Shown here: positions 1 through 64,000 of the stretch, in pieces
Layout: the number at the start of each line of letters is the position of its first letter
How positions within the stretch are numbered: position 1 is the stretch's first letter
Source: Acidobacteriota bacterium
GTDB taxonomy: Bacteria; Acidobacteriota; Vicinamibacteria; Vicinamibacterales; UBA2999
Length of the DNA: 64,000 bases
Assembly: GCA_030697165.1 (NCBI GenBank)
Contig: JAUYQQ010000010.1
Span: 1-64,000, forward strand
Direction of reading: 5' to 3'
Translations under genes and position numbers: made by a program
Notes under the pieces: generated by a model
The model's database searches: none
What the model saw: the letters and a program-made list of their open reading frames with translations, nothing else
What the model was told of the DNA's origin: nothing

Positions 1-1579
1 GTCTTGCAGTGCACGCAGTTCGACGCGTTGATCTGCAGCTTGAGTCCACCAGCACCGTTGTCGACCATCTCGTAAACGTTCGCCGGACAAAACCGGACGC
101 AGGGGTGGCCGTACTCGGGCCCACAAATGCTGTGGCACACGTCCGTTTGCACCAGCAGGTGCACCGGCTGGTCCTCGTCGTGATGCGTGCCGGAGTAGTG
201 CGCGCCGGTGACCTTGTCGAACGTGATCTTGCGATCGATGGGCGCGGCATTCGACGGGACCAGGATGTCCCGCTTGGTCATGCCGTAGTAGTCCTCGATC
301 TTCTGCATCGCCTGGTGGCCGGGATGCCCCGACAGTTCGGGGAGGCCCTTGCCGTTGGTGAACATCGCGATGCCGGCGTAGGCGCCGCCGACCATGGTGC
401 CGTGGCCAAATGCCTGGTGCACGTTGCGAACCGGATAGAGCTCGGTCTTGATCGCGCTCGCGTCCACCAACGCCTTGTAGCGTGCCAGTGACGTTCGGCT
501 CGTGTCGCCCGATCGCACGGCATCGAACACGGCTTCAGCCGCCAGCATGCCGCTGCGCATGGCGAGGTGAATCCCCTTCAGCCGTGTCGAGTTCACGAAG
601 TTGGCCGCATCGCCGACAATCACGCCGCCATCGAAATACAGCTGCGGCTGCGTGTTCCAGCCGCCCTCGGGCAGCGCCTTGGCGCCGTAGCGGACAATCG
701 CGCCGCCCTCGAGAATGCCGCTGATGAACGGGTGCCGCTTGAAGTGCTGGAAGGCCGCGTGGGGATCGAACAGCGGATCCTTGTAGTCGAGACCGACGAC
801 GAAGCCGATCGAGAGCCGGCCGTCGGGCAGCGCATACAGCCAGCTGCCGCCGAACTCTTCATCGCGCAGCGGATAGCCAAGCGTGTGGATCACGGTGCCG
901 GGCGCGAGGCGATCCTTCGGGATGTCCCAGAGTTCCTTGATGCCGATCGCGAACTGCGCCGGCTCGGACTCGGCCGACAGGTGCAGCGTCTGGTTCAGCT
1001 GCTTGGTGAGGTGACCACGCGGGCCGTCGGCAAAGATCGTGACCTTGGCGTGAATGTCGGCGCCCGGCTCGAACGCGCCTTTCGCCTTGCCGTCCTTGCC
1101 CAGCCCGCGGTCGCCGGTGCGGACGCCAATCACGCGATCGCCGTCGAACAGCACCGTCTGCCCGGGGAACCCCATGAACAGGTCGATGCCCTCTGCCTCG
1201 ACCTGGCTCGCCAGCCACTTCGCGAACTGGTTGAGCGAGATGATGTAGTTGCCGTGATTCTGGAACGGCGGCGGCGTGATCGGCAGCCGGAACTTCCTCT
1301 CCGGCGTCAGGAAGTAGATGTTGTCCTGGTGCACTTCCTGCGCCAGGGGCGCGCCCTTGGCCTGGAAGTCGGGAATCAGGTCGCGCAGCGTCGACGGATC
1401 GAGCAAGGCGCCCGATAACTGGTGCTGGCCGGCGTTGGCGGCTTTCTCGATGACCGCAATCGCGAGCGGCTCACCGCCCTTCTGCTTCTGGAGTTGAGCG
1501 AGGCGCAACGCCGCCGACAAGCCACCCGGCCCGCCGCCGACGATCAGCACATCAACTTCAAGCGTCTCGCGTTCAGCCA

Positions 1580-1580
<1 letters not shown>
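1..1580 (-). CDS. Electron transfer flavoprotein-ubiquinone (quinone) oxidoreductase, C-terminus cut by window edge
   Basis: Passes electrons from reduced ETF to the membrane quinone pool. The protein starts MAERETLEVDVLIVGGGPGG, a GxGxxG dinucleotide-binding motif for FAD. Near the visible end it carries the [4Fe-4S] ferredoxin-like cysteine set (VCHSICGPEYGHPCVRFCP, then NCVHC). About 526 residues are visible of a family length near 550, so only a short tail is missing. The ATG at 1578-1580 overlaps the etfA stop by one base (TGATG), which fixes the start and indicates translational coupling. Because the pathway upstream makes menaquinone, the natural acceptor is probably menaquinone (inference). 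Confidence 0.95.
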
Positions 1581-3309
<1,729 letters not shown>

Positions 3310-3330
3310 TCGGTAGTCCTGCCGTCTTGC

Positions 3331-3395
3331 GTTTGGAGAGCGACGGCTTCAGCCGTCGCTGGAGCGGCGGCCGCTAAAGCGGCCGCCCTCCGAAC
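3331..3395. repeat. Paired perfect hairpins inside an outer inverted repeat
   Basis: Two adjacent perfect hairpins fill the fabF-etfB gap: 3339-3360 (10-bp arms, agcgacggct/agccgtcgct) and 3366-3387 (10-bp arms, ggcggccgct/agcggccgcc). They are enclosed by near-complementary outer arms gtttggag (3331-3338) and ctccgaac (3388-3395), giving a potential three-way junction. No T-tract follows on either strand, so it resembles a REP-type palindromic element more than a classical terminator, although it could attenuate transcription between fabF and etfB. Confidence 0.8.
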
Positions 3396-3405
3396 GTCAC
3401 GGTCG

Positions 3406-4647
<1,242 letters not shown>

Positions 4648-4706
4648 TTGACCTCCGAACGAAACGGCACCCCATCACGGGGTGCCCTTGCTGGTCGCGT
4701 GCCCGC

Positions 4707-4946
4707 TTACTTCTTCTTGGCGTGCGACTCGATGTAGTCGACCGCTTCCTTGACGCGCGTGATCTTCTCCGCTTCCTCGTCAGGAATCTCAATGCCGAAT
4801 TCTTCCTCGAACGCCATCACGAGCTCGACGGTATCGAGCGAGTCGGCGCCCAGGTCGTCCACGAACGAAGCATCCGGGGTGACTTCTTCCTCGTCCACAC
4901 CCAACTGCTCCACGATAATGCTCTTCACCTTGTCGGCAACGGCCAC
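4707..4946 (-). CDS. acpP: Acyl carrier protein
   Basis: A 79-residue acidic carrier with the phosphopantetheine attachment site in [20 protein letters not shown] (the Ser of DSL). The start is a GTG at 4944-4946 preceded by a strong GGAGGG ribosome binding site, which suits a highly expressed gene. It ends in a lysine run (HAKKK). It lies directly downstream of fabG and upstream of fabF and is the carrier for the surrounding synthase genes and for FabZ-LpxA at 20439. Confidence 0.98.
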
Positions 4947-4955
4947 GAGTCCCTC

Positions 4956-5696
4956 CTACATGTACATCCCGCCGTTGACGGCGAGAACCTGACCAGTAAT
5001 ATACGCTGCATCGTCGGATGCCAGGAAGCCAACCGCCGCCGCAATGTCGTCCGGCGAGCCGAGCCGGCCCAACGGAATTTGCGACGACCAGTCGGTCTTG
5101 GCCGCCTCGGTGATCGCGCGCGTCATGTCGGTCTCGACCAACCCTGGCGCCACCACATTCACCGTCACCTGGCGCGACGCGACTTCACGCGCCAGGGCCT
5201 TGCAAAACCCAATCAACCCCGCTTTTGACGCCGCGTAGTTGGCCTGCCCGGCGTTGCCCATCTGCCCGACGACCGAGCTGATGGCGACGATCCGGCCGCT
5301 GCGCTGCTTGATCATCGGCCTGAGCGCCGCCTGGCACAGCGTAAACGCCGCCGTCAGGTTGGTCGCCAGCACGTCGTCCCAATCGGCGCGCTTCATGCGC
5401 AGCATCAACTGGTCGCGGGTGATGCCGGCGTTGCTCACGAGGATGTCGAGCCGCCCGTGCCGCTCGACCGCGCCCTTGAGCAACGCCTCGACGGCGGCCG
5501 CATCGGTGACATCGAGACCGTGCGCGAACGCCGTGCCGCCGGCCGCCGTAATCTCGGCCGCGGTGGCGTCGGCATTCGTGCCGCGCGCCACGCACAGCAC
5601 GGTGGCGCCGCCGTTGGCCAGGCGCAGCGCGATCGCCCGGCCGATGCCGCGCGACGCACCCGTCACGATCGCGATCTTGCCGTCGAACTGTCTCAG
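4956..5696 (-). CDS. fabG: 3-oxoacyl-[ACP] reductase, probable CTG start
   Basis: NADPH-dependent SDR reductase of the elongation cycle. The TGASRGIG cofactor motif and the catalytic Ser, Tyr and Lys (ISSVVGQMG, then NYAASKAG) are present. A GTG at 5666 would begin at TGASRGIG and remove the first beta strand, so it cannot be the start. Upstream in frame the protein reads LRQFDGKIAIV, and the only start-like codon is a CTG at 5694-5696 overlapping the fabD stop as CTGA, with GGGGGA five bases upstream. This gives 246 residues, the usual FabG length. An ATT at 5700-5702 is a weaker alternative. Confidence 0.93.
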   Translation of the reverse strand: MRQFDGKIAIVTGASRGIGRAIALRLANGGATVLCVARGTNADATAAEITAAGGTAFAHGLDVTDAAAVEALLKGAVERHGRLDILVSNAGITRDQLMLRMKRADWDDVLATNLTAAFTLCQAALRPMIKQRSGRIVAISSVVGQMGNAGQANYAASKAGLIGFCKALAREVASRQVTVNVVAPGLVETDMTRAITEAAKTDWSSQIPLGRLGSPDDIAAAVGFLASDDAAYITGQVLAVNGGMYM

Positions 5697-6616
5697 AGTA
5701 ATCCCCCGATCGCCGCCAGGTCTTCGGGACCCTCGACGTTCAGAATGGTGGCGCCCGGGACGATCTTCTTCACGAGACCGCTCAACACTTTCCCCGGACC
5801 TACTTCAACATATCGGGTGACGCCTTCCGACGCAAGACGCTGGATGACGTTTTCCCACCGTACCGGCGACGATACCTGCCGGATCAACGCCTCAATCGCA
5901 TCGGCGGCGGTGCGTTTCGGCTCCGCGTCGACGTTGGCCACGACCGGAATGCGCGGGTCGTGTGACGCGGCGGCGCGCAGTTCAGGCGCGAGCCGTTCTT
6001 CCGCCGGCTTCATCAGCGCGCAGTGAAAGGGCGCGCTGACCGGCAACGGAATGGCACGCTTGGCGCCGAGCTGCTTGGCATACTCGCCGGCGCGGGCGAC
6101 CGCCGCGGCCGAGCCGGCAATCACGATCTGGCCGGGGCTGTTCAGGTTCGCCGCACTGACCACCTCGCCCTGGGCCGCTTCGAGGCACGCCTGGTTCACG
6201 CCCGCCTCGTCGAGGCCGAGAATGGCGGCCATGGCGCCCTGCCCCACCGGCACGGCTTGCTGCATGTAGCTGCCACGGTTACGGACCAGGCGCACGGCAT
6301 CGGCGAACGCCAGCGTCCCGGCCGCGACATGCGCTGAATACTCGCCCAGGCTGTGGCCGGCAACAAAGGCCGGCGCCAGGCCGCGCTCGGCGAGCAAACG
6401 CCAGACGGCCACGCTCATGGTCAGGATGGCCGGCTGCGTGTTGGCCGTCAGCTGCAATTGCTCCGCGGGACCGTTGAAGATCAGCCCGCTGAGGGACTCG
6501 CCGAGTGCCGCGTCGGCCTCGGCAAACGTGTTGGCGCAAATGGGGAACTGATCGGCCAGCGCCTTGCCCATGCCGACCGCCTGCGAGCCCTGCCCGGGAA
6601 ACAAGCAGGCAATCAC
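5693..6616 (-). CDS. fabD: Malonyl-CoA:ACP transacylase
   Basis: Loads malonate onto ACP. It has 307 residues, starting MIACLFPGQGSQAVGMG. The nucleophilic Ser lies in GHSLGEYSA, and the second catalytic His is in the SAPFHCALM segment. It overlaps plsX by 4 nt upstream (ATGA) and the proposed fabG CTG start downstream, so plsX-fabD-fabG are translationally coupled. Confidence 0.97.
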   Translation of the reverse strand: MIACLFPGQGSQAVGMGKALADQFPICANTFAEADAALGESLSGLIFNGPAEQLQLTANTQPAILTMSVAVWRLLAERGLAPAFVAGHSLGEYSAHVAAGTLAFADAVRLVRNRGSYMQQAVPVGQGAMAAILGLDEAGVNQACLEAAQGEVVSAANLNSPGQIVIAGSAAAVARAGEYAKQLGAKRAIPLPVSAPFHCALMKPAEERLAPELRAAASHDPRIPVVANVDAEPKRTAADAIEALIRQVSSPVRWENVIQRLASEGVTRYVEVGPGKVLSGLVKKIVPGATILNVEGPEDLAAIGGLL

Positions 6617-7620
6617 GACTGAGTCACCGCAAAAGTAGCCATCTCGTGTCGAAGCTGCTCCACCATTTGATGCTCTGCCATGCGTGACGCCATCGCCACG
6701 GCGTTACGAACCGCCTTCACCGACGACCGGCCGTGCCCGACGATGCACACGCCGGCGACGCCGAGCAGCGGCGCGCCGCCGAACTCCGAGTAGTCCACGC
6801 GCTTGCGAAACCGCCGGAACGCGCGCCGCGAGAGCAGGTACCCCATCTGGCTCGAAAACGTGCTCTGCAGTTCCTCGCCGAGCAGCTCTTCGACCATCTC
6901 GACCAGGCCTTCGCTCAACTTCAAGGCGACGTTCCCAGTAAACCCGTCGCACACAATCACGTCGGCATCCCCCGAGAAGATGCTGCGCGCCTCGACGTTG
7001 CCGATGAACCGAAGCGCCGAGGCCTTAATCAGCTGGTGCGCCTCGCGCGTCAGCTCGTTGCCCTTCGTCTCTTCCTCGCCGATCGACAACAGCCCGATGC
7101 GAGGTCGCGCCACGCCCAGTCCGGTCTTGGCGTAGACCGCGCCCATGTGGGCAAACTGCAGCAGGTGGGCTGGGCGGCACGCCACCGTCGCCCCGACATC
7201 GAGCAGCACCGCCGACCCTTGCCGGGTCGGCACGGTCGGCGCCAGGGCCGGCCGATCGACACCCGGCAACATGCCAAACGCGCCATGCGCCGCGACCACG
7301 CACGCCCCGGTGTGCCCGGCGCTAAACAGCGCCGCGGCCTCGCCCGAGGCCACCAGCTCGGCGGCGACACGGATCGAGGCCCTCGGCTTGCGGCGCAAGG
7401 CGTGGGCCGGCGATTCGGCCATGTCGACCACGTCTGGCGCGTCAACGACGCGCACATCCAGGGTCTCGGCGTCGGGATGGCGTTGAAGCTCGGCGCGGAT
7501 CTCGCCGGCGCGGCCGACCAGATCGATGCCCAGGCCGAGGTACCGCGCGGCGGCCAAGGCGCCCTCGACCGGGCGCCCGGGCGCGTGATCGCCGCCCATC
7601 GCGTCAACCGCGATGCGCAT
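6613..7620 (-). CDS. plsX: Phosphate acyltransferase
   Basis: Converts acyl-ACP to acyl-phosphate for phospholipid synthesis. It has 335 residues with the family signature at the N-terminus (MRIAVDAMGGDHAPGRPVEG). The glycine-rich core (SAGHTGACVVAAHGAFG) and the EEETKGNEL segment match PlsX. It follows the DUF177 gene and rpmF in the conserved yceD-rpmF-plsX-fab order, which supports the assignment. Confidence 0.97.
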   Translation of the reverse strand: MRIAVDAMGGDHAPGRPVEGALAAARYLGLGIDLVGRAGEIRAELQRHPDAETLDVRVVDAPDVVDMAESPAHALRRKPRASIRVAAELVASGEAAALFSAGHTGACVVAAHGAFGMLPGVDRPALAPTVPTRQGSAVLLDVGATVACRPAHLLQFAHMGAVYAKTGLGVARPRIGLLSIGEEETKGNELTREAHQLIKASALRFIGNVEARSIFSGDADVIVCDGFTGNVALKLSEGLVEMVEELLGEELQSTFSSQMGYLLSRRAFRRFRKRVDYSEFGGAPLLGVAGVCIVGHGRSSVKAVRNAVAMASRMAEHQMVEQLRHEMATFAVTQS

Positions 7621-7628
7621 GGGGGTGG

Positions 7629-7811
7629 TTAGTCGTTATTGACCGGACGCACCTGGCGCGCGCGGTAGAAACCGCAATACGCGCACACGCGGTGAGCGGC
7701 CTTGGGCTCGCTGCACTGCGGGCACAGGCCGGGCGTGGTGGCCTTGAGCGCGTCGTGAGTGCGGCGCTTACGGCCGCGGGTCTTGGAGTGTCTGCGTTTT
7801 GGATTAGGCAT
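7629..7811 (-). CDS. rpmF: 50S ribosomal protein L32
   Basis: A 60-residue basic ribosomal protein starting MPNPKRRHSKTRGRKRRTHD. Two CxxC pairs (CPQC and CAYC, with GFYRARQV after the second) form the zinc-ribbon variant of L32. It overlaps the upstream DUF177 gene by 8 nt and precedes plsX by 8 nt, the classical arrangement linking ribosome and lipid synthesis genes. Confidence 0.97.
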   Translation of the reverse strand: MPNPKRRHSKTRGRKRRTHDALKATTPGLCPQCSEPKAAHRVCAYCGFYRARQVRPVNND

Positions 7812-8364
7812 CGTCGTGCTTTCGCTTCGTGATCAACGTCTTCAAAACATCCATCCGTGTATCTTCCATCTGCGGATTGCAATCGCAGGCGGCGAGATTA
7901 CGGTTGGTCCCACATTGCGGGCAGATCCCCTTGCATGCCGGCGTGCACAGCGGCTTCATCGGCAAGGCCAGGTAGAACTGTTCCCGCAACAACTCGATCA
8001 GGTCGATCTGCTCGTCCCGATAGTACGTAATCGAGACGTCGTCTTCTTCGACCTCGACTTCGGTCTCGTCGTCTTCGTCCTTCGCGGCATCCACTGCCGT
8101 TGAGGGCAGGAACCGCAGGTCGAATTCGCGATCGACCGGCAACACAAACGGCTCGACACACCGGCTGCACTCCAGCCCGAGCTCGGTCTTGACGGTGCCC
8201 ACCAGACGGAACCGGTCGTGATCCTTATGGATCGTGACCCGAAGGTCCACCGGGGCGATCACCCGGTACTCCTCGCCCTCTCCCGGCAAGTCGGCCGGAT
8301 CGAAGACCTTGGCAATTTCGGTCTCGGGCAGACGGATATGGGACAGTTCGAGGCGCATCTTCAA
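7804..8364 (-). CDS. DUF177 (YceD-like) protein
   Basis: A 186-residue member of the YceD/DUF177 family, linked in other bacteria to 23S rRNA metabolism and almost always encoded just before rpmF, as here. Visible features are ECSRCVEPF in the middle, an acidic stretch (DEDDETEVEVEEDD) and a cysteine cluster near the C-terminus (CTPACKGICPQCG, then CDCNP) that probably binds zinc. The molecular function is not established. Confidence 0.9.
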   Translation of the reverse strand: MKMRLELSHIRLPETEIAKVFDPADLPGEGEEYRVIAPVDLRVTIHKDHDRFRLVGTVKTELGLECSRCVEPFVLPVDREFDLRFLPSTAVDAAKDEDDETEVEVEEDDVSITYYRDEQIDLIELLREQFYLALPMKPLCTPACKGICPQCGTNRNLAACDCNPQMEDTRMDVLKTLITKRKHDDA

Positions 8365-8382
8365 AAACCTGACAGGCTTGCC

Positions 8383-8402
8383 GGTCCGGCTAAAGCCGGA
8401 CC
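8383..8402. repeat. Dispersed palindrome (gtccggctaaagccggac family)
   Basis: Perfect 8-bp arms ggtccggc/gccggacc around taaa. It lies in the 79-nt gap between dgt and the DUF177 gene. The same core recurs at 9543-9560, 32584-32601 and 51022-51039. Reading through it gives the peptide VRLKPDPT, the translation signature of this family. It is probably a REP-like element. No transposase is in view. Confidence 0.8.
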
Positions 8403-8443
8403 CTACAAGTACTTCCGGGAATTTCTCCGGCGTACAAGACTTT

Positions 8444-9520
8444 TCAGTATACCACGCTGGGGCCCACCCAGGGCTTGGGGATGAACAGGCGCTCGAAGAG
8501 GGTGACGGCGAAGCGGTCGGTCATGCCCGCCACGAAGTCCTGGGCGGCCACATCCACCCCCTCCGCGGCAATGGTCCGGACGTCCAGGAACTCTTCCGGA
8601 CGCTCCTGGACCTTCTCCCAGAGCCCGCCAAGAATGCCCGCGGCCTTGGCAAACTCGGCCGTGGCGCTCTGGTTTTCGTAGACGGCCTCGAACAGGTAGC
8701 CACGCAGGTCGACGAGCGCGGTCAGGACGGGCTCGCTCATCCGGATCTCCGACAGGCCGCCGTCGAGCGTCTGGTGGACAACGTCGGTGACCAGCCGGCC
8801 AATGCGTTCGGACGACGAGTGCCCGAGGACCTCGGTCGCCCCTTTCGGCAGGCTGGTCTCCGAGATGATTCCGGCCCGCACCGCATCGTCAATGTCGTGG
8901 TTCACATAGGCCGAGATATCGGCCACGCGGGCGACCTGTCCTTCGATGGTGCTGGCGCGATGCTCGGGCGGCGCGCCGACCGGCATGCCGTGCTTGCCCT
9001 TGGAGTGCCGGGCAATGCCGTCGCGCACTTCCCACGTGAGGTTCAAGCCCTGGCGGTCGTTCTCGAGCACGTCGACAATGCGCAGGCTCTGTTCGTAGTG
9101 GTTGAAGCCCCCCGGCACCAGCGCGCTGAGCACCCGCTCCCCCGCGTGGCCAAATGGCGTGTGGCCCAGGTCGTGGCCCAGGGCGATGGCCTCGGTCAGT
9201 TCCTCGTGCAGGTGCAGGACCTTGGCGATGGTGCGGGCAATCTGCGCGACTTCGAGCGTGTGGGTGAGACGCGTCCGGTAGTGATCGCCGGTCGGCGCGA
9301 AGAACACCTGGGTCTTGTGCTTCAGCCGCCGGAATGCCTTGGTGTGGACAATGCGGTCGCGGTCGCGCTGGAACGCCGGCCGAATCGGATCCTCGGTTTC
9401 GGGGCGGATGCGGCCCTTGCTCTCGGCGCTCTTCGCGGCCTGCGGCGCCAGGGTTTGCCGTTCGCGCGCCTCGAGTTGTTCGCGGATCATCGGGCGCCCT
9501 GCGCTCGTCATTTGCTCCAT
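8444..9520 (-). CDS. dgt: Deoxyguanosinetriphosphate triphosphohydrolase-like HD protein
   Basis: HD-domain dNTP triphosphohydrolase, 358 residues. The metal ligands are visible: TRLTHTLEVAQIAR (first His), then LGHDLGHTPFGHAGE (His-Asp). The N-terminal arginine-rich block (AFQRDRDRIVHTKAFRRLKH) is the conserved nucleotide-binding and allosteric segment of the Dgt1 type. The start MEQMTSAGRP at 9520 is accepted, though the second Met is possible. It lies between deoB and the DUF177 gene, with palindromic repeats on both sides. Confidence 0.93.
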   Translation of the reverse strand: MEQMTSAGRPMIREQLEARERQTLAPQAAKSAESKGRIRPETEDPIRPAFQRDRDRIVHTKAFRRLKHKTQVFFAPTGDHYRTRLTHTLEVAQIARTIAKVLHLHEELTEAIALGHDLGHTPFGHAGERVLSALVPGGFNHYEQSLRIVDVLENDRQGLNLTWEVRDGIARHSKGKHGMPVGAPPEHRASTIEGQVARVADISAYVNHDIDDAVRAGIISETSLPKGATEVLGHSSSERIGRLVTDVVHQTLDGGLSEIRMSEPVLTALVDLRGYLFEAVYENQSATAEFAKAAGILGGLWEKVQERPEEFLDVRTIAAEGVDVAAQDFVAGMTDRFAVTLFERLFIPKPWVGPSVVY

Positions 9521-9542
9521 TGTATCGTCGGTCTAATGTGGC

Positions 9543-9560
9543 GTCCGGTTTTAGCCGGAC
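9543..9560. repeat. Dispersed palindrome, second copy
   Basis: The sequence gtccggttttagccggac lies in the 42-nt gap between deoB and dgt, in the opposite orientation to the copy at 8383. It has 6-bp perfect arms. Together the two copies bracket dgt. Confidence 0.75.
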
Positions 9561-9562
9561 CT

Positions 9563-10729
9563 TCAGCGGCGGACAATGTCCTTCAGGAAGCTCGTGCCGT
9601 GAGCAAGTGGACCGACGCCGAAGACCTCGGCGAGCGTCTGGCCGAGGTCGGCGAAAGTGGCCCGCGTGCCAAGGTCCACACCCGCGCGCACGCGCGCGCC
9701 GTGCAACAACACCGGCACGTGCTCTCGAGAATGGTCCGTGCTGGGCGTGGTCGGGTCGTTCCCGTGGTCGGCCGTGATCACGAGCAGGTCGTCGGGCCCC
9801 AGTTGCGGCAGCAATTGCGCCAGTCGGACGTCGAAGCGATCGAGGTTGGCGCCGTAGCCCACCGTGTCGTTGCGGTGGCCGTAGACGGCGTCAAAATCAA
9901 CCAGGTTGGCAAAGATCAAGCCGCGGTCCTGCGTCTGCAGCAGCGACGCAATGCGGTCCATGCCGTCCGCATCGCTTTTGGTCGGATGCGTCCCTGTCAC
10001 TCCACGGCCCGCAAACAAGTCGGCGACCTTCCCCACCGACGTGACCGGGTGGCCGCCGGCCACCAGGCGATCGAGCAGCGTCTCGGCCACGGGCGGCATG
10101 GCGTAGTCGTGCCGATTCGAGGTGCGCGCAAACGAACCTGGCAACCCGATGAACGGACGGGCAATAACCCGTCCCAGGCCGAGTCCACGGACGACCAGGT
10201 CGTAGGCCGCATCGCACCACTGGTACAGGGTCTCGACCGGCACGATGCCTTCGTGTGCGGCAATCTGGAAGACGCTGTCGGCGGAGGTGTAGACGATCGG
10301 GAAGCCCGTCTCCATGTGCCGCGGCCCCAGTTCGTCGATGATGGCGGTGCCCGACGCCACCACGTTGCCGATCGACGGGCGGCCAATGCGCTCTTCGAAG
10401 GCCTGAATCAGCTCCGGCGGAAAGCCGTTGGGAAATGTCGGGAAGGCACGGTCGAGCACCACGCCCATCAGCTCCCAATGGCCGGTGACCGAATCCTTGC
10501 CGGCGGAGCGTTCCGCCATTCGTCCGTATGCGCCCGAGGCGGTCGCCGGCATCCCAGGCAGCGGCACCAGCCGCCCCAGGCCCATGCCGGCGAGGGTGGG
10601 GATGCTTAACGGCACCTGCGCCGCGATGTTACCGAGGGTATTACTCCCCTCGTCCGCGTACAGCGCGGCATCGGGCAACTCGCCGATGCCAACGCTGTCG
10701 AGCACGATAACGAGAGCGCGTGAAAACAC
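9563..10729 (-). CDS. deoB: Phosphopentomutase
   Basis: Interconverts ribose-1-phosphate or deoxyribose-1-phosphate and the 5-phosphates in nucleoside salvage. It has 388 residues, full length. Alkaline-phosphatase-superfamily metal motifs are present: the N-terminal Asp in IVLDSVGIGELPDA, the phospho-Thr region GSNTLGNIA, and the C-terminal ITADHGNDPT. The start is a GTG at 10727-10729, three bases after the hfq stop. It could work with mtnP (48684), which releases a ribose-1-phosphate derivative, but that is only a metabolic suggestion. Confidence 0.95.
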   Translation of the reverse strand: MFSRALVIVLDSVGIGELPDAALYADEGSNTLGNIAAQVPLSIPTLAGMGLGRLVPLPGMPATASGAYGRMAERSAGKDSVTGHWELMGVVLDRAFPTFPNGFPPELIQAFEERIGRPSIGNVVASGTAIIDELGPRHMETGFPIVYTSADSVFQIAAHEGIVPVETLYQWCDAAYDLVVRGLGLGRVIARPFIGLPGSFARTSNRHDYAMPPVAETLLDRLVAGGHPVTSVGKVADLFAGRGVTGTHPTKSDADGMDRIASLLQTQDRGLIFANLVDFDAVYGHRNDTVGYGANLDRFDVRLAQLLPQLGPDDLLVITADHGNDPTTPSTDHSREHVPVLLHGARVRAGVDLGTRATFADLGQTLAEVFGVGPLAHGTSFLKDIVRR

Positions 10730-10732
10730 GCG

Positions 10733-10990
10733 TCAGGGATGGTGGGACGAGAAGTAGTTCGGCACGCTGCGCGGCGTGCGAATTGTCGCAATCGCGTGCT
10801 TGAAGATCAGGTGATCCATGCCCGCGTGCTCGACGATCAAGGCAAACCGATCGAAGTTCTTGATGCGCGCTTCGAACTCGCGCCCATCGAGCAGGTGGAC
10901 GGTGACGGGCAACTTCTCGCGACGTGCGTAGTTCAGGAAGACGTCCTGAATGTTAGGAGCGCCGGTCTTGGCCTCAGGTATCGGCGACAT
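10733..10990 (-). CDS. hfq: RNA chaperone Hfq
   Basis: An 85-residue Sm-like RNA chaperone. Sm1 reads PVTVHLLDGREFEARIKNFD, and the Sm2 motif is KHAIATI (KHA in place of the enterobacterial YKHAIS). The N-terminus (NIQDVFLNYARREKLPV) fits the RNA-binding helix. It overlaps miaA by 17 nt; miaA-hfq adjacency is conserved across many bacteria. The C-terminal tail is very short (SSHHP), so it lacks the long disordered tail of enterobacterial Hfq. Confidence 0.96.
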   Translation of the reverse strand: MSPIPEAKTGAPNIQDVFLNYARREKLPVTVHLLDGREFEARIKNFDRFALIVEHAGMDHLIFKHAIATIRTPRSVPNYFSSHHP

Positions 10991-11933
10991 TTTTCCCGTC
11001 CTTCAACAGGTCCCGCGCGGACAGCATCGAAATTACGCTGTCTTGCACGTCGGCGTGAGTGCCGGGACCGTCAAACCAGTCAAGGTTAGGCTCTTTTCGG
11101 AACCAGATCAACTGCCGACGCGCATATCGGCGGTTCTCTTGCGCAATCAACGCACGGGTGGCCGCCTCGTCGCGCACGCCCTGCAGATGCTCCATGGCCT
11201 GGCGATAGACCAGGCCGCCAAACGGCCTGGCGCTCGACGGCACGCCGGCCGCCAGCAGCCCGCGGATTTCGTCCAGCAAGCCTGCGTCGAACTGTGCATC
11301 CACGCGGCTGGTCAGCCGTTCCGACAGCCAGGCCGCCGGCATGCGCAGGCCGATCGGAATCACCTGCACGTCGGGATCGAGCAGGGACGCGGTCGCCTCG
11401 AAGTGCGAGGTCAACGGCCGGCCGGTCAGGAAATACACCTCGAGGGCCCGGATAATCCGCTTGAGGTCGCGGGGCATGATGCGCGCGGCCGACGCCGGGT
11501 CCACACGCCCCATCAGGCGGTGCAGCCGTTCCACACCGCGCCTGGCGGCAATCGCTTCGAGCCGTCCCCTCAGTCTGGCATCAGCCGGCGGGCCCGGAAA
11601 GAGGCCCCGGGTCAGGGCCCGGTAGTAGAAGCCCGTGCCGCCGACCAGGATCGGGATGCGGCCGCGGCCCTGGATCCCGCGGATCGCCGCCGTGGCATCG
11701 CGCGCGAACTGCGCGGCCGTGTACTCGTCGGTGGGATCGGCGATATCGATCAGGTGATGCGGGATGCCCCGCCGTTCGGCCATGGGCACCTTGTCGGTGC
11801 CGATGTCGAAGCCGCGGTACACGGCTGTGGAATCGCAGTTGATGATCTCGCCACCCAGCCGCTCGGCCAGCGCAATGCCAAGCGCGCTCTTGCCAACGGC
11901 GGTGGGTCCGAGAACTGCGATTAAGGGCTTCAC
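10974..11933 (-). CDS. miaA: tRNA dimethylallyltransferase
   Basis: Transfers a dimethylallyl group to A37 of tRNAs reading UNN codons. It has 319 residues. The P-loop is GPTAVGKS, the substrate Asp lies in NCDSTAVYRGFDIGTDK, and the C-terminal RYARRQLIWFRKE segment is diagnostic. The stop lies inside hfq and the start overlaps the TonB-like gene by 4 nt (11930-11933). Confidence 0.97.
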   Translation of the reverse strand: MKPLIAVLGPTAVGKSALGIALAERLGGEIINCDSTAVYRGFDIGTDKVPMAERRGIPHHLIDIADPTDEYTAAQFARDATAAIRGIQGRGRIPILVGGTGFYYRALTRGLFPGPPADARLRGRLEAIAARRGVERLHRLMGRVDPASAARIMPRDLKRIIRALEVYFLTGRPLTSHFEATASLLDPDVQVIPIGLRMPAAWLSERLTSRVDAQFDAGLLDEIRGLLAAGVPSSARPFGGLVYRQAMEHLQGVRDEAATRALIAQENRRYARRQLIWFRKEPNLDWFDGPGTHADVQDSVISMLSARDLLKDGKNVADT

Positions 11934-12850
11934 TGCCCCGGCGGATTCTCGTTGTAGAAGAACGTGACCGTGAAGAACGCCTTGTCTTCCGGATACTCGG
12001 GCGGCAGCGGCGTCGTCGGATTCGAGGCCCGCAGGGCGTTGACGGCCGACAAGTTGAACGATTCAATCTCCGACGGCCGGACCACGGTGACGTCGGTCAG
12101 CGCGCCATTGCGGTGCACGTTGAAGGTGATCACCACCCGCCCGCGCATGGTCTGCGCCGCCATCGGCACGAACCAGTTTCGCCGCACCTGCGAGATGAAC
12201 CGGCGAATCCACGGACCGAACTCGACGCCCCTGGTGTCGAACTGCAGGGGCCCAAACTCCTGCATCTGGCCCTTCTGGTTGTCGAACGATTCGTTTTGGA
12301 CGTACTTCTGCAGGTTCTTCAGCGCATCGCCCAGCGAGCCACCCGCCGGCGGCTGCACCTGCGGACGCTGCATCATCGCCATCTGCGGATCGGTCCGCGG
12401 ATCGTTCATGGGCGGCGTTTCCACGGGCGGGGCCGGTGGTGCCGACTCCGGCGCCGGGCCGTCCCCCCGCATCTTCTCTTCGGGCGTGGCCTCGGTCCGC
12501 TCGGTCGAGTTGCCACGGGCGGCCGGCAGCGGGTTGGTCATCTCCGGCACCCGATCCGGCGTGCGGGCGCTGCGGTCGACATCCGACATCTCCGCGCGCT
12601 CCGGCTGAGTCAGCGGCGGCAGGTCCATCTTCGGCTGCACGAAGACGAACGTCGGCGCGTTCTCGTCGCGGGGCCGCGGCTGCATCACTTGCTCTTCGGG
12701 CGAGCGCTGCGGCAGAAATTCTGGCAGGAACAGGAAGACGGCGACGATCGCGGCGTGCACGAAAATCGACACAGCAACGCCGTCGCGTCGGTTAATGGCG
12801 GACCCAACCGGCTCGATATCGCGGTAGCGATCATCGAAGTCGAAGTACAT
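11930..12850 (-). CDS. TonB-family C-terminal protein, probable energy transducer or periplasmic partner
   Basis: A 306-residue protein. A cytoplasmic start (to about residue 25) is followed by a single membrane helix (AVSIFVHAAIVAVFLFLPEFL) and a long proline- and acid-rich periplasmic linker. The C-terminal TonB-type domain reads RRNWFVPMAAQTMRGRVVIT, then VVRPSEIESFNLSAVNALRAS. This is the TonB layout, but no ExbB or ExbD is adjacent, so the partner is unknown. It is the last gene before the miaA-hfq group and is separated from ubiE by 56 nt that include minisatellite units. Confidence 0.82.
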   Translation of the reverse strand: MYFDFDDRYRDIEPVGSAINRRDGVAVSIFVHAAIVAVFLFLPEFLPQRSPEEQVMQPRPRDENAPTFVFVQPKMDLPPLTQPERAEMSDVDRSARTPDRVPEMTNPLPAARGNSTERTEATPEEKMRGDGPAPESAPPAPPVETPPMNDPRTDPQMAMMQRPQVQPPAGGSLGDALKNLQKYVQNESFDNQKGQMQEFGPLQFDTRGVEFGPWIRRFISQVRRNWFVPMAAQTMRGRVVITFNVHRNGALTDVTVVRPSEIESFNLSAVNALRASNPTTPLPPEYPEDKAFFTVTFFYNENPPGQ

Positions 12851-12880
12851 CAGTAGGTTACAGGATTATACATGCTGGTT

Positions 12881-12906
12881 AAGGTGCCTAAGGTGCCTTA
12901 GGCTCC
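12881..12906. repeat. Short 9-nt minisatellite (aaggtgcct units)
   Basis: Two full aaggtgcct units and a decayed third lie immediately after the ubiE stop, between ubiE and the TonB-like gene. The same 9-nt unit is expanded at 14490-14573 inside the end of the amidohydrolase gene, 1.6 kb away. Confidence 0.75.
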
Positions 12907-13650
12907 CTATGTTTTTTGACCCGTATAGAGATAGACGGCGCCGAACATGAATGGCCTTGCCTGAACTTGTGAAAACCCTGCGGCAGACAGAATTTCCGCG
13001 AACTCGTCGCCATAGGGAAAGGCCCCGATGGACTCGGGGAGGTAGGTATAGGCGGCGTCGTGACGCGACACGGCACGGCCGATCCGCGGAAGGATGTTGC
13101 GGGAATACCACTGGTAGATTGGCCCGAAGATCGGCGAGCTGGGCGTGCCGAACTCGAGAATCGCGACCCGGCCACCAGGACGAAGGGCTCGCACCAGCTC
13201 CCGGCACGCGACCTCCGGCAGCTGCACATTGCGAATACCGAAGGCGATGGTCGCGGCGTGCACCGATTCGTTCGCGACCGGCAGGTGCATGGCATCACCG
13301 CGCAGCAGCTGGATCCGTCCGGCGAGGCCGCCCTTCTCCACCTTCAAGAGACCGTGCGTCAGCATGGCGCCTGAAAAATCCACGCCGACGACGCGGGCGG
13401 CGCCGGTGCGGGCCGCGCCAATCGCGACATCGGCAGTCCCGGTGCAGACATCGAGCAGCCGCTCGCGCCCGGTGAGCTTCAGCGAGGCAATGGCATGCCG
13501 GCGCCAGTAGCGATCGACGCCGCCCGAGAGCACCGTGTTCAGCAAATCGTAACGGCCGGCAATGGCGTCGAACATGCCGGCGATCTTCTCGGGCGACTTA
13601 TCCGGACTGTCTGTGCCTAATCCGCGTTTAATCTGTGGCCTATCCGACAT
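12907..13650 (-). CDS. ubiE: Demethylmenaquinone methyltransferase (UbiE/MenG)
   Basis: SAM-dependent C-methyltransferase for the last step of menaquinone synthesis. It has 247 residues. Motif I is LLDVCTGTADVAIGAA, preceded by the family signature (FDAIAGRYDLLNTVLSGGVD), and it has the GIRNVQLPE post-motif. It overlaps mqnP by 11 nt. Because the upstream genes make the demethylmenaquinone precursor by the futalosine route, MenG activity is expected. Ubiquinone genes are not in view. Confidence 0.95.
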   Translation of the reverse strand: MSDRPQIKRGLGTDSPDKSPEKIAGMFDAIAGRYDLLNTVLSGGVDRYWRRHAIASLKLTGRERLLDVCTGTADVAIGAARTGAARVVGVDFSGAMLTHGLLKVEKGGLAGRIQLLRGDAMHLPVANESVHAATIAFGIRNVQLPEVACRELVRALRPGGRVAILEFGTPSSPIFGPIYQWYSRNILPRIGRAVSRHDAAYTYLPESIGAFPYGDEFAEILSAAGFSQVQARPFMFGAVYLYTGQKT

Positions 13651-14497
13651 ACAGCGCCAGTCCCGTCGTCACGAAATACAAGATGCCCACCCACCCATTC
13701 AAATCGAATGCGCGCTTGACCTGCGACAGGTCGTGCTCGCTGACCAGCGACTGTTCGTAGACCAGCAACGCCGCGACCAGCGCGACGCCGCCGAGATAGA
13801 TCGGCCCAAGTGGCACCAGCGCCGCCAGCGTGGCCATGCAGATCACGGTGGCCACGTGCATCACGCGCGAGATGACCAGCGAGCGCGCCACGCCGTAGCG
13901 GACCGGGATCGAGTTGAGGCCATGGGCGCGATCGAACTCCAGGTCCTGGCAGGCATAGAGAATGTCGAAGCCGCCCACCCACAAGCCAATCGCCAGGCCC
14001 AGCAGCCAGGGCTCCCACCCGCCGCGGCCGCCCGCGGCCAGCCAGCCGCCGACCGGCGCCACCGCCATCGCCAAGCCGAGAAAGGCCTGCGTATAGGAGG
14101 TGAAGCGCTTGGCTACCGAGTACCAGAACACAATGCCCAGCGCCACCGGCGACAGCATCCCGCACAGCGGGTTGAGGCGCGCGGCCGCGAACACGAACAC
14201 GATCGAGGAGACGCCGACGAAGATCGTCGCCTCGGCCCGGCTCATGGCGCCTCGCGGGATCTCGCGCATCGCGGTCCGCGGATTCAGGGCATCGAACCGG
14301 GCGTCAACGAGGCGATTGAAGCCCATGGCGGCGCTCCTCGCCGAGACCATGGCCACCACCACCCACCCCACCTGGCTCCAGTAAAACGGCGCCTCGCGCC
14401 ACGCCAGCAGCGCACCGGTGAGCGCAAACGGCAGCGCGAACACCGAGTGGCTGAAACGAACGAAGGACAGATACGTGACGAGACGGTTAGGTGCCAA
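13640..14497 (-). CDS. mqnP: UbiA-family prenyltransferase of the menaquinone pathway (MqnP-like)
   Basis: Membrane prenyltransferase expected to attach the polyprenyl tail to the futalosine-pathway naphthoate. It has 285 residues with about eight hydrophobic helices. The two Asp-rich motifs are NRLVDARFDALNPRTA and FDILYACQDLEFDRAHG. The only plausible start is a TTG at 14495-14497, because the conserved YLSFVRFSHSVFALPFAL block follows within nine residues. That TTG lies in degenerate copies of the 9-nt minisatellite that also encodes the end of the upstream gene. Confidence 0.9.
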   Translation of the reverse strand: MAPNRLVTYLSFVRFSHSVFALPFALTGALLAWREAPFYWSQVGWVVVAMVSARSAAMGFNRLVDARFDALNPRTAMREIPRGAMSRAEATIFVGVSSIVFVFAAARLNPLCGMLSPVALGIVFWYSVAKRFTSYTQAFLGLAMAVAPVGGWLAAGGRGGWEPWLLGLAIGLWVGGFDILYACQDLEFDRAHGLNSIPVRYGVARSLVISRVMHVATVICMATLAALVPLGPIYLGGVALVAALLVYEQSLVSEHDLSQVKRAFDLNGWVGILYFVTTGLALYVG

Positions 14498-15806
14498 GGG
14501 TGCCAGGGGTGCCTAAAGTGCCTAAGGTGCCTAAGGTGCCTAAGGTGCCTAAGGTGCCTGGGGTGCTCAGGTGCTTGATTCGAGCGGGGTTGATCCCACT
14601 CACCAGGTACTCTTCAATATCATCCACTGGGCCGGGTAGTTCGATGGCGATAATCTGTGCCCGCTTGCCGGGGGTCAAGGAGCCGAGGTCGGCGTCGAGG
14701 CCCAAGGCGCGCGCACCGGTCAGGGTGGCGCTCTCGAGCAGTTTCGACGCCGGCACGCCGGGCGCGATCGCGCGCATGGTCTTCAGCTCGCTGAACAGGT
14801 TCAGGTCGTCAACGCTCGCGAGGCTGTCGGTGCCAATGGCGACCGGCACGCCCGAGTCGTAGAAGCGCTGGATGGGCGGCAGGCCGACGCCGACCCATTG
14901 ATTGCTACGGGGGCAGGTGACCAGGGTGGCGCCGATCGCGGCCAACCGCGCCAGCGCAGCGTCATCGAACTGCACGCCGTGCACGACGAGTGTGCGGGCG
15001 TCGATCACGCCGAGGCGGTCCAGGTACTCAACCGGGCCGCAGCCGGGAACGGCCCAGTCGTCGCGCCACACCCCGATCAACTCGAGCATGCCTCGCCAGG
15101 GCCCGGTGCCGGAGGCCAGCAACTCGGTCTCTTCCGGCGACTCGCCAAGGTGAACGCTCATGATCGGGCAGGCGGACGCGCCCACCTCCGCACGGATCGC
15201 CTGGAACAATTCAGGCGAGGTCGAGTACGGCGCATGCGGCGCCAGCGACACGCAGCCAACCGCATCGGCCCGCGCGGCGCGCGTGCGCTCGACGCCGGCG
15301 CCGTCCCGGTCGTTGAAACCCAACAACTCGTGAAAGACGATGCCAGCGAGACCGGCGGCGGTCAGAAGCGGCGGCGAGGCGAGCGAGTTGCTGATGTCGC
15401 CGACGGCCACCGTGCCGCTCGCCTGCAATTCGCGGATTGCCCCGCGCAACGGCTCGAGCACGGCGGGGTCGTCGGCGCGCTCGACCCCGCGGCGAATCGC
15501 GAACAGTTGCTTGACCCAGTCGGTGAACTTCCCCGCCGGCGGCACGCGTCCGCGCAGCCACGATAGTTCCAGATGGATGTGCGCGTTGATGAGCCCGGGC
15601 ATCAGGACCACGTTGCCGAGGTCCCTGATCCCCGGTCCCTGATCCCTGATCCCCGGTCCCTGATCCCCGATCCCTGGTCCCTGATCCCTGATCCCTGGTC
15701 CCTGATCCCTGATCCCTGTTATGCGGCCGCCCTCGACATGCACGAGGCCGTCCCTCATCGGCGGCTGATCGATCGGGCAGATCCAGGCCGCCCGGTAGGC
15801 GGTCAT
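14487..15806 (-). CDS. mqnX: Amidohydrolase, probable aminodeoxyfutalosine deaminase
   Basis: A 439-residue metal-dependent amidohydrolase of the Trz/MtaD type. Metal ligands are in NAHIHLELSW, MSVHLGES, LVVHGVQ and AIGTDSLAS. Its position between mqnC and mqnP suggests it deaminates aminodeoxyfutalosine to futalosine (inference from context). The start is the ATG at 15806 overlapping mqnC by 4 nt. Two low-complexity insertions are encoded by tandem DNA repeats: a GIRDQGP-type heptapeptide run near residues 30-62 and a GTL tripeptide run at the extreme C-terminus. Neither belongs to the fold. Confidence 0.85.
   Translation of the reverse strand: MTAYRAAWICPIDQPPMRDGLVHVEGGRITGIRDQGPGIRDQGPGIGDQGPGIRDQGPGIRDLGNVVLMPGLINAHIHLELSWLRGRVPPAGKFTDWVKQLFAIRRGVERADDPAVLEPLRGAIRELQASGTVAVGDISNSLASPPLLTAAGLAGIVFHELLGFNDRDGAGVERTRAARADAVGCVSLAPHAPYSTSPELFQAIRAEVGASACPIMSVHLGESPEETELLASGTGPWRGMLELIGVWRDDWAVPGCGPVEYLDRLGVIDARTLVVHGVQFDDAALARLAAIGATLVTCPRSNQWVGVGLPPIQRFYDSGVPVAIGTDSLASVDDLNLFSELKTMRAIAPGVPASKLLESATLTGARALGLDADLGSLTPGKRAQIIAIELPGPVDDIEEYLVSGINPARIKHLSTPGTLGTLGTLGTLGTLGTPGTLGT
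14490..14573. repeat. 9-nt minisatellite (cctaaggtg units) spanning a gene junction
   Basis: About six near-identical 9-nt units, flanked by degenerate ones, encode the C-terminal GTL repeat of the amidohydrolase and run into the mqnP start region. The unit is a multiple of three, so copy-number change would keep the amidohydrolase in frame. Related units occur at 12881-12906, and looser gtgcc runs at about 18474-18500 and 56724-56748. Confidence 0.85.
15621..15718. repeat. 7-nt tandem repeat (gatccct/ggtccct) inside a gene
   Basis: Fourteen 7-nt units, mostly gatccct with ggtccct about every third copy. The effective period is 21 nt, or seven codons. On the minus strand they encode the GIRDQGP-type repeat near the N-terminus of the amidohydrolase, in a loop between early beta strands before the metal-binding NAHIHLE. 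Changes of three units keep the frame; other changes would break the gene. Confidence 0.9.
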
Positions 15807-17026
15807 GCGACCGGCGACGCCGGCGGCTGGGAACGCTGCCGCTTGCCGGCGGCGGTGCGAGCGGGATAGTTGACCAGTTCGACGGGCACGGTCGTGTCCC
15901 CGGCTTCGCGCGCGGTCGACAACTCCAGCGTGCGCGGGACCTGGTGTTCGCGAAAGAACGGGTCGCCCAAAATCTCGTAGTGCATGTTGCGTCGCTTGGC
16001 AGAGAAACCCGCGTCCTCGGCGTTGCGGACGATTTCCACTTCGTCCATGCAGTACACGGCGCCGGCCGCCCGGACGACGTTCTCTTCGATCATCACGCTG
16101 CCCATGTCGTTGGCGCCGAACGCGAGGCTCAACTGCCCGACCTTGCCGCCCTGGGTGACCCACGACGCCTGCAGGTTGTCGAAGTTGTCGAGCACCAGCC
16201 GGGCAATCGCCAGGGTGCGCAGGTACTCGATGCCGGTCGCTTCGGTGCCGCCGCGCTCGGTGTGCTCGGGCTGGTAGCTCCAGGCGATGAACGCCGTGAA
16301 GCCGGCGGTCTCGTCCTGCAGGTCGCGCAGCCGCAGCATGTGCTCGAGCCGTTCTTCGTCGCTCTCGACCGTGCCGTACATCATCGTCGCCGTCGTGCGC
16401 AGCCCGGCCCGGTGCGCATGGCGCATCACGTCCAGCCACTCGTCGGCCGTGGCCTTCGCATAGCAGTTCAGCAGCTTGCGCACGCGGTCGACCAGGATCT
16501 CGGCACCGCCGCCCGGCACGCTGTCGAGGCCGGCAGCGATCAGCCGCGCGATGACTTCGGGAACCGGCAACTTCGAGGTGCGAGAGATGTGCAGCACCTC
16601 CGGCGGGGACAGCGCATGCAGCTTGAAGTCGGGGAACCGCTGCTTCACGCCGCGGAACAGATCCTCGTACCACGCCAGCGGCAGATCAGGGTTATGGCCG
16701 CCCTGCAGCAGCAGTTGCCCGCCGCCGAGGGCCTGCGTCTCTTCGATTTTCCGGTAGATCTCGTCGAAGCCGAGCACGTAGCCTTCGCCGTGGCCGACCT
16801 CGCGGTAGAACGCACAGAAGTTGCAGCGGGCGACGCACACGTTGGTGTAGTTGACGTTGCGATCGATGATGTAAGTGACCACGCCGGCCGGGTGCTTGCG
16901 GCGGCGCACGCCGTCGGCCATGCGGCCGAGCCAGTAGGTCGGCGCGTGGCGATAAAGCGCTAACGCCTCGTCTGCGGCCAGCCGGCCGCCCGCTTCGATT
17001 CGCTGCTCGAACGCCTTGAGATCCAT
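15803..17026 (-). CDS. mqnC: Cyclic dehypoxanthinyl futalosine synthase
   Basis: Radical SAM enzyme of the futalosine menaquinone pathway, 407 residues. The cluster cysteines are in NVCVARCNFCAFYR (CxxxCxxC). Family landmarks are YIIDRNVNYTN, LLLQGGHNPDLPLAWYEDL, HALSPPEVLH, LDSVPGGGAEILVDRVRKLL and TTATMMYG, which separate MqnC from MqnE and CofH. It is two bases downstream of mqnA and overlaps the amidohydrolase by 4 nt. Confidence 0.95.
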   Translation of the reverse strand: MDLKAFEQRIEAGGRLAADEALALYRHAPTYWLGRMADGVRRRKHPAGVVTYIIDRNVNYTNVCVARCNFCAFYREVGHGEGYVLGFDEIYRKIEETQALGGGQLLLQGGHNPDLPLAWYEDLFRGVKQRFPDFKLHALSPPEVLHISRTSKLPVPEVIARLIAAGLDSVPGGGAEILVDRVRKLLNCYAKATADEWLDVMRHAHRAGLRTTATMMYGTVESDEERLEHMLRLRDLQDETAGFTAFIAWSYQPEHTERGGTEATGIEYLRTLAIARLVLDNFDNLQASWVTQGGKVGQLSLAFGANDMGSVMIEENVVRAAGAVYCMDEVEIVRNAEDAGFSAKRRNMHYEILGDPFFREHQVPRTLELSTAREAGDTTVPVELVNYPARTAAGKRQRSQPPASPVA

Positions 17027-17028
17027 AG

Positions 17029-17826
17029 CTACTGATAGAAACGGAGGGGTTTCAACGCGACGGCCACACCCACTTCGACGCCCAGTTCGAGAAAGCGTCT
17101 CAGGCCGGCGGCCTCGCGATCGCCCAGCCCGTACTTGAGATTATCACGCAGGTATGCCAGCGACCTGGCCTCGTGGGCGGCATCGCCGCCAGCCACGCCC
17201 CGGGCGATCTCCGGCAGGTGCGCCTCGCCCGCTGTGCGGGCCGCGAGCAACGCCGCACACTGCGCGGGCGAAGCCGCCCCCTCGCGTCCGGTCCACATCG
17301 CATAGACGAACGGCAGGCCGGTGAGGGCGCGCCATTCGCCGCCAAGGTCGTACTTCGACAGGCCACGCCCCGCGGCATCGATCTCGAGCGCCGGGTCGCC
17401 AATGACCAGCGCGGCATCGGCGGTCGCCAGCATCGCGTCCAGGTCTGGGGCTGCGGGCATAAACGCGGGCGCGATGCCCCACCGCTTCGCGCACAGGATG
17501 CGCGTCAGCGCCGCCGAGGTCCGCGAACTCACGTCGAGGGCGAGGGAACGAACCTCCCCGATCGGCACCTTCGAGAAAACCGCCACCGACGCCACCTCGC
17601 CGTCCGAAGCAATCGCCACGTCTGGCACGATCCAGTAATCCTGGGGTCCCCGGATGTACTCGATGGCTGGAACCAGCCCCAGGTCGACCCGCCCTTCGTG
17701 CAACAGCGCGGCGCAGACCGCCGGCACGTCATAGCGCAGCTCGAACTGATCGGACATGGCGTCGAGGCCATACACCAGCGGCTTCGTGTTCAGGTACGAC
17801 ACCGCGCCCAGGCGCAGCGGCGTCAT
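17029..17826 (-). CDS. mqnA: Chorismate dehydratase MqnA
   Basis: First enzyme of the futalosine route, converting chorismate to 3-[(1-carboxyvinyl)oxy]benzoate. It has 265 residues with the periplasmic-binding-protein-like fold. The N-terminus (LRLGAVSYLNTKPLVYGL) and the segment GRVDLGLVPAIEYIRG are characteristic. It overlaps the MqnE-like gene by 4 nt (17823-17826). Confidence 0.94.
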   Translation of the reverse strand: MTPLRLGAVSYLNTKPLVYGLDAMSDQFELRYDVPAVCAALLHEGRVDLGLVPAIEYIRGPQDYWIVPDVAIASDGEVASVAVFSKVPIGEVRSLALDVSSRTSAALTRILCAKRWGIAPAFMPAAPDLDAMLATADAALVIGDPALEIDAAGRGLSKYDLGGEWRALTGLPFVYAMWTGREGAASPAQCAALLAARTAGEAHLPEIARGVAGGDAAHEARSLAYLRDNLKYGLGDREAAGLRRFLELGVEVGVAVALKPLRFYQ

Positions 17827-18671
17827 GCGGGCGATGTCCGCTCGCGAGGCTGGAAGCCGGCCGCGGCGATGTTACGGGTGACGTCTTCGAGAGAGGTCCG
17901 GCGCCGCCCCAGCGACTCGTCATCGGTGATTGACACGCGATCGAGATCGTTCGCGCCGAAGGTCAGCGCCACCTGGGCCAGCTTGGGGCCATACTGCTGC
18001 CAATCCACCTGCACATTCGGGACCCCGGGCAGCGCCAATCGCGCCAGCGCCACCGCCCTGACATCGTCATAGCCAGTCGTCGGCACGGCAATCGACTGTT
18101 CCCGCGAGAGCGGCGCAATGGTCGTGAGCCACGGGAACTTGTCGGCCAGCGCGCGGGCCTGGATCAGCATGGGCGTGCGCGCCTCGATGTTGGGCTTTTG
18201 CAGAGACAGGCACTGCACCGGCAGCCCCGCGTCCTGGCAGGCCTGGAGGGCCGCCTCGGCATTGGCCAGGCGATCCAGGGGTGCCTCGACGATGGCACCA
18301 AGCCCCGCCTGTTTCAGTTGCGCGAGCACGCCGGCCAGGTCTCCCCAGCCACGGTCGATGATGTCGGCCAGCGAGAAGCCACTCACCACTGAGTTCTCTG
18401 CGGCGCCCTTGGCTTGCGCGACGACCTGGACGGTCTCCGACAAAGTCGCAGCCGTGTCAGTAATTCGCACTTCCGCACCCTTGGCACCGCTGGCACCTTG
18501 AATTTCCACCACCCGAACGAACGTGACGCTGTCGCCGACACGGGCGCGGCGGACCTCGTCGGCGAGCATGCCGAGCGACAGGATGTCGGCCGACGCCAGC
18601 TCGTCGAGTTCGGCGGCGGACAGCGGTTGGTTGGCGCGCGCGCGATCGGCAATCGCGGAATTGATAGTCAC
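17823..18671 (-). CDS. MqnE-like protein lacking the radical SAM iron-sulfur cysteines
   Basis: A 282-residue protein whose two ends resemble aminofutalosine synthase MqnE. The N-terminus (LSAAELDELASADILSLGML, then ADEVRR) matches its leader helices. The C-terminus (YGPKLAQVALTFGANDLDRV, then a helix ending RNIAAAGFQPRERT) matches its barrel end. Where MqnE carries CxxxCxxC, this protein reads VTFVRVVEIQGASGAKGAEV with no cysteine. The only cysteines (ACQDAG, VQCLSL) are far away and wrongly spaced. It is about 90 residues shorter than typical MqnE and coupled by 4-nt overlaps to the genes on both sides. The function is unknown: a pseudoenzyme partner or a repurposed barrel. Confidence 0.8.
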   Translation of the reverse strand: MTINSAIADRARANQPLSAAELDELASADILSLGMLADEVRRARVGDSVTFVRVVEIQGASGAKGAEVRITDTAATLSETVQVVAQAKGAAENSVVSGFSLADIIDRGWGDLAGVLAQLKQAGLGAIVEAPLDRLANAEAALQACQDAGLPVQCLSLQKPNIEARTPMLIQARALADKFPWLTTIAPLSREQSIAVPTTGYDDVRAVALARLALPGVPNVQVDWQQYGPKLAQVALTFGANDLDRVSITDDESLGRRRTSLEDVTRNIAAAGFQPRERTSPA

Positions 18672-19594
18672 AGCTGGTGTCCCATTAGTTCAACAATCCT
18701 CGTCGCCAGCGCCAGTGCCGCGCGGCCCTGCTGCCCGGTCACGGCCGGCGCGCGGCCGTCGCGGACCGCACCGAGGAAATCCTCGAGCTCGCCTTTCAGC
18801 GCTTCGTCGCCGGCCACTTCCAGCTTACCGCCGCCAATCGTCGGCGCTCCCGCCGGCTGCGGCACGAGGCGCCACATCTCGACTTCCCGCGCCGCGGTAT
18901 CGATCGACACGTAGGCATCCTGCTGGAAGAACCGGATCTTGCGGACCGGCTCGCGGCTGATGCGGCTGGCCGTCAGGTTGGCGATGCAGCCGTTGGCGAA
19001 CCGCAACCGCGCGTTGGCAATGTCGATGCGCGGAGTCAGCACGGGCACGCCCACTGCTTCGACCCCTTCGACTTCACTGGGCACCAGGCTCAGGATCAAG
19101 TCGAGGTCATGGATCATGAGGTCGAGCACCACGTCGATGTCGAGGCTGCGCCCGGGCAGCTGCCCCAGGCGATGCACCTCGATGAACCGGGGGTCCTTCA
19201 GGTGCGGGCGGGCGGCCAGCACCGCCGGGTTGAAACGCTCGCTATGGCCGACGGCCAGGACGACGCCGCGGGAGCTGGCCGTGGCAATCAAGGCATCGGC
19301 CTCGGCGACGGTCTGGGTAATCGGCTTCTCGACCAGCGTGTGCACGCCGGCCTCGAGCAGGCCCAGCGCAATCCGCGCGTGGCTTTCGGTGGGCACGGCG
19401 ACCACGGCCACATCGATCTTCCCTGGAACCTGGGCGACCTCGGCATAGGCGCTCGTGCCGCGCTCGGCGGCGACCTGGTTCGCCCGAGCCGCGTCCGTGT
19501 CGACCACGCCGGCCAGCGTCACGCCCGGCAGCGACGCCAGAATGCGCGCATGGTGCTTGCCGAGGTGCCCGACGCCAACCACCACTGCCCTCAC
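18668..19594 (-). CDS. Gfo/Idh/MocA-family oxidoreductase, possible UDP-GlcNAc 3-dehydrogenase (GnnA-like)
   Basis: A 308-residue NAD(P)-dependent dehydrogenase. The Rossmann motif is [15 protein letters not shown] and the catalytic Lys lies in VEKPIT, followed by [10 protein letters not shown] and [11 protein letters not shown]. It overlaps lpxI by 4 nt, so a role in lipid A sugar modification is likely. GnnA, which oxidises UDP-GlcNAc at C3 before amination, is in this family. No GnnB aminotransferase is present in the window, so the exact reaction is inferred from context only. Confidence 0.75.
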
Positions 19595-20439
19595 GCCCCG
19601 CCTCCGCTATCGCTTCGGCGCGGCAGGCTGCGGCCGACAATCGCGATCCCAGCTTCGTTCGCGGATGCGAAGAACGCCTCGCGGTCGAAGATCAACGTGC
19701 GCCCGGCATCGATCGACAACACCGTGGCGCCGGCCACCCGCATGGCCTGGATGGTCGCGAGCCCGACGATGGGCACGTCGAAGCGCATGTCCTGGTTCGG
19801 CTTGGCGACCTTGATGACCGCGACGCCGTCGCCGGCCAGTTGCCCGGCCCTGGCAATGGTTTCGTCGGTGCCCTCCATCGCTTCGACCGCCACCACCGCC
19901 AGGTGCTTCACCGCGATGGTCTGGCCAATGTCGAGGCCGGCGATGGTGTCGGCCATGCGATAGCCGAATTCGAGGTCTTTGCCTTCAGCCTCGTTGGGCG
20001 CCCGGTTGCTCAACAGCCCGGCCCCGGCCAGCAGCGGCTCGAGAAATGCCGTCGAGTTGACGAGCTCAACGCCGTGTTCGCGCATCAGGTCGGCGACCGC
20101 GGCAATCAGCGCATCGGTGTTCATGGCCTTGACCCGCGAGAGCAGCGCCATAGCCGTGAGGTCCGGCACGAAGCCGCCAAAGATCTTGATGTGCTTGACC
20201 TGTCCCGCCATGACCGCCTGGGTCAGGCCGGCGTCCTTGAGAATCTTGAGGAAGGTGCCGAGCTGGCCGATCGAGATCCAGTGAACCACCGCCTTCGGTT
20301 CGCGCGCCGCGGCCTCGTCGATCTCCCTCGAAGCCTCTTCCTTGAGGGCAATGACGGTGACGTCGTAGCCGAGTGAGCGCGCCGCGTCGAGCACCAGGAA
20401 TGGGAATCGCCCGTTGCCCGCAATCAGGCCGATCTTCAT
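19591..20439 (-). CDS. lpxI: UDP-2,3-diacylglucosamine pyrophosphatase LpxI
   Basis: Makes lipid X from UDP-2,3-diacylglucosamine, replacing LpxH in many bacteria. It has 282 residues. The N-terminal domain begins [18 protein letters not shown] and contains [16 protein letters not shown]. The C-terminal domain has [14 protein letters not shown] and [16 protein letters not shown], both diagnostic. The ATG at 20437-20439 overlaps the FabZ-LpxA stop by one base (TGATG). Reading frames that extend further upstream are out of register with lpxA. Confidence 0.95.
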
Positions 20440-21689
20440 CAGTCCTCGGCGGACTCTTCCGCCTTCTTGCCGCCCCGGCGCAGGATGACCCCGCGCGACG
20501 CGCTGCGGATGAACTGCACGAGGTTGTTGACTTCGGGGCTCGCCAGCGCGGGATCCTGCTCGATGCGCTCCATGGCCTGGGTCGTGTTCAGCTTCGACTG
20601 CAGCAGGTAGCGATACGCCGCGCGCAGCTGCTTCAAGGTCGCGTCGGAAAACCCGCGGCGCTTCAAGCCGATCAGGTTGAGGCCGAACACCCGCGCCGGG
20701 CGGCTCCCCACGGTGCGCCCGTACGGCAGGGCGTCCTTGGTGATCACCGAGTAGCCGCCGATGAAGGCATACGGGCCGACCCGGCAGAACTGGTGGACCG
20801 CCGAACCGGCGCTGACGTTGACGAAATCCGAGACCGAGACGTGGCCGCCGAGCGTGGCGTGCGGGCCGAAGATGGTCTCGTTGCCGACGTGGCAGTCGTG
20901 CGCGACGTGCACGTAATTCATGAACAGGTTGCGGTCGCCGATGGTCGTCACGCCGCCGCCGCCGGCGGTGCCGCGGTGAATGGTGACGAACTCGCGGAAG
21001 ATGTTGCGCTGGCCGATCACCAGCCGGGTGTCTTCGCCCTTGTACTTCAGGTCTTGCGGCGGCAGTCCGATCGAGGCAAACGGATAGACCTCGGTACCGT
21101 CGCCAATGCTGGTGTTGCCGTCGATCACAGCCGACGCGCCGATCTTGCAATTGCGGCCAATGCGCACCTGCGGACCAATCGTCGCAAACGCGCCCACCAC
21201 GGTGCCGGCGCCAATCTCGGCGCCGTCGTGCACCCGCGCCGACGGATCGACCTCGGCGCTCGGCGTAACCATCAGGACCAACTCCGCCTCGGCCACGGCC
21301 TGGCCATCGACGTCGGCCGCGGCGGCGGCGCGCACGAGCGAGCCCTTCGAGTCCTTGAGCGTGACCGTGAGCCGGAGGCGATCGCCGGGCACGACCTGTC
21401 GCCGAAACTTTGCCCCGTCCACACCGCGCAGGTGAACGCGGCAGGTGGCCAGGGCGCCGGCGCGATCGAGCAGCAGTGCGGTGGCGACCTGGGTCAGCGC
21501 CTCGATCATCAAGACCGCTGGCATCAGCGGCTTGCCGGGGAAATGACCCTGGAAGAAGTCTTCGTTGGCGGTGACGTTCTTGATCGCGACCATCCGCTTT
21601 CCCGGCTCATGCTCGTCGATGGTATCGACGAGCAGCGAGGGAAAGCGGTGGGTCAGGCGATCGAGAACCGCGGGGAAGCCGGCGATCAC
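20439..21689 (-). CDS. lpxA: FabZ-LpxA fusion: 3-hydroxyacyl-ACP dehydratase and UDP-GlcNAc acyltransferase
   Basis: A single 416-residue reading frame. Residues 1-142 are a complete FabZ hotdog domain with catalytic His49 in [13 protein letters not shown] and Glu63 in MIEALTQ. Residues 143-416 are a complete LpxA left-handed beta helix ([20 protein letters not shown] onward) with the catalytic His in [13 protein letters not shown]. There is no linker. The start is the GTG at 21687-21689, in frame and overlapping the ompH stop as GTGA. Both enzymes act on 3-hydroxyacyl-ACP: FabZ dehydrates it for fatty acids, LpxA diverts it to lipid A. Confidence 0.93.
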
Positions 21690-22333
21690 CGGCCGGGCGG
21701 CTTGGTGGGCGCTGCCGGCTTTGCCGTCACGGGCTTGGCCGAGTCGAGCTTCTTGATGACTTCGCCCGAGATGTCGAGCGCGGCATCCGCCCACACCAAA
21801 CCGGCGTCCGGTCCGTTGAAGATGAACTGCAGGTCCATTTCAGCGGCGACCTGCTGCAACACCGGCTCGAGGCGCTGCTGGAACTCGCTCTGCAGATCCT
21901 GCTGCAGCTCCTGCACTTCGGCCTGCGCGTCCTGCGTGAAACGCTGCACCTCGACGTTGATCTTCTCAATCTGCTTTTGCAGGTCGGCCGCGACGGCCGC
22001 GCTCATGACGGCGCCTTCCTTCTCGAGCCGCGCCTGCATGGCCTGCATCTGCGTCTGCTTGTTGGTCAGCTCGGCAGCCTTCTTCTGCTGCAGCGCCTGG
22101 ATGCGGGTGGTCGCGACCCGGCCGTCGGCCGATTCGTTGGCAATCCGCTGCAACACGACGTACGCCACCTTGGCGCCCTGCGGGAACGGCCGCGGAGCGG
22201 GCGGCTGGGCCGGGGCCGCCGCGGGCGGGGCCGCCTGGGCCGGGGCCGGGGCGGGGGCGGCGGGCGCCTGGGCGAACGTGGGAGATGCGGTCAGCACCAC
22301 GCTAAACGCAACAACAACAGCAAAAGCTCTCAT
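21686..22333 (-). CDS. OmpH/Skp-family periplasmic chaperone
   Basis: A 215-residue secreted protein. The signal peptide (MRAFAVVVAFSVVLTASPTF, cleavage after AQA or nearby) is followed by an Ala/Pro-rich segment of about 35 residues, then a long coiled-coil (QALQQKKAAELTNKQTQMQA onward) typical of Skp tentacles. The ATG at 22333 is chosen because AAAGGACC lies just upstream; an in-frame GTG at 22354 would put extra residues before the signal peptide. The ompH-fabZ/lpxA order matches bamA-skp-lpx clusters. Confidence 0.9.
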   Translation of the reverse strand: MRAFAVVVAFSVVLTASPTFAQAPAAPAPAPAQAAPPAAAPAQPPAPRPFPQGAKVAYVVLQRIANESADGRVATTRIQALQQKKAAELTNKQTQMQAMQARLEKEGAVMSAAVAADLQKQIEKINVEVQRFTQDAQAEVQELQQDLQSEFQQRLEPVLQQVAAEMDLQFIFNGPDAGLVWADAALDISGEVIKKLDSAKPVTAKPAAPTKPPGR

Positions 22334-22378
22334 TACCAAGGTCCTTTCAGTCACGAACGCTAAGCCGATGATTTTACA

Positions 22379-22795
22379 CTACTTGTGTTCGACCCGGATT
22401 TCGTAGGGTACCGATTCGGTCAGGCTGCCGACGTCGTAGATGCGGACGCACAGGCTCCCCCCCAGGGTCGTGACGACGCCGGTGACCACGCTCGTCACCA
22501 CCGCCTTGTCGTTGGTGATGAGCAGGCTGCAACTCGACCCGGCAAAGGTCCCCACGCTGAAGCCCACCCGCGCCGGCGGATTGTCGCCGAGCGACATCAG
22601 CGTCGCCGTCACGGCCCCAGTCGCCGAGGTGAAGAACGTGTGAGTGGCGGCGCCGTTGATGTTGATGCTGCCGGTAAATGTCTCGGTCACCGTCACCGGA
22701 TCGGGAGTCGTCGGAATGTTGTCGATGACGCTGTCGCAGGCGGACACCGCCAGCAACAAGGGTAACGCCACCGCAACCAACTTGAATACACGCAT
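22379..22795 (-). CDS. Small secreted lipoprotein of unknown function
   Basis: A 138-residue protein with a lipoprotein signal peptide (MRVFKLVAVALPLLLAVSAC; Cys as the lipobox). The mature part has a threonine-rich stretch (TPDPVTVTETFTGSIN) and resembles a beta-sandwich pre-peptidase-like domain, with ATHTFFTSATGAVTATL and a C-terminal YEIRVEHK. The ATG at 22795 is preceded by AAGGAAA. It sits between bamA and ompH, a place where an envelope-assembly accessory would fit, but I know of no defined role. Confidence 0.8.
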   Translation of the reverse strand: MRVFKLVAVALPLLLAVSACDSVIDNIPTTPDPVTVTETFTGSININGAATHTFFTSATGAVTATLMSLGDNPPARVGFSVGTFAGSSCSLLITNDKAVVTSVVTGVVTTLGGSLCVRIYDVGSLTESVPYEIRVEHK

Positions 22796-22819
22796 GAGTT
22801 TCCTTGGCACTGAGCAGCG

Positions 22820-25534
22820 CTAGAACGTCGAGCCCACCGCGAACTTGAACGTGAACTTCTTGGCCGGCTGCAGGTTGTTGTCGAGCACGCCGAAGCGCGA
22901 CGGGTTGTATGCGAAGATCAGCCGGAACGGCACGTTCAGCACCGGCATGAAGAACCGGATCTCGGCGCCGGTCGAGGCCTTGAAAGCGTTGGCCTGCCCG
23001 ATCACCCGCTGCTGCTTGGGCAAGGCGTTCGGGTTGACCAGTTCAGTTGACGTGAACGGGTCGATAATGGCCGGAAGGCTCGGGTCGAATGTCTCGGTGA
23101 CGTCTTCCTTCATGCCGAAGCTCTGGCCGATAGTTCGGACCTGGCCGACGTCGTAGAACAACACCAGGCGGACCGGCCCGGCAATGTTGATCAGGTATTC
23201 GCCGTTGAACAACATGCTCTTGTTGCCGCCCAGCACGAGGTACCGATTCTCCGGGTCGCGCGGACCGATCGAGCGGATGTCGAAGCCGCGGATGGTGTAC
23301 TCGCCGCCGAGATAGAGCGCCTCCGTGATCGGAATGCTCTGCGTGCTGCCGTAGGGCCTGATCCATTCAAACTGCGTGCGGAAGCCGATCGACGTGCGGC
23401 GGTTGAGCGGCTGGAACCGCGCGTACTCGACCCGCGGCTTGGTGAAATTGGTATTGCCACCGAGCCCGGCGAGGTCGATCGAGCCGGTGAGGCGGGTGCC
23501 GCTGTTCGGGAAGATCGGATTGTCGACCGTATTGTGCACGAAGCTCGGCGTGACCTTGCTGATGGTGCGCCGGCCGCCCTGGCCAATCAGCAGCGAGTCG
23601 GCCAGGTACGGGTTACGGCGCACCAATTCGTCCGAGTAGTAGACCGGGTTCAGCTCCGACACCTGCACGGCTTCGTAGCTGTAGACCATGAACATGCGCG
23701 AGAAGCCGGCCAGCGGAAAGCCCATGGTGAGGTTGCCGCCGGTGGCTTCCTGCGTGAACTGGTCGATGTAGCGCAGCGTGCGCTTGTAGACGTCGACACC
23801 ACCGGTGATGTTGCGGTCGAACAGGAACGGTTCCGAGAACGCGACCTGGTAGTTCTCGGACCGCGACCCCATCTGCAGCGACACGGTCAGCGACTCGCCG
23901 CGACCCATGAAGTTCGAGGTCTGGAACGACAGCTGGCCGAAGAACCCCTCGAACTGCGACACGCCCGCGCCGAAGGTCAGCTGGTTGCGGTTCTGCTCTT
24001 CCAGCTTCAGGGTGACGTCGACTTCGTTTGTCGAGCCGGGCGTCTTCTGGACGTCGATGCCCTGGCCCTCTTCGAGCGGCTTGAAGTACCCCAGCTGGTT
24101 GAGGCGCTTGATGCTGTACTTCAGCGACTCGGTGTTGAACGGCGCGCCTTCCACCAGCCGCACCTCGCGGCGGATGACGTTGTCGCGGGTGGTGGTGTTG
24201 CCGACGAAGGTCAGGCGGTTCACAAAGTACTGCTCGCCCTCCTGCATGCGCATGGTCACGTTGACCGTCGGCTCGGCCGGACCGGCCACCGGGCCCGCCG
24301 CGGCCTCCACCGGCTCGAGGTCGGGGAAGCCGGTGAACTCGAAGTAACCACCCGCCCCGTAGAGCTCGCGCGTCTTGATCAGGCCGTCGCGGATCGGCTT
24401 GTCGCTGTACCAGTCGCCCACCTTCAGCTTGAAGAGCGGCTGCAGGAACTCGGTCTTGACGATCTTGTTGCCGTCGAATGAGAACTCGCCGACCTTGTAG
24501 CGTGGGCCCTCGTCCACCGGCACGCTGAGCTCGACCCAGCGGGTGCCCTTGTCCACGCTATCTTCGATGGTCTTGATCTCGGGCGTCCCGACGCGAGCCG
24601 TGATGTAGCCACGGTTCCGGTAGTACTCGATAATTTTCTCGGCGTCTTCCTCGAACTTCGCGGCCTGGTAGGTGCCCTTGCCGCCGATCCACGACAGCCA
24701 GTTGTGCGACTTGGTCGACTTCATCTGCTTGCCGAGCGTGCGGTCGCTGACTTCAGTGTTGCCGTTGAAGTTGATCGTCCGGATCTTGACCTTCGGGCCT
24801 TCCTGGACGTCGAACACCACCTTGACCAGCTTGGGGCCGGTCGGCAGCGGCTCGACCTTCGAGGTCACTTCGGCGAACTCGTAGCCCTTCGTGGCCATGA
24901 AGCTCTTGACGAGCCCTTGCACGCGGCGGACGACGGCCTCGTCCAGGAACGAGTCGAGGCGGAGCGAGATGCCGAGCTCCTTCATCTTCTCGTCGATCTT
25001 GGTGCGCTCGACCTTGGTCGACCCAGTGTAGTCGACGATCTTCACGCGCGGCCGCTCTTCCATGTGATAAATCACATGCTTCGCCATCACGCCGTTTTCA
25101 AACTGCTCGTCGATCGTCTCAATCCACAAGTTGTCGAGGAACCCGGTCGCCCACAGGCGCTTGAAGTCCTCGAGCAGCGTGCGCTCGGTGGCCTCGTTGT
25201 ACGGCACCCACGCGTTTTCGGACGGACGGCTGAGGGGCGTCTGGATGTAATAGAGATAGGTCTGCGGCTCGATGATCGATTCGTTGACCGGGTGGAACCG
25301 GATCTCGGTCGGCCACACGACCGCGCCCGAGCCTGCGGGCGGCTGGTTGGCGGCCGGCTGGGCCTTCGCAATAGCCGGGGCCTGGTCCGTCAACGGCGGC
25401 GGAGCCGGCGCCGGCGCCTGTCCCGCCGAAGCGGGCTGAACCCCAGCCGCGAAGGCGAAGACGGCCAATAACGCCGAAAGGACAAGAATTCGTGAAATCA
25501 AAGCGTACACACCTGTCGAACGCTGGCTAATCAA
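22820..25534 (-). CDS. bamA: Outer membrane protein assembly factor BamA
   Basis: A 904-residue Omp85 protein that inserts beta-barrel proteins into the outer membrane. A signal peptide (residues 1-37) is followed by an Ala/Pro-rich linker, about five POTRA repeats in the N-terminal half (for example EGPKVKIRTINFNGNTEVSD) and the C-terminal 16-strand barrel ending KFTFKFAVGSTF. The barrel carries the lid-lock motif IRGFDIRSIGPRD, the VRGF-like signature. It is longer than the E. coli protein (about 810), mainly at the N-terminus. It heads the envelope gene run. Confidence 0.95.
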   Translation of the reverse strand: MISQRSTGVYALISRILVLSALLAVFAFAAGVQPASAGQAPAPAPPPLTDQAPAIAKAQPAANQPPAGSGAVVWPTEIRFHPVNESIIEPQTYLYYIQTPLSRPSENAWVPYNEATERTLLEDFKRLWATGFLDNLWIETIDEQFENGVMAKHVIYHMEERPRVKIVDYTGSTKVERTKIDEKMKELGISLRLDSFLDEAVVRRVQGLVKSFMATKGYEFAEVTSKVEPLPTGPKLVKVVFDVQEGPKVKIRTINFNGNTEVSDRTLGKQMKSTKSHNWLSWIGGKGTYQAAKFEEDAEKIIEYYRNRGYITARVGTPEIKTIEDSVDKGTRWVELSVPVDEGPRYKVGEFSFDGNKIVKTEFLQPLFKLKVGDWYSDKPIRDGLIKTRELYGAGGYFEFTGFPDLEPVEAAAGPVAGPAEPTVNVTMRMQEGEQYFVNRLTFVGNTTTRDNVIRREVRLVEGAPFNTESLKYSIKRLNQLGYFKPLEEGQGIDVQKTPGSTNEVDVTLKLEEQNRNQLTFGAGVSQFEGFFGQLSFQTSNFMGRGESLTVSLQMGSRSENYQVAFSEPFLFDRNITGGVDVYKRTLRYIDQFTQEATGGNLTMGFPLAGFSRMFMVYSYEAVQVSELNPVYYSDELVRRNPYLADSLLIGQGGRRTISKVTPSFVHNTVDNPIFPNSGTRLTGSIDLAGLGGNTNFTKPRVEYARFQPLNRRTSIGFRTQFEWIRPYGSTQSIPITEALYLGGEYTIRGFDIRSIGPRDPENRYLVLGGNKSMLFNGEYLINIAGPVRLVLFYDVGQVRTIGQSFGMKEDVTETFDPSLPAIIDPFTSTELVNPNALPKQQRVIGQANAFKASTGAEIRFFMPVLNVPFRLIFAYNPSRFGVLDNNLQPAKKFTFKFAVGSTF

Positions 25535-25548
25535 CCCTTAATGCTACC

Positions 25549-25595
25549 CCGCCCGCCGGAGGCGGGCTAGTAAAAACCCCCGCCGGAGGCGGGTT
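25549..25595. terminator. Two GC hairpins between clpC and bamA
   Basis: The palindrome cccgccggaggcggg occurs twice (25552-25566 and 25579-25593), separated by ctagtaaaaacc. They lie in the 69-nt gap after the clpC stop. Reading on the minus strand, a short tttttac lies between the hairpins, giving a weak terminator-like arrangement. They may end clpC transcription before bamA, or may be another REP-type repeat. Confidence 0.6.
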
Positions 25596-25603
25596 AGCAA
25601 GAA

Positions 25604-28048
<2,445 letters not shown>

Positions 28049-28168
28049 TCCGCCGCCCTGGCCCCCTGCGGGACATTATACGGCAGGACGGTCCATTTTC
28101 ACGCCACGGATGCCCGTAAGTGGAAGAAATTGCGAGACTTCGGAGTTTTGGATCGTTATCCTGTCGCC

Positions 28169-29053
28169 ATGGCAAACACCATTGGCTTCATCGGCCTGGG
28201 CCTCATGGGCAAGCCCATGGCCCTCAACCTTCTCAAGAAGGGTTTCCCCATCATCGTCCACAGCCGGAGCCGCGGCCCGGTTGACGAACTGGTCGCGGCC
28301 GGCGCCACGGCGGCGGCCTCCCCCGCCGACATCGCGAAGGCGGCCACTCGCATCGTCACGATGCTGCCGGACGGACCGGACGTCAGCCTGGTGCTGGAGG
28401 CACCACACGGCATCTTCAGCGCGATGCAGCGCGGCACGGTCATTCTCGACTCCTCCACCATTGCCCCGGCGACGGCCAAGCGTCTCGCGGCGGCGACCGC
28501 CGAACGCGGTGGTCAGTTCCTGGACGGCCCGGTCAGCGGCGGCGAGATCGGGGCGATCGCCGGCACACTGGCGTTCATGGTCGGGGGCGATGCCACGGCC
28601 GTCGAGACCATGCGGCCGGTGATCGAGGCCATGGGCTCACCGGAGAAACTGGTGCACGTCGGCGACTCGGGGGCCGGCCAGGTCTGCAAGGCCTGCAATC
28701 AGATCGTCCTGGGCGGCACCATGGCGGTCGTGGCCGAAGCCATCGCGCTGTCGCGCAAAGCCGGCGTCGATCCCATGAAGGTGCGCGCCGCGTTAATGGG
28801 CGGCTTTGCGCAAAGCCGCGTGCTGGATGTGCACGGCGAGCGGATGATCACCGCCAACTGGAAGCCGGGGTTCAAGGCCAAGTTCTTCAAGAAGGATTTG
28901 GGGATCGCCCTGACGACGCTCGCCGAGAACGGGGTGCCGGCCTACACGAGTGCTGTCGTGCAGCAGCTCGTGCAGGCGCAAATCACCGCGGGCGAAGGCG
29001 AAGAGGATTACTCGGGCCTCGCCAAGGCCATCTTCAAGCTCGCGAATCTCTAG
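28169..29053 (+). CDS. 3-hydroxyisobutyrate dehydrogenase family (tartronate semialdehyde reductase-like)
   Basis: A 294-residue beta-hydroxyacid dehydrogenase. The Rossmann motif is TIGFIGLGLMGKPMALNLLK, the substrate-binding signature is FLDGPVSGGEIGAIAG, and the catalytic Lys lies in GQVCKACNQIV. The ATG at 28169 fits the cofactor motif, so a longer upstream reading frame is not needed. The substrate could be 2-hydroxy-3-oxopropionate or 3-hydroxyisobutyrate; sequence alone does not decide. It converges with the TPR gene with no gap. Confidence 0.9.
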   Translation: MANTIGFIGLGLMGKPMALNLLKKGFPIIVHSRSRGPVDELVAAGATAAASPADIAKAATRIVTMLPDGPDVSLVLEAPHGIFSAMQRGTVILDSSTIAPATAKRLAAATAERGGQFLDGPVSGGEIGAIAGTLAFMVGGDATAVETMRPVIEAMGSPEKLVHVGDSGAGQVCKACNQIVLGGTMAVVAEAIALSRKAGVDPMKVRAALMGGFAQSRVLDVHGERMITANWKPGFKAKFFKKDLGIALTTLAENGVPAYTSAVVQQLVQAQITAGEGEEDYSGLAKAIFKLANL

Positions 29054-30670
29054 CTAGCGCCGCTGCGCGAAGCTGCGCGCCTGGGCCAGCTCGGGACGAT
29101 TGCCATCTGCGCCGCTCGCGCCGGCCACCACCTGGGCGTAGAGGGCCCCAGCCTTCGCGCGGTCGCCGGCGGCTTCGGCCGCGCGCGCCGCGCCGTAGGC
29201 GCCGCGGAATCGGCCAGGCTCCTTCTTCATCGTCGCCTCGAACGCGGTCAGCGCCTCGCGTGGCTGCCCCGCCTCCATCAGCATCTCGCCCAGCAGTTCA
29301 CGCGCCGGCGCGATGGGTCCCGGGCTGATCGCCGCCTTGTCGGTGGCGTCCTCGGCGTCGGCCGCCGCCCGCATCAACCTGAGGGCCTCGTCTTTCTTTC
29401 CCTCCGCAAACGTGACCCACGCCGTGGCGACCTGGCGCTGGATGTCAACCTGCTCCGTCCAGTACGGATCCTTCGCGGCGGCGAGCGTGTCCCTGAGCGT
29501 GACCAGCCGCTCGACATCGGCCTTGGCTGCCGCGGGCGTGCCGGCGCGTGCCGCGCCGAGCGCCCGCGCGAAGTGCGTGATCGCATCCGCGTGAGGGAAT
29601 GTCGACGACACGGTTTCGAGCGCCGCCGCCTCGGCCCAGGCCCCCCGCTCGAGGGCATAGCGCGCGGCGATGGCGTTACGGGCGTAGATGCCGGCCACGC
29701 CGGCGGCAGCGCCGCCCATCGCGTTCACGTCAAGCTTGGCGACCACCGCCGGCACCCGCGACAGGACGGCGCGGGCCTTCTGGTCCTGCGCCAACTGCAG
29801 GTAGGCATAGGCCTGGTAATCCATCGCGTGCAGTGCTTCGGCCATCACGCCGGCTTTCATGGCTTCCTGCTCGGACGCGATGTTGGTCTCGACCGATTCT
29901 TGCCATGACCCGACGCGGGTGAACGTGTGCGAGGGCATGTGCAACGCGTGCGGCGCCGACGGCGCAATCTTGGCGTAACGGCGCGCGGCGTCCAGGGCCT
30001 TCTCCGCGAGCGGTGGGTGGTCGTACGCGTGAATGATGTAGTGCGGCAGACCGGGGTGATCCGGATAGCGCGCCCAGAGCGGCTCGAGGATGCCGGCCGC
30101 CTGAAGCTGCGCCGTGTAGCGCTTGTCGGTCGGCGCCGCCGTCTGATTCACCGCGAGGGCGTAGAAGATCTTCGCCTCAACGTCCGCCGGGTGGTCGCGC
30201 TGCACCGCCTCCATCGCTTTGGCATAAGCCAGCGTGCGATCGCGGTGCGGCACGGTGGCCGTGTTCGCAAACAGCTCGTTGACGGCCGCGAGGTACGCCT
30301 TCTCGCGCGGGGTCGGCGCGCCGGTCGCGAGTCCCTTCTGCACCGCTTCGCGCCCGCGCTCGAGCTGCGGGCCGGCCTTGATCCCGGCAAACGGGTTGCC
30401 CCAGTGGCACAGGGCAATGCCCCACTGCGCGATCGCGCACGAGGGGTCGGCGGCCAGCACCTTGGTGAACGATTCCAATGCCGGCCGGTACTCGAAGGAG
30501 TGCAGCAGGGCGACGGCCCGGTCGAAGTCGACGCGGGTTGACGCCGCGCATGACGTCTCGAAGTGAACGGTTCCGAGTTTGTCGCCAACGGAGACCGGGT
30601 GTTCGTGTTGGGCAACGGCGGCCGCGGGCGCGACGAGGAGCACCGACAATGCGAGAGCAATACTCTTCAT
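29054..30670 (-). CDS. Secreted TPR-repeat protein of unknown function
   Basis: A 538-residue exported protein with a signal peptide (MKSIALALSVLLVAPAAAVA, cleaved before QHEH). The body is made of TPR-like helical repeats, for example FEYRPALESFTKVLAADPSC and a C-terminal pair around EALTAFEATMKKEPGRFRGA. Repeated HxH elements (HYIIHAYDHPP, HALHMPSHTF) could bind metal. Proteins of this size and layout are common in acidobacteria, but I know of no experimental function. Confidence 0.85.
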   Translation of the reverse strand: MKSIALALSVLLVAPAAAVAQHEHPVSVGDKLGTVHFETSCAASTRVDFDRAVALLHSFEYRPALESFTKVLAADPSCAIAQWGIALCHWGNPFAGIKAGPQLERGREAVQKGLATGAPTPREKAYLAAVNELFANTATVPHRDRTLAYAKAMEAVQRDHPADVEAKIFYALAVNQTAAPTDKRYTAQLQAAGILEPLWARYPDHPGLPHYIIHAYDHPPLAEKALDAARRYAKIAPSAPHALHMPSHTFTRVGSWQESVETNIASEQEAMKAGVMAEALHAMDYQAYAYLQLAQDQKARAVLSRVPAVVAKLDVNAMGGAAAGVAGIYARNAIAARYALERGAWAEAAALETVSSTFPHADAITHFARALGAARAGTPAAAKADVERLVTLRDTLAAAKDPYWTEQVDIQRQVATAWVTFAEGKKDEALRLMRAAADAEDATDKAAISPGPIAPARELLGEMLMEAGQPREALTAFEATMKKEPGRFRGAYGAARAAEAAGDRAKAGALYAQVVAGASGADGNRPELAQARSFAQRR

Positions 30671-30725
30671 GACTGGACCTCAGGAGGGTTGGCGACCCAC
30701 ATTATTGAGCCGTCACCCGTGCCGA

Positions 30726-31838
30726 TCAAGCTCGACGGGCAAACCTTGCCGGCGAGAACAGGCCGATTGGGTGCCTGGTCGCCCCGCCGATTGCTAAATC
30801 CGCCAGGATTTCCCCGACGACGCTGGCGAATTTGTAACCGTGGCCGGAACACGGCGAGGCGACCACCACCTGCGCGTGGTCTGGATGCAGCCCAATCACG
30901 AAATGATGGTCCGGCGTGAGGGTGTATCGGCACGGCGCGGTGTCGACGAGCGATCCCGACGCGAGTGATGGCACGAAGGGCGCCAGCGCCGACCGCAGCG
31001 ACGGCTCGTCGCCAGTCTTCGTCCTGAAGAACGCGACTTTGACACGGCCCTCCTCATCCGCCGGAAACCCGTAGAACTGCACGCCGTCACCGAGATCCCA
31101 GATATAGATAGGGAAACGCTCGGGCGAAAACAGCGCCGAACCACCGGCGGGCTCGAACCAGTACAGCACCTGTGGTTCGACGGTCAGCGGCAGGTCAGGC
31201 AGCTTGAACAACTGTGACGCCCACGCGCCAGGGGCCAGCACGACCCGCCCGGCCTCGTAGCGCGCCCGGGGCGTCGTTACTTCAACCGTTCCCGGCGCCG
31301 TCACGCGCCAGTCGTCAACCGGTTCATCGAAGTGGAGGTGAGCGCCGCCAGCAACCGCCACGTCGAGATGAGCTCGAATCGCCTCTTCGGGGAAAAGTGA
31401 ACCTGCTTCAGTTTCGTAGAAACCGACAGTTTCTTGACGCGGCGTGAAGGGCGGGAAGCGGCGGTGAATCTCCGCGGCGTCGAGCATCTCGTGCGCCAAT
31501 CCGTGTTCACGGGCGCTGCGCAAGCTGCCGCTCACGACCTCGCTGTCGGGCGCGCCAATCATCAACCCGCCGGTGACCTGCAGCAGCCGCCGGCCGGTGT
31601 CGGTCTCGAGGCGGCGCCACAGCTCGTACGCCCGCCGCAGCAGGGGCACATAGGCCGGATGCTCGAAGTACGCGAGCCGGATGACGCGCGAGCGGCCGTG
31701 GCTCGACCCGCGATCGTGCGCCGGCTGGAACTGCTCGAGACCGAGCACGCGCTGGCCACGCGCGGCAAGGTGCGCGGCCGCCGCGCTGCCCATGCCGCCG
31801 AGGCCGACGACGATCGTGTCGAAGGTCCGGCTAAGCAT
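30726..31838 (-). CDS. solA: Monomeric sarcosine oxidase / N-methyltryptophan oxidase family flavoprotein
   Basis: FAD-dependent amine oxidase, about 370 residues. The dinucleotide motif is FDTIVVGLGGMGSAAAAHLA, followed by the SSHGRSRVIR signature. The Cys in APCRYTLTPDHHFVIGLHPD aligns with the Cys that binds FAD covalently in sarcosine oxidase, and SGHGYKFASVVGE follows. Start choice: ATG at 31838, with an adjacent in-frame GTG at 31841. The true substrate (sarcosine, N-methyltryptophan or another secondary amine) cannot be read from sequence. Confidence 0.88.
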   Translation of the reverse strand: MLSRTFDTIVVGLGGMGSAAAAHLAARGQRVLGLEQFQPAHDRGSSHGRSRVIRLAYFEHPAYVPLLRRAYELWRRLETDTGRRLLQVTGGLMIGAPDSEVVSGSLRSAREHGLAHEMLDAAEIHRRFPPFTPRQETVGFYETEAGSLFPEEAIRAHLDVAVAGGAHLHFDEPVDDWRVTAPGTVEVTTPRARYEAGRVVLAPGAWASQLFKLPDLPLTVEPQVLYWFEPAGGSALFSPERFPIYIWDLGDGVQFYGFPADEEGRVKVAFFRTKTGDEPSLRSALAPFVPSLASGSLVDTAPCRYTLTPDHHFVIGLHPDHAQVVVASPCSGHGYKFASVVGEILADLAIGGATRHPIGLFSPARFARRA

Positions 31839-31850
31839 CACCTGGAACGG

Positions 31851-32525
31851 TCAGGCGGCGTGGAGCCGGCCGCCTTCGAGGCGTAGGGTGCGGTCGCACT
31901 GGGCGGCCAGCCGGGGGTTATGGGTGGCAATCACGGCGGTCAGCCCAAACTCGGCATGCATGGCCCGCAGCAGCTCATGAAGTGAATCAGCGGTTGCCTC
32001 GTCCAGGTCGCCAGTGGGCTCGTCGGCCAACAACAGCGACGGCTGCATGACGAGCGCACGCGACACGGCGACGCGTTGCTGCTCGCCACCAGAGAGCATG
32101 CCGGGCCGGTGATCCAGCCGCTCGCCCAAGCCCACGCGCGTCAACAGTGCTTCAGCGCGCGGCCGGGCCTCGGCCACCGACAGGCGGGCAATGCGCATCG
32201 GCATCATCGCGTTCTCGATGGCGGTGAACTCCGGCAGCAGATGGTGAAACTGGAACACGAAGCCGATGTGGCGATTCCTGAACGCCACGCGTGCCTCGTC
32301 GGTCATGGTGGTGATGTCGTGTTCGCCGACCTGGACCCGGCCGCCGTCGATGGTGTCGAGTCCGCCCATCACGTGCAGCAACGTGCTCTTGCCTACGCCA
32401 GAGGCGCCCATGATCGCGACCATCTCGCCCTTCTCGACCGTGAGATCGAGATCGCGGAGCACGTGCAACGGGTTGCCGGCGACGCTGTAGTACTTATTGA
32501 GCCCGGTAACAGTGATGAAAGCCAT
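31851..32525 (-). CDS. lolD: Lipoprotein-releasing ABC transporter ATPase LolD
   Basis: A 224-residue ABC ATPase. Walker A is [10 protein letters not shown], the signature is [15 protein letters not shown], and Walker B is [12 protein letters not shown] with the H-loop in VIATHN. The sequence is of the LolD/MacB type, and the neighbour at 32620 is a LolC/E permease, so lipoprotein extraction from the inner membrane is the likely role. The 94 nt between the two genes contain a dispersed palindrome. Confidence 0.92.
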
Positions 32526-32583
32526 GCTCCCCTACGAGCGCGAAGCGCAAGCCCTACGAGGCGCGAAGCGCCAAGCCCCACGG

Positions 32584-32606
32584 GTCCGGCTGAAGCCGGA
32601 CGCCAC
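32584..32606. repeat. Dispersed palindrome, third copy
   Basis: The sequence gtccggctgaagccggac followed by gccac lies between lolC and lolD. It differs from the consensus by one base in the loop. Flanking it at 32531-32575 is a run rich in cgcgaagcgc palindromes. Translation through it gives VRLKPDATS. Confidence 0.8.
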
Positions 32607-32619
32607 CTCGGCAGGAGTC

Positions 32620-33843
32620 CTACTCATACCGCAACGCTTGCGCTGGATCCAGGCGCGCCGCCTGGCGCGACGGGTACAAGGTGGCCACGAAGCAGACGAC
32701 AATCGCGGCCACGACGACGGTGACCAGGTCGCCGGGCAGCAGCTTGAACGGCAGGTAGTTCACCTGGTAGACATCACTCGGAATCGTGATCAGCCGGTAG
32801 CGATCGAGCACGTAGGCCGCCGTCGTCCCCAGCGCCGCGCCGACGAGGGTGCCCAGCACGCCGATGATGGTACCCTGCAGCAGGAAGATCAGCGTGATGC
32901 TGCGAGACGAGGCCCCCATGGTCTTGAGAATGGCAATGTCGCGGGTCTTCTCCATCACCAGCAGGATCAGCGACGCGACGATGTTCAGCGCGGCGACCAT
33001 CACGATCAGGCCGATGCCGATGCCCATGCCGATCTTCTCGAGCATCAGCGCCGAGTAGAGCTGCTGGTTCAGATCTGACCAATCCGAGGTGACGTACTCG
33101 GTGCCGAAGTCTCCGGCGATCTGGTCGGCAATCCGCGGCGCGTCGTAGACTTCGTCGACCTTCAGCTCGATGCGCTCGACCCGATCGGTCGCCGCCAGCA
33201 TCATCGCCGTCTCGAGTGACACGAGGCCGGTCCCGTTATCGACTTCGTAGAGGCCAAGGCGGAAAGTGCCCACCACCCTGAAGCGCCGCTGGCGCGGCAT
33301 CACGCCCATGGGCGTCAACGTGCCGTTCGACGTCAGCAGGGTCACCGTGTCCCCCACCATCGCGCCGAGCGAGCCGGCCAGGTCCTTGCCCAGCAGGATG
33401 CCCGGAAACTCGTCGTCCGAGGCCGGCGTCAGCTGATCCAGCGAGCCGTCGGTCAGGACCCGGCCGATATCGGTGACGGTCGGTTCGAGGGCCGGATCGA
33501 TCCCCTTGATCATGGCGAAGCCGTTGCTGCTGCCATTGGTAATCATGGCCTTGGCTTCAATCGCCGGCGCGGCGCCGATCACGCCCGGGACGGCGCGGAG
33601 CCTGGCGACCTCCGCCTGGTAGTCGGTAATGCCGGACGGCTTCCACACATACACGTGCGCGGACGAGCCGAGAATGCGGGACTGCAATTCCTGCTGGAGG
33701 CCGGTCATCAGCGCCAGCGCGATCACCAGGGCCATGACGCCGACGGTGACGCCGACGGTGGAGACAAGGGAAATCACCGAGATGAACACCTGGCGGCGCT
33801 TGGCCAGCAAGTAGCGCAGCGCGACCTGGAGTTCGAACGGCAT
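32620..33843 (-). CDS. lolC: Lipoprotein-releasing system permease LolC/LolE
   Basis: A 407-residue FtsX-type permease: an N-terminal membrane helix (QVFISVISLVSTVGVTVGVM), a large periplasmic domain (about 45-265), and three C-terminal helices including GIGIGLIVMVAALNIVASLI and LVTVVVAAIVVCFVATLYPS. The cytoplasmic loop ILKTMGASSRSI and the ending PSRQAARLDPAQALRYE are typical of LolC/E. Only one permease gene is present, so the complex may be a homodimer with LolD. Confidence 0.93.
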   Translation of the reverse strand: MPFELQVALRYLLAKRRQVFISVISLVSTVGVTVGVMALVIALALMTGLQQELQSRILGSSAHVYVWKPSGITDYQAEVARLRAVPGVIGAAPAIEAKAMITNGSSNGFAMIKGIDPALEPTVTDIGRVLTDGSLDQLTPASDDEFPGILLGKDLAGSLGAMVGDTVTLLTSNGTLTPMGVMPRQRRFRVVGTFRLGLYEVDNGTGLVSLETAMMLAATDRVERIELKVDEVYDAPRIADQIAGDFGTEYVTSDWSDLNQQLYSALMLEKIGMGIGIGLIVMVAALNIVASLILLVMEKTRDIAILKTMGASSRSITLIFLLQGTIIGVLGTLVGAALGTTAAYVLDRYRLITIPSDVYQVNYLPFKLLPGDLVTVVVAAIVVCFVATLYPSRQAARLDPAQALRYE

Positions 33844-33865
33844 GCTCTCCCTTAGACTACCGCGA

Positions 33866-35389
33866 TCAGCCTTCAGCCTTCGGCGGTTCTTCGGCGCGCG
33901 GACGCATCAACGGAAACAGGATCACGTCGCGGATCGATTGCGAGTTCGACAGCAGCATGACCAGCCGGTCAATGCCAATGCCTTCGCCGCCGGCCGGCGG
34001 CATGCCGTATTCGAGCGCCCGCACGTAGTCTTCGTCCATGGCGTGCGCTTCCTGGTCGCCGGCGGCCCGGTCGGCCAACTGCGCTTCGAAGCGGCGCCGC
34101 TGCTCCACCGGATCGTTCAGCTCGCTGAAGGCGTTGGCGACTTCGAATCCGCCAATGTAGAGCTCGAAGCGCTCGACCGTATCGGGATCGTCGGGACGCT
34201 GCTTCGACAGGGGCGAGACCTCGGTCGGAAAGTCGTGCACGAACGTGGGCTGGATCAGGTCCTTCTCCCACAACGCTTCGAAGATGTTGCTGGCGATCTT
34301 GCCCGCCCCGGCGCCCTTCGGCGCGTCAACCGCGAGTTGCTTCGCAATCGCCCGCGCTGAATCCACCTGGCGCAGCTCGTCCACGGTCACGGTCCGGCCA
34401 AGCTTCTCGCTGGCCTTCTCGGCCGCGGCATGCCGCAGCGACAACCGGCGGAACGGCGCCGACAGGTGGATGAGATCCTCGCCAAACGGCAACTCGGTCG
34501 TGCCGATCACCTGCTGGGCGACAGTCGTCAGCAGTTCCTCGGTAAAAGTCATCAACCGCTGGTAGTCCACGTAGGCCCAGTAGAACTCGAGCATCGTGAA
34601 CTCGGGATTGTGCTGCGTCGAAATGCCTTCGTTGCGGAAGTTGCGGTTGATCTCGAACACGCGCTCGACGCCGCCGACCGTGAGCCGCTTCAAGTACAAC
34701 TCCGGCGCGATTCGCAGGTAGAGCCTCATGTCGAGCGTGTTGTGATGCGTCACGAACGGGCGCGCGAGCGCGCCGCCGGCAATCGGCTGCATCATCGGCG
34801 TCTCGACTTCCAGGAAGCCGTTCGCGGTCAGGAACTCGCGCACCGCCGACACGGCCCGCGTGCGAATCTCGAACACGCGGCGCACGTCCGGGTTCACGAT
34901 CAGATCCAGGTAGCGCTGGCGATAGCGGGTCTCGACATCCTGAAGGCCGTGCCACTTCTCGGGCAGCGGCAGGAAGCACTTCGCCAGGAACTCCAGTTTG
35001 GCCGCCCAGATCGACAGCTCGTTGGTCTTGGTTCGGAACAGGTGCCCGGTCACGCCGACCTGATCGCCGACGTCGAGCAGCTTCGCCAGTTGATAGTCGC
35101 GCTCGCTGAGCACATCCTGCCGCACGTACACCTGCAGCCGCGAACGGCCATCGGAGATCACCAGGAAGGCGGCCTTGCCAAAACTGCGAATGCCCACCAC
35201 CCGGCCGGCGGCGACGGTCTCGACCTTCGGGTTCTCGAGCACGTCGGCGGCGGTCTCGGTGTAGCCGTCTACGAGCTCGCTGACCGTGTGGGTGGTATCG
35301 AACTTATTGGGGTACGCGGCAAAGCCGAGGCGGGTAATCGCCTCGAGGTTGGCTTTGCGCTGCTCGGTCTGGACTACTTCACTACTCAT
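33866..35389 (-). CDS. lysS: Lysyl-tRNA synthetase, class II
   Basis: A 507-residue class II synthetase. The OB-fold anticodon-binding domain occupies about 50-150. Motif 1 reads VREFLTANGFLEVETPMMQP, motif 2 FEINRNFRNEGISTQHNPEF, and motif 3 GIGIDRLVMLLSNSQSIRDV. Full length. It follows nusB by six bases and precedes lolC, in a housekeeping run from the enoyl-CoA hydratase to solA. Confidence 0.97.
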   Translation of the reverse strand: MSSEVVQTEQRKANLEAITRLGFAAYPNKFDTTHTVSELVDGYTETAADVLENPKVETVAAGRVVGIRSFGKAAFLVISDGRSRLQVYVRQDVLSERDYQLAKLLDVGDQVGVTGHLFRTKTNELSIWAAKLEFLAKCFLPLPEKWHGLQDVETRYRQRYLDLIVNPDVRRVFEIRTRAVSAVREFLTANGFLEVETPMMQPIAGGALARPFVTHHNTLDMRLYLRIAPELYLKRLTVGGVERVFEINRNFRNEGISTQHNPEFTMLEFYWAYVDYQRLMTFTEELLTTVAQQVIGTTELPFGEDLIHLSAPFRRLSLRHAAAEKASEKLGRTVTVDELRQVDSARAIAKQLAVDAPKGAGAGKIASNIFEALWEKDLIQPTFVHDFPTEVSPLSKQRPDDPDTVERFELYIGGFEVANAFSELNDPVEQRRRFEAQLADRAAGDQEAHAMDEDYVRALEYGMPPAGGEGIGIDRLVMLLSNSQSIRDVILFPLMRPRAEEPPKAEG

Positions 35390-35395
35390 GATCTC

Positions 35396-35869
35396 TTACT
35401 CGGCGACGAGGCCTTCGTCCTTCAACTTGCGATAGACGCCGTCGAGGACGCCGTTCACGAACTTGGCGGCCTCTTCGCCGCTGTAGGCGCGCGCCAGTTC
35501 GATGGCTTCGCTGATCACCACGCGCGGCGGGCTCTCGCGGTGGCTCATCATTTCCTCTACCGCCAGCTGCATGACCAGGCGATCGAGCACCGCCATCCGT
35601 TCCACCCGCCAGTTCTTCGCGGCGTCGCCGATCCGCTCGTCAAGGCTGGCGCGGTTGGCAAGGGCGCCCTTGACCAGGGCGATGACGAACGCATGTTGCG
35701 ACTCGCCCGGATCGTTGACATCGGGTGGCCCGGCGTGATGCAGGACACCGAGCGCCTGCTGCGGCGTCAGGCCACCGATTTCACATTCATAGAGCGCCTG
35801 CAGTGCAGCGGCCCGGGCGTTGTGACGTCCGGCCCAGCGCGAGCCGGCGTCTGGGGAGTCCTGGCTCAC
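35396..35869 (-). CDS. nusB: Transcription antitermination protein NusB
   Basis: A 157-residue all-helical protein that binds boxA RNA with NusE in rRNA antitermination. The core is RAAALQALYECEIGG near the start and the C-terminal EAIELARAYSGEEAAKFVNG, with GVLDGV following; both are NusB signatures. It overlaps ribH by 4 nt (ATGA), the conserved ribH-nusB pair. Confidence 0.95.
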   Translation of the reverse strand: MSQDSPDAGSRWAGRHNARAAALQALYECEIGGLTPQQALGVLHHAGPPDVNDPGESQHAFVIALVKGALANRASLDERIGDAAKNWRVERMAVLDRLVMQLAVEEMMSHRESPPRVVISEAIELARAYSGEEAAKFVNGVLDGVYRKLKDEGLVAE

Positions 35870-36306
35870 CGGCGGCCGTCCCCAATGCGCGCAAACAACC
35901 GCGCCATTTCGACCGCCGCGTCCGCCGCCTCTCGGCCCTTGTGCGACGGCCCCGGCGCCACGCGCTCCAGCGCTTCTTCAGCCGAGTTCGTGGTCAGGAC
36001 GCCGAACGCCATGGGCACGCCGGTGCTGGCAGCAGCCGCGGTGATGCCGTGGGCGCAGGCCGACGCGATGTATTCGAAGTGCGGCGTGGCGCCGCGAATC
36101 AGGCAGCCGAGGCAGATCACCGCCTCCACCTGGCCGGTCTCGGCAATGCGCTGGGCCGCCATCGGGATCTCGAACGCGCCCGGAACCCGGATCACATCGA
36201 CGGAGTCACCGCCGACGCCGGCGTCAGCCAGCGCCGCGGTCGCCCCTTCCAGCAGACGCTCGGTAACGAAGTCGTTGAACCGGGCGACGACAATGCCAAT
36301 GCGCAT
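35866..36306 (-). CDS. ribH: 6,7-dimethyl-8-ribityllumazine synthase
   Basis: Penultimate enzyme of riboflavin synthesis, 146 residues, starting MRIGIVVARFNDFVTERLLE. The RVPGAFEIPMAAQRI and CLGCLIRGATPHFEYIA segments form the active site, with the catalytic His region there, and GVLTTNSAEEALERV closes the domain. The ATG at 36304-36306 overlaps the enoyl-CoA hydratase stop by one base (TAATG). Confidence 0.96.
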   Translation of the reverse strand: MRIGIVVARFNDFVTERLLEGATAALADAGVGGDSVDVIRVPGAFEIPMAAQRIAETGQVEAVICLGCLIRGATPHFEYIASACAHGITAAAASTGVPMAFGVLTTNSAEEALERVAPGPSHKGREAADAAVEMARLFARIGDGRR

Positions 36307-37088
36307 TACTTGCCTTGCCACACGGCCGGGCGCTTCTCGAGAAAGGCCTTGGTGCCTTCGCGCATGTCGGCGGACGAAGCAATGGTCCCAAACAACGTGG
36401 TTTCCAGGTACTCGCCGGCCGCGAACGGCGACTCGAGGCCCTGGTTGACGGCCTCGAGAATGAAGCGCACAGCGATCGGCGCCTTCGCCGCCAGCGCCTG
36501 CGCCAGCTTGATGGCCTCGGCCATCAACTCGGCGGCCGGCACCACCCGATTGACCAGGCCAATCTCGTACGCGCGCGCGGCGCTCACCATGTCGCCGGTC
36601 AGCAGGATCTCGAGCGCCACGCCTTTGCCCACCAGCCGCGGCAGCCGCTGGCTTCCGGCATAGCCGGGGAGCAGTCCCAGGTTGACCTCGGGCTGTCCGA
36701 ACCGCGCCGTATCGGCCGCCAGGCGAATCGTGCACGCCATGGCCAGCTCACAGCCGCCGCCCAGTGCAAAGCCGTTGATCGCGGCGATCACCGGCTTACC
36801 GAGTTGCTCGATGGCATCGAAGATCAGTTGGCCCCGGCGCGCGTGCGCCTGGCCTTCCACCGGCGACAGCGCCGCCAGTTCGTTGATGTCGGCACCGGCG
36901 ACAAACGACTTCTCACCGGCCCCGGTCAGGATGACGGCACGCACGCTATCGTCGGCCTTGAGGCCGGCCATGCACGCCGACAGTTCTGCCAGGGTCTGAT
37001 TGTTCAGGGCGTTCAGGACTTTGGGCCGATTGAGGGTGACGATGGCGACGGCGCCATCACGGGCAAGCAGGAGGTTGTCAAAGGTCAT
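36306..37088 (-). CDS. Enoyl-CoA hydratase (crotonase family)
   Basis: A 260-residue crotonase. The oxyanion-hole segment is KSFVAGADINELAAL and the second is NGFALGGGCELAMACTIRLA. The catalytic Glu lies in FGQPEVNLGLLPGYAGSQRL; the alignment suggests a classical short-chain enoyl-CoA or crotonyl-CoA hydratase. The ATG at 37088 fits the family start (MTFDNLLLARDGAVAIVTLN). It is functionally related to the distant acyl-CoA dehydrogenase and ETF genes rather than to its ribH neighbour. Confidence 0.93.
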   Translation of the reverse strand: MTFDNLLLARDGAVAIVTLNRPKVLNALNNQTLAELSACMAGLKADDSVRAVILTGAGEKSFVAGADINELAALSPVEGQAHARRGQLIFDAIEQLGKPVIAAINGFALGGGCELAMACTIRLAADTARFGQPEVNLGLLPGYAGSQRLPRLVGKGVALEILLTGDMVSAARAYEIGLVNRVVPAAELMAEAIKLAQALAAKAPIAVRFILEAVNQGLESPFAAGEYLETTLFGTIASSADMREGTKAFLEKRPAVWQGK

Positions 37089-37114
37089 TGGAGTGCCTCG
37101 TACGCAGGCGCTTT

Positions 37115-37498
37115 CTAGCTGTTTGGCTTGGCCCGCGACGTACTCCTCATGATACCCCACGCCCGTGCCGCCCCGAGGGCCACCGCCGCCCCGATCGCGT
37201 TGTTGCCCAGGTCGCGCCACTCGGCCATGCGCGTCGGCACGTACATCTGCAGCCACTCGACCGCGGCGCCGTGCACCATCGAAATGCACCACGCCAGCAG
37301 CAGCGCGCTTGTCGTGACACCCGACCAGCGTCCGCGCGCCAGCGCGCGCAGCGTCAGCAGGGCCAGGCCGAAATAGCCGCCGCCATGCAGGAAGGTGTCT
37401 GAAAACCAGCTGCCGACGGGCCCAGGCACGGACGCGGCCGTGGCGCCGTAGATGATCGCCGCCATGTAGACGACGACGGGTGCCCAGAGGAGTATCAA
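37115..37498 (-). CDS. VanZ-family membrane protein
   Basis: A 127-residue integral membrane protein with about four helices and the VanZ-like pattern: a Trp-Pro-rich start (ILLWAPVVVYMAAIIYGAT), DTFLHGGGYFGLALLTLRAL, and the conserved EWLQMYVPTRMAEWRDLGNN followed by AIGAA. The start is a TTG at 37496-37498 that overlaps the stop of the upstream 57-codon gene (TTGA). VanZ proteins are linked to glycopeptide resistance in some Gram-positives, but most members are uncharacterised. Confidence 0.85.
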   Translation of the reverse strand: MILLWAPVVVYMAAIIYGATAASVPGPVGSWFSDTFLHGGGYFGLALLTLRALARGRWSGVTTSALLLAWCISMVHGAAVEWLQMYVPTRMAEWRDLGNNAIGAAVALGAARAWGIMRSTSRAKPNS

Positions 37499-37668
37499 AG
37501 CGGGAGCGCGCGCATGAGCCAGCCGAGCACGATGGCGGCGCCGACAAAGCTCCCCAACAACGAGAGGCCGAGCGTGGCCTGCTCCTTCGGGGTGTCCTTC
37601 GCGATCACCGCAAAGATCAGCGAGACGAACGCGGCGAACAACACGAGCAAACCGAAGTGACTGGTCAT
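37495..37668 (-). CDS. Small two-helix membrane protein (57 residues)
   Basis: A 57-codon gene starting MTSHFGLLVLFAAFVSLIFA at the ATG 37666-37668 and ending LGWLMRALPL with TGA at 37495-37497. It has two predicted membrane helices with a short charged loop (KDTPKEQAT) between. It begins one base after the upstream 119-residue gene ends and overlaps the VanZ start, so it fills the gap exactly and is probably expressed. The family is not recognised. Confidence 0.75.
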   Translation of the reverse strand: MTSHFGLLVLFAAFVSLIFAVIAKDTPKEQATLGLSLLGSFVGAAIVLGWLMRALPL

Positions 37669-38028
37669 CTACTTGCGGCCCAGGCGAATGTCATAGGCAT
37701 CGATCACGACCAGCGTGTTCAAGAGCCCCGAGACGATCAGGAAGGCGTTGCCGTATTCGTAGGACGCCGCCGTCACGACCCCCTGCCCCAGGTCGAGCGC
37801 CGAGGCGATGACGTAGGGCAGCCCCATGCCGGCATTGGCGAGCGCCGCCAGGCCGACCAGGGGATCTGAAATCACAAACGGAAAGAGCCGGCCGCTGAGG
37901 ACGAGGCCGATCGCGAACATCGCGGGAAGCGCGAGCAGGAAAATCACGCCCTTCTGCCGGCGGCCCTGAATCAGGTGACCGGCCCCCGGCACGAGCCACG
38001 ACAACACACACACAACCGGAGGCGGCAC
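37669..38028 (-). CDS. Small polytopic membrane protein (DUF6677-like)
   Basis: A 119-residue protein with an N-terminal hydrophobic stretch and LVPGAGHLIQGRRQKGVIFL, a TM2-like motif (PGxGHxxxG) seen in several small bacterial membrane proteins. Three further helices follow (LPAMFAIGLVLSG, AALANAGMGLPYVIASAL, AFLIVSGLLNTLVVIDAYDI). I believe it matches DUF6677, but that is from memory. It sits in a four-gene membrane cluster with the 57-residue protein, VanZ and a DUF2085 protein. Confidence 0.75.
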   Translation of the reverse strand: MPPPVVCVLSWLVPGAGHLIQGRRQKGVIFLLALPAMFAIGLVLSGRLFPFVISDPLVGLAALANAGMGLPYVIASALDLGQGVVTAASYEYGNAFLIVSGLLNTLVVIDAYDIRLGRK

Positions 38029-38038
38029 GACCGCGAGT

Positions 38039-38422
38039 TTACCTCAGGTCTTTTGCGGTCACCGCCGCCGCGATCACGCCCACGGTCAGTCCCAGGGGCG
38101 CCGCCAGTGCGAAGCGAATGCCGTTGGTGCCGTCCCAAAAGCCCAGAACCCCGCCCACCCACGACGCAGCGGTCGGCGTCGCCACCACCGCGAGCATGGT
38201 CAGCCACGCTCGCCCGCCGGGCCGCGGGCTGATCCACCGGCGAAGCATCCACCAGGCGGCAAACCCCACGGCGACCCCGAGGTAGATCCCGGCGCATCGT
38301 GCACAAACCGGCCACTGCATACCCGCCGTGAAAAAAGAGCGTTCCGGCAGCTGGTGGCAGACCACCGAGCCCGCAAGATAGGCCAAACCGGCAAGAAAAC
38401 CAAAGAAATCAGGCAATTTCAC
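38039..38422 (-). CDS. DUF2085 membrane protein
   Basis: A 127-residue membrane protein with the DUF2085 signature: VCHQLPERSFFTAGMQWPVC, then ARCAGIYLG, where the cysteines and His could bind metal. Four helices are visible. The start is a GTG at 38420-38422, inside an inverted repeat shared with the divergent tetR promoter region. The function is unknown. Confidence 0.82.
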   Translation of the reverse strand: MKLPDFFGFLAGLAYLAGSVVCHQLPERSFFTAGMQWPVCARCAGIYLGVAVGFAAWWMLRRWISPRPGGRAWLTMLAVVATPTAASWVGGVLGFWDGTNGIRFALAAPLGLTVGVIAAAVTAKDLR

Positions 38423-38472
38423 ACATTTTTACCACTATTCCTGGTCACCTTGTGAAATTTGGAACTTGCCTG
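38410..38472. promoter_or_regulatory. Nested inverted repeats between DUF2085 gene and tetR
   Basis: Two nested inverted repeats lie here: caggcaa (38410-38416) with ttgcctg (38466-38472), and aatttcaca (38415-38423) with tgtgaaatt (38451-38459). The region is AT-rich against its surroundings and lies 46 nt upstream of the tetR start. It is a candidate operator for the TetR protein, although the half-sites are wider apart than in a usual TetR operator. It also covers the DUF2085 GTG start. Confidence 0.5.
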
Positions 38473-38517
38473 ACAGGGCTAACGTCTAACACCATTTGAA
38501 GACTGAACACTGTTTAT

Positions 38518-39213
38518 ATGGGTATTGAAGAACGCCGCGACCGCGAACGACAGGCCGTCACTGACTCCATTCTCGACGCTGCCAGGGAGCTCTTCCTTGC
38601 GGAAGGCTACCCAAGCGTCTCTATTCGCAAGATTGCCGAACGCATCGAGTACAGCCCGGCGGCGATTTACAGCTACTACCCCAGCAAGGACGACATCTTC
38701 CTCGCCCTGGCCAAGGAAGGTTTCCACCGCCTTGACGCCAAGGTGCAGTCAGCCGCCGGCTCGGGCAATCCGCTCGAGGACGTCCGTGCCTGTTGGTGGG
38801 CCTTCTACGAATTCTCCAAGGAACAGCCAGAGTACTTCCTACTGATGTTCGTGGATCGCTCGGTGCCGCGCATCACCGAACAGTGGGACGGTTTCGAGTT
38901 CCTGCAGCAGATGCTGAGCAAGGCCGTGGCCGGCATCCAGGCCGCGATCGACGCCGGGGCCTTCCCCGCCACGCTCAATGCCAACGCGGCGATGCACATG
39001 CTGTGGGCCGGGCTGGTTGGTCCGGCCGTGGTCGGCATTCGTCACCGCCTCGCCTCGGGCGAAGACTACGACGCGCTCGCGCGCGATGTGCTGAACGCGA
39101 CCATCGCGGGCCTGCAGGCCGGCGTGGCCACGACTTTCGTTTCCTGTAAGTGCGTAGCAGTAGAGATCGCGGGCGCCCCGGTGCCTGCTGGAGCGACCCG
39201 TCATGAAGCGTAG
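38518..39213 (+). CDS. TetR-family transcriptional regulator of the efflux operon
   Basis: A 231-residue repressor. The N-terminal HTH is in ILDAARELFLAEGYPSVSIR followed by KIAERIEYSPAAIYSYYPSK, a clear TetR signature. The C-terminal ligand domain (about 80-200) resembles TetR_C_13/WHG-type domains (DVRACWWAFYEFSKEQPEYF). It overlaps the membrane fusion protein gene by 11 nt, so it is co-transcribed with the pump and probably autoregulates it. Confidence 0.93.
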   Translation: MGIEERRDRERQAVTDSILDAARELFLAEGYPSVSIRKIAERIEYSPAAIYSYYPSKDDIFLALAKEGFHRLDAKVQSAAGSGNPLEDVRACWWAFYEFSKEQPEYFLLMFVDRSVPRITEQWDGFEFLQQMLSKAVAGIQAAIDAGAFPATLNANAAMHMLWAGLVGPAVVGIRHRLASGEDYDALARDVLNATIAGLQAGVATTFVSCKCVAVEIAGAPVPAGATRHEA

Positions 39214-40360
39214 TGTGCCCCACCTCCGAATCGTTGCTGCCGCCGTGGTCCTGGGCTCGTCGCTCGTGGCCGCTGGCTGCGGCGCCTCCACCACCACCGA
39301 AGCCGCGCCCGAAAGTTCGGCACCGGCACCGGCGGTGGTCGATGTGATGACCGTGACCGCGACGACCGGCGCCATTGAATCGGCCCTCGAGATTTCGGGA
39401 ACGCTGACGCCACTGAGCCGCGTCGCGGTCAAGCCGAAGCTGCCGGGCACCATCGAGCGCATGATGGTCGACATCGGCGACGCGGTGACGATGGGCCAGA
39501 TCATTGCGACGATCGATCGGCGCGAGATCGACGCGCAGGCCGACGCGGCCGTCGCCTCGGTGGCAGTCGGCAAGGCCGCGCTCGAAAACGCCGAAGCGGC
39601 GCTGGCCAATGCGCTGCTCGAGCGCGACCGCGCCACGACCCTGTTCGACAAGGGCGCGCTGCCGCGCCAGCGTCTCGATGGGGCACAGACCGCGCACCGG
39701 TCGGCGGTGGCGCAGCGCGATCTGGCCGCCGCCAACCTCGCCCAGGCCGAAGCGGCCCTGCGGCGGGCGCGCGAAGTCCAGAAAAACGCCACCATCACGT
39801 CGCCGGTAACCGGCTATGTGGTCGAGCGCAACTACGACGCCGGCGCCATTCCCGGCGACCGGCCGGTCGTGATCGTGGCCGACATGCGGCAGATGAAGCT
39901 CGAAGCCGGCGTCTCGGAACTCGAGGCCGGCCGGCTGCGCGTCGGACTCAAGGCGCACATCTCGGTGCAGGCCAAGCCGGGCCAGGCGTTCGAGGGCCAG
40001 CTCGCGGCCATTGCGCCCGAAGTGGATGCGCGGAACCGCCACTTCAAGATTGACGTGCGCGTGCCCAACGCCAACCGCGCCTTGCTCTCGGGCATGTATG
40101 CCACAGCCCGCATCGTCGAGGCCACCGTCACCGGCGTGGTGATTGTGCCGAAGGACGCGGTCATGACGCGTGACGGCAAGCGCGTGGTGCAGAAGGTGAC
40201 GGGCGACACGCTGTCGGCCGTGGTCGTCACCGAAGGATTGTCGGATGGCACCCACGTGCAGATCCTGACCGGCCTGGCGGCCGGCGACGCGGTGATGGCC
40301 GATGCGCGGCGGCAGCTCCCGGCGGGCGCCAAGGTCCGGGGCATCGCGGCCAAGAGCTAA
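39203..40360 (+). CDS. RND efflux periplasmic adaptor (membrane fusion protein)
   Basis: A 385-residue HlyD/AcrA-type adaptor, probably a lipoprotein (VVLGSSLVAAGC lipobox). The lipoyl half-motifs are VKPKLPGTIERMMVDIGDAV and KNATITSPVTGYVVERNYDA. Between them lies an alpha-helical hairpin (ADAAVASVAVGKAALENAEA onward). The beta-barrel and membrane-proximal domains complete the protein. It is 26 bases upstream of the RND-OMF fusion and is the third component of the same pump. Confidence 0.94.
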   Translation: MKRSVPHLRIVAAAVVLGSSLVAAGCGASTTTEAAPESSAPAPAVVDVMTVTATTGAIESALEISGTLTPLSRVAVKPKLPGTIERMMVDIGDAVTMGQIIATIDRREIDAQADAAVASVAVGKAALENAEAALANALLERDRATTLFDKGALPRQRLDGAQTAHRSAVAQRDLAAANLAQAEAALRRAREVQKNATITSPVTGYVVERNYDAGAIPGDRPVVIVADMRQMKLEAGVSELEAGRLRVGLKAHISVQAKPGQAFEGQLAAIAPEVDARNRHFKIDVRVPNANRALLSGMYATARIVEATVTGVVIVPKDAVMTRDGKRVVQKVTGDTLSAVVVTEGLSDGTHVQILTGLAAGDAVMADARRQLPAGAKVRGIAAKS

Positions 40361-40386
40361 GCGGTTTAGGAGTTCAGAGCTGAATC

Positions 40387-43300
40387 ATGTGGATATCTGA
40401 CACCTCCATCAAGCGACCCGTCTTCGCGACGATGGTCATCATGAGCTTCATGGTGCTCGGCGCGGTCTCGATGACGCGGCTTGGCATCGACCTGTTCCCC
40501 GAGGTCAACTTCCCGTTCGTCAACGTCTCGATCGTGTATCCCGGCGCCGGCCCCGAAGAGGTCGAGACGCTGGTGACGCGGCCGGTCGAGGACGCGGTGG
40601 CCGGCATCGCCGGCGTCAAGCGGGTGATCTCCACCTCGACCGAGGGGTTCTCGCGGGTCGGCATCGAGCTGCGGCTCGAGGTTGACCCGCAGGCGGCGGC
40701 GGCCGAAGTGCGCGAGAAGGTGGCGGCCATTCGCGAGCGGCTGCCCGAGCAGATCAAGGACCCGACCATTCAGCGCTTTGACGTCGCGGCGCTGCCGATC
40801 GCCACGTATGCGGTCGGCTCGGAACTGCCGTCCGACGTCACGCGCCGCATGGTGGAAGACGACCTGAAGCCACTCCTGGGTCAGATCGACGGTGTCGCCG
40901 CCGTTGAAGTCAACGGCGGCGAAGTTCGCGAGCTGCACGTGGACCTCGATCCGCGCCGTCTCGAAGCGCTCAACCTGCCGCTGACGGAAGTGGCGGCCAA
41001 GCTGGCCGCCGACAACCTCGATGTCCCCGGCGGACAGATCAAGCGCGACGGCAAGGCGGTGTCGCTCCGCACGCAAGGCCAGTACCAGTCCGCCGCGGAG
41101 ATCGAGAACGTGATCCTGCGCTCGTCGAGCGGTTCGACGATTCGCGTCAAGGACGTCGGCGTCGTGATCGACGGCTACGAGGACCGCCTGTCGACCACCC
41201 GTTTGAACGGCGCCGACGCGGTGTCGTTCGCGGTGCGCAAGCAGTCGGGCGCCAACACCGTGGACGTGCAGAACAAGATCGACGCGGCGCTGGCGAAAGC
41301 CGCGCCTGGCTTTCCGCAGCTGCAGATCAAGACCGTCCACACCGACGCCGAGGCCATCCAGGAGAACGTCCGCGACGTCCGCGGCCACATCATCTTCGGC
41401 GGTCTCATGGCGGTGCTGGTGATCTTCGTGTTCATGCGCGACTGGCGCTCGACGCTGATCACTGCGCTGGCGCTGCCCACCTCGGTGATCGCGACGTTCT
41501 TCTTCATGTATCTGGTCGGCTTCACCATCAACATGATGACTTTGATGGCGCTGTCGCTCGTCATCGGCATCCTGATTGACGATGCGGTGGTGGTGCGCGA
41601 GAACATCTATCGCCACATGGAGCATGGCGAGGACCCGATGACCGCCGCGCGAAAAGGCACGTCGGAGATTGGCCTGGCCGTGATGGCAACCACCTTCACC
41701 ATCCTGGCGGTGTTCCTGCCGGTCGGCTTCATGACCGGCCTGGTCGGCCAGTTCTTCAAGTCGTTCGCGTTGACGATCGCCTTTGCCGTCTCGATCTCGC
41801 TGCTGGTGGCGTTCACGCTCGACCCGATGCTGTCGTCGCGCTTCGTGCGGTTCATTCCGCTCGAGGAACGCACGCGCACGCGGTTCGGACGTTTCCTCGA
41901 GCGGGTGGGCGGCTATTACGACCGCCTCGATCAGCAGTACCACCGCCTGCTCGGCTGGGCAATCGAACACCCCTGGAAGATTGTCGCGACGGCCACGGTG
42001 GTGTTCTTTGCCAGCATGTCGACGCTCACCGTGATCGGCACCGAGTTTGTGCCGATGGAAGACCGTGGTGAGTTCGTGGTCAACGTCGAAGTGCCACCGG
42101 GCACGTCGTTCGAGCAGACCGTGAGCCACGTCGCCGAGGTCGAGCGAACGATTAGGGAGATGCCCGAGGTGCAGCAGATCTTCTCGACGGTCGGCGTCGA
42201 GGGCAATCCGATGAAGGCGGCGCTGCGCGTCAAGACGGGCAAGAAGCGCGAACGCGAGCGCGGTTTGCTGGCGCTCAAGGACGACATGCGGACACGGCTG
42301 AAGGCGATTCCGCTGCTCAAGATGACCGTCGCCGACCCGGAGTTCATGCAGGGCGCGCCGAGCGAGGCGCCGCTCAACGTGTTCGTGCGCGGCGACGACA
42401 TGGTCGAGCTGCAGCGGCTGAACGAGGAGATCGTCGCCAAGGTGAAGACCGTGCCCGGCGCGGTCGACGTCGACAGCTCCCTCGAGACCGGCCAGCCCGA
42501 GATGGCGGCGCGCATCAACCGCGAACTCGCGGCCGACCTCGGCTTCGACGTCGGCACCGTCGCGATGCAACTGCGCGGCATGGTCGAGGGCATCGTCCCG
42601 ACCCGCCTGCGCGAGAACGACAAGGAGTACGACATCCGTGTCCGCCTGGCGCCCGAGTACCGCAACGACTTCGAGGCGATTGCCCGCACGCCCCTCTACT
42701 CGGCGACCGGCGCGGTGGTCCGGGCCCGCGACATCGTGCGGCTGGAGCCGGAAGTCGGGCCGGCCAGCATCGACCGAGAGCAGCGCGTCCGCCAGGCCAA
42801 GATCGGCATCGAGCTGACCGACCGGCCACTCGGCGACGTGACCAGCGACGTGGCGGCGGTCATGGCCGGCATTCCCATGCCACCGGGCTTCGAGTGGGGC
42901 TTTGCCGGTGACGTCGAGATGATGCAGGAATCAGCCGCCGCGATGGGCCTGGCCCTGGTGCTGGCGATTGCCTTCATCTACATCGTGCTGGCGTCGCAGT
43001 TCGAGTCGTTCCTCGAACCGATGCTGATTATGATCTCGCTGCCGCTGGCACTGGTCGGCGCGCTGCTGGCCATTTTGCTGACCGGCAAGAACCTCGGCAT
43101 GCCGGCCATGATCGGCGTGGTCATGCTGATGGGCCTGGTGACCAAGAACGCCATCCTGCTGGTGGACCTGACGAACCAGTACGTCCGCGAAGGCCTGACC
43201 GTGAAGGACGCCATTTTGAAGGCGGGCCCGATTCGCCTGCGGCCGATCCTGATGACGACCATCGCGATGATCCTCGGCATGTTGCCATCGGCGATGGCCA

Positions 43301-44928
43301 CCGGTGAGGGCAGCGAGTTTCGCGCGCCGATCTCCATTGCGACCATCGGCGGCCTGATCACCTCGACGCTGCTGACCCTCGTGGTCGTGCCGGTCGCCTA
43401 CCTGTTGCTCGCCCGGACCGTCGAAGCCGTCAAGGCCTGGCGCGCCGAGCCGAACGCCCGCGTGCCCCAGGCGGTGCGGGTGGCCGGGGTCGTGCTGCTC
43501 GTCGCCATGGTCGGCTGGCTGCTGTCGGCGACCAGCGCCTTCGCCTCCGACTCCGCTCGCGAACAAACGAACGAGCTACGTCGAGACCTCGCCGGCTTGT
43601 CCGCCGTAGCTTCAGCGAAGGTGGAAGCGGCCTCCGGCCGCGCAGGCGGGCAGTCTGCTCCGGCCCAGGCGCCCGTTGGCGCCGTGACGCTCACTTTCAA
43701 CCAGGCGCTCGAGCGCGCGCTCTCGGCCAACGAGGGCCTGAAGGTGGCGCAAGAGAAGGTCGTCGAGACCGAGGCCCGCGTGCAGGAAGCCAGGAGCAAT
43801 TTCCTGCCGCAGGTGAGCCTCGGTTACAACTACCTCCCCATGCAGCGCTTCCCGGTGATCCGAGTCCCGGCCGGCGTGTTTGGGCCTGAGGAGCAGACGT
43901 TCCAGGCGGCGTTCAGCCGCGAGAACAGCTTGCAGCTGTATATCAGCCAGCCGCTCTACACGGGCGGCCGGTTGAACAGCGCCTACGGCATCAGCACCTC
44001 GACACTCGACGCGTCGAAGCTGGAACTGGATCGCACCCGCCAGGAGATTGAGTACCGGGTCGTCGAGATTTTCTACGCGGCGCTGATGCACGAACGCGGC
44101 GTGGCGGTGGCTGACGAGCAGGTGCAGTTGGGCATGAAGCAACTCGAGTTAGCGAAGGCCCGGTTCGAATCGGGCACGGTGGCGCGACTCGATGTGCTGC
44201 AGGCTGAAGTGGAACTGGCCAACGCCAAGGCTCGCCGCATCCAGGCCAAGGCGCTGGTCGACGGGGCGCTCCAGCAACTGCGCGGTGTGCTCGCCATTCC
44301 CCAGACCCAGCCGCTCAAGCTCGAAGGCTCGCTCGACGAACCGGTCGTCGAACAGCCGCGCGAGGTGCTCGACGCCGAGCTGCCGAAGCGGCCCGACCTC
44401 CAGGCGTTTGCCGCCCGCCGGCAGGCAGCGGAATATTCGTCGAGCCTCGCCCAGGGGGAATGGAAGCCGAGCCTCGCCTTTACCGGCAACATGCAATACC
44501 AGCAGGACTCGCTCAACAACTTCCTGTCGCGCGATAACCAGAGCTACACGTTCGGCATCGCCCTGAACGTGCCGTTGTTCGCGGCCCCGGGCGCGGCCGC
44601 CCGCCGCAGCCAGGCGCAATCGCAGATGCGCCAGGCCGAGCACGGCCTGCGCTACGCCACCGACAACGCGCGGGTTGAGCTCGAGTCGGCCTGGACGGCG
44701 CTCGAAGCGTCGGCGGAAGTCGTGACGACCCAGGAAAAGGCGCTGGAGATGGCTCGCGAGAGCGTGGTGATCGCGCAGGTCTCGTACGAGAACGGCGTCA
44801 TCACGTCGGCGGAACTGAACGACGCGCAGGTCCGGCTGCTGCAGACGGAGTACTTACTGATTCAGGCGAAGTATGCCCGCATCACGGCCGCCGCCCGCGC
44901 CAGGGTTGCGGCGGGCGTGTCGTCATGA
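40387..44928 (+). CDS. RND (HAE1) efflux pump fused to TolC-type outer membrane factor
   Basis: A single 1513-residue frame. Residues 1 to about 1030 are a full AcrB-like pump: the N-terminal [20 protein letters not shown], two porter repeats, and TM4 proton-relay Asp pair in [19 protein letters not shown]. After the twelfth helix comes a further hydrophobic stretch ([19 protein letters not shown], about 1035-1053) that looks like a signal peptide with an AFA cleavage site. Next is a 45-residue repeat-derived linker, then a full outer membrane factor (about 1100-1513; [20 protein letters not shown] to the end). No stop interrupts it. Either the protein is cleaved into two, or the pump is truly continuous. 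Confidence 0.93.
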
Positions 44929-45372
44929 GCCGGTAACGGAACTCCGGTCTGACACCCATCGGGTGGGTGCATGCTTGCCGCTATAACGGCGGCGGCCGCT
45001 CGTCGTTCGCTGGAGTGCGAACGTAGCCGGCGCCCCTCGACTCCGCTCGGGGCGACCTGAGCACCGTCGAAGGTCGAGAGCCGGGGCGACCGATCCGTGT
45101 TTGGACTGAGGGCATCAGCAGCGCCCCGGCGGACAGGTTACTTACAGACAACCTCGCTGCGAAGGCCAGCAGCGTCGGGCAGGCCTGAGCTGCGAGTTGT
45201 CAGCCGTCGCGAAGAGAGCACGGAGGCGAATGACGAGGGGCCGTCGCGCGACAGCCGACTGACCGCAGGCGCGACGGAGGAATCGCTCCGAAGAAATTCG
45301 CTGGGTAGCGCTCAATAACACGCACCGTCAGTACTCTTTCTTCTGCGCGATCCCTCCGCCGCGCCTGCTTAC
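44929..45372. other. Non-coding stretch rich in decayed palindromic repeats
   Basis: No convincing gene lies in these 444 nt. Just after the efflux gene is a weak hairpin (cacccatcgggtgggtg, 44955-44971). At about 45034-45083 lies a palindromic cluster (cccctcgactccgctcgggg core), a member of a dispersed family also seen at 61889-61908 and, decayed, in the RND-OMF junction at 43541. The only open frame (45097-45318) has repeat-like, arginine-rich composition and no ribosome binding site. Confidence 0.6.
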
Positions 45373-45602
45373 ATGCGCTTTAGTTTCTCCACCAACGTGG
45401 TTCGCTTCAATCCGAGTAAGCGCGCGGCGGCGCCGCGGTTTTGCGCCGTGCGAGCCAGGGCGCGATCGATCAGGCCTTTCTCGATCTGCGCGATCATCGT
45501 GGGCAGGTCGATGCCGTTCTCGGGGAGCTCACCGTCAGGCGGTAGTACAGGTCTTCGCGGAACGTCCCCCTCAAGCGAATTACTGGTCGCATCGCGACCG
45601 AT
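45373..45602 (-). pseudogene. Fossil of a sigma-54-dependent (NtrC-type) response regulator
   Basis: On the minus strand two pieces of one gene family are recognisable. FREDLYYRL (45536-45562) is the canonical sigma-54 AAA+ motif. In another frame, the full Fis-type C-terminus follows: LPENGIDLPTMIAQIEKGLI, DRALARTAQNRG, AAARLLGLKRTTLVEKLKRM and a stop at 45373. The 100 or more residues that should lie between them are deleted, and nothing upstream of about 45602 is recognisable. It is non-functional. Confidence 0.8.
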
Positions 45603-45822
45603 GAGGACGAAGGCGCTCGGTGCCGCGATTGCGCGGCACCCAGTTCGGCGTTATGCAGGTCGGCCTAACGCAGGTTCGCCGCGGGTCGCCGTCTGTCTCA
45701 AGTAACTGCGCCAGAACACACTACAGATCATTCGCCGCGGCAGTCGTCGAGTGTTATGCTGCGGGACTCGCAGGAACGGCCGCGACATGCCGGTCGGCCT
45801 ACTATTAGGCAGAATAGTCACG

Positions 45823-46527
45823 ATGATCGATGAACTCTTCCGCGCCGTCCCGACGCACCTGCTTGACGAATCCGGCGCCGTGTTCTATTCCGGCCGGGAC
45901 GCGTTTAGCAACCCTTCGCGACTGTATCTGCTCGGGCTGAACCCGGGCGGCTCGCCATCGAAGCAGGTCCAAAGCACTCTGTTGCGGCATTCGAACCGCG
46001 TCCTCCATGAAAAGCCAGGCAACTGGTCCGCTTACCGAGACGAGTCCTGGCAGGGTGCTCCACCCGGTACCTATCGAATGCAGCCGCGCGTCCTCCACTT
46101 GCTGCGGAAGCTTGTTTTCGATCCCGGACGCGTTCCGTCGAGCAACCTGATCTTCGTTCGCTCAGCACGAGAAAGTGACCTAAAGGGTCGCGCACATGAA
46201 CTCGCGGACGCTTGCTGGACGTTTCACGAGCGCGTCATCAACACCTTGAGTATTCAAGTCATCCTCTGTTTTGGCGGCACCACCGGGAATTGGGTCCGCA
46301 GAAAACTTGGCGCACGAGAACACGTAGGAACGTTTGTCGAAGACAATGCCCGGCGTTGGAAAAGCGAAGCCTTCCGAAACACAAGCGGCACGAGTGTTGT
46401 GATTGCCACTCATCCAAGCATTGCGGCTTGGAATTCAGCCGCTGCTGACCCCACCCACCTGGTGGAACGCCTTTTGACGTCACCGCCCACAACTAGCCGG
46501 AGCGAGAAGGACACCATTTCTGCCTAG
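45823..46527 (+). CDS. Uracil-DNA glycosylase superfamily-like protein, function uncertain
   Basis: A 234-residue protein (ATG at 45823; an in-frame start at 45751 adds a cysteine-rich leader I regard as spurious). It shows a first motif LYLLGLNPGGSPSK, like the UDG motif A (GxNPG), a central VILCFGGTTGNWVRRKL, and a late VVIATHPSIAAWN resembling motif C (HPS). The catalytic polar residue of motif A is not the usual Asp or Glu. Base composition is visibly less GC-rich than in flanking genes, suggesting acquisition. DNA repair or mobile defence are both possible. Confidence 0.6.
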   Translation: MIDELFRAVPTHLLDESGAVFYSGRDAFSNPSRLYLLGLNPGGSPSKQVQSTLLRHSNRVLHEKPGNWSAYRDESWQGAPPGTYRMQPRVLHLLRKLVFDPGRVPSSNLIFVRSARESDLKGRAHELADACWTFHERVINTLSIQVILCFGGTTGNWVRRKLGAREHVGTFVEDNARRWKSEAFRNTSGTSVVIATHPSIAAWNSAAADPTHLVERLLTSPPTTSRSEKDTISA

Positions 46528-46644
46528 CATCGCGTTGCACCAGACGGCGGCTGGTGTAATCATGAGCCGCCGCTGGTGAACGCCAGCGTTACCCGGGCAC
46601 GACGAACGCTCGCCTCCTGGCGACAGTCATGGCAGGATGAAGAC

Positions 46645-46872
46645 ATGGCACCAGAGGTAATGCAAACTTTACTCAAGCTTCCGCCGAACGAGCGAGCCGA
46701 TCTGGCGCTTGCCCTATGGGAAAGCCTGGACGAAACCGATCGTGAAGCGTCCTTTGATCTCACCCCAGCATTGGCTGCAGAGCTCGATCGACGCTTAGCA
46801 GAACACCTGGCGGACCCGACGACTGGGATTCCCTGGGAAGAGGTACGCAAGAAGTTCGTCGGCGGTCAATGA
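46645..46872 (+). CDS. Orphan addiction-module antitoxin (TIGR02574-like)
   Basis: A 75-residue protein starting MAPEVMQTLLKLPPNERADL at the ATG 46645. The pattern LxLPxxERxxLAxxLWESL followed by LAAELDRRLAEHLADPTTGI and a final PWEEVRKKF is the putative-addiction-module-component family, normally paired with a ParE/RelE toxin just downstream. Here the next gene is a cytochrome on the other strand and no toxin frame is visible, so the antitoxin is solitary. Confidence 0.8.
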   Translation: MAPEVMQTLLKLPPNERADLALALWESLDETDREASFDLTPALAAELDRRLAEHLADPTTGIPWEEVRKKFVGGQ

Positions 46873-46890
46873 ATCGCCAGCTAGTGTTTC

Positions 46891-47334
46891 CTAAGGCTTT
46901 TCCATCAGGATCGCGCTCAAGGCGTTCTTCCCCACCGGTAGCTCCGTGTCGCCGGTGGGAAAGCTGTTGAGCTTCAACAGGTAGGCCATCACGTCGACAT
47001 ACTCCTCGGGCTTCAGGGTGCCCGGGGCCTCTTCCGGCATGGTGTCGCTGATCACGTCGAACATCTCCCACAGCGGCTTCCCGGCGAAGCTCGTGTAGAA
47101 CAGGTCGTCGGTGAACCGGTTTGGCGCGTGGCAGCTGGCACACTTGCTGCGAAACAGCGCCTGCCCGCGATCGGCTTGCACCGCGGTGTAGACGCCGGCC
47201 TTGACCGACTTCTGGCCCTGGCCAGGCAACCCCAAGAAGGGGTTGCCTCCACCTGCGGACAGGCCGACGGACGCCAGGAGCAAGGCGCACGCGGCCAGTC
47301 CCGCCGAAGCGCCGGCGGCGCCAAGGCGGATCAT
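46891..47334 (-). CDS. Small secreted c-type cytochrome
   Basis: A 147-residue exported cytochrome. The signal peptide starts MIRLGAAGASAGLAACALLL. One haem site (CASCH) and a distal Met in DTMPEEAPGTLKPEEYVDVM are visible. It overlaps the next cytochrome gene by 4 nt (47331-47334) and is about 45 percent alike to it in the core, so the pair arose by duplication. The frame upstream of 47334 belongs to the neighbour. The likely role is periplasmic electron transfer; the partner is unknown. Confidence 0.88.
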   Translation of the reverse strand: MIRLGAAGASAGLAACALLLASVGLSAGGGNPFLGLPGQGQKSVKAGVYTAVQADRGQALFRSKCASCHAPNRFTDDLFYTSFAGKPLWEMFDVISDTMPEEAPGTLKPEEYVDVMAYLLKLNSFPTGDTELPVGKNALSAILMEKP

Positions 47335-47741
47335 TTCTTCGGCTGCTCGACCTTGATGTTGGCCATAGCACCGGCGTCGCCGGGCAGTTCGGCCTCGCCG
47401 GCCGGGAACGCGTTCAGCTTGAGGACGTACGCGACGATGTCGCCGTACTCCTGCGGCTTGAGGCTGCCCGGATTGTCTTCGGGCATCGTGCCGCTGGCGA
47501 TATCCCAAAACTCCTTGAGCGCCTTGCCATCGAAGGCGTCGAAGAACGCGGCGCCGGTGAAGCGGGCCGGGTCGTGGCAGGCGCTGCACCTCTCGGCGAA
47601 CATGGCCTCGCCGCGAGCGGCCTGCGCGGCCGTGTAGACGGCGCTGTTGGTCGTCTTCTGCGGTGTCTGGCCGTGGAGCGCCACGGCACTCACGGCGAGG
47701 GTCAGGGTCGTGCCGGCGGTGATCAGTACGTTACGCATCAT
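47331..47741 (-). CDS. Small secreted c-type cytochrome, paralogue
   Basis: A 136-residue exported cytochrome with a signal peptide (MMRNVLITAGTTLTLAVSAV). It has one haem site (CSACH) and the distal Met in GTMPEDNPGSLKPQEYGDIV. The start is the ATG at 47741 (MM). An earlier start would add a non-signal leader. It is upstream of, and coupled to, the cytochrome at 46891, and follows the PfkB kinase gene by four bases, so it may be in the same transcript as mtnP. Confidence 0.88.
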   Translation of the reverse strand: MMRNVLITAGTTLTLAVSAVALHGQTPQKTTNSAVYTAAQAARGEAMFAERCSACHDPARFTGAAFFDAFDGKALKEFWDIASGTMPEDNPGSLKPQEYGDIVAYVLKLNAFPAGEAELPGDAGAMANIKVEQPKK

Positions 47742-47745
47742 GGTG

Positions 47746-48687
47746 TTATGCCTGCAGGGGTCCAAAGTGCTGTTCGTAGCGCTGCACAAACTCTTTCCAA
47801 GTATATGCATGGGCGGTGCCGCCGAGGTGTTCAAGGGCATACGTGGCGGCGACACTGCCCAGCTGGGCGCACACCGGGAACGTCACCCCCATGGCCAACC
47901 CCTTCATGAACCCGCCGCGGAAGGCGTCGCCCACGCCGGTGGGGTCGGCAATGCGCGCGGGCGGCACCGCCGCGACGTCGGTAATGCCCTCGCGGGTGTA
48001 AATCGCACAGCCCTTCTCGCCCTTGGTGATCACGAGCAGCGGCACGTGGACCAGGACCTCGGCCTCGCTCATGCCGGTCTTCTGGCGGATCAGCTCGAAC
48101 TCGTAGTCGTTGCAGATCACCATGAATGCGCCCTTGACGCCGTCGGCGAGCTGATCGCCTTCCATGCGGGCGCACTGTTGCCCGGGATCCCAGATGTACT
48201 GCAGGCCGATCGCCGCGCACTCTTCGGCATATTGCACCATGGCGCCCGGGTCGTTGGGCGAGATGATCGTCAGCGCGCCCGCCAGGCCCGGTACGCCCCG
48301 GAACGACAACTCGCCGGCGTTGGCCATCGCGCCGGTGTAGAACGACGCAATCTGGTTGCTGGCCTGGTCCGTGCTGCAGAAGAACGAGGCGCAGAACTTG
48401 CCGTCGATCACCTTCAGCAGGGACGTGTCGATATTCGCCGCCTCCATCCAGGTCTTGTAGTCGCCCACGTCCTGGCCGGCGGTGGCCATCAGGAACGGCC
48501 GCTCGCCGAGCAGCGCCAGCGTATAGGCGATGTTCGGGGCACAGCCGCCGCGCCGCTTGTCCATGGTGTCAACCAGGAAGCTGAGCGACACCCGGTGCAT
48601 GTGCTCGGGAAGGAAGTGCTCGGTGAACTTGCCGGGAAACGACATCAGGTAATCGAACGCGACCGAACCGGTGACGATGAGCTTCAT
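47746..48687 (-). CDS. PfkB-family nucleoside or sugar kinase
   Basis: A 313-residue ribokinase-fold kinase. The N-terminus ([20 protein letters not shown]), [17 protein letters not shown] and the phosphate-transfer signature [13 protein letters not shown] with the catalytic Asp are clear. It is coupled to mtnP by a 4-nt overlap (48684-48687). In that context an adenosine kinase, using adenine nucleosides, or a kinase of a methylthioribose-type sugar are the best guesses (inference). Substrate cannot be read directly. Confidence 0.87.
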
Positions 48688-49544
48688 TTGATGTACTTAC
48701 CGATGATGGGCGCAAGATCGCGCCGGGTCTGTGCAGGGATGGCATCTGGGCGCGTGATGATGGCGGTCGCGAGCGCGCTGTGCGCCGGGTCGCGCGTCTC
48801 GACGTCGAGTCGTTCCACCACCGTCGCGATCACCTGCTGCGCCGTCTTCGCGTTGTGGGTCAGGTTACTGATGATCATCTCGACCGTGACCGAATCGTGA
48901 TCCTCGTGCCAGCAGTCGTAGTCGGTGACCAGGGCCATGGTCGAGTACGCGATCTCAGCCTCGCGCGCCAGCTTGGCTTCCTGCAAGTTGGTCATGCCGA
49001 TGATGTCGGCGCCCCAGGCGCGGTACAGCTTTGACTCGGCCAGCGTGGAAAACTGCGGCCCTTCCATGCACACGTACGTGCCGCCGCGATGCACGCGGGC
49101 GCCGATCTCGGCGGCCGCATCAGCCGCCAGCGCCGACAGGTGGTGGCTGAGCGGATGGGCGAAGCCGACGTGGGCCACCACCCCGCCGCCGAAGAAGGTG
49201 CTGATGCGGCCGCGCGTCCGATCGATGAACTGATCCGGAAACACGAGATCCATCGGGCGATACTGCTCCTGCAGGCTCCCCACCGCGCTGGCCGACACGA
49301 TCCACTCCGCCCCCAGCATCTTCATGCCGAAGATGTTGGCGCGGTAATTCAACTCGGTTGGCGTCAGGCGGTGGCCGGTGCCATGGCGGGCCAGGAATGC
49401 GACCCGCTTGCCGCGCAGCGTGCCCAGCACGTACGGTCCCGACGGCTCGCCAAATGGTGTGGACAGCACCTTCTCTTCGCGATCGGTCAGCTCGGCCATG
49501 TCGTACAGGCCGCTGCCGCCGATGATCCCTATCCGCACGGACAT
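48684..49544 (-). CDS. mtnP: S-methyl-5'-thioadenosine phosphorylase
   Basis: Cleaves methylthioadenosine to adenine and methylthioribose-1-phosphate. It has 286 residues. The phosphate-binding start [67 protein letters not shown] and [19 protein letters not shown] are all family landmarks; the S at TLAES and the MTN pattern favour MtnP over purine-nucleoside phosphorylase. The next gene encodes a PfkB kinase. Confidence 0.95.
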
Positions 49545-49554
49545 TCGATCTCCT

Positions 49555-50820
49555 TCAAATCAATCTTTCCACCGACCGCTTGCCGTCCTTCTCGCGCAGG
49601 TACCCGGCCGCCAACGACGGCTCGTGCTCGAAGAACAGCAGGTATTCCTTCTCCACGGCCTCTCGGGCGAACGCGCGCTTGAACGTCAACGTGTCCATCG
49701 GATGCAGGTCGTAGCCCATGATCCACGGATCGGGAATGTGCACCGTCGTCGGATACATGTCGGCCGTGAACACGGCCGTCTTGCCACCCGACTCGATCAT
49801 CACGACCTGGTGATGGGGGGTGTGGCCGCCGGAGTGGCGGAACCGCACGCCCGGCATGATCTCGGCGCCATCGTCCACCAGCGTGAGGACACCCGCGTCC
49901 TGCAGCGGCACGAAGTTCTCTTGCAGGTAGCTCGCGCGGTTGCGCTCGTGGGGATGCGTGGCGTCGTGCCACTCGCCGCGATGCGCCACGTAGCGGGCCT
50001 TGGGGAATCGGGGGACGATCGCGCCGTCCTTCGCGCGGGCCGTGAAGCCGCCCACGTGGTCGAAGTGCAAGTGACTGGCGAGGACGATATCGATGTCGTC
50101 GGCGGTCAGGCCGGCTTCGGCCAGCGAGTGATCCAGGTGGTAGCGGCGATCCAGTCCGTAGATGGCCGCGTTCTTCGCGTCCATCTTGTCGCCGCAACCG
50201 GCGTCGATCAACAGCGTCTGCTCGCCTCTCACGATCAGCGGCCGCATCCCGAGCGGGATCCGGTTGGTATCGTCGGGGGGCAACCGCTTCTGCCACAGGG
50301 TCCGCGGCACCGTACCGAACATGGCGCCGCCGTCGAGGTGGATGAAGCCATCGGACAGGGTCACCAGCTCGAAGTCGCCGAGCGTGTGGCGGCCAACGGT
50401 CCGGAACAGCGGCACGGCCGGGGCCGGCTGCTTCAACTCCACGAGCACGCCGTGCGCGGCCGAGGGGTGAATGAAGGCGACCAGCGCGCCTTCGGCGCCC
50501 GGCCGGGGACGCTCGTCGATCAGGCGCACGCCACGGGCTGTCAGATGCTCCAGCGCCGCCGCGATGTCATCGACCCGCAGCGCCACGTGATGAATGCCGG
50601 GCCCGCGCTTCTCCAGGTACTTCGCAATCGGCGAGTCGGGCGCCGTCGCTTCGAGGATCTCGAGCGCTGACTGCCCGGTCGACAGGAAATGCGCGCGGAC
50701 CTTCTGCGAGGCAATCTCCTCGCTGGCTTCGAGGTGCAGGCCGAGCGTGTCGCGGAAGAACGCGAGCGACGCCGGCAGGTCGCTGACGGCGATGCCAATG
50801 TGGTCGAGGACGGCTTTCAT
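49555..50820 (-). CDS. Fusion of methylmalonyl-CoA epimerase (VOC) and MBL-fold hydrolase
   Basis: A 421-residue single frame. Residues 1 to about 133 form a methylmalonyl-CoA epimerase: [33 protein letters not shown] and HGVLVELKQ, with metal ligands His, His and Glu in those motifs. From about residue 140 a complete metallo-beta-lactamase fold follows: [13 protein letters not shown] (HxHxDH), then [10 protein letters not shown] and FTADMYPTT. The junction is short ([20 protein letters not shown]). The ATG at 50820 overlaps the meaB stop. The epimerase fits with meaB and branched-chain acyl-CoA metabolism; the hydrolase's substrate is unknown, possibly a CoA thioester or lactone. Confidence 0.9.
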
Positions 50821-51845
50821 CACGGCTTGGACTTGAGGGCTCGCGACAGGATATCCGAGGCGGCGGTGTAGGGGTCGACTTCCCTGGCGGCAATGCGGGC
50901 CACGAGCGCATCGAACTCGCCCGCGGCCAGCAGGTCGCGTTCGACCAGTTCCATGAAGCGGTGGGTCAGGAGGTCGCGGAGGCGGAACTCGTTGCGGGCC
51001 TTGAGGCGCCTGGTGCGACTGGTCCGGCTAAAGCCGGACGCCACATTGGCTGAGAAGCCGGACGCCACCTCCGGTCCGCTTGACGCGAGCTGCTCGGAAT
51101 GGGCACGGAACTGCTGGATCGTGGCCCACAGTTCGGGCACGCCGTGGCCGGTGGTGGCCTCGGTCTTGATGATCGGGGGCCGCCATTCGCCGTCCCCGTA
51201 GGCCTGTAGCGCCAGGTTCGACTCGATCGACGAGACCATGCGGTCGGCGCCGTCACGGTCGCACTTGTTCACGACGAAGATGTCGGCAATCTCCATGATG
51301 CCGGCCTTGAGCGCCTGCACATCGTCGCCGGTGCCCGGCACCAGCACGACGATCGAGATATCCGCAGTGCGCACGATGTCGACCTCATCCTGGCCGACGC
51401 CGACGGTTTCGATGATGACCAGCGACTTGCCGGCCGCATCGAGCACGAGTGCGGCGTCGCTGGTCGCGCGCGCCAGTCCACCCATGTGGCCACGGGTCGC
51501 CATGCTGCGGATGAACACCTGCTCGTCGTGGGCATGCGCCTGCATGCGCAGGCGGTCGCCCAGGATGGCGCCGCCCGTGAACGGGCTGGTCGGATCGACG
51601 CAGATTACCCCCACGGTGTCACCGCCCGCGCGCGTGACAGCCGTCAGGCGGTCGACCAGCGTGCTCTTGCCGGCGCCAGGCGGTCCGGTGACGCCGATCA
51701 GGTAGGTGCGGCCGGTGTGCGGAAAGATGTCGCGGACCAGGCCGGCCGCGCTGGCGGTCTCGTCTTCGATCAGCGAGATCGCGCGGGCGATCGCCCGTGC
51801 GTCACCGGATCGCACCCGCTCGGCAAGTGTCAAGGGCGCCGTCAC
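50820..51845 (-). CDS. meaB: Methylmalonyl-CoA mutase-associated GTPase MeaB
   Basis: A 341-residue G3E GTPase that protects and reloads methylmalonyl-CoA mutase. The P-loop is GVTGPPGAGKST, switch motifs include VICVDPTSPFTGGAILGDR and ETVGVGQDEVDI, and the base motif is NKCDRDGAD. An extra segment (residues about 255-275, GPEVASGFSANVASGFSRT) is the translation of two partial copies of the dispersed palindrome and does not belong to the fold. The start is the GTG at 51845. The mutase itself is not in the window. Confidence 0.93.
   Translation of the reverse strand: MTAPLTLAERVRSGDARAIARAISLIEDETASAAGLVRDIFPHTGRTYLIGVTGPPGAGKSTLVDRLTAVTRAGGDTVGVICVDPTSPFTGGAILGDRLRMQAHAHDEQVFIRSMATRGHMGGLARATSDAALVLDAAGKSLVIIETVGVGQDEVDIVRTADISIVVLVPGTGDDVQALKAGIMEIADIFVVNKCDRDGADRMVSSIESNLALQAYGDGEWRPPIIKTEATTGHGVPELWATIQQFRAHSEQLASSGPEVASGFSANVASGFSRTSRTRRLKARNEFRLRDLLTHRFMELVERDLLAAGEFDALVARIAAREVDPYTAASDILSRALKSKP
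51021..51078. repeat. Dispersed palindrome inserted in frame in meaB (one and a half copies)
   Basis: The core gtccggctaaagccggac (51022-51039) plus gccac is followed by a second half-copy (agccggacgccac, 51056-51068) and ccggtccg. On the minus strand it reads VASGFSANVASGFSRT in frame with MeaB. This is the fourth site of the family and the only one inside a gene. Confidence 0.85.
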
Positions 51846-51846
51846 G

Positions 51847-52989
51847 TTATGCGGCCATCAGCTGGCGGGCGATCACGAGCCGCTGCACCTCGCTCGTGCC
51901 TTCGCCAATGGTCAGGAGCTTGACGTCGCGGAAGAATTTCTCGGCCGGGTAATCCTTCACGAATCCGTAGCCGCCATGCAGTTGCACGCAGTCTTCAGAT
52001 GCGCGCACGGCAATTTCGCTGGCGTAGAGCTTGGCCATGGCCGATTCGAGCGTCATGCGGCGCCCCTGGTCCTTGAGCCACGCGGCCCGGTAGGTCAGCA
52101 GGCGCGCCGCGTCCACGCGCGCGGCGTGGGCGGACAGGCGTTCCTGGATCGAGGGGAACGACCGAATGGCGCGGCCGAACTGCTTGCGCTGCGCGGTGTA
52201 GGACTCGGCCGCCTCGTACGCGCCTTGCGCCAGGCCTACTGACAGCGCGGCAATGCCAATGCGACCGGCATCGAGCACCTGCAGCGTCTGGATGAAGCCC
52301 TGGTTGAGGTCACCGATCAACTGCGACGCCGGAATGCGGCAGTTCTGGAAGATCACTTCGGTGGTCTCGCTCGCCCGCATGCCAAGCTTGTCTTCCTTCT
52401 TGCCGGCCAGCAGACCGGGCGTGCCGCGTTCGAGGATGAACGCCGAGATGCCCTTCGGCCCCTTGGTGCGGTCGGTCACCGCCATCACCACGAGCGTGTC
52501 GGCCGACGTGCCGTGCGTGATGAAGGCTTTGGAACCGTTCAGGATGTAGTGGTCGCCGTCGGCGACGGCAGTGGTCCGCATGGCCGCCGCATCGCTGCCT
52601 GAACCGGGTTCGGTCAGCCCCCATGCGGCGAGCGTTTCTCCTTGGGCCAGCGGCACCAGGTATTGCTGTAGCTGCGCGTCATTCGCAAACATGGCAATGT
52701 GCGCCGCGCCGAGCCCGTTGTGCGCGGCCACCGACAGCGATACGCTCGGGTCAACCCGGGCGAGTTCTTCGATGCAAATGCAGTAGTCCACGGCGCTCAT
52801 GCCGGCGCCGCCGAGGCTTTCGGGAAACTGGATGCCCATTAGGCCCAGCGCGGCGAGCTTGGGCAGTAACTCTTTCGGAAAGTGCTGCGCGTTGTCCCAC
52901 TCCATGAGGTGAGGCCGCATTTCGGTTTCGGCAAACTCGCGGACAGACTTGCGGAGCAACTCCTGCTCCTCAGACGGGCGGAAATCCAT
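51847..52989 (-). CDS. Short- or branched-chain acyl-CoA dehydrogenase
   Basis: A 380-residue flavoprotein. FAD contacts are in AWGLTEPGSGSDAAAM and YILNGSKAFITHG. The catalytic Glu is in the C-terminal LLTIGEGTSEVQRLVIARQ position typical of short-chain and butyryl/isobutyryl-type enzymes. It donates electrons to ETF. The neighbours meaB and the epimerase suggest propionyl- or isobutyryl-CoA metabolism (inference). An 18-nt repeat array lies just upstream. Confidence 0.93.
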   Translation of the reverse strand: MDFRPSEEQELLRKSVREFAETEMRPHLMEWDNAQHFPKELLPKLAALGLMGIQFPESLGGAGMSAVDYCICIEELARVDPSVSLSVAAHNGLGAAHIAMFANDAQLQQYLVPLAQGETLAAWGLTEPGSGSDAAAMRTTAVADGDHYILNGSKAFITHGTSADTLVVMAVTDRTKGPKGISAFILERGTPGLLAGKKEDKLGMRASETTEVIFQNCRIPASQLIGDLNQGFIQTLQVLDAGRIGIAALSVGLAQGAYEAAESYTAQRKQFGRAIRSFPSIQERLSAHAARVDAARLLTYRAAWLKDQGRRMTLESAMAKLYASEIAVRASEDCVQLHGGYGFVKDYPAEKFFRDVKLLTIGEGTSEVQRLVIARQLMAA

Positions 52990-53006
52990 TACGGCGATTA
53001 TATCTG

Positions 53007-53220
53007 GCCGGGAGGCACTCCTTGTCGGGAGGCACTCCTTGTCGGGAGGGTGCCACTTGTCGGGAGGGTGCCGCTCGTCGGGAGGGTGCCGCTCGTCGGG
53101 AGGGTGCCGCTTGTCGGGAGGGTGCCGCTTGTCGGGAGGGTGCCGCTTGCCGGGACTGTCCCGACACGAAGTGTCCTCCCGACAGAGAGTGCCATCCCGA
53201 CAAGGAGTGCCCTCCCGGCG
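53007..53220. repeat. 18-nt tandem repeat array with an inverted arm
   Basis: Six consecutive near-identical 18-nt units (gtcgggagggtgccgctt) start at 53041, 53059, 53077, 53095, 53113 and 53131. They follow two or three degenerate gtcgggaggcactcctt units. From 53158 to 53218 the same motif runs inverted (cccgacacgaagtgtcctcc and relatives), so the locus as a whole is a large imperfect inverted repeat. It fills the 235 nt between the acyl-CoA dehydrogenase and the secreted protein gene. Confidence 0.9.
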
Positions 53221-53224
53221 AGTA

Positions 53225-53845
53225 TCAGTAGTAAACGACGACCCTGAAGCTGCCGGTATTATCCGTCAGCACATCGTCATTGACTCCGAGATAGAGGCGG
53301 CCGCTGTTGCGAATGCGGATGGCGCCGGTGTCGTCGCCAATGAAGAACACGTCGTTGCCGATCTTCCCAATCAAGGCCGCCGCGTTGCGGCTGCCGATGG
53401 GGCGGTTCGGATTCGACGGTGAGTTGCGCTCTCCCGCCGGACCATCGCGCCGGTCTTTGCCCCACCGCACCTGGCCGGTGGCTTCGAAGAACACCGTTTG
53501 CCCGGCCCGCACGTCGATGCCCGCATCGTTCCAGTCAACGTTGGCCGCGACCATTACCTGCCGCTCGCGCATGCCCGAGGGGCGGCCGAAGCTGTTCGAG
53601 AAGTTGCTGGTGCTGCGGTTGTTGTCGAACTCGATGCGAACCACTTCGTCGCGGTCGAAACGCAGGGTCCGGCCCGAGCTCGAGCCGTAGCCTCGGCGCT
53701 CTTCGAATTCGATAGTGCCGTTCCTGACCGAGACGAGCTCGCCCTGCACGCGAGACCCGTCTCGCAAGATCAACGTGTCGGCCTGCAAGCCAACCGGCAG
53801 CGCCACGACCAGGGCCAAACGCACGATCCACCGTTGGGGAACCAT
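53225..53845 (-). CDS. Secreted protein with LecA/PA-IL-like C-terminal domain
   Basis: A 206-residue exported protein. The signal peptide (MVPQRWIVRLALVVALPVGL) is followed by a short beta domain (DTLILRDGSRVQGELVSVRN). The C-terminal half (NVDWNDAGIDVRAGQTVFFE, NPNRPIGSRNAAALIGKIG, RLYLGVNDDVLTDNTGSFRV) matches the PA-IL galactophilic-lectin-like fold, whose Asp/Asn-rich loop binds calcium and sugar. The role could be adhesion or carbohydrate binding at the cell surface. Such proteins are common in acidobacteria (recollection). Confidence 0.82.
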   Translation of the reverse strand: MVPQRWIVRLALVVALPVGLQADTLILRDGSRVQGELVSVRNGTIEFEERRGYGSSSGRTLRFDRDEVVRIEFDNNRSTSNFSNSFGRPSGMRERQVMVAANVDWNDAGIDVRAGQTVFFEATGQVRWGKDRRDGPAGERNSPSNPNRPIGSRNAAALIGKIGNDVFFIGDDTGAIRIRNSGRLYLGVNDDVLTDNTGSFRVVVYY

Positions 53846-53991
53846 CTGTAACCTCCTCGGGACAGTCTTTCGAGACTGACCTCATCCATTGCGAATTCCA
53901 TGCCCATTTGCGACTGTCGCCGGACTTTGGCGAAGGCGGACCTGGCCTGTCACTTGCAGTAGGAACGTGGGATCATAGCATCGGAGGCGGA

Positions 53992-54492
53992 ATGTCACTG
54001 GCTACCTACACTCGCGCGTTTGTGCACTTTTTGACGGCCCTGGTCCTGCTCGCAGCCACGGCGGCGCCGGCGCGCGCCGACATCACGGCATTTCTTGGCA
54101 TGTCGCCTACCCCTGAACGGCACACCGTCAAGGGTTTCAGCGGCGGCCTGTCCCTGCTGGTGGTCGGCTTCGAGTTCGAGTACAGCCACCTGGGAGAAGA
54201 CACCCTGGAGGCGCTGCCGGGGCTGAAGACCTATTCGGGCAACGTGCTGGTACAGACCCCGATCGAGATCAAGGGCACGCAGTTTTACGCCACCGCCGGG
54301 GCAGGCGGGTACCAGGAGTACCTGGCGGCCAGGGATGAAAAGAACTTCGGTCTCAACTTCGGCGGCGGGATCAAGGTGCGGGTCCTGGGGCCGGTGCGGC
54401 TCAGGCTCGACTACCGGGTCTTCCGCTTGAAGGGTGAGCCGCTCTATCCGGCCTACCAGCGCTTTTACGCCGGCGCGAACCTGGCGTTCTAG
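53992..54492 (+). CDS. Small outer membrane beta-barrel protein
   Basis: A 166-residue protein. The signal peptide (ALVLLAATAAPARA, cleaved before DITAF) is followed by eight or so amphipathic beta strands (FYATAGAGGYQEYLA, LNFGGGIKVRVLGPVRLRLD, YAGANLAF ending in an aromatic residue). The ATG at 53992 is preceded by GGAGGCGG. It is divergent from the PA-IL-like gene. The function is unknown; it resembles OmpA/OmpW-like porin-type barrels. Confidence 0.82.
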   Translation: MSLATYTRAFVHFLTALVLLAATAAPARADITAFLGMSPTPERHTVKGFSGGLSLLVVGFEFEYSHLGEDTLEALPGLKTYSGNVLVQTPIEIKGTQFYATAGAGGYQEYLAARDEKNFGLNFGGGIKVRVLGPVRLRLDYRVFRLKGEPLYPAYQRFYAGANLAF

Positions 54493-54506
54493 GTCGAACG
54501 GCGTCC

Positions 54507-55016
54507 CTAACGACCCGGCTTCTTGGCGTCGGGCAGCGGCAACGGTGCGACGGCCATCTGGGCCAGTTCGGCCAGATCCAGCTTCGTCGGCGGTCCGGCA
54601 AACGCGTCCTGGTACTTGGTGAGCAACTCGGGGGCAAGGTCCTTCACCAGCGTGTCGACGAGCAACGACGGCCGGTAATCAAAGCCCGGCACCGCCGGCA
54701 GCATCACGTGGATGTAGAGGGCATTGCCTTTCGCATCGGGCGTCGAGGCCTTGAACACGTGCCACCCTTTGGTCGCGGCCTTGCGCGGCGCGTCGGTGTC
54801 CTTGGCCAGGGCCGCTTGCAGTTCGCGAATAATCGATTCGTAGTCGGCCGTGGCCGTCGACTTGATGGCGACCAGGATCATCCCTGCTGTACTGGCAAAT
54901 GCCGAGTTGGCCGGATCGGGCGATGCCGGGACGGCCGCGGGTTGGGGCGGGGGCGCTGGGGCCTGGGCGGCCAGCAGCATCAGCAGGGTGAGGGTGACGG
55001 TCACAGCTGACAGCAT
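54507..55016 (-). CDS. Secreted protein of unknown function, paralogue A
   Basis: A 169-residue protein with a signal peptide (MLSAVTVTLTLLMLLAAQAP) and a Pro/Ala-rich linker. The core, from MILVAIKSTATADYESIIRE to YQDAFAG, aligns throughout with the neighbour at 55102-55545 (shared K-x(4)-ADxExxI, W/KVFKxxxPxxxGNAxYxxxxxP and the ending LLTKYQDAFAG/VLEIYEKYKNSYVG). The pair arose by duplication. The family is not recognised. Confidence 0.8.
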   Translation of the reverse strand: MLSAVTVTLTLLMLLAAQAPAPPPQPAAVPASPDPANSAFASTAGMILVAIKSTATADYESIIRELQAALAKDTDAPRKAATKGWHVFKASTPDAKGNALYIHVMLPAVPGFDYRPSLLVDTLVKDLAPELLTKYQDAFAGPPTKLDLAELAQMAVAPLPLPDAKKPGR

Positions 55017-55058
55017 ATCGCGCGCTGCCGGGACCCGCGCAGTGCCGGGCGGGGGGCA

Positions 55059-55087
55059 GGGCTCCGGAGTCGCTGACTCCAGAGCCC
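55059..55087. terminator. Hairpin after paralogue B
   Basis: A 13-bp stem with one mismatch (gggctc/gagccc outer, ggagtc/gactcc inner, loop gct) lies 14 nt past the stop of the gene at 55102 on the minus strand. No T-tract follows, so it may end transcription Rho-dependently or stabilise the 3' end. It separates the two paralogous secreted genes. Confidence 0.6.
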
Positions 55088-55101
55088 GTGCACGTCACCA
55101 G

Positions 55102-55545
55102 CTAGGGAATCCGGATCAACGGGATGATCTGGCGTCCGACGTAGCTATTCTTGTACTTCTCGTAGATTTCCAGCACTTCCACTGGGAATACCTCGGTCAC
55201 CACTTTCGTGATGTCGTACTCCTCGCCCTTCAGAATCGGATCGAAGCTGAAGACGTAGGCCGCATTCCCACCCATCGGCGTCGGCGACTTGAAGACCTTC
55301 ATTCCCGCCAGCTGTTCCTTGCGGACCGGCTTGTCGCTCTTGCCCAAGGCTTCCTGGTACTTGGCGATCACCGCCTCAAAGTCCGCCGTCTTGTCGGGCT
55401 TGATGAGAACGATCATTAACGCCCTGTCCCCCTCGAAGGACAAGGTTGGCGCGGTCGCCTCTTGAGCCGAAGCCGACGCCGCCCCCGCCAGCGTCATTGC
55501 CGCCAGCGCCATTCCCGACACCATAACCCGCAATCCTCGAAGCAT
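55102..55545 (-). CDS. Secreted protein of unknown function, paralogue B
   Basis: A 147-residue protein with a signal peptide (MLRGLRVMVSGMALAAMTLA, cleaved near SAQEA). The core runs from RALMIVLIKPDKTADFEAVI to NSYVG, followed by RQIIPLIRIP. It aligns with the paralogue at 54507. Its secondary structure alternates strands and helices in a pattern that could be a ferredoxin-like alpha/beta domain. There is no metal-binding motif. The role is unknown. Confidence 0.8.
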   Translation of the reverse strand: MLRGLRVMVSGMALAAMTLAGAASASAQEATAPTLSFEGDRALMIVLIKPDKTADFEAVIAKYQEALGKSDKPVRKEQLAGMKVFKSPTPMGGNAAYVFSFDPILKGEEYDITKVVTEVFPVEVLEIYEKYKNSYVGRQIIPLIRIP

Positions 55546-55578
55546 TGACCAGCCTCCTTCAAACGAAAGTTCGCTACT

Positions 55579-56724
55579 TTACCGTACTGTGCGCCCGATG
55601 AAAACCGACATCATCTCGTTAGCGAGAAGCATGCCAGCCCTCGTCAGCGCCAGGCGCCGGCCCGGCTCATGAACCAGAAGCCCAGCGTGGACGAACGTAG
55701 CTAAGTCTTGTCCGTATCGTGCCCAAATATCAACGCCATGTCGTGCCTGGATGGCCCGCAGGTTCAGGCCCTCCACCAGCCGGAGCCCCATGAACAGCGC
55801 CTCTTCGAGTCGTTCCTGCGGGTCCAGGAGCCTCCGGTCAAGGCGGACATCCGCGCCGGCGGCGATGCGTTCGACGTACTCGACCGTCGAGTTGAGCGTC
55901 CGCCAACGCTCCCCAGCATAGGTCGAATGCGCCCCGCAGCCGAAGCCAATCCACTCCCCTTCCTGCCAGTATTTCAGGTTATGGCGCGAACGCCGGTCCG
56001 CGCGAGCCACGTTCGAGATTTCGTACTGCTCGTACCCGGCTCGATCGAGCCGGCCGAGGCCATCCAGATACATCTCTGCCGCGTCATCGTCTGGCGCCAC
56101 CGACCAGCCGGCGCGCGCCATCTCGTCTTTCAACGGCGCGTTCGGGTAGATCTCCAGCAAATAGAGCGATGCGTGGTCGGGGCCGACGTCAATCAGGGTG
56201 TCCAGCGAGCCCAGCCAGTCGGCCGGACTCTGGCCCGGCAGCCACATCATGAGATCGAGGCTGAGATTGTCGAATCCGGCGGCGCGCGCACGAGTCACGG
56301 CGAGGCGGGCGGTGGCCGACGAGTGGAGCCGGCCAAGCCGCTTCAACTCGGCGTCGTGGAACGACTGCACGCCGAAGCTCAGGCGATTGACGCCGGCGGC
56401 GCGGTACCCGTCCAGTGCTTCGGCAGACGCCGACTCGGGATTCGCTTCGAGCGTGACCTCGGCGTCGACGGCCACCGCAAAGCTTTCGCGGCATGCAGTG
56501 AGGATCCGCGCCACTTCCCCTGGCGTCAGCAATGACGGCGTCCCACCGCCGAAGAAGATTGTGTCGGCCGCTACGCCCGAGGCCGCGTGGCTGCGAATAT
56601 CGGCGACCAGCGCCTCGACATAGCGGCGTCGCAGTCCCTCGTCGTGCAAGCCCCGGTTGAAATTGCAGTAGTTGCAGATCGCCGCGCAGAAGGGAATGTG
56701 GAGATAAAGACCGATCGGTGCCAC
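55579..56724 (-). CDS. hemW: Radical SAM haem chaperone HemW
   Basis: A 381-residue HemW (formerly annotated coproporphyrinogen III oxidase-like). The cluster cysteines are in LYLHIPFCAAICNYCNFNRG (CxxxCxxC, with the HemW-type fourth residue not Cys). GGGTPSLL and NRLSFGVQSF are typical. HemW is linked to haem insertion into respiratory enzymes. The start is the GTG at 56724, within short ggtgcc repeats upstream. The gene follows the helicase-loader gene by 26 bases. Confidence 0.93.
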   Translation of the reverse strand: MAPIGLYLHIPFCAAICNYCNFNRGLHDEGLRRRYVEALVADIRSHAASGVAADTIFFGGGTPSLLTPGEVARILTACRESFAVAVDAEVTLEANPESASAEALDGYRAAGVNRLSFGVQSFHDAELKRLGRLHSSATARLAVTRARAAGFDNLSLDLMMWLPGQSPADWLGSLDTLIDVGPDHASLYLLEIYPNAPLKDEMARAGWSVAPDDDAAEMYLDGLGRLDRAGYEQYEISNVARADRRSRHNLKYWQEGEWIGFGCGAHSTYAGERWRTLNSTVEYVERIAAGADVRLDRRLLDPQERLEEALFMGLRLVEGLNLRAIQARHGVDIWARYGQDLATFVHAGLLVHEPGRRLALTRAGMLLANEMMSVFIGRTVR

Positions 56725-56748
56725 GGTGCCAGGGTGCCAGGGTGCCGC
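56724..56748. repeat. Short gtgcc/agggtgcc tandem run
   Basis: Three to four copies of ggtgcca/agggtgcc fill the gap between hemW and the DnaC-like gene. The unit is related to the 9-nt minisatellite at 14490-14573 and overlaps the hemW GTG start, so it supplies or sits on the ribosome binding region. Confidence 0.6.
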
Positions 56749-56750
56749 GG

Positions 56751-57620
56751 CTACTTACTGCCGGCTTTGCCGCCCGACCAGTTCAACTCGAACTGCGTGC
56801 CGCTGTCTTTCAGTCGCGCGCGCGCCATGCCGCCGGACTTGCCCGGCAGCGGGCCTTTCCGGGTGATTCGTTCTGGCGGCTCCGGCAGGTGGCCAGACTT
56901 GGCCGCTGCCGTCACCCGTTCGACGTCGCGAACATCGGTCCCCTGCACCTCGACCCACTCGCACATCTCGAGCAACCGCGAACGTGAGCGGACGCCCAGC
57001 TGCACCATGAAAGAGTTCATGTCGGTGTTGTCGATGGGATCGCGCAGGTTGCTCGTGACAATGGTGGCGCGGCGGGCGTTGTAACGAGTGTTGATCACCA
57101 GTCCGAGGGTTTCCTGGACCCACTCGGAGGTCTTCTCGACACCCAGGTCGTCGAGCACGAGCACGTCGGCTTCGAGCACGGGGCGCAGCACTTCCATTTC
57201 GGTTTCATCGACCGACCGGTTGTAGGTTTCGCGCACGAGGCGCAGCAACTCGGTGGTCTGGAAGAAGAAGCCGCGGGCGCCCTTGTCGCGAATGACGGTG
57301 CGCAACAAGCCAACCGCCAGGTGGGTCTTGCCCACCCCGGTCGGGCCGTAGAACACGATCCCCTTCTGCGCAGCGGGAAACGCCTCGACAAAGCGCTGGG
57401 CTTGCCGCAGTGCGTCTTTCTGTGAATCCGTATCGGGAATGTAGTTGGTCAGTTCCGCCTTGGCGAACTTGGCGGGAATCCGCGACTCGGCGAGGTAGCG
57501 CTCTTTCACAACGTCGCGCCAGCAGTCGCAGCGCGTCATGCGCTCGACGCCGGCGACGTCCACGCTCTTCCAGCGTGATCCGTTGCAAATGGGGCATTCC
57601 ATGTCGGCGAACTCTGGCAC
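56751..57620 (-). CDS. DnaC/DnaI-like AAA+ ATPase, probable helicase loader
   Basis: A 289-residue protein. The N-terminal zinc ribbon (CPICNG, then CDC) is followed by an AAA+ domain with Walker A GPTGVGKTH, Walker B VLVLDDLGVE, and the DnaC/IstB-type TSNLRDP sensor segment. A basic C-terminal tail (RITRKGPLPGKSGGM) follows. Loader proteins deliver DnaB to the origin. Two starts are possible: GTG at 57620 and ATG at 57602. It starts six bases after the sigma-like gene. Confidence 0.85.
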   Translation of the reverse strand: MPEFADMECPICNGSRWKSVDVAGVERMTRCDCWRDVVKERYLAESRIPAKFAKAELTNYIPDTDSQKDALRQAQRFVEAFPAAQKGIVFYGPTGVGKTHLAVGLLRTVIRDKGARGFFFQTTELLRLVRETYNRSVDETEMEVLRPVLEADVLVLDDLGVEKTSEWVQETLGLVINTRYNARRATIVTSNLRDPIDNTDMNSFMVQLGVRSRSRLLEMCEWVEVQGTDVRDVERVTAAAKSGHLPEPPERITRKGPLPGKSGGMARARLKDSGTQFELNWSGGKAGSK

Positions 57621-57626
57621 TGGCTA

Positions 57627-58268
57627 CTAATTCAAGTAGCTGCGCAGCACGCTGTGCTGGCGGAGGGCATGCAGGGCGCCGGCTTCGATCTTGAGGGGGC
57701 CTTTGACCGCCTTGCGGGCCTTGCGGCGCTTTCGGCCCTCGTTCTGCAGGTGCACTTCCAGGTCTTCCACGTCGCTCGTGGCCGGCTCGCGCACCTCGGC
57801 GCCACTCGCGGTGGAATGGGCGTATTCGAGCGCCACGCGAATGGCTTCGACCTGGCGCCCGGCGACGGCCGCGGCCATCAAGCCCGAGGAACTGACCTCC
57901 GGCGAGCGCGACGCTTCAGCGAGCAAGTGCATCATCGCCTGGCGAATCCACCACAGGGCCGACGCCTGGAACGTGTCGGACTGGGCAGGATTGAACCGCC
58001 GCGCGGCTTCGATCAGGCCCAGGTTGCCTTCGTGAATCAAGTCGAGCAGCGGCACGCCGAGCCGGCGGAACCGCTTGGCATACTGCACGACGAAGCGCAG
58101 GTTCGACTGCACGAGCCGGCCGAGCGCGTCTTCATCGCCGTGTTGTTGGATCTGGCGGCCGAGTTGCTGCTCGTCATCCGGCGTGAGCAACGGAAAGCTG
58201 GAAATCTCTCGCAGGTATGCGTGAAGGGTTTCGGATTCGGATGCCAGCGATTCGAACTTCCTGACCAC
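57627..58268 (-). CDS. Sigma-70-like protein lacking region 4
   Basis: A 213-residue protein. Region 1.2 (LHAYLREISSFPLLTPDDEQ) and region 2 (NLRFVVQYAKRFRRLGVPLL, DLIHEGNLGLIEAARRF, then ALWWIRQAMMHLLAEAS) are clear, with the -10-recognition WWIRQ aromatic pair. After about residue 125 no region 3 or region 4 helix-turn-helix is present; instead there is an unrelated tail with a basic patch (EGRKRRKARKAVKG). The GTG start at 58268 is supported by the conserved region. It may be an anti-sigma-like competitor, an atypical sigma, or a DNA-binding regulator. The gene structure excludes a simple frameshift, because the next gene follows after six bases. Confidence 0.8.
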   Translation of the reverse strand: MVRKFESLASESETLHAYLREISSFPLLTPDDEQQLGRQIQQHGDEDALGRLVQSNLRFVVQYAKRFRRLGVPLLDLIHEGNLGLIEAARRFNPAQSDTFQASALWWIRQAMMHLLAEASRSPEVSSSGLMAAAVAGRQVEAIRVALEYAHSTASGAEVREPATSDVEDLEVHLQNEGRKRRKARKAVKGPLKIEAGALHALRQHSVLRSYLN

Positions 58269-58328
58269 GAGCGAAGTTTACCAGTACAACTGGTACGTCA
58301 CCAGACGTAAAACCGTCTGCGACAGTCG

Positions 58329-58763
58329 TTAATTTTTTTTCTTGGTGTCAGTCTTGCTCACCGTCGCATCAGGGCCAGGATGCGCGGCACGCACCAAATC
58401 CGTCGGCGACGCCTTCACCAGCGCGGTGCCCAGTCGCTGCTCCCAGTCGTCGATGCCGCGCGCCAGTTCGCGCTTCACATATTCCATGAACTCGTTCACT
58501 TCGCCCTGCATTTGCTCCATCTTGCGGCGCATATTCAAGATGATCTCGACGCCGGCGAGGTTGACGCCCAACTCTCGGGTAAGTGCCAGAATTGTTTCCA
58601 GCTGCTCAAGGTCTTCTTCGGAATACAGGCGCGTGTTGCCTTCCGTTCGTGAAGGCTTCAGCAATCCTTCCCGCTCGTACAACCGCAAGGTCTGTGGATG
58701 AATGTTGTAGCGTTGCGCGACGACGCTAATCATGAAGTATGCCTTGCCCTGTCGCTTGGTCAT
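58329..58763 (-). CDS. hspR: MerR-family heat-shock repressor HspR
   Basis: A 144-residue MerR-type regulator. The winged HTH is AYFMISVVAQRYNIHPQTLR followed by LYEREGLLKPSRTEGNTRLY; the ISVVAQ...HPQTLRLYEREGL pattern is characteristic of HspR. A coiled-coil (EIILNMRRKMEQMQGEVNEF) and a lysine-rich tail follow. It is coupled to dnaJ by a 4-nt overlap, as expected for HspR, which usually binds HAIR inverted repeats with DnaK as co-repressor. No clear HAIR site is seen upstream of dnaK. Confidence 0.92.
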   Translation of the reverse strand: MTKRQGKAYFMISVVAQRYNIHPQTLRLYEREGLLKPSRTEGNTRLYSEEDLEQLETILALTRELGVNLAGVEIILNMRRKMEQMQGEVNEFMEYVKRELARGIDDWEQRLGTALVKASPTDLVRAAHPGPDATVSKTDTKKKN

Positions 58764-59871
58764 TGTTTATCCGCCGTCGCTCGAGCGGAGGTGGACTCCC
58801 TGACGCTTTCACCGTTGATCCGGCCAAATTCCCGGAGCAATTCCTTCGATCGTTCGTCGAGCACCTTGGGCAGGCGCATGCGCACTTCGGCGACCAGGTC
58901 GCCACGCCGGCCGTTGCGGCCGGCGGCGCCGCGGTCGCGCAACCGGAAGCGCTGGCCCGACTGCGTGCCCGGCGGCACGCGCAATCGCACCGAGCCGTCC
59001 GGCGTGTCGATGTCGATCTTGGCGCCGAGCGCCGCCTCGTGCACCGCGATCGGCACGGTCAGGTGCAGTTCATCGCCTTCGCGGCGGTAGACCGCATGCT
59101 CGAGCACCTCGACATCAATCAACAGGTCGCCGGGTAACCCGCCGCGGACACCTGCATGCCCCTTCCCGGCAATGCGCACCCGCGCGCCCGAGGCCACGCC
59201 GGCCGGGATGCGCACATTCAGGGTCTCTGACCGCGGCTCCACCCCCTGGCCATGACAGGGCGCGCATTCTTCCTGTTTCAGCCGTCCGGATCCTCCGCAG
59301 GTCGGGCAGTTCTTGGCGAACACCATGTGACCGCGCACCGAACGCACTGCGCCACTGCCCTCGCAGGCGACACACCGCGTCTCGGCCACGCGCTGAAAGC
59401 CGCCGCCGGCGCACGACCGGCAGGTGTCCTGCCGGGTGACCGTGACCGCGCGCTGCACCCCGTGCCACGCCTCTTCGAACGTCAGCGAGGCGCGGGCATG
59501 GATGTCGGCGCCATGGTCGGCGCCCTCAGACGGCTCGCGGCCGACCCGGCGCGAAAACACCTCCTCGAACAATTCCCCAAACGTCGTCGTCCGCTCGGCA
59601 TGCACGCGACTGGAGAAGTCGAAACCGGCGAATCCAAACGACGCCGCTTCCTCTTCCGAAATCGCGCTCAGCTGGCCGGAATCGTACCGCCGGCGCCGAT
59701 CGGGGTCGATCAGCGTCTCGTAGGCGTCGAGCACCTGCCGAAACCGTGTCTCCGCCTCGCGGTCGCCCGGGTTGATGTCGGGATGGAGGCGCCGCGCCAG
59801 CCGGCGATAGGCTTTCTTGATCTCGCCGGACGGCGCGCCACGCTCCACGCCGAGCACGATGTAAAGGTCCA

Positions 59872-59872
<1 letters not shown>
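58760..59872 (-). CDS. dnaJ: Chaperone DnaJ
   Basis: A 370-residue type I Hsp40. The J domain has the HPD motif (RLHPDINPGD). The zinc finger has four CxxCxGxG repeats (CRSCAGGG, CVACEGSG, CPTCGGSG, CAPCHGQG). The substrate-binding domains follow. The J domain is followed by an atypical linker without the usual G/F region (EEEAASFGFAGFDFSSRVHA). The extreme C-terminus (ESTSARATADK) is encoded by a decayed copy of the FAEATADK repeat element. It overlaps dnaK by one base. Confidence 0.95.
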
Positions 59873-61794
<1,922 letters not shown>

Positions 61795-61800
61795 GGTCTT

Positions 61801-61829
61801 AGTATGAAATCTGAGTGGAGCCCTGTCAA
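61801..61829 (-). promoter_or_regulatory. Sigma-70-type promoter for dnaK, possibly leaderless
   Basis: Reading on the minus strand, TTGACA (61829-61824) is followed by a 17-base spacer and CATACT (61806-61801), then six bases to the dnaK ATG (61794). With a normal -10 to start distance, transcription would begin at or within one or two bases of the ATG. The -35 box is perfect; the -10 matches four of six. Confidence 0.65.
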
Positions 61830-61870
61830 TGAATCGATCGGGATGGGTCGGCCCATTCCGGGGAACTGAC

Positions 61871-61879
61871 TGGTATACT
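61871..61879 (+). promoter_or_regulatory. Extended -10 promoter for the penicillin-binding protein
   Basis: TGGTATACT (61871-61879) is an extended -10 box (TG-N-TATACT), 42 nt upstream of the penicillin-binding protein ATG. No good -35 box is seen 17 nt before it. It is divergent from the dnaK promoter. A palindrome of the ccctgcgactccgctcaggg family (61889-61908) lies between it and the start codon. Confidence 0.5.
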
Positions 61880-61920
61880 GAGACTTATCCCTGCGACTCC
61901 GCTCAGGGGCAGCGCCACGA

Positions 61921-64000
61921 ATGACCATCGCCATCCGCTACGCACGTCACGCCGGCTTCGCTGCGCTCTTCGTCGCCGCGGCCCTGCTCGGCACCCTCTC
62001 CGGTGTCCTGTTCGCCTATTCCGGCGACCTGCCCGAGGTGAGCGCGCTCGACGACTACGCGCCCAACACCATCACCCGCGTGCTCGGCAAAGACAATCAG
62101 CTGGTCGGCGAGTTCGCCGTCGAGCGCCGCGTCGTCATCCAGTACACCGACATTCCCGAGAACCTGCGACAAGCGATCCTCGCCGCCGAAGACGGCAACT
62201 TCTTCGACCATGCCGGGCTGAGCATTTCGCGCATGATGCTCGCCCTCGTGCGCGACATCGTGTCGAGCGGACGGGTACCGGGCGGCAGCACCCTCACCCA
62301 GCAGCTCGCCCGCAACCTGTTTGCCACCAACATCGGGTTCACCACCGGCGATCGCTCCTGGGAACGGAAGATCAAGGAGTCGCTCGTCGCGGTGCAGATC
62401 GAAAAGCGATACACGAAGCCAGAGATCTTCACGATGTATTGCAACCAGATCTACTTCGGCCACGGCGCCTACGGCGTGGAAGCGGCATCGCAGCTGTATT
62501 TCCGCAAGCCCGCCCGGGACCTCGCGCTCGAGGAGGCCGCCACCATCGCCGGCATCATCCAGGGCAACGTCCGGCAGAGTCCGTTCGTGAATCCGGAGGC
62601 GACGCGCCGCCGCCGCAACTACGCGCTCGACCGCATGACCGCCGAAGGCTTCATTACCGCCGCCGTCGCCGAGGAAGCCAAGCAGAAGCCGATTGCCGTG
62701 GACGGCGACCCGACGGCCGCCACCAGCCAGGCGCCCTACTTTCTCGAAGAGGTCCGCAAGCACCTCGAAGCCAGCTACGGCGCCAAGGCCCTGTATGAAA
62801 GCGGGCTCACCGTCCGTACGGCGCTGGACCTGCGGCTGCAACAGGCCGCCAACCTCGCTGTCGATCGCGGCCTGCGGCGTGTCGACAAGCGCCGCGGGTT
62901 CCGCAAGCCGGCCCGCAACGTGATTGCGGAAGGCCGCACCGTCGACACCTTCAAGCACGACCGCTGGGCGCGCCGTATGGCGGCCGGCGACATCGTGCCC
63001 GCGGTGGTGCGCTCGGTCAACGCCACGAGCGCGCAACTGCGCATCGGTTCGCTCACCGGCGAACTGACCAGGGCCGCCATCCAGTGGACCCGCCGGACGT
63101 CGCCCCGGGACCTGGTCAAGGCCGGCGACCTGATCGATGTCCAGTTGACCGCCATCGAGGGCGCCACGGCCACCGTGGCGCTCGAGCAGACACCGGTGCT
63201 CGAAGGCGCGCTGGTGGTCATCGACAACCGCACCGGTCAAGTGCTGGCCATGGTCGGCGGCTACAGCTTCGGACGCAGCAAGTTCAATCGCGCCACGCAG
63301 GCCTATCGTCAGATGGGCTCGACCGTGAAACCCATCCTGTATACCGCGGCCATCGATCGCGGCCTGACCCCCACCACGATCCTGGTGGACGAGCCGACCA
63401 GCTTCAACGCCGGCGCCGGCCAGCCGCTTTACCAGCCACGCAACTACGACCGCAAGTTCGAGGGCCGCATGACGCTGCGCCATGCACTCGAGCAGTCGCG
63501 CAACATCCCGTCGGTCAAGATCATCGACATGCTGGGGCCCGGCCAGGTGGCGTCGTACGCGAAGAAGTTCGGGTTCTCGCAGGAGTTCCGGCCGTTCCTG
63601 TCGATGGCGCTCGGCGCCCAGGAAGTGACGCTGCTGGAGCTCACCAGCGCGTTCTCGGCGTTTCCGAACCATGGCATCCGGATGCAGCCGTTCCTGGCCC
63701 AGGCCATCACCGATCGCGAAGGCGGCCTGCTGGAAGAGGCGCGGCCGCAGCCGAAAGACGCGATTCGCGCCGATACCGCGTACGTGATGACCAACCTGCT
63801 TCAGGGCGTGGTGCAACGCGGCACCGCGGCCGCGGCGCGATCGCTCAACTGGCCGCTCGCCGGCAAGACCGGAACGGTCGACGACAACACCGATGCCTGG
63901 TTCATCGGGTTCGATCCCAACATCACCGTCGGCGTCTGGATGGGCCACGACGCAAAGAAGCCGATCGGCGGCAATGAGACCGGCGCGACCGCCGCCTTGC
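61921..64000 (+). CDS. Class A penicillin-binding protein (PBP1A-type), C-terminus cut by window edge
   Basis: Bifunctional peptidoglycan glycosyltransferase and transpeptidase. An N-terminal membrane anchor (HAGFAALFVAAALLGTLSGV) is followed by the GT51 motifs AAEDGNFFDHAGLS and GGSTLTQQLARNLF, with the catalytic Glu in EDGNFF. The transpeptidase motifs are the SxxK in QMGSTVKPILY, SRN, and AGKTGTVDDNTDAWFIG. About 693 residues are visible and the frame is open at 64000. The start is the ATG at 61921. Confidence 0.94.
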   Translation, partial: MTIAIRYARHAGFAALFVAAALLGTLSGVLFAYSGDLPEVSALDDYAPNTITRVLGKDNQLVGEFAVERRVVIQYTDIPENLRQAILAAEDGNFFDHAGLSISRMMLALVRDIVSSGRVPGGSTLTQQLARNLFATNIGFTTGDRSWERKIKESLVAVQIEKRYTKPEIFTMYCNQIYFGHGAYGVEAASQLYFRKPARDLALEEAATIAGIIQGNVRQSPFVNPEATRRRRNYALDRMTAEGFITAAVAEEAKQKPIAVDGDPTAATSQAPYFLEEVRKHLEASYGAKALYESGLTVRTALDLRLQQAANLAVDRGLRRVDKRRGFRKPARNVIAEGRTVDTFKHDRWARRMAAGDIVPAVVRSVNATSAQLRIGSLTGELTRAAIQWTRRTSPRDLVKAGDLIDVQLTAIEGATATVALEQTPVLEGALVVIDNRTGQVLAMVGGYSFGRSKFNRATQAYRQMGSTVKPILYTAAIDRGLTPTTILVDEPTSFNAGAGQPLYQPRNYDRKFEGRMTLRHALEQSRNIPSVKIIDMLGPGQVASYAKKFGFSQEFRPFLSMALGAQEVTLLELTSAFSAFPNHGIRMQPFLAQAITDREGGLLEEARPQPKDAIRADTAYVMTNLLQGVVQRGTAAAARSLNWPLAGKTGTVDDNTDAWFIGFDPNITVGVWMGHDAKKPIGGNETGATAAL

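Follow-up and report, generated by a model that had tools for sequence, protein, structure and literature searches.

The 14-unit heptamer array inside an aminofutalosine-deaminase-like gene of an Acidobacteriota bacterium is best explained, with a probability of roughly 0.7, as a coding-region member of a genome-wide, dispersed family of G-rich heptamer repeats that is tolerated in a protein linker, with no need to invoke switching. The repeat itself is real and of an ordinary kind, but its location is unusual. The window (the whole 64,000-nucleotide stretch analyzed) lies on contig C10 of the source genome (G000; 5.39 Mb, 23 contigs), and the features that concern us are the following:

12907..13650, minus strand, UbiE/MenG-type methyltransferase (PF01209)
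13640..14497, minus strand, UbiA-family prenyltransferase (PF01040)
14487..15806, minus strand, 439-aa amidohydrolase, aminofutalosine-deaminase-like, carrying the heptamer array at codons 31-63
14489..14574, minus strand, 9-bp array (GGCACCTTA-type) encoding the C-terminal GTL tail of the amidohydrolase, its last twenty or so residues
15619..15716, minus strand, 14-unit heptamer array (GGGATCA, GGGACCA, GGGATCG, GGGACCG, last unit GGGACCT), in frame, encoding GIRDQGP-type heptapeptides
15803..17026, minus strand, mqnC (cyclic dehypoxanthinyl futalosine synthase; TIGR03699, 473.8 bits, cut-off 428.1), upstream of the amidohydrolase
17029..17826, minus strand, mqnA/mqnD family protein (PF02621)

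A heptamer array in a menaquinone gene

The amidohydrolase gene is placed between mqnC and the prenyltransferase gene in a minus-strand menaquinone (futalosine) operon. Its best curated match is the aminofutalosine deaminase family NF006269, at 152.3 bits, below the cut-off of 320, and its predicted fold resembles that of Helicobacter pylori aminofutalosine deaminase (7lkk, TMt 0.82). Residues H76, H78, H219, H276, and D327, which we take to be the amidohydrolase metal and active-site residues, are invariant across 13 sequences. Relatives at the protein level are mostly labeled Acidobacteriota, with one Luteitalea, and two others are labeled Cyanobacteria and Sulfopaludibacter. A further, 282-aa protein of the operon (17823-18671) resembles CofH/MqnC/MqnE over their C-terminal part alone. 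A search of the genome for MenD gave nothing above the cut-off (best 69.4 bits vs. 244.2), and a full-length MqnE is encoded elsewhere in the genome (G000:C22:47351, 481.6 bits), suggesting that the futalosine route is likely the sole menaquinone route and that loss of the gene would be costly. Judged from the gene content, an OFF state of the deaminase would probably remove quinone.

The first-pass annotation described a seven-base repeat of 14 units encoding heptapeptides, and such a repeat is indeed present, two bases away from where it had been placed. The pattern GGG[AG][TC]C[AG] fits 13 consecutive minus-strand units (15626-15716), and the 14th, GGGACCT, ends at 15619; the tract is impure, with five unit types among the 14 units. 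Tandem Repeats Finder reported 15622-15718 with a period of 7 (13.9 copies, 84% matches), and at a period of 21 gave 4.6 copies with 96% matches. The top 60-bp stretch of the whole window for self-matching at lag 7 had 52 matches, whereas 50 block shuffles averaged 30.6 and never exceeded 34, which excludes chance for the array.

Within the 1320-base coding sequence, the array starts at base 90 and keeps exactly to the reading frame. The G-rich strand of the heptamer is open in all three reading frames and the C-rich strand of pure units has stops in all three, so that in general only the G-rich orientation can sit inside a gene. The amidohydrolase ATG (15806) shares bases with the stop codon of mqnC, and residues 1-28 align with 12 relatives; the translation start thus precedes the repeat, which disposes of the possibility, raised in the first-pass annotation, that translation starts after it.

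The array belongs to a dispersed family

Searching the source genome with ten pure units revealed 43 dispersed arrays on many contigs and both strands, and pattern matches numbered 141 forward and 89 reverse. A 24-base pattern was present in 14 of 60 genomes including the source (13 of 59 relatives), and in six of the eight other genus members. Positions relative to genes were taken from 46 array stretches of at least three units, found in 35 stretches of the source genome (the window and 34 fetched). According to a home-made gene caller, 37 of these have a gene border close on their 5′ side: 20 start about where a sense gene stops (from 4 bases inside it to 12 bases beyond), and 17 are upstream of an antisense gene start; the deaminase copy is instead intragenic. 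An automatic intragenic test, which needed coding signal on both sides, flagged one of the 46 and missed the array in the window because the furthest start codon was used. All six array pairs lying less than 1 kb apart are convergent (+ then −).

A promoter role for the arrays was considered and set aside as weak: a TATAAT-like hexamer (at least 5/6) lies within 20 bp of the array 5′ end in three of the 17 arrays upstream of antisense starts, with a shuffled mean of 0.64. At the array 5′ ends of L089, L073, and L074, such a hexamer is separated from the array by 4-7 bp and points toward the neighboring gene. Elsewhere in the window, 53009-53217 holds adjoining 17-18-bp tandem arrays, one of them of 6.6 copies at 96%.

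Relation to known heptamer repeats

G-rich heptamer repeats (GGGAATC and GGGGA(C/T)T) of Xanthomonas and Nostoc have been described by Rehm et al. (2015; PMC4692102), who noted that the same junctions are reused in two Xanthomonas species and who refer to polymerase slippage as a proposed origin of the period of seven. As far as the available part of that paper describes them, these repeats have in common with the GGGATCA family a 7-bp unit with a GGG tract, a dispersed distribution on both strands, a mostly intergenic position nearer the 5′ ORF, convergent pairs, and occupation of the same junctions by other lengths and sequences in relatives. With 14 units, the deaminase array also falls in the class so defined, that of a 7-bp unit with intact GGG in at least four copies. 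GGGATCA differs from the Rehm repeats in that it does not fit GGGANTN, making it the same kind with a different sequence; its family belongs to the phylum Acidobacteriota, and its deaminase copy sits inside a conserved enzyme. The end phase that arrays share in G000 (see below) has no counterpart in the portion of the paper at hand.

The TAACTGA heptamer repeats of Beggiatoaceae, Cyanobacteria, and Bacteroidetes (MacGregor 2015; PMC4679880), as presented in the available part of the report, are alike in that the heptamers mostly adjoin genes, have one open orientation in ORFs, and form coding copies mostly at protein edges. They differ in not being G-rich, in lying just upstream of starts, and in being proposed as a translational regulator site. 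Literature searches for GGGATCA as a word and for GGGATCAGGGATCA anywhere found neither, and a search for heptamer tandem repeats in Acidobacteria found nothing on topic. By this comparison, the phenomenon is known in kind from Xanthomonas, and the Acidobacteriota family and the coding-linker copy would be additions to it.

The same linker in relatives

Amidohydrolase linkers in nine genus members (the source included) differ in length and sequence, and all nine are in frame. Read by eye, the linker of G008 contains eight heptads of another type (GGACCCC, GGGATCC), that of G007 degenerate GGGAGCC-type heptads, and that of G005 seven heptads together with a single additional base, the heptad count alone being one that would break the frame. 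The linker is 50 nt in G005 vs. 98 nt here, and both lengths leave 2 after division by 3. The conserved linker codons G-I-R-D-L-G (e.g., GGGATC-CGGGATC-TCGG) resemble two heptads. The reading frame through the loop is intact in all 31 loci inspected, which come from 30 relatives and the source and sample species rather than strains; none is out of frame. A first search had given one-frame matches from the N-terminus in 50 of 59 relatives (counted by eye); a frameshift in G022 and G030, where matches began at residue 61, was rejected as reflecting alignment limits. The G015 orthologue is cut by a contig end, and G021, G023, G027, G031, G046, and G056 gave no strong orthologue in that first search.

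Other repeats occur around these loci. Heptamers of other types (GTGATTA and TCACAAA; L026, 1333-1382) fill the spacer that separates mqnC from the deaminase gene in G022. Arrays of at least three copies at the relative loci L005-L033, L102-L119, and L180-L211, a set partly fetched at array junctions, have mostly periods of 7, 8, and 9 (19, 14, and 11 arrays, respectively).

The linkers also bear on G-quadruplex control, by which GGG-N4 tracts, either in the mRNA or on the non-template strand, would act as a brake on transcription or on translation of the deaminase. The coding strand of the array has 13 overlapping G4 motifs, permitting G4s lowers the computed folding energy of the isolated array by 7.5 kcal/mol (from −32.3 to −39.8), and the sister repeats of Xanthomonas and Nostoc form G4s in vitro, according to the part of Rehm et al. 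available (PMC4692102). Within the mRNA from −40 to +260, however, allowing G4s gains only 2.9 kcal/mol by computation, and the linkers of G003, G004, and G006 have far fewer or broken GGG tracts, arguing against conserved G4 control. We consider this explanation unlikely.

Predicted structure and a proposed route to a tolerated loop

An AlphaFold model of the amidohydrolase built from 13 sequences has a mean pLDDT of 86.2, with stretches below 50 only at residues 37-56 (heptamer array) and 417-439 (9-bp repeat tail). Both repeats are thus predicted by the model to encode floppy, disordered parts of the protein. The G006 orthologue ends in another 9-mer, TGGCACCCC (L103, 4111-4144).

A tolerated array could have arisen at this position in a few steps. 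Changes in length would be tolerated in the linker that joins the N-terminal strands to the first barrel strand (H-x-H), the heptad-like G-I-R-D-L-G codons could have seeded growth through slipped-strand mispairing or unequal exchange, and selection would have removed out-of-frame lengths, so that changes by multiples of 21 bp, or changes offset by small indels, persisted. The array matches itself at 0.935 with a lag of three units and at 0.824 with a lag of one. This 21-bp super-period (p 0.003-0.006, uncorrected, 21 arrays tested) is suggestive for the array, but we dropped it as proof of selection for frame because it is also seen in L084, L092, and L095, which are placed outside genes. Seeding in situ does not explain the occurrence of one unit at 43 sites, nor the shared end phase.

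Phase switching

The first-pass annotation had interpreted the array as a phase-variable (contingency) locus, at which slippage by one or two units toggles the deaminase, and hence menaquinone synthesis, in part of the population. Its premise about unit length is sound: in simulation, changes of ±1, 2, 4, or 5 units shift the frame (±1 or 2 closing it at 65-200 codons), and changes of three or six keep it open. Like SSR contingency loci such as the Haemophilus tetranucleotide repeats, the array is in frame near the 5′ end with a unit that is not a multiple of three. Loop length varies between species as well, and the constant copy number that the annotation had counted as contrary evidence is not seen at that level.

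Phase variation is nevertheless very unlikely. Unlike SSR contingency loci, the deaminase array has no OFF allele among the 31 loci sampled at the species level, its tract is impure, and its host is a housekeeping gene in the only menaquinone route found, MenD being below cut-off. The out-of-frame heptad count of G005 is offset by a single base and not by slippage (by eye), and the arrays of the family adjoin all sorts of genes. Rehm et al. (PMC4692102) considered it improbable that the sister repeats in Xanthomonas and Nostoc serve phase variation.

End phase and reuse of sites

The arrays of the source genome share an end phase: GGG closes 33 of 46, and 32 open with either TCA (24) or CA (8). 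Under stricter matching, which gave 47 stretches in G000, 25 end on GGG and the starts are TCA in 19 and CA in 10. G036 largely shares this phase, G023 has a different one, and none can be seen in G005, G007, and G008 (5, 7, and 7 arrays, respectively). A candidate insertion motif shared by the array ends was rejected: apart from (T)CA ahead of the first GGG and a GGG following the last unit, no clear signal emerged.

Periodicity was compared for 13 end pieces from 12 further array sites, one piece, L097, being without a relative (matches of at least 62% identity). Seven was the best period, and significant, in 14 of 27 orthologous spacers from four sister species; among the remaining 13, periods of 6, 8, and 3 occurred once each and ten had nothing significant. 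The units at orthologous sites, read by eye in matches of at least 60% identity, were GGGATCC or GGGGTCC in G003 and CCCAAGC-like in G005 and G003. Two orthologous sites carry arrays on the opposite strand (G005 at L093, G008 at L100). One clear empty site was found, at L100 in G006, which reads GCTTATCAAGATACG vs. GCTTA-array-TCAAGATACG in G000.

The common array ends, the empty site, and the convergent pairs would suit recent dispersal by copying, in which a mobile or repair-templated process inserted fixed-end arrays at many sites, the deaminase gene included. We regard this as very unlikely given the variation or absence of the end phase in the relatives above, flanks that share no sequence beyond the unit, and the graded heptad-like linkers across the genus, which at the deaminase suit growth in place. 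It also seems quite unlikely that a lineage-specific activity lays down and rewrites 7-base arrays at fixed sites, with the deaminase loop as a coding by-product. Such an activity would account for the persistence of period and place among sister species that differ in the unit (GGGATCA, GGGATCC, GGGGTCC, GGGCTTG) and even in the strand, and for the unit and end phase that arrays within one genome have in common. The shared end phase of the arrays and the reuse of sites by different heptamers are unexplained here.

Implications

On the preferred reading, that of a tolerated coding member of a dispersed family, a dispersed heptamer repeat can settle in a conserved enzyme as a frame-kept loop. 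A repeat of this kind inside a gene need not be a phase switch, and caution is called for in interpreting one as such. With sister species that carry different heptamers at the same junctions, the Acidobacteriota family offers a system for asking why a period of seven is so frequent among bacterial repeats.
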